Shown here: positions 1-35,803 of the stretch, piece by piece | Layout of the letters: the number at the start of each line of letters is the position of its first letter | Numbering within the stretch: position 1 is the first letter of the stretch | DNA from: Candidatus Atribacteria bacterium | GTDB lineage: Bacteria > Atribacterota > Phoenicimicrobiia > Phoenicimicrobiales > Stramentimicrobiaceae | Assembly (NCBI GenBank): GCA_029556475.1 | Contig: JAKQEP010000162.1 | Span: forward strand, 1-35,803 | Direction: 5' to 3' | DNA: 35,803 nt | The notes under the pieces: model-generated | Seen by the model: only the letters and a program-made list of their open reading frames with translations | Told to the model about the DNA's origin: nothing | Databases searched by the model: none | Made by a program: the position numbers and the translations under genes

Positions 1-38
1 CTCCCGTACTGTTTTTAGAAAAACTATACAGGAGTTTT

Positions 39-134
39 CCTCAGATGGGAATTCTGTTTACCGGATAACTGGGATTTTCCCTTACCATTATCCTGGGATT
101 TCTCTTTACCATCTTACTGGGATTTTAGCTTACC
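39..134 (-). repeat. Four 24-bp tandem repeats at the 3' end of the transposase gene
   Basis: Read on the minus strand, four 24-bp units begin with GGTAA at 134, 110, 86 and 62. Each has the pattern Gly-Lys-x-Lys/Asn-Ser-Gln/His followed by two variable codons. The unit length is a multiple of three, so the repeats stay in the frame of the transposase gene. The stop codon ending that gene (TAA, 114-116) is the seventh codon of the first unit, where the third unit has TTA. After it the frame stays open through the other three units to a TAG at 24-26. Confidence 0.85.
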
Positions 135-872
135 ATTTCCAGAAATACCAAATGTATTACTTACCAAAGAAATAATCCTTTCAGGAGTTGATTGTGAGAT
201 TGAATTAGTTGCCTGGATTTCTCTGTCTTTTCCATAAGAATAAATATACTGTTCTATCCTTTTTAAGAAGATTCCGGAACCTAAAGCAATACTGTATTTT
301 ATTTCTTCCTGTGGATATTTGAGCTTAAGGTTATTTTGAATATATTGAAGGTACAATCCGTGTGATTGGTGTAGTTGAGGATGAAACTGCTGTAGGATAA
401 ATTGGGTATTAAGATTTTCAATAAGTGGTTTTCTTTTACCTGAGTAATCCAAAAGGCTGCTGGCTGGATAGTTTAGCCAGTCCTCTATTTTGGCTCTATA
501 GGGATTAAGATGGATGTAGGCAGATAACACCAGTGCATATTGGTCCTGGTCAACTAAGATTGATTTGTAGCGTCCTTGAAATAGAGGCCCTGAAAGCCGG
601 TATTTGGCAGAAAAATAATTGGCATAACTGGCATTGAGATAATGCATACCTTGACTTAAATTCGCTTTAGGAGTTTTTAAAAAGAGATGGTAGTGATTAT
701 CCATTAGACAATAGCCATAACAAATAAAGGCATATTTTTGGAAGGTCTTATTCATCTTTTTTTGGAAGACTAATTTATCTTCCATACTATAGAATATTTT
801 TTCTTTTCTGTTACCTCTAGAGAGAATGTGATAGACAGCATTTTCAAAATTGATTCTTAGTGGTCTAGCCAT
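114..872 (-). CDS. REP-associated tyrosine transposase (IS200-like Y1 family)
   Basis: This 252-residue protein belongs to the Y1 transposase family (PF01797), single-strand DNA nucleases that act on hairpin-forming REP sequences. The N-terminus (MARPLRI...YHILSRGN) is typical of RAYT proteins. The metal-binding HUH-type motif is in DNHYHLFL near residue 60, and the expected nucleophile tyrosine lies in the helix around YALVLSAYIHLNPYRA (about residues 112-127). The end of the protein runs into a 24-bp tandem repeat and stops in its first unit, while the frame is otherwise open to position 24, so it may have lost about 30 residues. Its likely substrates are the hairpin repeats seen at 16.3 and 28.35 kb, but that link is inference. 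The family call is firm; activity is uncertain. Confidence 0.9.
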   Translation of the reverse strand: MARPLRINFENAVYHILSRGNRKEKIFYSMEDKLVFQKKMNKTFQKYAFICYGYCLMDNHYHLFLKTPKANLSQGMHYLNASYANYFSAKYRLSGPLFQGRYKSILVDQDQYALVLSAYIHLNPYRAKIEDWLNYPASSLLDYSGKRKPLIENLNTQFILQQFHPQLHQSHGLYLQYIQNNLKLKYPQEEIKYSIALGSGIFLKRIEQYIYSYGKDREIQATNSISQSTPERIISLVSNTFGISGNGKLKSQ

Positions 873-934
873 AAAATAAGTTTATAGTCTTTTTGGTTAT
901 ATGTCAAATGTGAAGACCTGACCCCTCTATCACT

Positions 935-1243
935 CTATTCCCATATTTTTATACCGCACTTTTCACAATTCTCTATTATTGCCTTTGGCCATCTAATTCT
1001 TTCACACCTTCGCAAATCAGGTATGCGCTCTTCTTCTTTTTTACCCTCTTGTATGATATGCCAGAAAGTTGCTTCTCTAATATCAATCAAAGGGTGTTTT
1101 TTTACAGCCACCTTTTTCCCATAATAATGGGGTTTATCCATAACAAAGTCTTGATAATAAAATGAATATAGAACATCTAAATATCGATTCCAATTATTTC
1201 CACAATCTGACATTAAAACTAAACCAGGCAACCATTTGGCCAT
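935..1243 (-). CDS. Conserved hypothetical protein, probably 3'-truncated
   Basis: The product is a 102-residue soluble protein rich in charged and aromatic residues. It contains the block EATFWHIIQEGKKEEERIPD followed by LRRCERIRWPKAIIENC. From memory, this resembles a family of small proteins of about 130-150 residues whose relatives continue past a conserved ...IKVWEN... segment. Here the frame stops directly after IKIWE, only a few bases before the conserved leader of the neighbouring RAYT element (927), so insertion of that element probably removed the last third. It begins 13 bp after the DUF3800 gene with a GGAG site, so the two are probably one operon. The function is unknown; a toxin or defence role is conceivable but not shown. 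Confidence 0.65.
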   Translation of the reverse strand: MAKWLPGLVLMSDCGNNWNRYLDVLYSFYYQDFVMDKPHYYGKKVAVKKHPLIDIREATFWHIIQEGKKEEERIPDLRRCERIRWPKAIIENCEKCGIKIWE

Positions 1244-1256
1244 AATTTCTCCATTG

Positions 1257-1967
1257 TTATTCTTTTGGTGTCCAAAAAAATAGATTAAATTTATTTTCTT
1301 TTAATAGAGTGCTTGCCCTTAAACTATATCCAGAAAGTTCCTGAATTTTTTTTATCAATTCTAACTTTGCTTGGCTGGTACATAATAATCTATTAGCATA
1401 CGATAATGCACCGATAAGTAAGTCTGTTACCTGTAATATTTCAATCTCATTAGACCTCACTGCTTGTACTCTACTTATTATATCTTTTGAAAAATCGTAA
1501 TTTTTATTGCATAAAACTTGATGAAGCTTTTTAATTTTTTTACTACTTTGTGTATCCTTAATATCTAAATATATCCTATAAGAAAATCCCCGTGGTTCAA
1601 AGATAGCATTTAGCAAAAGAGAAAACATTTTGTAATACCAAGTATCATGGTCTTGTTGAAATTTTTTATGGTCCAATTTAGTTTTATCTGTAACAACTAT
1701 TGCCCTAAAATATAAATCTTTTTCATAAAAAAAATATTTTACTACATCTAAGTAGTAATTAATTCTTGAAGGCGATATTTTAGTCCATTTTAATTCAAAA
1801 TTATCTGACAATTTGTGCGTTTTCTTAATATTTTTTAGATTTTTTGAAATTTCTTTAACTCTAGATATAGGACACCAGATTGCCCCTAAAACCATAACTT
1901 TTTGATTATCTTTTTCTAAATGGCAACTTTCATCACAATAAATATTATAAATAATCATGCCTTCCAT
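1257..1967 (-). CDS. DUF3800 domain protein
   Basis: The 236-residue protein matches the DUF3800 family, predicted to have an RNase H-like fold with acidic catalytic residues. Visible family features are the N-terminal YCDES motif (residues 10-14), the central strand YLDIKDT, and QVTDLLIGALSYA in the C-terminal half. The conserved acidic residues (D12, E13, the LDIKD aspartates and D in QVTDLL) are all present, so the nuclease-like site appears intact. An AGAGGT site precedes the chosen ATG. DUF3800 proteins are often found in defence islands and prophages, which fits the remnant methyltransferase, Fic and mazEF genes nearby. The substrate is unknown. The family call is good; the nuclease role is inference from the fold. 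Confidence 0.85.
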   Translation of the reverse strand: MEGMIIYNIYCDESCHLEKDNQKVMVLGAIWCPISRVKEISKNLKNIKKTHKLSDNFELKWTKISPSRINYYLDVVKYFFYEKDLYFRAIVVTDKTKLDHKKFQQDHDTWYYKMFSLLLNAIFEPRGFSYRIYLDIKDTQSSKKIKKLHQVLCNKNYDFSKDIISRVQAVRSNEIEILQVTDLLIGALSYANRLLCTSQAKLELIKKIQELSGYSLRASTLLKENKFNLFFWTPKE

Positions 1968-2146
1968 TTTTTACCTCTAAAACATTCTGAAATCCTTGAT
2001 TGCTTTAGCTTTCATAATCTGCTTCGAATTAATCTTTAACTATGTATCCCTAGTAAATCCTTGTGGTACACCCCAAGCTAAGCCAATTACCCTACCAGGT
2101 TCTTTCTCAACCATTTCCTTTCTGGTTTATTTTGTCAAACCCTTTT

Positions 2147-2452
2147 CTAAGCAGATAAACATATTGCCCTATATACAGAATAGACTTTTTTATGTGTCAA
2201 TTCTATCAGATCATCTCTCAATAAATTTTTCACCAGAAACAATCGGAGGTACATCATGTTTAACCATTTACTGTGAAAACGCCCCTCTGTATCGGTTTTA
2301 GTAGAAAATTTTCTGCTCTCTGATTCAACTTACCCAGTATATTGTAAATAGGTGGATAGATTTTCCCTAAAATCATCGGGGTAGATAAACCCATTATCAG
2401 TATTATAGGGTGGGTCAATATAAATCATTTGGGATATAAATCAAGCTTTTTG
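2147..2452 (-). pseudogene. mod: Remnant of a type III restriction-modification DNA methyltransferase (Mod)
   Basis: On the minus strand the sequence reads as the catalytic core of a type III adenine methyltransferase. QKA-stop-FISQ leads into MIYIDPPYNTDNGFIYPDDF, then RENLSTYLQYTG-stop-V, and then KFSTKTDTEGRFHSKWLNMM and NLLRDD. The DPPY catalytic motif and the GRFHSxWLNMMY block are unmistakable. The frame is broken by TGA at 2441-2443, where relatives have Tyr (QKAYF), and by TAA where relatives have Gln (TGQV, a one-base CAA change). Homology stops after NLLRDD (about 2210), where a frameshift or deletion follows, and the frame ends at TAG 2147-2149. No Res helicase or target-recognition region remains. 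A plus-strand frame over this region is its shadow. Debris may extend to about 1980. Confidence 0.88.
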
Positions 2453-2615
2453 GCTCATTCATTTTATTACAACCACTCGTCTTTAATCAATACTCTGCTA
2501 ATGATTTTCAACCTTTTTATGGCCTGTATAAATTAAAAATTATTTAATAATATTATTTTTAGTACCTTGGTAAAAATTACTTTGGTTTTGTGTGTCATAG
2601 AATATACACAATTAT

Positions 2616-2653
2616 GTTTGTGTCTCATAAATAGCTAAATAAGAGACACAAAC
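2616..2653. repeat. 11-bp inverted repeat (hairpin) in the gap downstream of fic
   Basis: GTTTGTGTCTC (2616-2626) and its exact reverse complement (2643-2653) are separated by 16 bp. A weaker outer similarity (TAGAATATA on the left, TATATTCTA on the right) flanks it. It lies just past the 3' end of the fic gene and before the methyltransferase remnant. It may be a transcription terminator or the core of a small decayed mobile element. There is no run of T on either side strong enough to decide. The rest of 2453-2686 is AT-rich and shows no gene. Confidence 0.6.
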
Positions 2654-2686
2654 AAGTTAGCATATATTCTACTATACGCTATTGCA

Positions 2687-3781
2687 TTACTTTATAATAT
2701 CTAATAATTTATTGAAAATTAATATACCAGGTTTTCTACCAGTTCCTTTTTTCAAAACAGATATGATTTTTTCTTTTTCCAGTAAATTCAATATGCGCAT
2801 TGCACTAGGCTTTGCTATGCCTGATTCTTTAATAAAATCAGTTGAACTAAAGATAGGGTGAATAAATAAGGAATCAATGATTTTAACTATGTATTGTGAA
2901 TGGGTTATTTGCTGAATTCGTTCTTTTTTGTCCTGATATAAGTCAAGAATAGCTTTTGCCTTTAAAATGTTTTTCTTTGACTGATAATAAATTGCTTCTA
3001 AAAAAAATTTTATCCATTCTTCCCATCTGTTTTCATCAGTTATAGCTCTCAATCTGCTAACATACTCATCCCGGTTCAATTCCAGATATTCGCTAATATA
3101 GAAAGTAGGAGAACTTAATGCTCCTTTTTCGAATAAAAACAGGGGTATTAATATTCTGCCAACCCTGCCATTACCATCAATAAAGGGATGGATAATTTCA
3201 AACTGAGCATGTACTATGGCAAGTTGAACAAGTAAATCTTTTTCTTTAGAATGGATGTATTTTTCAAAATTGGAAAGAAACTCCATAAGTTTTAATGGCT
3301 CTGGTGGAACATATCCTGCCTCTTCTATTGAAGCTCCTGGCTTACCAATCCAATTTTGGACCGTTCTGAATTTTCCACGCCCTTTGTTTTTGCCCCGAAC
3401 GCTGTCCAGTAAAATCCCGTGAATTTCTTTTATCATATTCAAAGTCATTGGCTTTTCTTTAAGCCAATCTACTGCATGAAATGTTGATTTCCGATAATTT
3501 ATTATTTCCTGAATATCTTTCTCACGTTCTGTGTCTATTTCATCTTTGGCAGAAGCTTCAAATTCTAACACCTCTTCGAGGGTAGCCTGTGTACCTTCGA
3601 TCCTTGAGGATAATACAGCTTCATTGGTCATCAATGGAGAAAGCAACACATGGGGATTAATCATAGATTGTATTATCCCATCATAACGAGCAAGCTCGGA
3701 ATTTGATGGCCCTATTAATTCAACAAATTTCATCCAATCCAAATTTTTCAAAGGTAGTAAATCCGGAACATATGGCTTCAT
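2687..3781 (-). CDS. Fic family protein (AMPylase-type) with C-terminal winged helix
   Basis: This 364-residue Fic/DOC protein would transfer AMP from ATP to a target protein hydroxyl. It has a Fic N-terminal domain, the active-site loop HPFIDGNGRVGR starting at H198, and a C-terminal winged-helix segment (about residues 300-360) typical of Fic proteins with a regulatory module. The inhibitory helix motif (S/T)xxxE(G/N) is present as SSRIEGT, with S58, E62 and G63. Because it lies before the Fic core in the same chain, this is a class II, self-inhibited Fic enzyme. All catalytic residues are intact. GAGG precedes the ATG. There is no adjacent antitoxin, as expected for this class. The cellular target cannot be read from sequence. 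Confidence 0.93.
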   Translation of the reverse strand: MKPYVPDLLPLKNLDWMKFVELIGPSNSELARYDGIIQSMINPHVLLSPLMTNEAVLSSRIEGTQATLEEVLEFEASAKDEIDTEREKDIQEIINYRKSTFHAVDWLKEKPMTLNMIKEIHGILLDSVRGKNKGRGKFRTVQNWIGKPGASIEEAGYVPPEPLKLMEFLSNFEKYIHSKEKDLLVQLAIVHAQFEIIHPFIDGNGRVGRILIPLFLFEKGALSSPTFYISEYLELNRDEYVSRLRAITDENRWEEWIKFFLEAIYYQSKKNILKAKAILDLYQDKKERIQQITHSQYIVKIIDSLFIHPIFSSTDFIKESGIAKPSAMRILNLLEKEKIISVLKKGTGRKPGILIFNKLLDIIK

Positions 3782-3931
3782 ATATTTACCTCATTTCACA
3801 TGTGCTGGGAATTATAAATGTCGTTGAAAAATACTTATAGTGATTTGTCTTCTACTTATAGTTTCTTATATATTATCAAATTTAATAAAAGATTACTATG
3901 AGTCACGAAGGCGGACAGTCAGGAGAGCTGC

Positions 3932-4273
3932 TCAGGGTTGTAACAGGGTGTTGGCTTTCTTTAGGGTTTCTTCTATGGTATGTTCTGGCACACTGTCAAT
4001 AAAGGTTGCCTTTCTAATTTTCCAATCTAAGCTCTTCAATTGATCTGATAAGATAACCCCTTTTACTTTTAATCCTTCTGGCAGAATGACTTCAAAGGGA
4101 TACCCTTTTACCTGATTTGTTATGGGGCATAATAAAGCCAGACCGACTTTGCTATTATAGTTTTTCGGAGATAATACAATAGCCGGTCTTCTGCCAGATT
4201 GTTCATGACCTGCCTGTGGGTGCAGGTCAATCCAGATGAGGTCACCTCTTTGAGGAATATATTCTTTTCCCAT
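3932..4273 (-). CDS. mazF: MazF/PemK-family mRNA endoribonuclease toxin
   Basis: The protein (113 residues from the preferred start) belongs to the MazF/PemK family, which cleaves single-stranded RNA at short specific sequences. It shows the family signature IPQRGDLIWIDLHPQAGHEQ followed by GRRPAIVLSP, the core strands ALLCPITNQ and the SDQLKSLDW segment. The gene overlaps the end of mazE: the TGA of mazE and the ATG at 4271-4273 share a base (TGATG), which gives translational coupling. An ATG two codons upstream (4279) is also possible, but its AAGGA site would be only 3 bases away, against 9 for the chosen start. The length is normal and no key segment is missing. Cleavage specificity is unknown. 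Confidence 0.93.
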   Translation of the reverse strand: MGKEYIPQRGDLIWIDLHPQAGHEQSGRRPAIVLSPKNYNSKVGLALLCPITNQVKGYPFEVILPEGLKVKGVILSDQLKSLDWKIRKATFIDSVPEHTIEETLKKANTLLQP

Positions 4274-4521
4274 CACCATATTTCCTTACCAACAGGTTTT
4301 CCAGTTTCGTATTCCTTATGAATGTTCTCTTCCGAAACCTTTGTTAACATACTTTCCAGAGAGTATTGTTCCTCATTAAAACGGGTTATAACAATCTTAT
4401 GTTTATCCTTGTCAGCAGACACTGTTACGGGAGTATCTTTTTTTAAATCTATTTCATCTGCTAATGCTTTAGGGATACGTAAGGCAAGACTGTTTCCCCA
4501 TTTTCTAATATATGTTTTCAT
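4273..4521 (-). CDS. mazE: MazE antitoxin (AbrB/SpoVT-type DNA-binding)
   Basis: The 82-residue antitoxin has the MazE swapped-hairpin N-terminus (KTYIRKWGNSLALRIPKALA) followed by an acidic C-terminal tail that would wrap around and inhibit MazF. A longer frame runs upstream to 4560. The start at 4519-4521 is chosen because GGAGG (4530-4534) lies 8 bases upstream and because the extra residues match nothing in the family. A perfect operator-like inverted repeat lies in front of the gene (4544-4561), so MazE or the MazEF complex probably represses its own promoter. Family and role are well supported. Confidence 0.93.
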   Translation of the reverse strand: MKTYIRKWGNSLALRIPKALADEIDLKKDTPVTVSADKDKHKIVITRFNEEQYSLESMLTKVSEENIHKEYETGKPVGKEIW

Positions 4522-4543
4522 AAGTAGATCCTCCGATTCACAA

Positions 4544-4568
4544 AATGTATGTAGATACATTGATTATA
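4544..4568 (-). promoter_or_regulatory. mazEF promoter -10 and operator palindrome
   Basis: On the minus strand a perfect -10 box TATAAT (4563-4568) is followed directly by the inverted repeat AATGTAT-CTAC-ATACATT (4544-4561). The 7-bp arms are exact with a 4-bp spacer. The repeat would cover the transcription start, the usual place for autorepression by a MazE dimer. No convincing -35 box is seen in the A/T-rich sequence upstream. Binding by MazE is inference from position and symmetry. Confidence 0.7.
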
Positions 4569-4690
4569 CACTATTTTTTAATATTTTAATACCTTCTTTT
4601 GTAATTTGGCTCTTTTTTTGCTTTTACTTTATTGGAGATTGTTTTACCTGCAATTGCAACCTGCAAATAACAAAGAAAGGAGGTGTTAGA

Positions 4691-4915
4691 ATGTCAGTAT
4701 TAGTAATTCCTTATGATTCGACTCTGCAGATTAGATTGGTTGTTGGTATTAATCCTGAATCAGGTAAGCCTATTATCCGCAGCAAGAGTTTCAACAGAGT
4801 AAAGAATACATCTAATGAACAGGATGTCTTTGATGTTGCCAATCAGCTTATCAGTCTTCAGAAATCCAGCCTTGATGAAATAAGACTGAACAAATCTGAA
4901 CAGCTCACCTCTTAG
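4691..4915 (+). CDS. DUF1659 family protein
   Basis: The 74-residue protein matches DUF1659, a small Firmicutes family of unknown function. Features are an N-terminal strand-rich half with the segment INPESGKPIIRSKSFNRVK and a C-terminal helix (DVANQLISLQKSSLDEIRL). A longer frame opens upstream, but a very strong site (AAAGGAGG) lies just before ATG 4691, which fixes the start. It is the first gene of a plus-strand set with a DUF2922 gene 58 bp downstream, a pairing common in Firmicutes. From memory, these pairs often sit beside YvrJ and cell-wall hydrolase genes, as here. No catalytic residues are evident; a structural role is more likely. Confidence 0.85.
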   Translation: MSVLVIPYDSTLQIRLVVGINPESGKPIIRSKSFNRVKNTSNEQDVFDVANQLISLQKSSLDEIRLNKSEQLTS

Positions 4916-4973
4916 TTCAAATTAATAAAAATTAAAAACCTGTACCTTGAAAAAAGAAAGAAAGGAGGAAACT

Positions 4974-5264
4974 ATGGCTACTACCGCTCTTGGTGATATT
5001 ACCAGTTACAAACGTCTCTATCTGCAATTTCGTGATAGTGAAGGTAAGATTGTTAATTTAACTTTAGATAATCCTAAAAATGTTGATGATGACGATTATG
5101 ATGACCTGGAAGCACAGAGTGAAGCCATTGAAGCAGTTATGGATTTCATTATAGAGAAGAACATCTTCCATAACAAGGGAAATGATCTGGTAGAAAAAGT
5201 CGATGCTCGTATTGTGGATAACAAAACTACTGATGTTATGGATGTTTCGGATGATATAGAATAA
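4974..5264 (+). CDS. DUF2922 family protein
   Basis: The 96-residue protein carries a DUF2922 domain: KRLYLQFRDSEGKIVNLTLDNP, quoted here as the KRLYLQF and GKIVNLTLDNP blocks, then AVMDFIIEKNIFHNKGNDLV and ARIV. It is longer than the usual ~70 residues because of an acidic insert of six aspartates around DNPKNVDDDDYDD and an acidic tail. The frame opens at 4947, but GGAGG at 4964-4968 points to the ATG at 4974. It is followed by a rho-independent terminator (5302-5345), so DUF1659-DUF2922 form one transcription unit. The function is unknown. Confidence 0.85.
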   Translation: MATTALGDITSYKRLYLQFRDSEGKIVNLTLDNPKNVDDDDYDDLEAQSEAIEAVMDFIIEKNIFHNKGNDLVEKVDARIVDNKTTDVMDVSDDIE

Positions 5265-5301
5265 TCCATATCTGACATTAAATATAGATTATCTCTACAC
5301 T

Positions 5302-5345
5302 ACCTGGACTCCTCTCCGACAGAGAGTCCAGGTTTATTTTTATTG
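5302..5345 (+). terminator. Rho-independent terminator after the DUF2922 gene
   Basis: ACCTGGACTC (5302-5311) and GAGTCCAGGT (5324-5333) form a perfect 10-bp stem with a 12-base loop, followed by TTATTTTTATT. It ends the DUF1659-DUF2922 unit. The holin-like gene starts about 56 bp further on with its own ribosome binding site. Confidence 0.9.
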
Positions 5346-5400
5346 GTAGATAAGCAGGAAATTCAGGTGAAAATCTTATTAAAGAAAGAAAGGAGAAAAA

Positions 5401-5787
5401 ATGATACAAGTCATATTCAGTAAATTTTTAATGGAAGGTTTATTGCTTTTTGCAGTATCTCTCGGGTTTAGTTTTTTAAAAAACAGACTGGGGAAAGACA
5501 GAGCAGAGAGCATCAAAGAGGCATTGATAACCGCAATGCTCTGGGCAGAAGAAGAATTCGGTATTGGGGAAGGTGAAAAGAAGTGGGAGGAAGCCTGGAG
5601 AAAATTACTGGAAATACTGGAAGGTAAGAAGATAACCTTAAAAACCCCGGAAACAAGAGAATTGCAAACTTTAATGAAAGCCAATATCAACAGGATTAAT
5701 CAGGAACATTATGACACTCTGTTAAAGAAAGAGGCTTTCTACCAGGCTGAAGCCATTATGGAACAAGACATAAAGGGTGATAATTGA
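5401..5787 (+). CDS. Phage holin-like membrane protein (holin LLH type)
   Basis: The 128-residue protein has one N-terminal hydrophobic segment (about residues 8-26, FLMEGLLLFAVSLGFSFL) and then a charged helical body (residues 30-128). The body contains the AMLWAEEEFGIGEGEKKWEEA block, which resembles the Holin_LLH pattern of an amphipathic helix followed by a G/E-K-rich stretch. Such proteins would insert in the cytoplasmic membrane and help release an endolysin. A strong AAAGGAG site precedes the ATG, and its TGA overlaps the ATG of the M15A peptidase gene (TGATG), giving tight coupling of holin and wall hydrolase. The family match is moderate and partly rests on context. Confidence 0.65.
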   Translation: MIQVIFSKFLMEGLLLFAVSLGFSFLKNRLGKDRAESIKEALITAMLWAEEEFGIGEGEKKWEEAWRKLLEILEGKKITLKTPETRELQTLMKANINRINQEHYDTLLKKEAFYQAEAIMEQDIKGDN

Positions 5788-6167
5788 TGGTTTTTCAAAA
5801 TACAGTAAATCATATTAAGGTTGCAAAATATTTCCACTTAGATGAATTTCAATGTCCCTGCTGTTTACAGGTAATACTACATCCCCTTCTATTACAAAAA
5901 TTGAATAGTCTGAGAAATAAAATTGGAAGCCCAATTGTTATTACCTCTGGATACCGCTGTATCACTTACAATGAGGAGGTGAGAGGAGTTAAAGGCAGTT
6001 ATCATCTGTTTGGTATGGCTGCTGATATTTATGCACCTCAGATATCTTTGAAAGAACTCCTACAATCAGCGGAGGAGATTGGTTTTTCGGGAATTGGTTA
6101 TTATCCCGAAAATAATTTTTTACATTTAGATATACGCCCTGCCGGGCCAGCTCGCTGGCAGGGCTAA
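5787..6167 (+). CDS. Peptidase M15A (D-Ala-D-Ala carboxypeptidase-like endolysin)
   Basis: This 126-residue zinc peptidase of the M15A family probably cleaves peptidoglycan cross-links. The zinc site is complete: H73 and D80 in SYHLFGMAADIY, and H113 in FLHLDIRP. Upstream is the usual VITSGYRC segment, and the N-terminal FHLDEFQCPCC pair of cysteines is common in phage-type members. There is no signal peptide, so export would depend on the holin-like protein encoded just upstream, whose stop overlaps this start (TGATG at 5785-5789). A TTG one codon earlier is possible but unneeded. The last codons lie inside a terminator-like hairpin (6136-6164). The family call is strong; the phage-lysis role is inferred from context. 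Confidence 0.9.
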   Translation: MVFQNTVNHIKVAKYFHLDEFQCPCCLQVILHPLLLQKLNSLRNKIGSPIVITSGYRCITYNEEVRGVKGSYHLFGMAADIYAPQISLKELLQSAEEIGFSGIGYYPENNFLHLDIRPAGPARWQG

Positions 6168-6172
6168 TTTTT
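6136..6172 (+). terminator. Terminator-like hairpin overlapping the end of the M15A gene
   Basis: GCCCTGCC (6136-6143) and GGCAGGGC (6157-6164) form a GC-rich 8-bp stem with a 13-base loop, followed by TAATTTTT. The hairpin encodes the C-terminal RPAGPARWQG and the stop codon TAA directly follows it. It would reduce transcription of the YvrJ gene that starts at 6190. Confidence 0.75.
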
Positions 6173-6189
6173 AGGAAAAGGAGGCAAAA

Positions 6190-6459
6190 ATGGACTGGAA
6201 GAATATTTCAGAAATTATTACTAATCAGGGTTTCCCCATAGCCCTGTCCATATTTTTAATTTTCCGTATTGACCGCTTTATGCAGGAACTGGTATCTACT
6301 CAAAAAGAAGGTTATCAGCAGATTTTTAAACAGGTTTCTATGGTACAAAAAACCTTGAGCAAATTAAATCAGCAAAATCGTGATTACTATACCTTGTTTT
6401 GTACAGACATACAGAAAGAGCTGGCCAGTATTAAAGCCCGTTTTAGAGAAGCTTTATAG
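6190..6459 (+). CDS. YvrJ-family small membrane protein
   Basis: The 89-residue protein has the YvrJ pattern at its N-terminus: a short amphipathic start, then one membrane segment NQGFPIALSIFLIFRIDRF (about residues 11-30), then a helical, probably coiled-coil tail (residues 35-85). Typical YvrJ proteins are only about 40-60 residues, so the tail is long. AAAGGAGG precedes the ATG. YvrJ genes commonly sit beside DUF1659 and DUF2922 genes, so this membership supports the whole set as one functional module. The function is unknown; it may be a second holin-like or membrane-anchoring component. Confidence 0.7.
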   Translation: MDWKNISEIITNQGFPIALSIFLIFRIDRFMQELVSTQKEGYQQIFKQVSMVQKTLSKLNQQNRDYYTLFCTDIQKELASIKARFREAL

Positions 6460-6479
6460 ATAAGATGTGAGCGTAAATG

Positions 6480-6705
6480 TAAGTAGTCGTTAGTAGATGG
6501 TATATAGTGAATAAAGATGTGGGAATAATTGAGAGAGGTTTATGGGTAAACTATTGTGAGTATAAGAGTAGGCGGTTTTTAGTTCATGGTTAATAGTTTT
6601 TAATAAAATATAAAGAAAAAGATGGGGGGATAAGTGGAAGTGGTCGATGGTCGTTGGTATATAGTGAATAAAGATGTGGGAAGAAATGTAAGGGACTAAT
6701 GCGTC
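6480..6705. repeat. Dispersed intergenic repeats (GTCGTT / AAGATGTGGG family)
   Basis: The gap after the YvrJ gene holds two copies of a loose unit: GTCGTTAGTAGATGGTAT then ATAGTGAATAAAGATGTGGG (about 6487-6526), and a similar copy at about 6649-6684. A third, related unit lies between them (about 6570-6610: CGGTTTTTAGTTCATGG). The same words recur in reverse at 25.7-25.95 kb and in fragments at 16.1, 27.5 and 28.4 kb. A 76-residue minus-strand frame here has low complexity and is rejected as a gene. Confidence 0.75.
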
Positions 6706-6726
6706 AAACAGGGGGGGCAAGAAATA

Positions 6727-7782
6727 TTAGGGGTTAGGTGTGTCTTCAGTAGTTAAGAAGTTAGATTTACAAAAATCATCGTCTCCTAAAAGCTCAATGC
6801 AGACCTCAGTAACTCCGGCATCATAGTATATATTACTCTTTTCTTTTAACTCTTCTATCACCTCCTCTAAATTGAAACGGGAGCGATAAGGCCTATGTGA
6901 GAGCATTGCCACTACAGTATCGGAAACTCTTAAAATACGTGCTTCTAATAGAATTTCTTCCCCTTTTAACCCCTCAGGATAACCTGAACCATCTATATTT
7001 TCGTGATGCTGTAAGATAATTTGGGCAATTGGCCAGGGATAAGGTAAGTCTTTTAACATCTCGTAAGCTGATTGGCTATGTTGTTTGATAAAATTGTATT
7101 CTATTTCTGTCAACTTACCGGGCTTGTTTAGAATGTCTGCAGGAATACTTATTTTCCCAATATCATTAATTAAAGAAGCGTGCCATAAACCCTCCAACCG
7201 TATCTTTGATAATCTCAGTTTCTCACCTATTGCTTCGCTTAACTTAGCAATCTGATACTGATTTCCACTGCTTTGAGGGTCTTTGATTGACAAAATTCTG
7301 GCAATTGTTTCTACTGCAGCACGCTGAGCATCTTTTAAAGCGCTAGTCCGTTCTGCAACCATCTCCTCTAAAACTTCTTTTTCTCTTCTCAGCAAATCAT
7401 CTGACTTTTTAATACGTAACATTACCTTAATCTGTGACATTAATTCTGATGGTTGAAATGGTTTATAGATAAATGCATCTGCCCCTGTTTCCAGCCCCTT
7501 TACCATACTCTCTGTATCAGTATAAATCGCGGTTAACATAATAATTGGAATGTTCGCCGTCTGTTCATCCTTTTTTAATTCCCGGCATACCTGATAACCA
7601 TCCATTCCGGGCATACTTACATCCAATAGAATGACATCAGGGCGCTCTTTAACTGCTTTCTCTATTCCTTCTTTGCTGGATTGCGCTATAATAAGCTGTT
7701 GTGAAGGTAAATATTGTTTTAAATATGCTTCTAAAACTATAAGATTGTCTTTTTTATCATCAATTGCCAAAATTTTACTCAT
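6727..7782 (-). CDS. Response regulator with HD-GYP domain (REC-HD-GYP)
   Basis: The 351-residue protein has an N-terminal receiver domain (residues 4-120) with the acidic pair D8-D9, phosphoacceptor D54 in VILLDVSMPGMDG, and K107 in YKPF. A coiled-coil linker and an HD-GYP domain (about 160-345) follow. HD-GYP domains hydrolyse cyclic di-GMP. Most signature residues are present (HHENIDGSGYP, SHRPYR), but the name-giving HD pair reads N206-D207 (LINDIGKI), so a metal-ligand His is Asn. The enzyme may therefore be impaired or act only as a c-di-GMP sensor. It is the last gene after the hybrid kinase (71 bp apart), and phosphotransfer from that kinase is the obvious input. Confidence 0.93.
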   Translation of the reverse strand: MSKILAIDDKKDNLIVLEAYLKQYLPSQQLIIAQSSKEGIEKAVKERPDVILLDVSMPGMDGYQVCRELKKDEQTANIPIIMLTAIYTDTESMVKGLETGADAFIYKPFQPSELMSQIKVMLRIKKSDDLLRREKEVLEEMVAERTSALKDAQRAAVETIARILSIKDPQSSGNQYQIAKLSEAIGEKLRLSKIRLEGLWHASLINDIGKISIPADILNKPGKLTEIEYNFIKQHSQSAYEMLKDLPYPWPIAQIILQHHENIDGSGYPEGLKGEEILLEARILRVSDTVVAMLSHRPYRSRFNLEEVIEELKEKSNIYYDAGVTEVCIELLGDDDFCKSNFLTTEDTPNP

Positions 7783-7853
7783 TTGAATCCCTGCCTTTAC
7801 CAGAGTTTTTGTAACTATTTTTATAATTTATACAAATTACAAAGAAAAGAGTG

Positions 7854-10800
7854 CTATCTTTTAGCCAGCCAATATCTGATTTTTTCAGTTAAATTGGAAA
7901 CATTGATCGGTTTTAAAATATAATCATCACATCCCTGCCCTAATATTTTTTCTATTTCTTCGCTCATTCCCCTCGCTGTCACCGCTATGATGGGAATTAA
8001 TTTTGTTTTAGGATCTTGCTTTAGTTTCTCCAGGATTTGGAAACCGTCTATTTTGGGTAATCCAATATCTAAAAGAATAAGAGCAGGTTCCTCAGCATAA
8101 ACTTTTTGCAGAACTTCTTCACCATTCACAGCTGTTATAATTTTGTAATGGTCTTTCAAAATAGCCTTCATAGTTAATAAATTATCAGGGTTATCTTCGG
8201 CAATTAAAATGAGGGCTTTTTCATTAAATTTTTTAATATTGCCTGCTGCAACACCCCTTTCATCTGTAGATTCATTTCGCTCATTTCCTATATTTTTCAA
8301 AGATTTTTCTTTACTTTTACTTTTTCCTAAACCATTTTTTAACATCTTTTTGATCTTTTCCACAAGTTCTTTTTTATTAACAGCACCTTTGAAAACCAAT
8401 TGTTGGATTTTGTTATACCTCAGTTGTGCAATCTCTTCTTCAGTTAAATCCTTGGCAGTAAGAATCAATACCGGTACAGCTCGTGTTCGTTCATCTTCTC
8501 TGAGTTTTCTCAATACTTCAAAACCATCTACTCCAGGCATCATCAGATCAAGAATAATACCATTGGGAATCTTCTCTTTAACAGACGAGAGAGCCTGCTC
8601 CCCTCCTCTGACAGCTTCAACCTGAAAACCTTCCTCTTCTAATAAATATTTTATCTGGGCAATGCATTGCTCATTATCCTCTATCAACAAAATCTGGTTT
8701 AAACCTGACTCCTTTGCTTCCCTCTCTGGTATCTCCTCCCATTCCTTATCTTCCATTTCAAAAGGCAGAGAGGTGTGATAATCATAAATCCTTCGCGGTA
8801 GTACTAATGTAAAAGTACTGCCCTTGCCCGGCTCACTTTTTACATAAACTTTCCCTCCTAATTTTTGCAGCAGTCCATAAACAATAGCTAAACCCAGGCC
8901 GGTTCCCCCATATTTTCGGGAAGCAGAGCCATCAATCTGTTTAAACTCATCAAAAATACTTTCAATATATTTCTTTTCTATTCCAATTCCAGTATCTATT
9001 ACATCAATAGAGAATATCTCCTTTTTTTCATCAAAATCTAATTTGATGGTCACCGAACCCTCTTCAGTATATTTGACGGCATTGCTGAGCAAATTTTGTA
9101 AAATCTGATTTATTTTATGTCGGTCACTGTATATCTGAGGCAAATTTGATGGTAATTCTGTTTTCAATTCCAATCCCTTTCCCTGAACCTGATAGGTTAA
9201 ATTTTCCTTAACCTCCTCAATAACCTGCTCCAGGGAGAAATATTCCGGTATGATAGTAACTTTTCCTGCCTCTATTTTAGATAAATCTAAAATATCATTA
9301 ACGAGATTAAGCAAGTCCTTGCCATTTCGGGTTATTACTTCCAGGTATCGCCTCTGTTCTTCTGGAATCTGTGTTCCCAGTTGTATTTCTAATAGATCAG
9401 AAAGTGCAATGATAGAATTCAGGGGGGTGCGTAATTCATGGCTAACACTGGATAGAAATTCACTCTTCAGGCGATTAGCCTCCTGCACTTCATTCTTCTG
9501 TTGTTCCAGTTCAATATTCTGGCGTTCCAATTCTTCAGTCTGATTTTTCAGTTCTTCTGCCTGTTCTTGTAATTCAGTATTTAATTGATTTAACAATATG
9601 TTTCTATCCTCAATTTCCTTGTTTAACCGCCTGCTCTCCTCTTCATTGAACAATTTTTCCATAGTAATGGCTATGGCAGGAGCAGACTGGGAAATCATCT
9701 CTAAAATATCAGAATGGTAGGGATAGATGCTGGCTAAAATAATTACAGCATCTATCTGGTCGTTCAAGACAAGGGGGAAAGCAATTATCTCTCTGGGAAC
9801 CATATTGCCAGGGATTGTTTTATAGGCAAAAATAGTATCAGCGGGAATATCTTTCAGATAGACAATTCCTTGTTTATTCAGAACCTGGCCGATAATTCCT
9901 TCTCTATAGTTCAAATCAAAGGTTTTTATCAATTCCCTGTCTATTCCCACTGATGCCTGGTGCTCAAATTGTTGTTTTTCTTTATTTAAGCAATAGAATA
10001 CCCCTACCTGTGACTCAGAATAATTGCATAACTGGTAGATAATCTGTCCGTAGAACTGATAAATATCAGTTGTTTTAATAATATTCTCCAGAATGCCGGT
10101 TCGAAACTTACGGATGCTAATAGCACGTTGTATGACCTCAGAAGTCTTATTTATTGTTTTTGCTAAATTGCTTACCTCGTCTAAACCAGTTTCTGTAACT
10201 CTTTGAGAGTAATCCCCTCTCTGAATCTTTAAAGAGACCGTGCTCATATCCCTTAAGGGTCTGGTAATTGATTGGGCAAGTCCTCTGGCAACAAGGAAAA
10301 TGACAATCATTATAACCAGAAATAATAAAACTAAATTAATCAGTAAATTTTTTAACGGCTCATAGGTTTCTCGAATATCTTGCTTGGTAATAAAGCCCCA
10401 GTTTAGTTCCGGTATATAAGTATAGGCAGATATGACTTCTTCGCCCCGATAGTCTTTATTCTGCGCCACATCGGTCAACCCTTGTAAAGCTCTTTGGACC
10501 GGTATTGTATCAATTTTAAGGTGGAGATTTGCCTCAGCCTGCCATCGCAATGGGTTTTGCACTATTCCTTCTCTATTCACGACAACCGTTTCACCAGTCC
10601 TCCCCAGTCCGATAATATCGGACAGAAGAGGATAGAGAGAAATATGGGGATTGATTCTGGCTACTAAAATTCCTATTTTATGTTCGCCCTGATGCTCTAA
10701 ACAGAAGATTGGGATAGAGCAATCTAATGTATCATTTCTTAGGTATTCCGAATAATGTATCTCTTGAATTAAGATGTTTGTAGATCGAGCTGATTGTTGA

Positions 10801-11249
10801 AAAGAGTTATGGTCTGATACAATCTCACCTTCCCGCTCCTTTATGGTAGATAAAATAATCCTTCCCGTTTGGGGATTGATAATTAATAATTGCTGGTAAT
10901 CGGGGAAATATTGTAAATAACGTAACAAATATTGTCGGGCATTTTCTTTGATATTGGAAATTTCATCAGAAATAGTATTTTGCTCTAAAAACAAGGATTC
11001 CATTTCCCGTATGTGATTATCAAAGGAAATTATCTGAATATCTCCCTTTCTCTCCTCCAGCCAGTTCCGCAAATTGTCAACTTTTAAATCTCTAACTGTC
11101 TCCAGCATTCCTATCTCACGTCTTTTAATATCTTCAGACCCGTAATAGTAAACTACAATAAAGGCAGTTAAGAGAGCTATCAGGAAAATTACCAGAAAGG
11201 ATATCAATATTTTACGCGGTAAAGAAGAAAATTGTAGCAATTTTTTCAT
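7854..11249 (-). CDS. Membrane hybrid sensor histidine kinase with two receiver domains
   Basis: The 1131-residue protein is anchored by a membrane helix at residues ~12-32 and a second at ~300-322. Between them is an extracytoplasmic sensor region of about 265 residues, probably a Cache domain. Then follow HAMP (~322-375), GAF (~385-540), a long coiled coil rich in Gln and Glu (~545-595), HisKA with phospho-accepting H604 in SHELRTPLNS, and an ATPase domain with N box (LLSNAVKYTEEG) and G boxes (DTGIGIE, GGTGLGLAI). Receiver 1 has D901 and receiver 2 has D1061, with KP intact only in receiver 2. All kinase boxes look intact. It lies between cheR (79 bp) and the REC-HD-GYP gene (71 bp), so it probably phosphorylates its own receivers and that regulator. 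The stimulus is unknown. Confidence 0.95.
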   Translation of the reverse strand: MKKLLQFSSLPRKILISFLVIFLIALLTAFIVVYYYGSEDIKRREIGMLETVRDLKVDNLRNWLEERKGDIQIISFDNHIREMESLFLEQNTISDEISNIKENARQYLLRYLQYFPDYQQLLIINPQTGRIILSTIKEREGEIVSDHNSFQQSARSTNILIQEIHYSEYLRNDTLDCSIPIFCLEHQGEHKIGILVARINPHISLYPLLSDIIGLGRTGETVVVNREGIVQNPLRWQAEANLHLKIDTIPVQRALQGLTDVAQNKDYRGEEVISAYTYIPELNWGFITKQDIRETYEPLKNLLINLVLLFLVIMIVIFLVARGLAQSITRPLRDMSTVSLKIQRGDYSQRVTETGLDEVSNLAKTINKTSEVIQRAISIRKFRTGILENIIKTTDIYQFYGQIIYQLCNYSESQVGVFYCLNKEKQQFEHQASVGIDRELIKTFDLNYREGIIGQVLNKQGIVYLKDIPADTIFAYKTIPGNMVPREIIAFPLVLNDQIDAVIILASIYPYHSDILEMISQSAPAIAITMEKLFNEEESRRLNKEIEDRNILLNQLNTELQEQAEELKNQTEELERQNIELEQQKNEVQEANRLKSEFLSSVSHELRTPLNSIIALSDLLEIQLGTQIPEEQRRYLEVITRNGKDLLNLVNDILDLSKIEAGKVTIIPEYFSLEQVIEEVKENLTYQVQGKGLELKTELPSNLPQIYSDRHKINQILQNLLSNAVKYTEEGSVTIKLDFDEKKEIFSIDVIDTGIGIEKKYIESIFDEFKQIDGSASRKYGGTGLGLAIVYGLLQKLGGKVYVKSEPGKGSTFTLVLPRRIYDYHTSLPFEMEDKEWEEIPEREAKESGLNQILLIEDNEQCIAQIKYLLEEEGFQVEAVRGGEQALSSVKEKIPNGIILDLMMPGVDGFEVLRKLREDERTRAVPVLILTAKDLTEEEIAQLRYNKIQQLVFKGAVNKKELVEKIKKMLKNGLGKSKSKEKSLKNIGNERNESTDERGVAAGNIKKFNEKALILIAEDNPDNLLTMKAILKDHYKIITAVNGEEVLQKVYAEEPALILLDIGLPKIDGFQILEKLKQDPKTKLIPIIAVTARGMSEEIEKILGQGCDDYILKPINVSNLTEKIRYWLAKR

Positions 11250-11328
11250 TTCATTTCACCTTCTCCCTATGATAAAGATTAAGGCCAATCATTAGACCTA
11301 ATGAATTTGGTCCGAAAGTTAGAAATAA

Positions 11329-12150
11329 TTAATTGACTAATTTTCTATAGACATTACTATAGCGGAGTATCCTTTTTGCTTTTATCTGATGCCGGGCAGG
11401 AATAGATTCAGATTCACCTAAAACCAGATATCCGCCAGGAGCCATACTTTTCAATAAATTTTTTAATATTTGCATCTGTGTATCTATATCATAATAGATT
11501 AAGACATTCCGGCAAAAAACAAGGTCGAAATATCCAAAGATACTCTCGGGGGGAACAATGTTTTTTTCATTCCTTAAATCATGATAGGAAAAATAAACTG
11601 CCTCTTTAATCTCACTGTGAATTGCAAAAAAGTCATCCTGCCTTTTAAAATAATGCTCTACCCATTCGTAGCGGGTATTTTTAATGCTCTCATGACCAAA
11701 AATCCCTTCCTGAGCAAATTGCAAAGCCTTCCTATCAATATCTGTGGCAAAAATATTAATTAGAAAACCTTCAGTCTCCTTTTTAAACAATTCTTTTAAT
11801 AAAATAGCCAGAGAATAAGGCTCCTCTCCTGTAGAACAGCCCGCAGACCAAAAACGGAAATATCTCTCTCTATTATTCTTTTTCTTTTCGAGCAAGAAAG
11901 GCAGGATGTAGCTGAAAATTGTTTCAAAGACAACTGGATTTCTAAAAAAACGGCTTACCGGAACGATTAATCCTTGAACTAATTGCTCCAGCTCTTCCCT
12001 GTTTTCTAATAAATAATTGTAATATGCCTCAATCTCCTGAATATTTTTATCCTTCATTCTTCTGCTGATACATCTTTCCATAAAGTCTGGTTTAAATCCA
12101 TGAATGTGGCAGGGGGCCTTCTCTCTAAGGAAACTGATTATCCTATCCAC
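11329..12150 (-). CDS. cheR: CheR-type protein-glutamate methyltransferase
   Basis: The 273-residue protein matches CheR in length and layout. It has a helical N-terminal domain with ERCISRRM, the VPVSRFFRNPVVFE segment, and an S-adenosylmethionine-binding domain with FWSAGCSTGEEPYSLAI (about residues 100-116), ATDID and the conserved FDLVFCRNVLIYYD block. It would methylate glutamates of a chemoreceptor-like helix. No chemoreceptor, CheB or CheW gene is in the window. Its operon partners are a PAS-GAF protein (37 bp upstream) and the hybrid kinase, so the target may be the coiled-coil region of that kinase or a distant receptor. That target is speculative; the family is certain. Confidence 0.93.
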   Translation of the reverse strand: MDRIISFLREKAPCHIHGFKPDFMERCISRRMKDKNIQEIEAYYNYLLENREELEQLVQGLIVPVSRFFRNPVVFETIFSYILPFLLEKKKNNRERYFRFWSAGCSTGEEPYSLAILLKELFKKETEGFLINIFATDIDRKALQFAQEGIFGHESIKNTRYEWVEHYFKRQDDFFAIHSEIKEAVYFSYHDLRNEKNIVPPESIFGYFDLVFCRNVLIYYDIDTQMQILKNLLKSMAPGGYLVLGESESIPARHQIKAKRILRYSNVYRKLVN

Positions 12151-12187
12151 AATAATAAATCCTTTTTTTAATATATTCCTACTTACT

Positions 12188-13198
12188 TCAGGTGTTAATC
12201 TTTTTCTGCTCTACTGATTTTCTGAAAATGGCAGTCGAAAGCTGCTCGGCAACAAATTCCAGCAAATCAATATCTTTCTCACTGTATTGTCGGGCATTAT
12301 TGTAACTTTGTAAAGCTAATACCCCGATTGCTTTCTGTCCGTCCTTGATGGGAACTGCCAGCCAGAGATGGGTATTGGTCATTACATCCCAGGGTTCAAT
12401 ATACCCATAGGACAACATCTTACGATAACGTTGAAAATCCATCAATACCGGTTTAACATTATTTAAAATATAATGAAAAATGCTCTGTGATGAACAGTAG
12501 CGCTGTATAAATATCTCATTGTCACCGGCAGCTTCATCGGTATAATAGGGAAAGTGAAGCTGCTTCGTATCACTATCCCATAGTGCAATATAGAAATTTT
12601 CTGCTATAATTACTTTTTTTAATTGCTCCTGGGCCTGCGCGTATATTTCCGGTAAAGGCAATTCAGAATGAACCGACTGTGATATACGATATAGAACCTG
12701 TTTTATTCTTCTTTCCTTCCTCAAAAAGGAGATGTCCTGAAAAGAAAAAATCATTCCTGCCAGGCGGTTATCAATCTTATTATATTTTCTGTTACCCAGA
12801 ACCTGAACGGCACAGTTATCTTTAGTATAGATATTTGTTTCAAAAGATGTTCTGCTGTAATTCGGGTCAAAATAGGAGGCCTCTTCCGGCCTAAGGCAAT
12901 AAACTAAAGAATTGCCTTTTACTCCATCTTCAGTAAATCCGGTAAGCTCTTCAAAACAATGATTAATCTGCAGGATAATACCATCAATATTGGTGTAGGC
13001 AAGCGCCACAGGACATCTTTTAAATAGATTGAGGAACTCTTCCCGACCCTGCAGAAAGAACTCTTCCAATTTTTTTAATTTATTTTGTGATGATAAATTG
13101 GACTCTTCATCTTTATGACTGTTATTTTTAGGGTTATGATTTCGCAGTATACTTTTTTTGGAAAGCTTAGGGCCTTTTTTTCTCTGGTTCATTTTCAT
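12188..13198 (-). CDS. PAS-GAF sensor protein without output domain
   Basis: The 336-residue cytoplasmic protein has a very basic, disordered N-terminus (about residues 1-35), a PAS domain (about 52-160; FKRCPVALAYTNIDGIILQI, then CFEELTGFTEDGVKG) and a GAF domain (about 175-325; YIALWDSDTKQLHFPYYTDE, AVPIKDGQKAIGVLALQS). No kinase, GGDEF or HD-GYP domain follows. Such PAS-GAF pieces usually precede a histidine kinase core, so it may sense a small molecule and act through protein contact with the hybrid kinase encoded two genes on. It is probably the first gene of a PAS-GAF, cheR, kinase, regulator operon, since 330 bp without a gene lie upstream. The function in detail is unknown. Confidence 0.85.
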   Translation of the reverse strand: MKMNQRKKGPKLSKKSILRNHNPKNNSHKDEESNLSSQNKLKKLEEFFLQGREEFLNLFKRCPVALAYTNIDGIILQINHCFEELTGFTEDGVKGNSLVYCLRPEEASYFDPNYSRTSFETNIYTKDNCAVQVLGNRKYNKIDNRLAGMIFSFQDISFLRKERRIKQVLYRISQSVHSELPLPEIYAQAQEQLKKVIIAENFYIALWDSDTKQLHFPYYTDEAAGDNEIFIQRYCSSQSIFHYILNNVKPVLMDFQRYRKMLSYGYIEPWDVMTNTHLWLAVPIKDGQKAIGVLALQSYNNARQYSEKDIDLLEFVAEQLSTAIFRKSVEQKKINT

Positions 13199-13528
13199 TG
13201 TTACTTCTATTGTGAACTATTTTAAAGAATCTCTTATTGGTTTCCTATTTACAAAAACATTTTTTATAATAGAAATATTGTCTATAAATATCATTATCTA
13301 AAATTCAGACTGAGTTTCATTACAAAGAAGATGATTCGAAATAAAAATTTATAAAAAACTAATGTTTCTATTAAAGTAAAAATGGGTGAATTCTGATAAA
13401 AAATATGTACTTTGTTTTATATTTTATCACAAGAATAGGTAAAGATGGAATTTTTTACTTTTTTATTAGATAAAGAATTAAAAGAAGGGTTGGCAAATCT
13501 TATATTGGAATTATTATAATTATTAAAA
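13199..13528. other. 330-bp intergenic gap, probable promoter region
   Basis: AT-rich sequence between the HD-GYP gene and the PAS-GAF gene. No ORF, RNA structure or repeat of the families seen elsewhere is recognisable. It must hold the promoter of the PAS-GAF operon, but I could not choose a -35/-10 pair with confidence. Confidence 0.5.
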
Positions 13529-15199
13529 TTAATGGTTAAATAAAGCTTTGGTTTTCTCCTTTATTCTCAAACAGGCATCTACTACTTGAGGGTCATAGAG
13601 AATGCCTTTATTCTTTTTCAACTCTTCTTCGGCTGCTTCAATTCCCAGGTTTTGCCGATAAGGACGATGAGAAGCCATTGCTTCAAATACGTCTGCCACA
13701 CAGATAATACGCGCTTCTAATAGAATCTCTTCCCCTTTTAAAGCACGAGGGTAGCCACTGCCATCAAATTTTTCATGATGTTGGTAGACAATTTCGGCTA
13801 TGGGTGTGGTAAAAGAGATGTCTTTTAAGATATCATAACCCAGCTGGGAATGATTTTTTACTAAACTATATTCAATATCGTTCAAGCGGCTGGGTTTGTT
13901 CAATATTTCAGAAGGTATATTGAATTTACCGATATCATGGACTAAAGAGGCAATCCTGATTGTTTCAACCATATCCTCTTTTAACCCCATCTCCCGGGCA
14001 ATAGAAGTAGCTATACGGGCAACATTTTCCTGATGGCCAACAGTATAGGGGTCCCTGGTTTCAACCAATTTGGTAACGGCATGGATAATATCATCCCTGC
14101 TCTTCAGCAACTGGTAATAGTTTAAATAATTATAAATACTAGCTGTGAAACCATAGATAAAACTTTCTATCTTTTTTATACTGGTCTGATCAAAGGTATT
14201 TCTGGTTTCACTGGCAATACCCATAGTGCCTAGAATTTTTCCCTCAATAACAATGGGAACTTTAATACAGGAATGAATCCATTCCAGGCCGGGAATTATT
14301 CTCCAGCGGGAATCCTGATAGGTATCAGGTATTACCACTAATTTTTGTTTTTCAATAACTTCTTTTTCCAGTGGAAAGTTGTTTATATCTGTATTGAGAT
14401 TCCGAACAATTTTTTGGACATACCTCCCCTTATATCCATCTATAGCTATGACCCGCAGGTGACTATTTTCCAATAAAGCTATATCAGAACCATCATTGGG
14501 CAATATTCTGGGCAAAAGTTTTAATACCTGTTTTAGTTTTAAAGAAAAACTTTTTTCAAAAAATAAACCAGCGGTTATTTTTTCTTTTACAGTAGACAGG
14601 TTTATCTGCTCATTTTTGGGAATAAATAGGTTTTCTACCTCCAGTTTTGCTCTTCTTTCCGCCGTCAGATCAATTCCAATAGAATTATAGAACTCAAATT
14701 CACCAAAACTATTGTAAACGGGTTGTAAATACCATTTTACCCATAGTTTTTTCCCTTCTTTAGTCAACACTATATTTTCATTATAAGAAGGGTTGTCTTT
14801 TTTAGATAAATTAAAAAATTTTCCCTTCAATAGCTCACGTTCCCCTGATGGAATAAAGAGCTGAAAATAATCTTTTTGCAAAACATCTTTTTCCTGATAT
14901 CCTAAGCTATTAAGCATAGTCCTATTCATATAACGTGTTGTTCCATCTGCATTGAGTGCCACAAAATATACCGGCAATTCATTAAGAAAATTATTTGATA
15001 GTTCATTTTCTATCTTAGATAATACATCTATTTTTTTTAGTGCCTTTCGTTGTTTATAGAGGATAATGGCAATAGTTATAATGGCAGCAATTAAGACCAG
15101 GAACAGATTAGAGATTAATTCAATCCATACTCTATTGGCTGAAGAAAAAATATTCTCAAATATAATTTTAGGGAAATTAAATAGCTTGTTAGTTATCAT
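13529..15199 (-). CDS. Membrane PAS-GAF-HD-GYP cyclic-di-GMP phosphodiesterase
   Basis: The 556-residue protein has one membrane helix (about residues 27-47, ELISNLFLVLIAAIITIAII), a PAS domain (~65-175), a GAF domain (~215-360) and an HD-GYP domain (~370-550). The catalytic signature is complete: H421-D422 in LVHDIGKFNIP, HHEKFDGSGYP, VADVFEAMASHRPYR and YDPQVVDAC. It should hydrolyse c-di-GMP to GMP or pGpG, under control of ligands at PAS or GAF. Its ATG overlaps the stop of a 32-codon membrane ORF (ATGA, 15196-15199), which in turn follows the sigma-like gene directly, so the three are translated as a coupled set. It is closely related in its core to the REC-HD-GYP protein at 6727 but keeps the His that one lacks. 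Confidence 0.94.
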   Translation of the reverse strand: MITNKLFNFPKIIFENIFSSANRVWIELISNLFLVLIAAIITIAIILYKQRKALKKIDVLSKIENELSNNFLNELPVYFVALNADGTTRYMNRTMLNSLGYQEKDVLQKDYFQLFIPSGERELLKGKFFNLSKKDNPSYNENIVLTKEGKKLWVKWYLQPVYNSFGEFEFYNSIGIDLTAERRAKLEVENLFIPKNEQINLSTVKEKITAGLFFEKSFSLKLKQVLKLLPRILPNDGSDIALLENSHLRVIAIDGYKGRYVQKIVRNLNTDINNFPLEKEVIEKQKLVVIPDTYQDSRWRIIPGLEWIHSCIKVPIVIEGKILGTMGIASETRNTFDQTSIKKIESFIYGFTASIYNYLNYYQLLKSRDDIIHAVTKLVETRDPYTVGHQENVARIATSIAREMGLKEDMVETIRIASLVHDIGKFNIPSEILNKPSRLNDIEYSLVKNHSQLGYDILKDISFTTPIAEIVYQHHEKFDGSGYPRALKGEEILLEARIICVADVFEAMASHRPYRQNLGIEAAEEELKKNKGILYDPQVVDACLRIKEKTKALFNH

Positions 15200-15294
15200 A
15201 AAAAAACAAGCAACGAAAATATCCCTATTAAAAAATATAGAATTTTACCTTGTTCTCGTCCAATGTTTTGCAAATACTTCTTCTCTTCAGACAT
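15196..15294 (-). CDS. Unlisted 32-residue single-pass membrane ORF
   Basis: A short ORF lies between the sigma-like gene and the HD-GYP gene. It has a GGTGG site at 15300-15304, five bases before its ATG, and this site begins directly after the sigma gene's TAA. The product has a charged N-terminal half (MSEEKKYLQNIGREQGKI) and a hydrophobic C-terminal half (LYFLIGIFSLLVFL). Its TGA overlaps the HD-GYP start as ATGA, the classical coupling arrangement. It resembles no family I know. It could be a true small membrane protein that partners the HD-GYP protein or the sigma-like factor, or a translated leader that only couples expression. The spacing and signals make a translated ORF likely. Confidence 0.6.
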   Translation of the reverse strand: MSEEKKYLQNIGREQGKILYFLIGIFSLLVFL

Positions 15295-15304
15295 ACAATC
15301 CACC

Positions 15305-16003
15305 TTAATTTGCCTTTGCTTTTTCAGGAGGCATTCCCAACATCTGAGCTAATTTAGTCTGATTTAAATCCATCACAAAAAGATAGTAGATGATACCTTC
15401 TTTAATTTCTTTAATTCTTTTAAAAGCCCTTCTTAAGATGATTAAATCTTCTATGGGTAGCTTAAAGGATTGATAGCTCCGACTTTTAATTTTGGTCAGG
15501 TCAGGTTTTAATGAGGAAATATCATATTGCGATTCTCCATAAAGGGGAAAGCAGGTCTCTCTCAGGGAATCTCGAGCTTTCAGCAATTCCTGCAAACCAC
15601 TATCGGTGATATTAAAGTGAGAGGCAATTTCAGAAATCTGGGGGAAACGTTGATAATCCTCGCGATATTTAATTACAAAATCATTAACCTTTTCATTTAG
15701 CTCTATCAGCCAATCGGGATAGTCTATTTGGCGATTTCTGTTTAAGAGGTATTGATGAATCTCTTCGGTAATAAGAATCTGGGCATAGGTCTTAAATTCC
15801 ACATGGTGTATTCTATTATCATAGAGATGGATGGCATTCAAAAGACCCAGATAACCGACTTCTTCTAAATTTTCAGGTGATTCCGGAATATCCTTAAACT
15901 GCCTGGCAATTTTAGTCACTAAATATTGGTATTTGCTGACAAGTTCCTTTTCAGATAATGTTTGTTCTTTTTCATTACATATATTTTCTTTTTTGATAGC
16001 CAT
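15305..16003 (-). CDS. Sigma-70-like factor with truncated region 4
   Basis: The 232-residue protein has sigma region 2 (YQYLVTKIARQF, then LEEVGYLGLLNAIHLYD and FKTYAQILITEEIHQYLL, about residues 25-105) and region 3 (DWLIELNEKVNDFVIKYRED through EIASHFNITDSGLQELL, about 120-165). Region 4 starts (LRRAFKRIKEIKEGIIYYLFVMDLN, TKLAQMLGM) but ends at PPEKAKAN, where relatives carry the SQxxVSR recognition helix that reads the -35 box. Neighbouring frames do not restore it. The layout is closest to SigB/SigF/FliA-type factors. The start at 16003 is favoured over 16018 because GGAGG (16012-16016) is 8 bases upstream. It may use extended -10 promoters or act as a regulator rather than a full sigma factor. 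Confidence 0.8.
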   Translation of the reverse strand: MAIKKENICNEKEQTLSEKELVSKYQYLVTKIARQFKDIPESPENLEEVGYLGLLNAIHLYDNRIHHVEFKTYAQILITEEIHQYLLNRNRQIDYPDWLIELNEKVNDFVIKYREDYQRFPQISEIASHFNITDSGLQELLKARDSLRETCFPLYGESQYDISSLKPDLTKIKSRSYQSFKLPIEDLIILRRAFKRIKEIKEGIIYYLFVMDLNQTKLAQMLGMPPEKAKAN

Positions 16004-16060
16004 AGCAATTACCTCCATTCATCTGGATGGATATTTACATTTAGAAACTATGCTTTGGAT

Positions 16061-16089
16061 AGTATGCCATTAAATAGATACTGTGTCAA
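16061..16089 (-). promoter_or_regulatory. Candidate sigma-70 promoter of the sigma-like gene
   Basis: On the minus strand TTGACA (16084-16089) and CATACT (16061-16066) are 17 bp apart, about 60 bp before the start codon. The -35 box is perfect and the -10 matches 4 of 6. It lies between the riboswitch and the gene, so transcripts starting here would escape the riboswitch. The -35 box sits at the edge of a GTCGTT-type repeat (16090-16120). Confidence 0.55.
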
Positions 16090-16249
16090 AAGTCGTTGGT
16101 CGTTAGTATTTAGTATTTTTAAATTTTTTATTTTAACCTATTTTTCTTTTAAATCTTCAATGATTATTTACCACTCATATCCTCATACCGTTAGCACATC
16201 ACTCATCGCTGTTTGTTTGTTATTTTCTTATTCGGGCTACAGTGGATGT

Positions 16250-16281
16250 GATTGCTTCGTCACTTCGTTCCTCACAATGAC
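16250..16281. repeat. REP-like element (GTCATTGTGAG...GCAATC type)
   Basis: On the minus strand this reads GTCATTGTGAGGAACGAAG then TGACGAAGCAATC, a form of the GTCATTGCGAG...GCAATC element found in many bacterial genomes. The ends ATTG and CAAT pair. A fragment of another copy (GTCATTGCGAA) is at 16304-16314. These sit in the 16.0-16.45 kb gap together with the hairpin copy at 16330. Confidence 0.75.
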
Positions 16282-16329
16282 AGAGAGAGGAGCAATGGTT
16301 TTTGTCATTGCGAACCCACATCTCCTCCT

Positions 16330-16400
16330 GTCATTGCGAGACATGCTGAAAGCATGTCGTGGCAATCTCATACTCTGTTACCCACATCTTTATCTTTGTT
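16330..16400 (+). repeat. REP-like hairpin plus CCCACATCTTT tail, copy 1
   Basis: GTCATTGCGA is followed by GACATGCT-GAA-AGCATGTC (16340-16358), a perfect 8-bp stem with a 3-base loop, enclosed by ATTGC (16333-16337) and GCAAT (16362-16366). The tail reads CTCATACTCTGTTACCCACA and TCTTTAT. The same composite occurs at 28348-28420 with a compensating base pair change in the stem, so structure is being kept. A plus-strand frame across it is not a gene. Confidence 0.85.
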
Positions 16401-16454
16401 TGCTGTATTACCAAACAGAATAATTTTGCCCTGCGGTTGCCACAAAAACAAAAA

Positions 16455-16554
16455 TAAACCGGCAGTCCGGCTACCCTGGTGGATAAGACTTTAACCACTT
16501 TAGGCCCATAGCTTTGCGCCCTATCTTTTCAGATAGTTTGCCTTTATCGGTTTA
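16455..16554 (-). promoter_or_regulatory. Cyclic-di-GMP-I riboswitch (GEMM-I)
   Basis: Read on the minus strand, the region matches the GEMM-I aptamer throughout. P1 is TAAACCG (16548-16554) pairing with CGGTTTA (16455-16461). After AAAGGCAAA comes P2, CTATCT-GAAA-AGATAG, with a GNRA tetraloop, then the conserved GGGCGCAAAGC and GGGCCTAAAG blocks. P3 is GGTAG paired with CTGCC around a CCGGA loop. A T-rich run (TTTATTTTTGTTTTT) begins in the P1 strand, and an AACCG further on (16434-16438) could compete for the 3' side of P1, so a transcription switch is plausible. It lies after the diguanylate cyclase gene and before the sigma-like/HD-GYP genes, which it probably controls. A possible promoter (TTGTCT, AATAAT) lies between 16555 and 16640. 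Confidence 0.93.
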
Positions 16555-16651
16555 ATACTTTTTAGATTTTTTCCTCAATTTTCAATCTTCTATTTATAAT
16601 TATTCCCTAAATTAAGGATTTTAGACAAAATATTAAAAAATATTTTATCTT

Positions 16652-19336
16652 TCACTTGTTCATTCTTTTTCTCTTATCTTCATACATTTGCTGATCCGCA
16701 ATCTTAATAAGTTCATCTGATGATTTTGATTCTGAAGACAAGTATTCAGAAAATCCTATACTGAATTCTATCTGGTAGCCCTTTTTTATACTTTTATTTA
16801 AAGAAAACAATCCTTCCTCTAACCTCTTTTGGATAAGGGGAGCCCGCCGAAGGGAGCTGTCAGGAAAAGCAAGCAGGAATTCATCCCCACCCATACGACA
16901 GATAATATCCACCTCCCTTAAGGTAGATTTGAGAAGATTGCCAACCATCTTTATTACCAAATCCCCTTCCTGATGGCCGTACAGATCATTAATTAGTTTT
17001 AAATGATTAATATCTAAAAAGGCTATCAGAAGAGGAGATTTATTTCGTTTAGCTAAATTCATCTGCCTTTCCAGCAGCTCAAGACCGCATCCTCTGTTGA
17101 AACAACCGGTCAGATTATCAATACGTGCCATTTTTTGCAATTGTTCTTCCATTTTTTTTCTCTCGGTAATGTCAACATAACTGGTAATAATTCCCTTGAT
17201 TTCGCCATCAATAAGGACGGGAGAGCTGGATATAGATACCGGTATTAGAGTGCCGTCTTTCTTTTGACGAAATGTTTCAAATTGAAAATGATCCTGAGAA
17301 ACTGCTCTTTTATCAAGCTCTTCACCCTCTTTTCTTTTATCAGGAGGGACTATGCTCCCATAGTTTATATTTTTCCCTTTTATTTCTTCCAGTGTATAAC
17401 CAAAAAGTTCAGTAAAACGTTTATTGGCATTTAAAACAGTTCCTATACTATCAAGATAAAGTATAGCCTCCGAATGGCTCTGGAAGAGACTGGCAAATTC
17501 CTGCTGACTCTTTCGCAAAGTCTCTTCTGATTTTATTCTTTCCCTTATGTCTATAACGATACCTTCAACACCGGCAATTTCTCCGGATTCATGGTAATAA
17601 TAGCGGCTATTAGTGGAGACAGGTAAGATTTTCCCATCTTTATCTTTTAAAACTACCTTATAGGCTTCTATTTGCCCTCCGTTATTGTTCAGGGCTTCTA
17701 AAAATTTTATCCTGTCTTCGGACTTATAATAAAAATCCTGAGCTATATTCCTTCCAAGAATCTCATCCAGGGTTTGATATCCTAATAGCACAATCCCCGC
17801 TGGATTCATCATTACAATATTACCATCTTTGTCGGTCTGATAGTATGCTGCCGGTATATTCTCAAAGAGGTCTCGATATTTACTCTCACTCTGTTTCAAT
17901 TTATCCAAAAATTCCTTTTCCTTGCTTATATCCTGATAAAAAGCAACAATAGCTTTTCTTTTATCTTTTACTATGATGGATGATACTGTTATAACAACAG
18001 GCACTATTGTTCCGTCTTTCTTCTTTCGTATTGTTTCATATTGGATATGTCCATTGGCTAAAGACTTCTGAGTTAAACTATCACTCTCCAGAACTATTCT
18101 CTCTTCCGGGAAGATAAACCCTTCATTGATATTTTTCCCTTTCAATTCCTCTCTGCTGTATCCGAATAGTTCAGTAAACTTCTTATTAATATCCAGGATA
18201 ATGCCGTTTTCATCTTGATATAAGCCTGCCAAAGGGCTATTTTGAAATAAACTGATTGACTCCTCCTGACTTTCCAGTAATATTTTCTTTGCCTTTTCTA
18301 ATTCGGTAATCTCAGTAAATATGCAGACTATTCCCGCTAATTCTCCACTATCATCAATTACAGGTGAGCAGGAGCAAAGGGCTGAGATCTGGCTACTGCT
18401 TTTAGTCTGTAATTTCATCTCAATTTCTTTCTTGGACTTTTTTTGGGAAACGATATCGGTCAGCATTTTTTCCAGAATAGTTTTTTCAATGAATAACTCC
18501 ATAGTTTTTCCTAACAGTTCTTTATTCTCATAACCTGTTAAATTGATGAAAGCCTGGTTCACACTGGCAATATTGCAATTTTTATCCAAAAGAACTAAAG
18601 AATCAGCCATAGTAGAAATTATCTGTTCGGCAGCCATATGTGGCGTTACAGGTATAAATCTATATTTTACAATAGCATAAATTATTCCACCTATTAGTAT
18701 TAAATAAGCAACATTTGCAACAGGTGGAAATTTATCAACATTGTAGAGGGGTAATAAAATATCTATAAAACTGGTAATAGTCAAAGATATTAAAGAGGTG
18801 TAAAAAATAATCCGGGATTGTTTTCCTTTTAAGGTCATCTTCTTCTTTTTACTAAAATCGTAAATTAGGTATAATGCTATGAGAGAACAAGAGGGATAGT
18901 ATAAGAAAAAAGAATATGTCCATAGAGAGTCTGACCAGATTTTCTCCCACCCCCAGGGCTGTCTTATATAATCGTTGATTAAAAAACCAGTCCAATTCTT
19001 GTAAATAAAGAGTAAGGGCAGAGCAAAGAATACAAAATAAATAATATTATTCTTTAATACTTTTTCCTTTTCAGTGAAGATTATGGCAAACCATAAATAA
19101 AACATATGGCAACTAATCCAGCTAATGGATGCGATGTTATCTATTAATAGAGCGGTGGTTTTTGTAGTGTTTGGCTGAAAGAAAAAAATTGAGGTAAGAC
19201 TCCAAAAGGCAAAACAGCCAATAAAGGCAGTAAGAACCCTGCTTGATAAAGATTCTATACCCTTCCAGAGAAGAAAAAGAAACATAGTAAAATAAATTAA
19301 AAAAGACAAAAAATGAAGAAAAGATAATATGCTCAT
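16652..19336 (-). CDS. Membrane PAS-GGDEF diguanylate cyclase
   Basis: The 894-residue enzyme makes cyclic di-GMP from two GTP. The N-terminus (residues 1-225) has about seven hydrophobic helices resembling the 7TM region of some histidine kinases. Four PAS domains follow (~232-345, 352-475, 480-600, 606-730), of which the second and fourth are clearly similar (both have KFTELFGY, KGKNIN and KKDGT). The GGDEF domain starts near 735 with IDNLTGCFNR. The catalytic motif GGDEF is at 816-820, and the inhibitory I-site RxxD (R807-D810) lies exactly five residues before it, so product inhibition is expected. A c-di-GMP riboswitch follows 98 bp after its stop, suggesting that the level it sets is read there. 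Confidence 0.95.
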   Translation of the reverse strand: MSILSFLHFLSFLIYFTMFLFLLWKGIESLSSRVLTAFIGCFAFWSLTSIFFFQPNTTKTTALLIDNIASISWISCHMFYLWFAIIFTEKEKVLKNNIIYFVFFALPLLFIYKNWTGFLINDYIRQPWGWEKIWSDSLWTYSFFLYYPSCSLIALYLIYDFSKKKKMTLKGKQSRIIFYTSLISLTITSFIDILLPLYNVDKFPPVANVAYLILIGGIIYAIVKYRFIPVTPHMAAEQIISTMADSLVLLDKNCNIASVNQAFINLTGYENKELLGKTMELFIEKTILEKMLTDIVSQKKSKKEIEMKLQTKSSSQISALCSCSPVIDDSGELAGIVCIFTEITELEKAKKILLESQEESISLFQNSPLAGLYQDENGIILDINKKFTELFGYSREELKGKNINEGFIFPEERIVLESDSLTQKSLANGHIQYETIRKKKDGTIVPVVITVSSIIVKDKRKAIVAFYQDISKEKEFLDKLKQSESKYRDLFENIPAAYYQTDKDGNIVMMNPAGIVLLGYQTLDEILGRNIAQDFYYKSEDRIKFLEALNNNGGQIEAYKVVLKDKDGKILPVSTNSRYYYHESGEIAGVEGIVIDIRERIKSEETLRKSQQEFASLFQSHSEAILYLDSIGTVLNANKRFTELFGYTLEEIKGKNINYGSIVPPDKRKEGEELDKRAVSQDHFQFETFRQKKDGTLIPVSISSSPVLIDGEIKGIITSYVDITERKKMEEQLQKMARIDNLTGCFNRGCGLELLERQMNLAKRNKSPLLIAFLDINHLKLINDLYGHQEGDLVIKMVGNLLKSTLREVDIICRMGGDEFLLAFPDSSLRRAPLIQKRLEEGLFSLNKSIKKGYQIEFSIGFSEYLSSESKSSDELIKIADQQMYEDKRKRMNK

Positions 19337-19673
19337 ATCATATCACTTAAATAATGATTCTATAAACACTATTACTATTATTTTCTTCTTTTTTGCTATT
19401 ATTTTTTAATATTTCTTTTAATTGTTATGGTTATATTGTGTTTTCTTATAGTATTTTAACTATAATAGTAATAAATAGCCCTTTTTACGAGTTCTTCTGG
19501 TTTATGCCTAAATATCCTTAATGATTAAATTTCAACAGCAAATATTCTTTTTAATCCTTTATATTTATAGAATATAAAAATAAAATTAGATATTTTAAAA
19601 GAACATTAGTTTACCTTTTACAGTTTAGTATAAAGAATATAAAAAAGCAAATAATCCCTGCCTTCATTTATAT
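19337..19673. other. 337-bp intergenic gap upstream of the cyclase gene
   Basis: Very AT-rich, with no ORF, no RNA family that I recognise and no member of the dispersed repeats. It separates the cyclase from the end of the threonine operon and should contain the cyclase promoter and perhaps a terminator, neither of which I can place with confidence. Confidence 0.5.
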
Positions 19674-20924
19674 TTAAGGAATCTGATTAATCCCCTTCCA
19701 CTTTTTTAACACTTCTAGAACGGTATCAATATCATAAGGGGTATGGCTGGCATTAACCTGAAAACGAATCTCTTCATCTCCCCGGGGAACAACTGGGAAA
19801 TTAAGTCCAGTGGCAAGCACACCATTTTCAATCAGATAGTCTACTAATTCTTTGGTTTTTCTGGTATCTCTGACCATAAGAGGAACAATGGGGTGGTCAC
19901 TTTCAATAATCTCATACCCCAGCTCTTTCAGCCCCTTTTCAAATCGTTTGGTCATTTCTTTTAGATGTTTGAGAATTCCTTTACCCTCTTCACTTTCCAG
20001 TATTTCCAGTGCCCGATATGCCTCCCGTGCCTCAGCAGGAGTAATGGGATTGGAATAGATATACATTGGTGCATTTTCTCGCAAATAGGTGATTACGGTC
20101 TGACTGGATGTGGCATAGCCTCCATTTACTCCAAAGGCTTTTCCTAAAGTACCTATGAGAATATCCACACCATCGATTTGAGTGTATTCTTCTGTTCCAC
20201 GACCTGTTTCCCCAAAACAACCTACACCATGAGAATCATCTACTACTAATACAATTCCCTCCGGAAAGTGTTGTTCATACTTTTGGGAAATTTTTGAAAT
20301 CTCATCAAGCGGGGCATAATCTCCCCTCATACTGAAAATTCCATCTGTAATGATCAGGATACGCTTAGCCCTGTCGATGCTCTTTTTTAGCTGTTCTTCT
20401 AATTCCTGCATATTCAGATGTCTATAGATGAGCTTATCTGCGGGACGAGCTAAACGAAGGGCATTGATAATACAATTATGATTCAGTTCATCACTAATCA
20501 CAATAGTTTCTGCATTAATGAGAGGGGATAGCACCCCCAGCACGGTTGTGTAGGCAGAGTTAAAAATTATGGCATCATCCCGCTTATGGAATTTTGCCAA
20601 TCTTTGCTCCAATTCTCTATGGACTTGAAAGGTACCGCTTATAAAACGAACTGCCCCCGGTCCGGTGCCAAATTGATGGGCTGCCTCTTCTCCTGCTAAA
20701 ACCATATCTTCTCGCAAGGATAAACCCAGATAAGAATTGGAATTCATCCTGATAAATGGTTTTTTTCCCTGTCCCTTTAAAAAGTAACGCGGTCCACTTT
20801 CACCTTCCGCTTTTCTGATATCGATAATAATGAACTCTTTGCCTTTTAAGCGCCCCTCTTCTTTCAAATTTTGCAGAGATTCCTGTAATGATTTTTCTAA
20901 TTTCTTTATACTCATTATCGGCAT
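19674..20924 (-). CDS. kbl: 2-Amino-3-ketobutyrate CoA ligase (glycine C-acetyltransferase)
   Basis: This PLP enzyme of the alpha-oxoamine synthase family has 416 residues. It splits 2-amino-3-ketobutyrate with CoA into glycine and acetyl-CoA, the second step of threonine breakdown. Family features are NSNSYLGL, the GTGPGAVRFISGT segment, DDSHGVGCFGETGRG, and the PLP lysine K262 in TLGKAFGVNGGY. The assignment over related enzymes such as 8-amino-7-oxononanoate synthase rests mainly on the adjacent threonine dehydrogenase gene (80 bp upstream). GGAGG lies only 2 bases before the first ATG but 11 before the ATG at 20915, so translation may begin three codons later. It is probably cotranscribed with tdh and the GntR gene. 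Confidence 0.92.
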   Translation of the reverse strand: MPIMSIKKLEKSLQESLQNLKEEGRLKGKEFIIIDIRKAEGESGPRYFLKGQGKKPFIRMNSNSYLGLSLREDMVLAGEEAAHQFGTGPGAVRFISGTFQVHRELEQRLAKFHKRDDAIIFNSAYTTVLGVLSPLINAETIVISDELNHNCIINALRLARPADKLIYRHLNMQELEEQLKKSIDRAKRILIITDGIFSMRGDYAPLDEISKISQKYEQHFPEGIVLVVDDSHGVGCFGETGRGTEEYTQIDGVDILIGTLGKAFGVNGGYATSSQTVITYLRENAPMYIYSNPITPAEAREAYRALEILESEEGKGILKHLKEMTKRFEKGLKELGYEIIESDHPIVPLMVRDTRKTKELVDYLIENGVLATGLNFPVVPRGDEEIRFQVNASHTPYDIDTVLEVLKKWKGINQIP

Positions 20925-21004
20925 ATCCTCCTATTTCTAAATTTAAGAAAAAAAATACAAAATGGTTTAAGAATCAATGATAGTAAGGATTATGTTAATT
21001 TTTT

Positions 21005-21958
21005 TTATTTTAATTTTAACTTTAACTTCTCTATCATATCTTTAGTCATCTTGGGCAAATCGTATTCTGGCTGCCACCCCCACTCCTGGCGCGCTACATT
21101 ATCATCCATACTGTTGGGCCAGGAATCCGCTATAGACTGCCTTATGGGGTCTATCTCATAACTAATTTTAAATTCAGGAATCCATTTCCGGATCTCCCCA
21201 AAAATTTCTCGGGGAGAAAAGCTCATAGCACTGACATTATAGCCATTACGGTGTATAAGACGATTACTTTCTGTCTCCATAAGCTGCATAGCAGCCTTCA
21301 GGGCATCAGGCATATACATCATATCCAGATAGGTATCTTCTTTTAAAAAGCAGGTGTATTCTTTATGGGCTAGGGCTTCATAGAATATCTCCACTGCATA
21401 ATCAGTAGTACCTCCACCAGGTAGTGTTTCATAAGAGATTAAACCGGGATAACGTACACCGCGCACGTCAAGGTTATACTTATGGTAATAATAATCACAG
21501 AGTAGCTCACCGGTTAATTTTGTAATACCATAGATGGTAGAGGGTCGTTGAATGGTATCCTGAGGGGTGTTATCTTTGGGAGTACTGTCACCGAAAACCC
21601 CGATGGAACTGGGGAAGAAGACAGCACATTGATAAGATTTTGCTAAATCCAGTACATTGATTAAACCCTGAATATTAACTTCCCAGGCCAATTTGGGATT
21701 CTTTTCGGAAGTGGCTGAAAGCAAGGCTGCCAGATGGTAGATGGTATCTATTTTGTATTTTTCTATTAACGCCGCAAGCACTTTGGGAGCAAGACAATCA
21801 GCTATCTCATATGGTCCCGAATCCTGTAATTTTTCAGAAGATGGTTTCCTTTTGTGACCTCCTGCCACTACATTGGCTGAACCGTAGGCATCCCGTAAGG
21901 CTAAAGTTAATTCAGAACCAATCTGTCCCGTAGCACCAATTACCAGTATATTTTTCAT
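21005..21958 (-). CDS. tdh: L-threonine 3-dehydrogenase, SDR/epimerase type
   Basis: The 317-residue enzyme has a Rossmann nucleotide-binding start (G8, G11, G14 in VIGATGQIGSE) and the catalytic Y143-x-x-x-K147 pair (STIYGITKLTG). These are typical of extended short-chain dehydrogenases. The sequence FPSSIGVFG and PGLISY, plus the neighbour kbl, point to the short-chain threonine 3-dehydrogenase class rather than a sugar epimerase. It would oxidise threonine to 2-amino-3-ketobutyrate with NAD+, passing the product to Kbl. GGGAGG precedes the ATG with good spacing. The gene lies 55 bp after the GntR gene. Confidence 0.92.
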   Translation of the reverse strand: MKNILVIGATGQIGSELTLALRDAYGSANVVAGGHKRKPSSEKLQDSGPYEIADCLAPKVLAALIEKYKIDTIYHLAALLSATSEKNPKLAWEVNIQGLINVLDLAKSYQCAVFFPSSIGVFGDSTPKDNTPQDTIQRPSTIYGITKLTGELLCDYYYHKYNLDVRGVRYPGLISYETLPGGGTTDYAVEIFYEALAHKEYTCFLKEDTYLDMMYMPDALKAAMQLMETESNRLIHRNGYNVSAMSFSPREIFGEIRKWIPEFKISYEIDPIRQSIADSWPNSMDDNVARQEWGWQPEYDLPKMTKDMIEKLKLKLK

Positions 21959-22013
21959 AAAATTCCTCCCTATGATTTTTTTGAGAAGAAAAATTTTTAT
22001 AACTGTCTTGTGC

Positions 22014-22646
22014 TTATACCAGGTTATTATTATAAAGATTGACCTTAATCGTTTCTATAAAATGAATGGCATGTTCCTGTAATAATTGTTTGCATCTTTT
22101 TTCATCCCGTTTTTCTAAAGCCTTTATTATACCCTCCAGCTCTTCAGGAATTTTTAGAGAGTAATTTTCTGATTTTTCTGCCAGATACCAGAGGCGTCCC
22201 AATCTGTTTCTCAGTTTCTCTAAATTCTCCGCCAGCACCTCATTACCAGTAGACTTATTAAACAAATTATGAAACTCTGCATCCAGTTGAATTATCTTCT
22301 TCCTGTTCTTTTCCTTCTTTATCTGCTCCACCAGGTTTTTCATCTCGCTGACCTCATCCTCCTGCGCCCTTTGGATAGCAAGTTTACCCGCTATTTCCAG
22401 AAAAAATAATCTTACTTCAAAGACATCCTTTAATTCTTGAAAACTCAAATCGCTGACATAAGCGCCCTGATTGGGAATAATATTGATTAATTTTTCTTCT
22501 TCCAGCCGTATCAACGCCTCCCTGATAGGAATGGCACTCACTCCGAACTCCTTGGAAAGGTCTTTTATATTAAGCATCTGGCGAGGCTTATACTCAAAAA
22601 AAACTATTCTTCTTTTTAATTCATTCAGGAGGTCTCTTTTTTTCAT
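22014..22646 (-). CDS. GntR-family transcriptional regulator (FadR/FCD subgroup)
   Basis: The 210-residue regulator has an N-terminal winged helix (residues ~1-65; DLSKEFGVSAIPIREALIRL is the recognition unit) and a helical FCD ligand-binding domain (~75-200). The FCD metal-type residues are visible in the ELKDVFEVRLFLE-like helix (D/R pattern), QLDAEFHNLF and LLQEHAIHFIE. It heads the tdh-kbl operon, so it probably controls threonine degradation in response to a small acid or amino acid. A strong promoter and an inverted repeat lie just upstream (22664-22724), suggesting autoregulation. The ATG has only a weak ribosome binding site. Confidence 0.9.
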   Translation of the reverse strand: MKKRDLLNELKRRIVFFEYKPRQMLNIKDLSKEFGVSAIPIREALIRLEEEKLINIIPNQGAYVSDLSFQELKDVFEVRLFFLEIAGKLAIQRAQEDEVSEMKNLVEQIKKEKNRKKIIQLDAEFHNLFNKSTGNEVLAENLEKLRNRLGRLWYLAEKSENYSLKIPEELEGIIKALEKRDEKRCKQLLQEHAIHFIETIKVNLYNNNLV

Positions 22647-22663
22647 ATTTGACGATATCTTCC

Positions 22664-22724
22664 ATATATTAAGAATATATTGTTTGGATATTTATATTAT
22701 ATATTTTAAAAAACAAAAAGACAA
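22664..22724 (-). promoter_or_regulatory. Promoter and likely operator of the GntR-tdh-kbl operon
   Basis: On the minus strand TTGTCT (22719-22724) and a perfect TATAAT (22696-22701) are separated by exactly 17 bp. Just downstream, at 22664-22680, is the inverted repeat ATATATT-CTT-AATATAT with 7-bp arms. That position, between the -10 and the start codon, suits autorepression by the GntR protein. The A/T-only arms make chance symmetry more likely than usual. Confidence 0.7.
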
Positions 22725-22828
22725 CACCAACCACAAAAATTACTAATATACTGATTGACAGGTTTTTAAAAATAGTTACCAAAGGCAGATATCTTTTGAA
22801 GCAGTATCTTATCTTATCTTATCTATAT

Positions 22829-23641
22829 CTATCCTAAAGACACATCTAAAATCATCATAATGGTAAACCCTACCATTACGCCCATAGTTGCCAGATCAGA
22901 ATGACCCTTCTGCTGTGATTCGGGTATCAATTCTTCCACCACTACAAATATCATTGCACCAGCTGCAAAAGCAAGGGCATAGGGAAGAATGGAACGGGCA
23001 ATTAAGACTGTCCAGGCTCCTACAATTGAAAAAATAGGCTCTACAATACCGGACAGCTGGCCATACCAGAAACTCTTTCTAGCAGACATACCCTCCCCTC
23101 TTAGAGGCATGGATATGGCCATTCCCTCCGGAAAGTTCTGTATTCCGATACCAATGGTCAGGGCAATAGCCCCGCTGATAGTAGCTGATGGAAGACCAGC
23201 AGCTACTGCTCCAAAAGCAACACCTACCGCTAATCCTTCCGGTATATTGTGTATGGTGACTGCAAGGATAAGAAGTGTAGTCCTCTTCCAGGTAGTGGAT
23301 ATTCCTTCCGCTTCTTTCATAGAAAAACCAATATGCAAATGGGGCAATATGGCATCAATCAACCGTAGAAAAATCCCACCGAGCAGGAAACCGATGGCAG
23401 CCGGTACCCAGCCCGGAAAGCGCCCTTCTTCACCCATAGCAATTGCCGGTTCTAATAATGACCAGTAACTTGCAGCTATCATCACACCGGCAGCAAAACC
23501 CAGCATAGTATCGAGAAGTTTTCTGTTTACTTCTCGAGTTAAAAAGACTGCACCAGCACCGAGTGCTGTCAAGCCCCAGGTAAATAGCCCGGCAAGTAGT
23601 GCCTGCATAATCGGACTTAAAAGGGATAATTTCTCAATCAT
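22829..23641 (-). CDS. ZIP-family divalent metal transporter
   Basis: The 270-residue membrane protein has about eight hydrophobic helices and the two ZIP signature helices: [14 protein letters not shown] (H131, N132, P134, E135) and [12 protein letters not shown] (N169, P171, E172). These form the metal path. The pattern resembles the GufA-like branch of bacterial ZIP proteins, which take up zinc or related divalent ions. Acidic and His residues in the loop at ~100-110 ([15 protein letters not shown]) are typical. It appears to be a single gene, about 90 bp from the next gene on the same strand. The metal cannot be told from sequence. Confidence 0.92.
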
Positions 23642-23728
23642 CTTGATTTTCCTTTTTTACCTTGAATAATAATTATGGCAGAGTAATATTACTTCAACTT
23701 AAAATAATTATACAATTTTTTGCTCTCT

Positions 23729-24628
23729 TTAAATATGAAGATCGGCTGCCTCACCCTTTTCTTCTTTTTCTAATTGTGCAATTAGCATTCCAATAAATAT
23801 GGCTATACCACCAATTACCCCATGGACACCTGTGGTTTCTCCTAAAATCAAGTGAGAAAAGAGAGCTCCAAAGACCGGTTCAGTGGAAAATATAATGGCA
23901 ATTTTAGTCGGACTGGAGTATTGTTGAAAACGATTTTGTAAATATAAGGCAAAAGCTGTAGCAAATACACCTGTTATCACAATTGCCCAAAACACTGACA
24001 AATGGTAAGAAAAATGCAGGGCTTCTCTTTCCAATAAAATAGACATAAGAAAAAACAGAAGAAAAACAGTTACCAGTTGTATAAAAACCAGCTGTACATA
24101 ATCATACTCCTTAGTGTAAACATGTACAGCAACTATGTAGAGGGCAAACCCCACCGCACAAAGAAAAACAAGTGCATCCCCTTTGTTAATTAGAAAGAGT
24201 TCTCCATTAGCATTCATCAAAAATAGACCAAGCGTGGCAAGAAGCACTCCAACCAATGAATTGAATCGGAGTTTTTCTCTAATCCAAAAAAAAGAAAAAA
24301 CAGGGACCAATACCACTGAAATTCCGGTAATAAAAGCAGTTTTGGTAGCAGTGGTAAATTGCGTTCCTACCGTTTGCCCGAAATAACCAATAAAAAGGAA
24401 TAGACCCAGTAGAAATCCTTTATAAATAGTTTGTAGATTAAATTTTTTTAATTTATGCCGAAAAATCAAAAAGATAGACAAAAACGCCAAAAAAAAGCGA
24501 TAAGTTAAAAAGGTGAAAGGAGGAATTGCGTTCAGTACGTTTTTAATAACCGGGAAGGTATAGCCCCAGATAATTACCACACCCAATAGTGTCATTTCTG
24601 CTTTGAATCTGTTTCCTAATTTGTTCAT
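23729..24628 (-). CDS. EamA/DMT-family transporter
   Basis: The 299-residue protein has ten predicted membrane helices in two repeats of five, typical of the drug/metabolite transporter superfamily. Signatures are IWGYTFPVIK near the N-terminus, ALYIVAVHVYTKEYD midway, and STEPVFGALFSHLILGE in the second EamA repeat. Such proteins usually export amino acids or other small metabolites. It ends with a charged tail (QLEKEEKGEAADLHI). No neighbour gives the substrate. Confidence 0.9.
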   Translation of the reverse strand: MNKLGNRFKAEMTLLGVVIIWGYTFPVIKNVLNAIPPFTFLTYRFFLAFLSIFLIFRHKLKKFNLQTIYKGFLLGLFLFIGYFGQTVGTQFTTATKTAFITGISVVLVPVFSFFWIREKLRFNSLVGVLLATLGLFLMNANGELFLINKGDALVFLCAVGFALYIVAVHVYTKEYDYVQLVFIQLVTVFLLFFLMSILLEREALHFSYHLSVFWAIVITGVFATAFALYLQNRFQQYSSPTKIAIIFSTEPVFGALFSHLILGETTGVHGVIGGIAIFIGMLIAQLEKEEKGEAADLHI

Positions 24629-24724
24629 ATAGCTTTATACTATTGCTTTCCTTAATTCCTTTTATTGATAATATCAAATCTAAATTTTAATAATTTTTCT
24701 ATACTTTATTGCAATTATTATATC

Positions 24725-25636
24725 TCATTGTTGTAACCAGCCATTTTCAAATCCGCATTGCTTCAGGACGGATTTTGCCTCCTGATATTCTTTTCTGGTG
24801 ATAGGTCGGGAAAGCTGAGGATAATCAGCTGCCCGAAAAGTAGGGAAATATTGAGCCATCAAGCTGATATAGGTTTTGTTAGATATGTTTTGAGCTATCC
24901 AGGGTAATATTTGGTCGGTACCGGCAAGGTTATGGGGTAATACCAGATGGCGTACCAACAAACCTGAGATAGCCACACCATTTTTATCCACTTTGAAATC
25001 ACCTATCTGACGATACATCTCTCGTAAAGCATCTTTTAAAACATCAAAATAATTTTTTGCACCGGAATACTTCCGAGCAAGCATATTATCGGCATACTTA
25101 GCATCCGGCATATAGATATCTACAATCCCTTCCAATAATTTTAAAGCTGTAAGGGATTCATAACCACTGGTATTATATACTATGGGAATAGAAAGCCCAT
25201 CTTTACTGGCTTGCCCGAGCGCTGCAATAATTTGTGGCACAAAATGAGTCGGGGTAACCAGGTTAATATTATGACAACCCCTCTTTTGTAAATCGAGCAT
25301 CATTTTAGATAATTGGGAGATAGACACAGGATTACCATTACCCAGCTGACTGATAGGATAATTCTGACAAAAAACACAGCGCAGAGTACAATTAGTAAAA
25401 AAGATAGTGCCTGAGCCACCAATTCCAGAAATGGGGGGTTCTTCTCCGAAATGCGCGTTATAGCTTGATACCATAACCTGAGCGGTAGAGCGGCAAAGAC
25501 CTTTTTCACCGGCAATACGATTTACTCCACATTGATGTGGACAGATTCGGCAAGATTGTAGAATCTGCTCTGCATCTTTAATACGTTTTTCAAACTCCTC
25601 TACACTAATATTTAAATACGATGGATATTTTTTCAT
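24725..25636 (-). CDS. Radical SAM protein of the PflA-like type
   Basis: The 303-residue protein binds a [4Fe-4S] cluster through C83-x-x-x-C87-x-x-C90 (CTLRCVFCQNYPIS), the radical SAM motif. Ahead of it is a cysteine-rich region (C29, C32, C36, C48; CRICPHQCGVN...GLC) and the segment HFGEEPPISGIGGSGTIFF, both characteristic of the group often annotated as putative pyruvate formate-lyase activating enzyme. No glycyl-radical enzyme gene is in the window, so the activating role is not supported by context. The substrate is unknown. The gene looks monocistronic and intact. Confidence 0.9.
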   Translation of the reverse strand: MKKYPSYLNISVEEFEKRIKDAEQILQSCRICPHQCGVNRIAGEKGLCRSTAQVMVSSYNAHFGEEPPISGIGGSGTIFFTNCTLRCVFCQNYPISQLGNGNPVSISQLSKMMLDLQKRGCHNINLVTPTHFVPQIIAALGQASKDGLSIPIVYNTSGYESLTALKLLEGIVDIYMPDAKYADNMLARKYSGAKNYFDVLKDALREMYRQIGDFKVDKNGVAISGLLVRHLVLPHNLAGTDQILPWIAQNISNKTYISLMAQYFPTFRAADYPQLSRPITRKEYQEAKSVLKQCGFENGWLQQ

Positions 25637-25689
25637 CTTCCTTTTTCTATTGCTATAAATTCAAAAACATGAACTTAAAATATTAAATA

Positions 25690-26013
25690 CCAACTAAATA
25701 CCAACAACAAACGACCACTTTTATTTCTCCCCACATCTTTGTATTTGTCTTTTACTAAAAACTTAAAACCATTAACCATGAACCCCCTTCACTTACTCCC
25801 ACATCTTTATTCACTAAATACCAACTACTAACGACCAACGACTACTTTCACTTATACTCACATTCTTTTTCACCAAATACCAACTACTAACGACCAACGA
25901 CTACTTCCATTTATACCCACAATGATTTAACAAAAACTATTAACCAAAAACTTAATAAACCAATAACTACTAACTTTTAACTATTTTGCAGAGAACCGTC
26001 CCCTGTAAAATTT
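25690..26013. repeat. Cluster of dispersed intergenic repeats
   Basis: The 414-bp gap between the radical SAM and HAD genes is almost filled with repeats. The main unit, seen in three tandem-like copies, is CCCACATCTTTATTCACTAA then ATACCAACTACTAACGACCA, ending ACGACTACTT. Others are TAAAACCATTAACCATGAAC-type words, and the cluster ends with the 57-bp repeat at 25957-26013. It is the reverse of the unit at 6480-6705. There is no gene here. Spacing is irregular and the copies diverge, so this is not a CRISPR array. Confidence 0.8.
25957..26013 (-). repeat. Exact 57-bp repeat, copy A
   Basis: Identical base for base to 28618-28674 and in the same orientation. It contains the core ACAGGGGACGGTTCTCTGC (minus strand), an imperfect palindrome. 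Copy A lies 37 bp past the stop codon of the HAD gene at 26051. Confidence 0.9.
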
Positions 26014-26050
26014 TCTAAAAACCAAAAACTATAAACTAAAAACTTTATTT

Positions 26051-26731
26051 TTACAAATGTTTCAACACTTCGACCAGAGAATTTAATTTTAAATAATGTT
26101 CAGAAATAGGCTTTTCTTCTTCAAATACCCAGGTAACTGCGGGAATCAGTATGCAATTTAATCCCAGCTGCAGTCCCGGATTCAGGTCAGATCTGATACT
26201 GTTGCCAATAATCCAGGTTTTCTCCCTATTTAGATTATGTTTCACTAAAATCTGTAAATACTCATCGGCTGTCTTATAATTAAGGACATATATGGCTTGA
26301 AAATAATCTTTTAAGCCAGAATGATTGATTTTGCGATGCTGTATTTCCGGGTCTCCCAGTGTGGCTAAAATTAAAAAATAGCGTTCCTTAAGATTATTTA
26401 ATACTAAATCTACTCCTTCAACCGGCTCGGGAATCTGTTGAAAAACATCTCTGCCAATATTGCCAATCTCTTTTTCTGTTTTTTTGTAAATTTTCTTACC
26501 AAATCTATGGCAAAAATGATGATAGGTCTTCACCAGACTCAAGGGATATCTCTCTTTGGAAAACCCTTGTTCGTTGATATGCCCTATATCAATCTCATCG
26601 AGTTTTTCCAGAGCCTCATCAACTGGAAATCCCAATTGGGACATCACTTTAGAAAATTCAGACCTGGCATTATTATAAATCTTAGAGGTCTTTATTAAGG
26701 TATCATCTAGATCAAATATAATAGTACTGAT
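26051..26731 (-). CDS. HAD-family phosphatase with an apparent ATC start codon
   Basis: The first ordinary start codon is the GTG at 26647, but that would cut off the catalytic first motif. Reading upstream in frame gives (I)STIIFDLDDTLIKTS, with the DxDxT motif at residues 7-11. The in-frame codon at 26729-26731 is ATC, directly preceded by a TAG stop and 8 bases after GGAGG, so it is exactly where an ATG would be expected. From there the protein has 226 residues. Motif II is the Thr in ATLGDPE, motif III the Lys in NYKTADE, and motif IV GNSIRSDL. All are intact. It should be a small-molecule phosphatase of the Cof/gph-like HAD group; the substrate is unknown. Either ATC is used as a start or the gene has just lost its ATG. 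Confidence 0.8.
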   Translation of the reverse strand: MSTIIFDLDDTLIKTSKIYNNARSEFSKVMSQLGFPVDEALEKLDEIDIGHINEQGFSKERYPLSLVKTYHHFCHRFGKKIYKKTEKEIGNIGRDVFQQIPEPVEGVDLVLNNLKERYFLILATLGDPEIQHRKINHSGLKDYFQAIYVLNYKTADEYLQILVKHNLNREKTWIIGNSIRSDLNPGLQLGLNCILIPAVTWVFEEEKPISEHYLKLNSLVEVLKHL

Positions 26732-26824
26732 CTATTTTCCCTCCTCACTTTAGTAAAACAAATATTACAAAACTGTTTTTAATTATAACCTGAATTGTCA
26801 TTTTGAGTAAAATTTTTTTGCTGC

Positions 26825-26851
26825 TTGAAATTTATAGAAATATGGTATAAT
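26825..26851 (+). promoter_or_regulatory. Promoter of the signal peptidase gene
   Basis: TTGAAA (26825-26830) and TATAAT (26846-26851) are separated by 15 bp. The -10 is preceded by TGG, which makes an extended -10 (TGnTATAAT) and would compensate for the short spacer. It lies about 50 bp before the lepB start. Confidence 0.75.
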
Positions 26852-26899
26852 TCTGAATGATGACAATTTTTTGGAAAAGAAATATGGAAAGAGGACTAT

Positions 26900-27448
26900 A
26901 TGGCAAAAATTAACACAGTTCTTAATAAGAAAAATGGGAAAAAGGTAAAACCAATGTGGCGTGAACTTATTGAAACAGTAGTTAGTGCCGGTATAATAGC
27001 CTTTATTATCATAACCTTTATCGGACAGGTTACAGTGGTTAAAGGCGCTTCTATGGAAGATACTTTGTTTAACCGGGAAAGATTAATTTGTAATAAGATC
27101 GTCTATCGGCTAACCGAACCGAAGCATGGCGATATAGTAATTTTTAAACCACCTATTGATCAGAATCATAATTACATCAAAAGGGTCATTGCTGTAGAAG
27201 GAGATAGAGTTAAGATAGTGGATGGAGTTGTTTATCTTAATGGAGAAAAAATAGAAGAAGATTATATAACACATCATTCCTCTGAAACGATGCCTGAAAT
27301 TACAGTTCGGGAAAATTCGTTTTTCGTTCTTGGTGATAATCGGGTTAACAGTAGTGATAGCCGCTTCTGGGGCTTTGTCCCCCGAAAAAATATAATTGGC
27401 AGGGCGTCAGTAATCTTTTGGCCTATTAACAGGGCTAGGATACCTTAA
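26900..27448 (+). CDS. lepB: Signal peptidase I
   Basis: The 182-residue membrane protease removes signal peptides from exported proteins. It has one N-terminal membrane helix (about residues 24-42), then the catalytic Ser S51 in KGASMEDTL and the catalytic Lys K94 in YIKRVIAVEGD. The conserved GDNRVNSSDSRFWG and GRASVIFWP boxes follow. The short length and single anchor are of the Gram-positive/short type. GAGGA precedes the ATG. A secreted protein of unknown function is encoded next on the same strand and would be a likely client, but the 210-bp gap with repeat debris argues against a shared operon. Confidence 0.96.
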   Translation: MAKINTVLNKKNGKKVKPMWRELIETVVSAGIIAFIIITFIGQVTVVKGASMEDTLFNRERLICNKIVYRLTEPKHGDIVIFKPPIDQNHNYIKRVIAVEGDRVKIVDGVVYLNGEKIEEDYITHHSSETMPEITVRENSFFVLGDNRVNSSDSRFWGFVPRKNIIGRASVIFWPINRARIP

Positions 27449-27658
27449 CTTTTAATTTTTTAAGAAGCAGTGGGTGAGATTGCTAAAATAATCATTAGTC
27501 GATAATTTAGTATTTAGTAAAAATGCAAACAAAGAGATGGCAATAACATAGGATAGTTTATCAGCAATGAGTATTTATTTTATGATTTGTTCATTTAACA
27601 TAAAAAGAACTGTTTTTTTGGTTGTTAAAAAATATTATTTTAATTTAAAGGAGATTTT

Positions 27659-28246
27659 ATGAAAAGAAATAAATTTTTACCTGTTATCTTTCTAATTTTT
27701 TCTTTAATTATGCTTCTCGTATTTTCGGTCACTATCATCGCCTCAGAGCAAGACCTGATTAAAGAGTCCCTGTCTTTTTTGGAAAAACAGGATTATCAAT
27801 CAGCTGCACATCTATTGGAAGAAGCATTATCAATCATCTGGAATAAATCCCCTTTAGAATTGAATAACCTCATTTTCTGCGAAGAAAAACCTGATGGATT
27901 TGGATTTTATCAGAAGCGTATTGACTATAATTTTACAGAAGGGGACACATTTTGCCTATATGCCGAACCAAAATATTATTCCATCGTGAAAATAGAAGAA
28001 AATCTTTTCGAAGTTCATTTCAAGGGCGATTTATATATATTAGATACGGAAGGAGCTCTTCTCTGGGGACAAAGAGATCTCTGGGATTACCACATTATCT
28101 CAAATGCACCCAATAAAGAAATTTTTATTACCTACAGTGATTCTTTTCTGAATTTTCCCGAAGGTGAATATCAATTCCAACTCGTTTTAAAAGACGTAGC
28201 CAGCCAAAAAACAGTTGAACAAGCGATCAGTTTTGTAATTGAATAA
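27659..28246 (+). CDS. Secreted protein of unknown function
   Basis: The 195-residue protein begins with a positively charged start and a long hydrophobic segment (MKRNK then FLPVIFLIFSLIMLLVFSV), a signal peptide or membrane anchor; possible cleavage is after IIAS near residue 29. Next is a short helical stretch resembling one TPR-like hairpin (KESLSFLEKQDYQSAAHLLEEA). The rest is predicted mostly strand, with two cysteines and many aromatic residues, ending in a beta-rich segment (YQFQLVLKDVASQKTVEQAI). I do not recognise a family. AAAGGAG precedes the ATG. It is followed by repeat-rich DNA. Confidence 0.75.
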   Translation: MKRNKFLPVIFLIFSLIMLLVFSVTIIASEQDLIKESLSFLEKQDYQSAAHLLEEALSIIWNKSPLELNNLIFCEEKPDGFGFYQKRIDYNFTEGDTFCLYAEPKYYSIVKIEENLFEVHFKGDLYILDTEGALLWGQRDLWDYHIISNAPNKEIFITYSDSFLNFPEGEYQFQLVLKDVASQKTVEQAISFVIE

Positions 28247-28298
28247 TGTAAAAACCCACAAAAAAGGGACGGTTTTCTGTTTTACAGATTTCTTAGGA

Positions 28299-28327
28299 GT
28301 CAAACAGAGAACCGTCTCCTGTTTGAC
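28299..28327. repeat. Palindromic ACCGTC element
   Basis: GTCAAACAG (28299-28307) and CTGTTTGAC (28319-28327) form a perfect 9-bp inverted repeat around AGAACCGTCTC. A related half in the opposite orientation (GGGACGGTTTTCTGTTTTACAG, quoted as GGGACGGTTTTCTG from 28266) lies just before it. The same ACCGTC core is in the 57-bp repeats. It might end transcription of the secreted-protein gene, but no T run follows. Confidence 0.75.
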
Positions 28328-28347
28328 TGAAACCTTTTCTTTGTCTT

Positions 28348-28420
28348 GTCATTGCGAGACATACTGAAAGTATGTCGTGGCAATCTCATACTCTATCACC
28401 CACATCTTTGTATTTTTATT
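28348..28420 (+). repeat. REP-like hairpin plus CCCACATCTTT tail, copy 2
   Basis: This copy has GACATACT-GAA-AGTATGTC (28358-28376) within ATTGC (28351-28355) and GCAAT (28380-28384), followed by CTCATACTCTATCACCCACA and TCTTTGT. It differs from the copy at 16330 by a paired change in the stem (G-C to A-T). The remainder of the gap to 28617 holds diverged CCCACATC/ACCATTAACTAAGAACC-type repeat words and no gene. Confidence 0.85.
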
Positions 28421-28617
28421 CCTACAACCCTCTTTGCACTCTTTTTCTTACACTTCCATCCTCATCTTTGCATTTCTCTTCCCACACTTATGCCTACATC
28501 TTCTTCTTTTATTAAAAACTATAAACCATTAACTAAGAACCGCTTACTCTTATACCCGCAATGATTTAACTACAAACCTCCTACATTTATGCCCACATCT
28601 TTTATTCCAAAATCTAT

Positions 28618-28674
28618 AAACCAATAACTACTAACTTTTAACTATTTTGCAGAGAACCGTCCCCTGTAAAATTT
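28618..28674 (-). repeat. Exact 57-bp repeat, copy B, encoding a protein C-terminus
   Basis: Identical to 25957-26013. Here the repeat overlaps the HAD gene that ends at 28638: it supplies the stop codon and the last eleven or twelve residues (LNFTGDGSLQNS). The paralogous HAD protein encoded at 29892 ends quite differently. Confidence 0.9.
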
Positions 28675-29465
28675 AGTTTCATAGTAGGATAAAACTCTTC
28701 TTCACTTTCAATAACAGTTATATCTTCTTTTCGGGCAATACTCTTTTGTTCCTCTGTACAATATCCCCAGCCTGCTAAAAAAACATTTACCCCAAAAACT
28801 TTCGTTTCTTCCAGATAATTCAACTGGTCATCAACAAAGTAAATATCCTTATGGGCGACCTTATATTGTTCCACTATAGCTTTCATATGGTCAGATTTGC
28901 TCTTACCATAATTTTTATCAAAAATATCTTTTAACTCCATAGAGAATCCCAGATAATCAGCATGGAAAGCCGGGTGTATTGCCTTGCCCAAATTGGAGGT
29001 GGCAATTACAACCTTAACTCCTTCATCCAATAATCTTTTAATTCCCTCAACCACCTTTTTATAAACAGGTGCCAGGGAAAACCATTTTGCAAAATCTTTC
29101 TTCTGCCATTTTTCTTTTTCCTTAAAGAATAATTCATGAAAGAAACGGTAATCTAAGTCCATTTCATTGCGAATTCTGATAAAATCCTGCTGGTTATCCA
29201 CCTCTATTTGCTCTTCAATAATTTTTATCATAACCAAAAAATCACAGGATTGTTCCACATATGCCCTCAATCTTTTATATTTTTCCATCTCTTGATGGTA
29301 TTCCTTTTTCAAATGCTCCCAGTTCTCAAATGTGAAACATTTACCTCCAAAACTTTTTTTTGCATTCGTCCCAAAATGGCGGCAATAGACATTGTGACCA
29401 ACAAACAATGATTTAAGGGCGCTGTCACTGATTACTCCATCAAAATCAACTGCCAGTATCTTCAT
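28638..29465 (-). CDS. HAD-like hydrolase, paralogue A of the HAD-cupin-HAD cassette
   Basis: The 275-residue protein has HAD motif I as VDFDGVISDS (D7, D9), motif II as ATSN (about residue 154), a candidate motif III Lys in GKSKSDHMKAI, and motif IV as FVDDQ. A large helical insert after motif I (about residues 20-130) acts as a cap. It is clearly similar along its length to the protein encoded at 29892 (shared SLFV-HN, FGGK-FTF-NW, SL-P-Y, VFLAGW). The C-terminus LNFTGDGSLQNS comes from an inserted 57-bp repeat. It lies 54 bp after the cupin gene on the same strand. A phosphatase or phosphotransferase is expected; the substrate is unknown. Confidence 0.85.
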   Translation of the reverse strand: MKILAVDFDGVISDSALKSLFVGHNVYCRHFGTNAKKSFGGKCFTFENWEHLKKEYHQEMEKYKRLRAYVEQSCDFLVMIKIIEEQIEVDNQQDFIRIRNEMDLDYRFFHELFFKEKEKWQKKDFAKWFSLAPVYKKVVEGIKRLLDEGVKVVIATSNLGKAIHPAFHADYLGFSMELKDIFDKNYGKSKSDHMKAIVEQYKVAHKDIYFVDDQLNYLEETKVFGVNVFLAGWGYCTEEQKSIARKEDITVIESEEEFYPTMKLNFTGDGSLQNS

Positions 29466-29519
29466 AGATAATCCTCAACAATCATAATCTTCAACAAAAT
29501 TATTATTAGAGATGTGCAA

Positions 29520-29858
29520 TTATTTATAAGGGATTAAACAGAGGAATTTTAACATATCTTTCCCGGTGTTTCGAAAGCCATGTATAATTCGGGGATCTAC
29601 TAGAACTACACTGTCTTTTTTAATAGGATAGACCTTCTCTTCTATCTTAACCTCCCCCTCTCCTTCCAACACAAATACTTCATGCTCCCAATCGTGAGTA
29701 TGATATGGGGTGAAACCTCCCTCACCAATTTCAAATAATCTCATGGCAAAATTTTTGGCATTATCTTTATCACTGATAAGCCACCTTACCTTTACATTTT
29801 TTGCCCCTTCCATCTCCATATCTTCAAGAGGCACTTTATGGTAATCAATAACCTTCAT
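29520..29858 (-). CDS. Cupin-domain protein
   Basis: The 112-residue protein is one cupin barrel. The first cupin motif is visible as YHTHDWEHEVFVLEGEGEV (two His and one Glu as likely metal ligands) and the second as DPRIIHGFRNTG with the third His. The frame opens nine codons earlier (29885), but GGAGG spacing favours the ATG at 29858. Single-domain cupins include sugar isomerases, dioxygenases and binding proteins, so a reaction cannot be assigned. It sits between two paralogous HAD genes, which suggests a shared small pathway, perhaps on a sugar phosphate. Confidence 0.88.
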   Translation of the reverse strand: MKVIDYHKVPLEDMEMEGAKNVKVRWLISDKDNAKNFAMRLFEIGEGGFTPYHTHDWEHEVFVLEGEGEVKIEEKVYPIKKDSVVLVDPRIIHGFRNTGKDMLKFLCLIPYK

Positions 29859-29891
29859 CTTATTTCTCCTCCCTTTATACTTCATATTTGA

Positions 29892-30713
29892 TTAATGATA
29901 TTTTAATCTTCTATTCATATGTTCTTTCAATATGGAATAGAAATCTTCGGACCTGTTAATCACCGGTATCCCCTCAATTTTTGCTCTTCCCTTCTGCTGA
30001 ATGGTGGCATAACTCCAACCAGCTAAGAATACAGATATACCCAGGCTACGGGTCTGTTCTAAATGTGCCAGCTGGTCATCCATAAAGTAAATATCCTTTA
30101 AATTTACTTTGAATTTCTCATGAATATACTGAATCTGTTTAGATTTATCTTCTCCAAAATTAAAATCAAGGATATCTTCATACTTAACCGGGATATCATA
30201 ATAGCGGGGATGAAATACTTGAAAAATAAATTCTGTCCTGTTAGAAGTAGCTACCATGACTTTAATTCCCTCTTTTACAAATTTACGTATCCCTTTGATT
30301 GCCTCTTCATAGGGTGGTTCTAAACTTAGCCATCCTTCAAAATCTTCTTCTTGCAGTTTTTTCCGTTCTTTAAAAAAAGCATCATAAAATTTTTCCAAGC
30401 CAAAACGGTCTGTTTTCCTGTATTTATCAAACTCTATCTGGCTTTGAATATTTTTTCCATTTTCCATCAATTTTTGTATCAGCCCATAATCAATAGCATC
30501 ACGGATATAAGGCCTTAACGAGCGGTAATATTCTATCTCTTTACTATATTTTTGTAATATTGTGGGCCAATTTTGGAAAGTAAACGGTTTACCTCCAAAT
30601 TGTTTTCTTTTTTCGTTACCAAATAATTTTAAATAGGCGTTATGACTGACAAAAAGAGAATCCAACACACTATCAACAATCACACCATCATAATCTATAG
30701 CCAATACCTTCAT
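29892..30713 (-). CDS. HAD-like hydrolase, paralogue B of the HAD-cupin-HAD cassette
   Basis: The 273-residue protein has motif I as IDYDGVIVDS (D7, D9), motif II as ATSN, a candidate motif III Lys in GEDKSKQIQYI, and motif IV as FMDDQ. A helical insert of about 110 residues follows motif I, as in paralogue A. It begins 2 bp after the Nudix gene, so the two are certainly cotranscribed. Its C-terminus (SILKEHMNRRLKYH) probably shows the ancestral end that paralogue A has lost to a repeat. The substrate is unknown. Confidence 0.87.
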   Translation of the reverse strand: MKVLAIDYDGVIVDSVLDSLFVSHNAYLKLFGNEKRKQFGGKPFTFQNWPTILQKYSKEIEYYRSLRPYIRDAIDYGLIQKLMENGKNIQSQIEFDKYRKTDRFGLEKFYDAFFKERKKLQEEDFEGWLSLEPPYEEAIKGIRKFVKEGIKVMVATSNRTEFIFQVFHPRYYDIPVKYEDILDFNFGEDKSKQIQYIHEKFKVNLKDIYFMDDQLAHLEQTRSLGISVFLAGWSYATIQQKGRAKIEGIPVINRSEDFYSILKEHMNRRLKYH

Positions 30714-30715
30714 AC

Positions 30716-31240
30716 TTAAACAGTTCCTGCTTCAGGTAAAGAACAGCCTATAACCTGTTCAATAGCTTGTTTTTGAAATGAGAAAGCTAATAGTGGTAAA
30801 TCTTCAATATCAAAAAAACAGGCGTTTTCAGCATCATCACCAGCTTTCAGTTGTCCACCGATAATACCCACCTCATAGGTTATAATAATGACATGTCCAT
30901 AGGTATCACTATTCTGATTAAATATTTTTATGAACCTTTTCACTATACCCTGCAAACCGGTCTCCTCCTGCAACTCTCTCAGGGCTGCCTGAATAGCTGA
31001 TTCTCCATCATCCATAAATCCCCCTGGTAAAGACCAGAAGCCTTTCCCGGGCTCTTCTTTTCTTTTTACCAAAAGCAACTGCCCTTTTTCGTTACAAGTC
31101 ACTACCGCTACACTGGGAATAGGGTTGTCATAATATATGGTGTCACAATTGTGACAATAAATACGTTTCTTCCCTTGAATTATTAGACTTTTTAAGAGAT
31201 GACCACACTTTGTACAATATTTTAAATCATCCTGCTTCAT
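30716..31240 (-). CDS. Nudix hydrolase with N-terminal zinc ribbon
   Basis: The 174-residue protein has a zinc ribbon (C9, C12, C29, C32; YCTKCGHLL...YCHNC) followed by IYYDNPIPSVAVV and a Nudix domain. The Nudix box is complete: GGFMDDGESAIQAALRELQE then ETGLQG. This layout resembles the zinc-ribbon plus Nudix part of NudC-type NADH pyrophosphatases, but it lacks their N-terminal domain, so the substrate (NAD-like, ADP-sugar or a damaged nucleotide) is open. It lies in the mrfA-mrfB-radC gene run, 55 bp after radC and 2 bp before the next HAD gene. Confidence 0.93.
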   Translation of the reverse strand: MKQDDLKYCTKCGHLLKSLIIQGKKRIYCHNCDTIYYDNPIPSVAVVTCNEKGQLLLVKRKEEPGKGFWSLPGGFMDDGESAIQAALRELQEETGLQGIVKRFIKIFNQNSDTYGHVIIITYEVGIIGGQLKAGDDAENACFFDIEDLPLLAFSFQKQAIEQVIGCSLPEAGTV

Positions 31241-31295
31241 TCTGTTCTCCTCTATTCCTCATTTTTGTTTTAGGTAAAAACCCTTTTCTTTTTTC

Positions 31296-31991
31296 TTATA
31301 TTTGCCCCATCTGGGCAAAGCTATAAAAACAATTATCACCGACAATAATATGGTCTAAAACCTTCACTCCTAACATATTACAGGATTCACACAATCTTTT
31401 AGTCAATACTAGGTCCTGCTGACTGGGTTGCGGGTTGCCGCTGGGGTGATTATGAAGAAAAATGACTGCAGCAGCTGATTCTTTAACCACCTCTTTTATT
31501 ACTTCCCGGGGATGGACAGTGGTTTCACTCAAACTTCCCATAGAAATGAGAATATCACGAATAATCCGATAACGGACATCCAGCAGGAGCATATGAAAAA
31601 GTTCTTTTTTCTTATCTTTCATTTCTACAGAGTAATAATCTATCACATCCTCGGCTTTCTGTATTTTTCTACCAGGTAATATCTTTTCCTGTGATAATCT
31701 TACCCCCATTTCCAGTGCGGCTTTTATTTGAGCATATTTTGCCTTTCCTATACCTTTTACTTTTTTCATCTCAGTATAGGAGGCACTCATTATATTTCTC
31801 AAGGTGCCAAACTGGGTCAGCAGACTTCTGGCTATCTCTACTGAAGTTTTTCCGGCATAACCTTTGTTGATTAAAATTGCCAGTAACTCTGCATCGCTTA
31901 GATATTCAGGTCCATAATTCAATAATCTTTCCCTTGGTCTTTCATTTTCCGGCCAGTCCTTGATAGTATACTTTTTTCTGTTTTCTTCCAT
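31296..31991 (-). CDS. radC: RadC family JAB-domain protein
   Basis: The 231-residue protein has an N-terminal helix-hairpin-helix region (YLSDAELLAILINKGYAGKT, KVKGIGKAKYAQIKAALE) and a C-terminal JAB/MPN metalloprotease-like domain. The metal motif HNHPSGNPQPSQQD (HxHx7SxxD) is intact. RadC proteins were long linked to DNA repair, but a direct repair role is doubtful in several species. Its place 14 bp after an mrfB-like gene keeps a DNA-damage association plausible here. Length and domains are standard. Confidence 0.95.
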   Translation of the reverse strand: MEENRKKYTIKDWPENERPRERLLNYGPEYLSDAELLAILINKGYAGKTSVEIARSLLTQFGTLRNIMSASYTEMKKVKGIGKAKYAQIKAALEMGVRLSQEKILPGRKIQKAEDVIDYYSVEMKDKKKELFHMLLLDVRYRIIRDILISMGSLSETTVHPREVIKEVVKESAAAVIFLHNHPSGNPQPSQQDLVLTKRLCESCNMLGVKVLDHIIVGDNCFYSFAQMGQI

Positions 31992-32005
31992 ATTTGCGAA
32001 CTCAT

Positions 32006-33310
32006 CTATTCAGCATTTTTATTTTCATTCTTTGCTTTCAATAATTCCTGTTTCTTTTTTATTCTATCCAATCGTTTAGAGAGACTGTTTTGCCATTGTG
32101 TTTTAACATTCCAGGAGATATTGTTCTCCTTTTTCAATCTTGACAATGCCTCGTCCACTATACTAACAGCCTGATGAAAATCTTTCAGCTTATGCTCATA
32201 ATATTTTGCCAGCTCTTCATAAGGGTGAAGAATAAATTGACTACTTAAAGAGATAATATCATACCAAGACGATTCCGCTTTTTCCCATTCTCCCTGCTTT
32301 TTGTAGGCAAAAGAGCATAGTTTTAAAGTATCCAGCATCTCCTGGTCAGATAAGTTACCCTTTAAAGCCTCTTCATAACACCTGCTGCTGTATTGGAAAT
32401 CCTTATATCCTTCATAAATCTTTCCAATACTACATAAATCGAGAGCAAATTGTTCCATAGACAGAGGATCGTCTAAAGTCTGGCTAATCTTGGTGGTAAG
32501 TAAGACCAGTGAAATTATATCCTGCAGATTATGGCTAAAGATGGGCTTGAGAGAGCGGGCATCTTTATTCTGTACATAACGGAAATAAACATTGGGTATC
32601 AGATATCCCGGTATATCTTCATTTCTATAAATTTTCAGTATTCTTTTCTCTATATTAGATAATGAACAATCCAACAATCTCCTCTTCCACAGTCTTCTGG
32701 CAGGAAAAAGTAAGTCGAGATGACAAGAAACATTCAGTTGAAAGGGTTGACGCATCATTATATAACGGGTCTGAAGTAAAGGGTAATCATAAGCTTTACC
32801 ATTATAGGAGACCAGCAACTTGAAATCCCGGGAAAAAAGCTGATTAACAGCCCATAATAATGCTTCTTCTTCATGATAGTCTGACATAAAATACTGCCTA
32901 ACAACAAAAGATTCTTCCTTAAAATAACCGAGACCTAATAAAAATATATAGGTCCCTGAGCCTCCTGCCAGACCGGTTGTCTCAGTATCAAAAAATAGTA
33001 TTTCATCCAGTTTAAGGTCATTATTCTCTCTTTCCAATTGGGGAAGCCAGATATGTAAACCTGCTGGGAAGACTTTTTGTATATCCAGCAGTGAAGTATT
33101 ACCATAAGATGTGTCTAAAGGAATGGTATGCTCAGCAAAAAAAACGGAGCCATGGGGTGTATCTATTACATTTCCAGGGACGATTTCAGCAATGGTTGCC
33201 TTTCCACTGCTTTTAGAATAATCAATGCTCCTTTTCTGATGGGTACTATTAATTTGATGGACCTTGCTTTTCAAATTTTCAATCTTTTCCAAACGTTCTC
33301 TAAAATCCAT
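32006..33310 (-). CDS. mrfB: MrfB/YprB-like DEDD exonuclease with TPR-like C-terminus
   Basis: The 434-residue protein has an RNase H-like exonuclease domain (about residues 95-270). The first catalytic motif is ILFFDTETTGLAGGSG (D and E), the second is in VSYNGKAYDYPLL, and the third lies in the FSHNLQDIISLVLL region. The C-terminal third (about 290-430) is helical with a TPR-like pattern (EGYKDFQYSSRCYEEALKGN, KKQGEWEKAESSW). In Bacillus subtilis, MrfB (YprB) is a metal-dependent exonuclease that works with the MrfA helicase to remove mitomycin C lesions. The gene starts 2 bp after the mrfA-like gene ends, which strongly supports that pairing here. Confidence 0.9.
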   Translation of the reverse strand: MDFRERLEKIENLKSKVHQINSTHQKRSIDYSKSSGKATIAEIVPGNVIDTPHGSVFFAEHTIPLDTSYGNTSLLDIQKVFPAGLHIWLPQLERENNDLKLDEILFFDTETTGLAGGSGTYIFLLGLGYFKEESFVVRQYFMSDYHEEEALLWAVNQLFSRDFKLLVSYNGKAYDYPLLQTRYIMMRQPFQLNVSCHLDLLFPARRLWKRRLLDCSLSNIEKRILKIYRNEDIPGYLIPNVYFRYVQNKDARSLKPIFSHNLQDIISLVLLTTKISQTLDDPLSMEQFALDLCSIGKIYEGYKDFQYSSRCYEEALKGNLSDQEMLDTLKLCSFAYKKQGEWEKAESSWYDIISLSSQFILHPYEELAKYYEHKLKDFHQAVSIVDEALSRLKKENNISWNVKTQWQNSLSKRLDRIKKKQELLKAKNENKNAE

Positions 33311-33312
33311 AA

Positions 33313-35601
33313 TCAGCGGATTGCCTCCTTTAGAATAAGAAGAGCGCTCTGTTTACCCTGATTCCCAACCTGATTGATGGGTCCGACACAGGAAGGACAC
33401 CCCTCATCACAACCACAATTTTCAATTAATTCCCGGGCAGCAATTAAAATTTTATTGCGAAGTTCAAAAATTTTCTCACTAAAACCAACTCCGCCGGGAT
33501 AATTATCATAGATATAAAGGGTAGGCAAATCAGTAAAAGGAGAGCGGACCTGTGCTATCGACCTGATATCTTTGGGGTCACACATTACAAATAATGGTGT
33601 CACATTGACTATAACATTAGCCAGAGCCAGCAGTCCACCTGCCAGATCAAAGGTAAATCCAGACTCCATCTTCCTCCCCGCTATTTCGGAAAAAGTTTCC
33701 GACAAAATTAACCAATAGGCAGTAGTATGCATATCTTCTGCCGGTAAATTTATTTTTCCATATCCCAAATTCTCATGAGTATAGAATTTTACCTTCTTAT
33801 ACATAGTAGAAATAGTGGTAATAGCTATTTCCCCATGCTGATGGTAAATATTTTCCTGTTCATGTATATCAAAGACATCCAGAACCTTTATATGACTTTC
33901 TACCTGTGCATCGGTATAATAATTAACCTCTACCTTTTTGGCATAGGCTTTATAATCGTCATAATCGAGTTTGGTAATAGTATATTGTTCTCCTTCGTGG
34001 ATATAAATGGCGCCTTCAAAAATGGTAGTGGGAGCACTTTCCCGGTCTACCTCTCCAATAACTTTGCTCTCTCCTTCCTCTAAATCAATAATAGCAAAGT
34101 TTTCGGTGGAGGCGCTGCGCAGACTGACCTCATCAGCAGGATATGCCTCACTCATCCAGTGCCATTTGTTTCCGGTAAAATGAACTATCCCTTTATCCTC
34201 CAAAAATTGCAGTATATCTTCCAGTTCTTCTGAGCCAAATTTCTCTCCAGGGACAAAGGGCAATTCAAAAGCAGCACACTTTATATGGCTAATCAGTATA
34301 CTCAAATTATTAGGGTCAATTACAGCATTCTCCGGAGTCTCTTTAAAAAAGTAATCAGAGGAATTGATAATATATTGATCCAGAGGTACACTGGAGGCAA
34401 CTAATATTGCCACAGAAGAATGGGTACGCCTACCGGCTCGTCCCGCCTGTTGCCAGGTACTGGCAATAGTACCCGGATAACCGGCAATAAAGCAGGCATC
34501 CAGCTGACCAATATCGACTCCTAATTCTAAGGCATTAGTGCTGACCACTCCTTTGATTACTCCATCTTTAAGTCCTTTTTCTATTTCCCGACGTAAATTG
34601 GGTAGATAACCCCCTCGATAACCTCTAACCAGATCGCGGTCCTGGCCAACTTTATCCAGATAATCCTTCAGATAACTGGTTAAAAGCTCTGTAGTCAGGC
34701 GACTGCGGGCAAAAACGATAGTCTGAATATCATGATTTAAAAACTTGCTTACCAGATTGGCCGTTTCTTTGATGAGGCTCTTCCTGATACCCAGCTGTCG
34801 GTTTACCACCGGCGGGTTGTAGAATAGAAAATACTTTTCCCCGCTGGGTGCACCATTATTATTTATCAGGGTAAATTTTTCCTCCACAATCCTTTCAGCT
34901 AATTCCAGGGGATTGGCAATTGTTGCCGAACAGCAGATAAACTGTGGCCTGGAGCCATAAAACTGACAAATCCGCTTTAACCGACGTATTACGTTAGCCA
35001 TATGACTGCCAAATACACCACGGTAAATATGGATTTCATCGAGTACTATGTATCTTAGATTCTGAAACAAACGATGCCATTTGGTATGGTGTGGCAGTAT
35101 ACCGGTATGCAGCATATCCGGGTTTGTCACGACAATATTACCCTGATTACGAATAGCAGAACGAGCTGAAACTGGCGTATCCCCATCATAGGTATAAGTG
35201 CTGATAGGTTTATCTAAAGCATCTACTATACGATAAAGCTCTCCCAGCTGGTCCTGGGAAAGAGCTTTAGTCGGGAAAAGATATATTGCCCGGCTTTCCG
35301 GTTCCTTAATAATTCTGTCTAGAACAGGCAGATTGTAACATAATGTTTTACCAGAAGCAGTCGGGGTTACTACCACCACATTTTTCCCTACAGCAACAGC
35401 ATCAAGTGCACTTGCCTGGTGTGCATAGAGACTGTTTATACCATCCTGTTGTAGCAGTTTCACCAAACTTTTGTTAAGCCAATCCGGAAATTCATCTAAA
35501 TGCGCATCCCTTGCCGGTATATGCTCTAAGGCCGTTAAATAAGGGCGGATGGTATAATCGTGCTCTAATTCCTGAATTATATCTTTAACATCACGACTCA
35601 T
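33313..35601 (-). CDS. mrfA: MrfA/YprA-like DEXH helicase with DUF1998 domain
   Basis: This 762-residue superfamily 2 helicase has Walker A in VTPTASGKTLCYN (about residues 78-90), the DEIH box in YIVLDEIHIYRG, the SATIANP motif III and a C-terminal helicase domain ending in QQAGRAGRR. The C-terminal DUF1998 module has four closely spaced cysteines (NCGCDEGCPSC) that probably bind metal. This is the architecture of B. subtilis MrfA (YprA), which acts in a UvrABC-independent excision repair pathway for mitomycin C damage, together with MrfB. Length and motifs are as expected. It heads a gene run of at least seven genes, and an 18-bp palindrome overlaps its probable promoter. Confidence 0.92.
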   Translation of the reverse strand: MSRDVKDIIQELEHDYTIRPYLTALEHIPARDAHLDEFPDWLNKSLVKLLQQDGINSLYAHQASALDAVAVGKNVVVVTPTASGKTLCYNLPVLDRIIKEPESRAIYLFPTKALSQDQLGELYRIVDALDKPISTYTYDGDTPVSARSAIRNQGNIVVTNPDMLHTGILPHHTKWHRLFQNLRYIVLDEIHIYRGVFGSHMANVIRRLKRICQFYGSRPQFICCSATIANPLELAERIVEEKFTLINNNGAPSGEKYFLFYNPPVVNRQLGIRKSLIKETANLVSKFLNHDIQTIVFARSRLTTELLTSYLKDYLDKVGQDRDLVRGYRGGYLPNLRREIEKGLKDGVIKGVVSTNALELGVDIGQLDACFIAGYPGTIASTWQQAGRAGRRTHSSVAILVASSVPLDQYIINSSDYFFKETPENAVIDPNNLSILISHIKCAAFELPFVPGEKFGSEELEDILQFLEDKGIVHFTGNKWHWMSEAYPADEVSLRSASTENFAIIDLEEGESKVIGEVDRESAPTTIFEGAIYIHEGEQYTITKLDYDDYKAYAKKVEVNYYTDAQVESHIKVLDVFDIHEQENIYHQHGEIAITTISTMYKKVKFYTHENLGYGKINLPAEDMHTTAYWLILSETFSEIAGRKMESGFTFDLAGGLLALANVIVNVTPLFVMCDPKDIRSIAQVRSPFTDLPTLYIYDNYPGGVGFSEKIFELRNKILIAARELIENCGCDEGCPSCVGPINQVGNQGKQSALLILKEAIR

Positions 35602-35655
35602 GTGGGTTCTTTCTTATTGTTCTAAAATAAATTCTTTTATTTATTTCATTTAAAT

Positions 35656-35685
35656 AGTATATCTTAATAGTGGCATATGCCACTA
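35656..35685 (-). promoter_or_regulatory. 18-bp palindrome at the promoter of the mrfA operon
   Basis: TAGTGGCATATGCCACTA (35668-35685) is a perfect palindrome. On the minus strand a -10-like TATACT (35656-35661) follows it, so the palindrome covers the -35 region. No T run follows, so it is not a terminator for the upstream gene. A repressor or activator dimer site is the simplest reading; the protein is unknown. Confidence 0.65.
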
Positions 35686-35710
35686 GGTCTCGTCTAATTA
35701 TATATAAAAT

Positions 35711-35803
35711 TTAATCTTTTAACAATTGATCTTTGACAATCTTAACATATTCACAAACTAAATTCTCAGATAATGAGGTGATGTAAGCTATCTCACCTAT
35801 GCC
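35711..35803 (-). CDS. 3' end of a gene running off the window
   Basis: On the minus strand an open frame enters from the right edge and ends at TAA (35711-35713). The visible C-terminus is 30 residues (GIGEIAYITSLSENLVCEYV, then KIVKDQLLKD). I do not recognise the family from this piece. The 109 bp to the mrfA-like gene contain the palindrome described above. Confidence 0.55.
   Translation of the reverse strand, partial: GIGEIAYITSLSENLVCEYVKIVKDQLLKD

Follow-up and report, generated by a model that had tools for sequence, protein, structure and literature searches.

Which gene does a cyclic-di-GMP riboswitch serve when it lies between a gene for a diguanylate cyclase and a gene for a sigma factor, and does its ligand turn that gene on or off? 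A typical riboswitch governs a single operon of enzyme, transporter or surface genes. The locus considered here lies in a stretch of 35,803 nucleotides (the window, meaning the whole of the DNA analysed) from a Candidatus Atribacteria MAG of 2.03 Mb that is 84% complete. Its gene order is as a sequence-only reading of the same DNA had described it, with a PAS4-GGDEF gene upstream of the aptamer, and a sigma factor gene and a PAS-GAF-HD-GYP gene downstream (Table 1). For the product of the latter, the top NCBIfam match is an HD-GYP response regulator, at a score under the model's cut-off. Beyond this gene, and also on the minus strand, follow genes for PAS-GAF, CheR, hybrid histidine kinase and response-regulator HD-GYP proteins; near the left end of the window (2687-3781, minus strand) there is a gene for a Fic-family protein adenylyltransferase.

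Table 1. Features at the riboswitch locus, in window coordinates and in the direction of transcription.
Feature	Position	Strand	Remarks
PAS4-GGDEF diguanylate cyclase gene	16652-19336	-	Upstream of aptamer; GGDEF E 7.3e-36
Promoter-like motif GTCTAAA-N12-GGGAATAAT	16599-16626	-	Exact pattern; class common to most GEMM-I sites of the genome
P1 5' strand UAAACCG	16548-16554	-	Pairs with 16455-16461; P1 covaries across the order
GEMM-I (c-di-GMP-I) riboswitch aptamer	16458-16552	-	RF01051, 72.2 bits, E 1.8e-12
Local hairpin AGCCGG-ACTG-CCGGTT	16457-16472	-	Terminator scan; abuts the same U-tract, excludes P1; rival terminator
P1 3' strand CGGUUUA	16455-16461	-	Pairs with 16548-16554
U-tract UUUAUUUUUGUUUUU	16444-16458	-	Overlaps P1 3' end; probable termination site
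Dispersed-repeat stretch	16225-16365	.	25 genome matches, all but the window itself partial; lengthens the leader
Sigma-70-like promoter TTGACA-17-CATACT	16061-16089	-	Consensus scan 10/12; TG before second hexamer; possible bypass
SigB/SigF/SigG-family sigma gene	15305-16003	-	Likely start ATG 16003, preceded by GGAGG; product truncated in the last helix of region 4.2
PAS-GAF-HD-GYP gene, likely c-di-GMP phosphodiesterase	13529-15199	-	Downstream of sigma gene; HD_5 E 3e-40

The aptamer is with certainty an ordinary member of a known family. The proposed GEMM-I identity is borne out by a significant minus-strand match to RF01051, which spans model positions 1-87 of 87, exceeds the gathering score of 35 and is the sole Rfam match in the whole window (cmscan). 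The structure and coordinates first read from the letters are likewise right: P1, a P2 with a GAAA tetraloop (CUAUCU-GAAA-AGAUAG), the conserved blocks GCGCAAAGC and GGCCUAAAG, P3, and the U-run that continues from P1. In Vc2 numbering, where we take G20 and C92 to be the c-di-GMP-contacting positions, the window aptamer retains both the G and the C; c-di-GMP is thus the expected ligand, rather than cGAMP, and cGAMP or an altered ligand is rejected on the retained G20. For several aptamers upstream of orthologous sigma genes the top match is RF03167 (c-di-GMP-I-GGC), and these retain the G20 and C92 positions as well. Nothing in the aptamer data suggests a new ligand. Eight GEMM-I aptamers are distributed over seven sites of the window genome, one site being a tandem.

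The gene that the aptamer serves can be judged from its relatives. Orthologues of the sigma factor occur in seven further genomes of the family (43-74% identity), and a GEMM-I aptamer lies upstream of the sigma gene, on the same strand, in seven genomes including that of the window; in the seventh further genome (G009), the contig stops 144 nt upstream of the sigma gene. The distance from the aptamer to the start codon is 35-118 nt in five genomes (35-47 nt in G004, G006 and G007), 245 nt in G008 and 454 nt in the window. Cyclase and HD-GYP genes flank the aptamer in several relatives; in G004, G006 and G008 the upstream gene is not a cyclase, and the aptamer, the promoter-like motif and the sigma gene are still together. 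With the aptamer kept upstream of the sigma gene in seven genomes, three of which lack the cyclase there, comparison strongly favours its belonging to the sigma gene and sensing c-di-GMP on behalf of the sigma factor, which was one of the two roles proposed from the sequence alone; the other, a feedback loop through RNA, may also operate. It is very improbable that the aptamer would instead serve the upstream cyclase gene, as a 3' UTR or feedback element: it does share the strand of the cyclase gene, some 100 nt past the stop codon, but the genomes without a cyclase there keep motif, aptamer and sigma gene together, and the motif sits between cyclase and aptamer.

This motif is a shared promoter element that the sequence-only reading missed. 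In all seven sigma orthologues with an aptamer, GTCTAAA-N12/13-GGGAATAAT sits 35-73 nt before the aptamer. Written as the pattern GTCTAAAN{9,15}GGGAATA, it has seven exact matches in the 2.03-Mb window genome, six of them before GEMM-I aptamers (the window's, at 16601-16626, included); about 0.3 matches per window genome are expected from the window's dinucleotides, the reversed control pattern has no match in the same 2.03 Mb, and one of 100 shuffles of the window contains a match. Across 24 genomes of the order there are 67 matches, against 7 for the reversed control, and 37 genomes outside the order hold 4. Fifty of the 67 lie at most 800 nt upstream of a same-strand GEMM-I aptamer and none lies near one on the opposite strand; the binomial probability of this pairing (p ~1e-136) is only indicative, because the genomes are related. 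A chance motif is excluded by the counts, the reversed pattern and the genomes outside the order.

The exact motif marks roughly every second GEMM-I site listed for the order (50/98), and the regulon is delimited by searches with sequence patterns only. About nine of the 17 remaining matches are at type IV pilin genes, several directly behind a SigB/F/G-type pair; the others precede a GGDEF gene, DUF805-like genes or remnants of GEMM-I. Such remnants follow the motif at two loci (L151, G016:C20:23056; L145, G011:C113:11900), before a pilin gene and another gene. Only the 3' part of the aptamer is left in L151, and that of L145 is degenerate; both look like riboswitch loss with the promoter retained. 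Two genomes have the motif, without GEMM-I, before the gene for a DUF805-like membrane protein (L144, G000:C59:17747; L147, G002:C15), a possible sigma target outside riboswitch control.

Bacillales SigB promoters have the consensus KTTTW-N12-17-GGGWAW (PMC9847131). The motif agrees with it exactly at −10, in four of five bases at −35 (GTCTA) and in spacing; the GT-TA core at −35 is alike, with C instead of T as the third base. The contexts differ, in that the motif is linked to c-di-GMP aptamers and pilins, and the Bacillales promoters to general stress (PMC9847131).

Across the order, P1 runs straight into the U-tract, an architecture that had also escaped the first description. At least 8 U occur in the 12 nt after the aptamer in 31 of 34 readable aptamers of the order (background 2.5%), and the covariation of P1 reaches 5.79 of 6 pairs, compared with 5.35 in shuffles (0 of 2000). 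No hairpin that could replace P1 as the terminator stem is conserved among the orthologues or the order's other aptamers; several local folds come out at 0 kcal/mol, and many aptamers of the order lack any local hairpin. In G004, G006 and G007 the start codon follows the aptamer after only 35-47 nt, which leaves too little room for a separate terminator and antiterminator. Given that P1 leads directly into the U-tract, the aptamer is probably its own terminator across the order, turned OFF by c-di-GMP. In tandem arrangements (L001, G000:C72:13740-13966; also L075 and L076) a separate U-tract directly follows the P1 of each aptamer, so that every one looks like an independent terminator. At one locus (L051, G021:C29:20570-20657) the 3' strand of P1 holds the Shine-Dalgarno sequence and start codon and there is no U-tract; this is likely a translational OFF switch.

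The sigma factor itself scores best against TIGR02980 (residues 23-229, E 2.7e-25). Its 89 bits are well under the curated cut-off of 234 bits, and the protein is therefore named SigB/F/G-type only; a paralogue in C154 reaches 189 bits. Pfam Sigma70_r2 is matched at 25.2 bits (threshold 24), and Pfam gives no Sigma70_r4 match for the window protein. According to alignment and reading frames, the protein ends inside the region 4.2 helix in the window, G004, G008 and G009, and the helix is kept in G001, G002, G007 and the paralogues; recognition of a −35 element by the window copy is doubtful. An AlphaFold model from a shallow alignment (mean pLDDT 56) was set aside. Relatives in named records all come from Candidatus Atribacteria MAGs, and the viral contigs searched contain none. 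The sigmas linked to the riboswitch group in a single clade (100/100), separate from a paralogous pair that the window genome and others contain; long branches meet at that split. The cluster around the pair encodes T2SSE with MshEN, T2SSF, HD-GYP, two DUF6982 proteins, a pilin-like protein and a prepilin peptidase, and in family f2 GEMM-I aptamers lie inside it, before a pilin-like gene. At L075 (G021:C29) and L082 (G000:C154), a tandem SigB/F/G-type pair is found with two DUF6982 genes in a T2SS/type IV pilus cluster; sigma pair and DUF6982 are present or absent together.

A single circuit can be drawn from four features seen in the sequence, namely the aptamer, its conserved association with the sigma gene, the motif and the passage of P1 into the U-tract: a GEMM-I riboswitch in the leader of the sigma gene, a SigB-like promoter class, termination in the OFF sense and a regulon read by the sigma factor. 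As a whole, we put this explanation slightly below an even chance. The transcript would start from the promoter class GTCTAAA-N12/13-GGGAATAAT, common to most other GEMM-I genes and to type IV pilin genes of the order. At high c-di-GMP, the ligand would lock P1, which together with the adjoining U-tract would act as an intrinsic terminator, and the transcript would end before the sigma gene; at low c-di-GMP, P1 would be too weak and transcription would read through. A SigB/F/G-type sigma, either that of the window or the paralogous pair, would read the motif, so that each gene of the regulon, and the sigma gene itself, would obey the rule ‘sigma present AND c-di-GMP low’. We infer both the direction in which the ligand acts and the connection of the sigma factor with the motif. 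It is a more tentative proposal, and on balance an unlikely one, that modules of a SigB-like promoter and P1-terminator GEMM-I aptamers, one of them before the gene of the sigma that reads the promoter, make up a switch for pili and surface proteins that reinforces itself, on the rule ‘sigma AND NOT c-di-GMP’. Against the whole explanation stand several peculiarities of the window (a competing hairpin, the 454-nt leader, the repeat, the sigma-70-like site and the truncated sigma), the motif in sigma-less genomes, the roughly half of GEMM-I sites without the exact motif, and the exception of G003, which has the sigma pair and neither motif nor GEMM-I.

The chances that SigB/F/G-type sigmas read the motif are about even. 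This reader is suggested because the promoter is SigB-like and because the motif precedes the sigma gene and the pilin genes beside the sigma pair; presence and absence alone prove no reader. Seven genomes of the order have no SigB/F/G-type sigma match, and six of these hold one to four motif matches. DUF6982 is missing from the same seven genomes (and from G007), which suggests that the sigma-pair cluster was lost or left unassembled there as a unit. The circuit could also run as proposed with SigH reading the motif and the riboswitch-controlled sigma having another regulon, a possibility that we think improbable without dismissing it. Every genome in which the motif occurs without a SigB/F/G match contains a true SigH, a type confined to this order. 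Against SigH, G006 (100% complete) and G019 have no close match to it and nevertheless carry three and five motif matches; moreover, the motif fits both SigB promoter boxes with one mismatch and marks the sigma-pair cluster. As a strictly required reader, neither type fits perfectly by presence and absence. The SigH-type sigma of L143 (1502-2134; G000:C142) lies beside cysS and scores above the cut-off of NF006148; strong scores for this type occur only in this Atribacteria order.

The sign of the switch is uncertain in the window. The CCG/CGG pairing of P1 makes CCGG self-complementary here, and hence a local hairpin (AGCCGG-ACTG-CCGGTT) abuts the U-tract; it differs in energy from the P1 fold by no more than about 1 kcal/mol, and this near-equality makes an ON switch possible in the window. 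Without ligand, the hairpin and U-tract would terminate transcription; c-di-GMP would pull CCGGTT into P1 and RNA polymerase would pass. The GEMM-I riboswitch of Geobacter metallireducens pilM works in such a manner; it resembles the present case in that it precedes a pilus gene and forms P1 only with ligand, and differs in sensing cGAMP, in being an ON switch and in having its terminator strand downstream (PMC9262584). However, the hairpin is not conserved in the leaders of the sigma orthologues or in the order's other aptamers, many of which have no local hairpin, and P1 itself would adjoin the same U-tract. We consider an ON switch unlikely.

The OFF circuit could also have decayed in the window. 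In that case the repeat insertion and a private sigma-70 promoter next to the gene would drive the sigma, which would itself have lost its −35-binding helix, and the aptamer would be a relic that ends a short leader RNA; this seems less likely still. The long leader (454 nt, compared with 35-118 nt in five relatives), the repeat, the TTGACA-17-CATACT site and the truncated region 4.2 all point this way. Aptamer, motif and U-tract are intact, however, and promoter-like sites are about as numerous in this region as expected from shuffled sequence. The sigma-70-like site lies between riboswitch and sigma gene, and together with the repeat-stretched leader it means that the sigma gene may be partly uncoupled. 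These insertions, which may uncouple the switch, were overlooked in the sequence-only reading, which had pointed to an AACCG at 16434-16438 as a possible competitor for P1. The AACCG is present there, but the competitor role is not supported: it is absent from the orthologues' leaders, has no U-tract behind it, and its forced pairing (-35.3, compared with -40.2 for the minimum-energy fold) costs about 5 kcal/mol. The dispersed repeat (TCATTGTGAGGAACGAAGTGACGAAGCAATC type) also occurs at 28344-28383 in the window.

Among known systems, the nearest in function are Cd1-flgB-sigD and RsiG-WhiG, and the nearest in RNA layout is the HMP-PP riboswitch. Cd1 of Clostridioides difficile (flgB operon, which carries sigD) is, like the switch proposed here, a GEMM-I transcriptional OFF switch that places an alternative sigma factor under c-di-GMP; its sigD lies inside a 23-kb flagellar operon and it has a separate terminator hairpin (PMC6200980, PMC9262584), whereas in Atribacteria a sigma gene of SigB/F/G type comes first and the U-tract adjoins P1 itself. 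In Rubrobacter, c-di-GMP acts on a sigma factor, as it would in Atribacteria, through RsiG-(c-di-GMP)-WhiG, and predicted WhiG promoters similarly precede type IV pilus genes and cyclase/phosphodiesterase genes; a protein anti-sigma and a FliA-type promoter serve there (PMC8325347), a riboswitch and a SigB-like promoter in Atribacteria. In the very compact HMP-PP (thiS) riboswitch, aptamer and intrinsic terminator share a stem; ligand and fold are different, and the aptamer lies inside a classic terminator stem (PMC6478431), whereas in Atribacteria the terminator stem would be formed by the helix that closes a three-way-junction aptamer. A looser parallel is the merRNA of Bdellovibrio, an RNA with a c-di-GMP aptamer that belongs to a programme under an alternative sigma (FliA attack-phase promoters); it has no gene downstream and no FliA promoter marked for it, and no promoter-aptamer pairing over a regulon is described (PMC3627812).

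Neither the conserved attachment of the aptamer to a sigma gene nor the joint occurrence of promoter and aptamer across a regulon was to be expected. Searches of the literature found no account of a SigB/F/G-type sigma gene with a GEMM-I aptamer immediately upstream, or of a promoter class common to GEMM-I aptamers, which, being limited to open-access sources, is weak evidence of novelty. With a riboswitch before the sigma gene and a common motif marking the riboswitch genes as one regulon, c-di-GMP could act at two layers; the arrangement suggests one signal gating a whole surface-structure programme via a sigma factor. In the compact GEMM-I layout found here, the aptamer seems to be its own terminator. 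An uncultured phylum thus gains a concrete, testable c-di-GMP circuit, one that parallels the sigma/anti-sigma type IV pilus switch of Rubrobacter by another molecular route.
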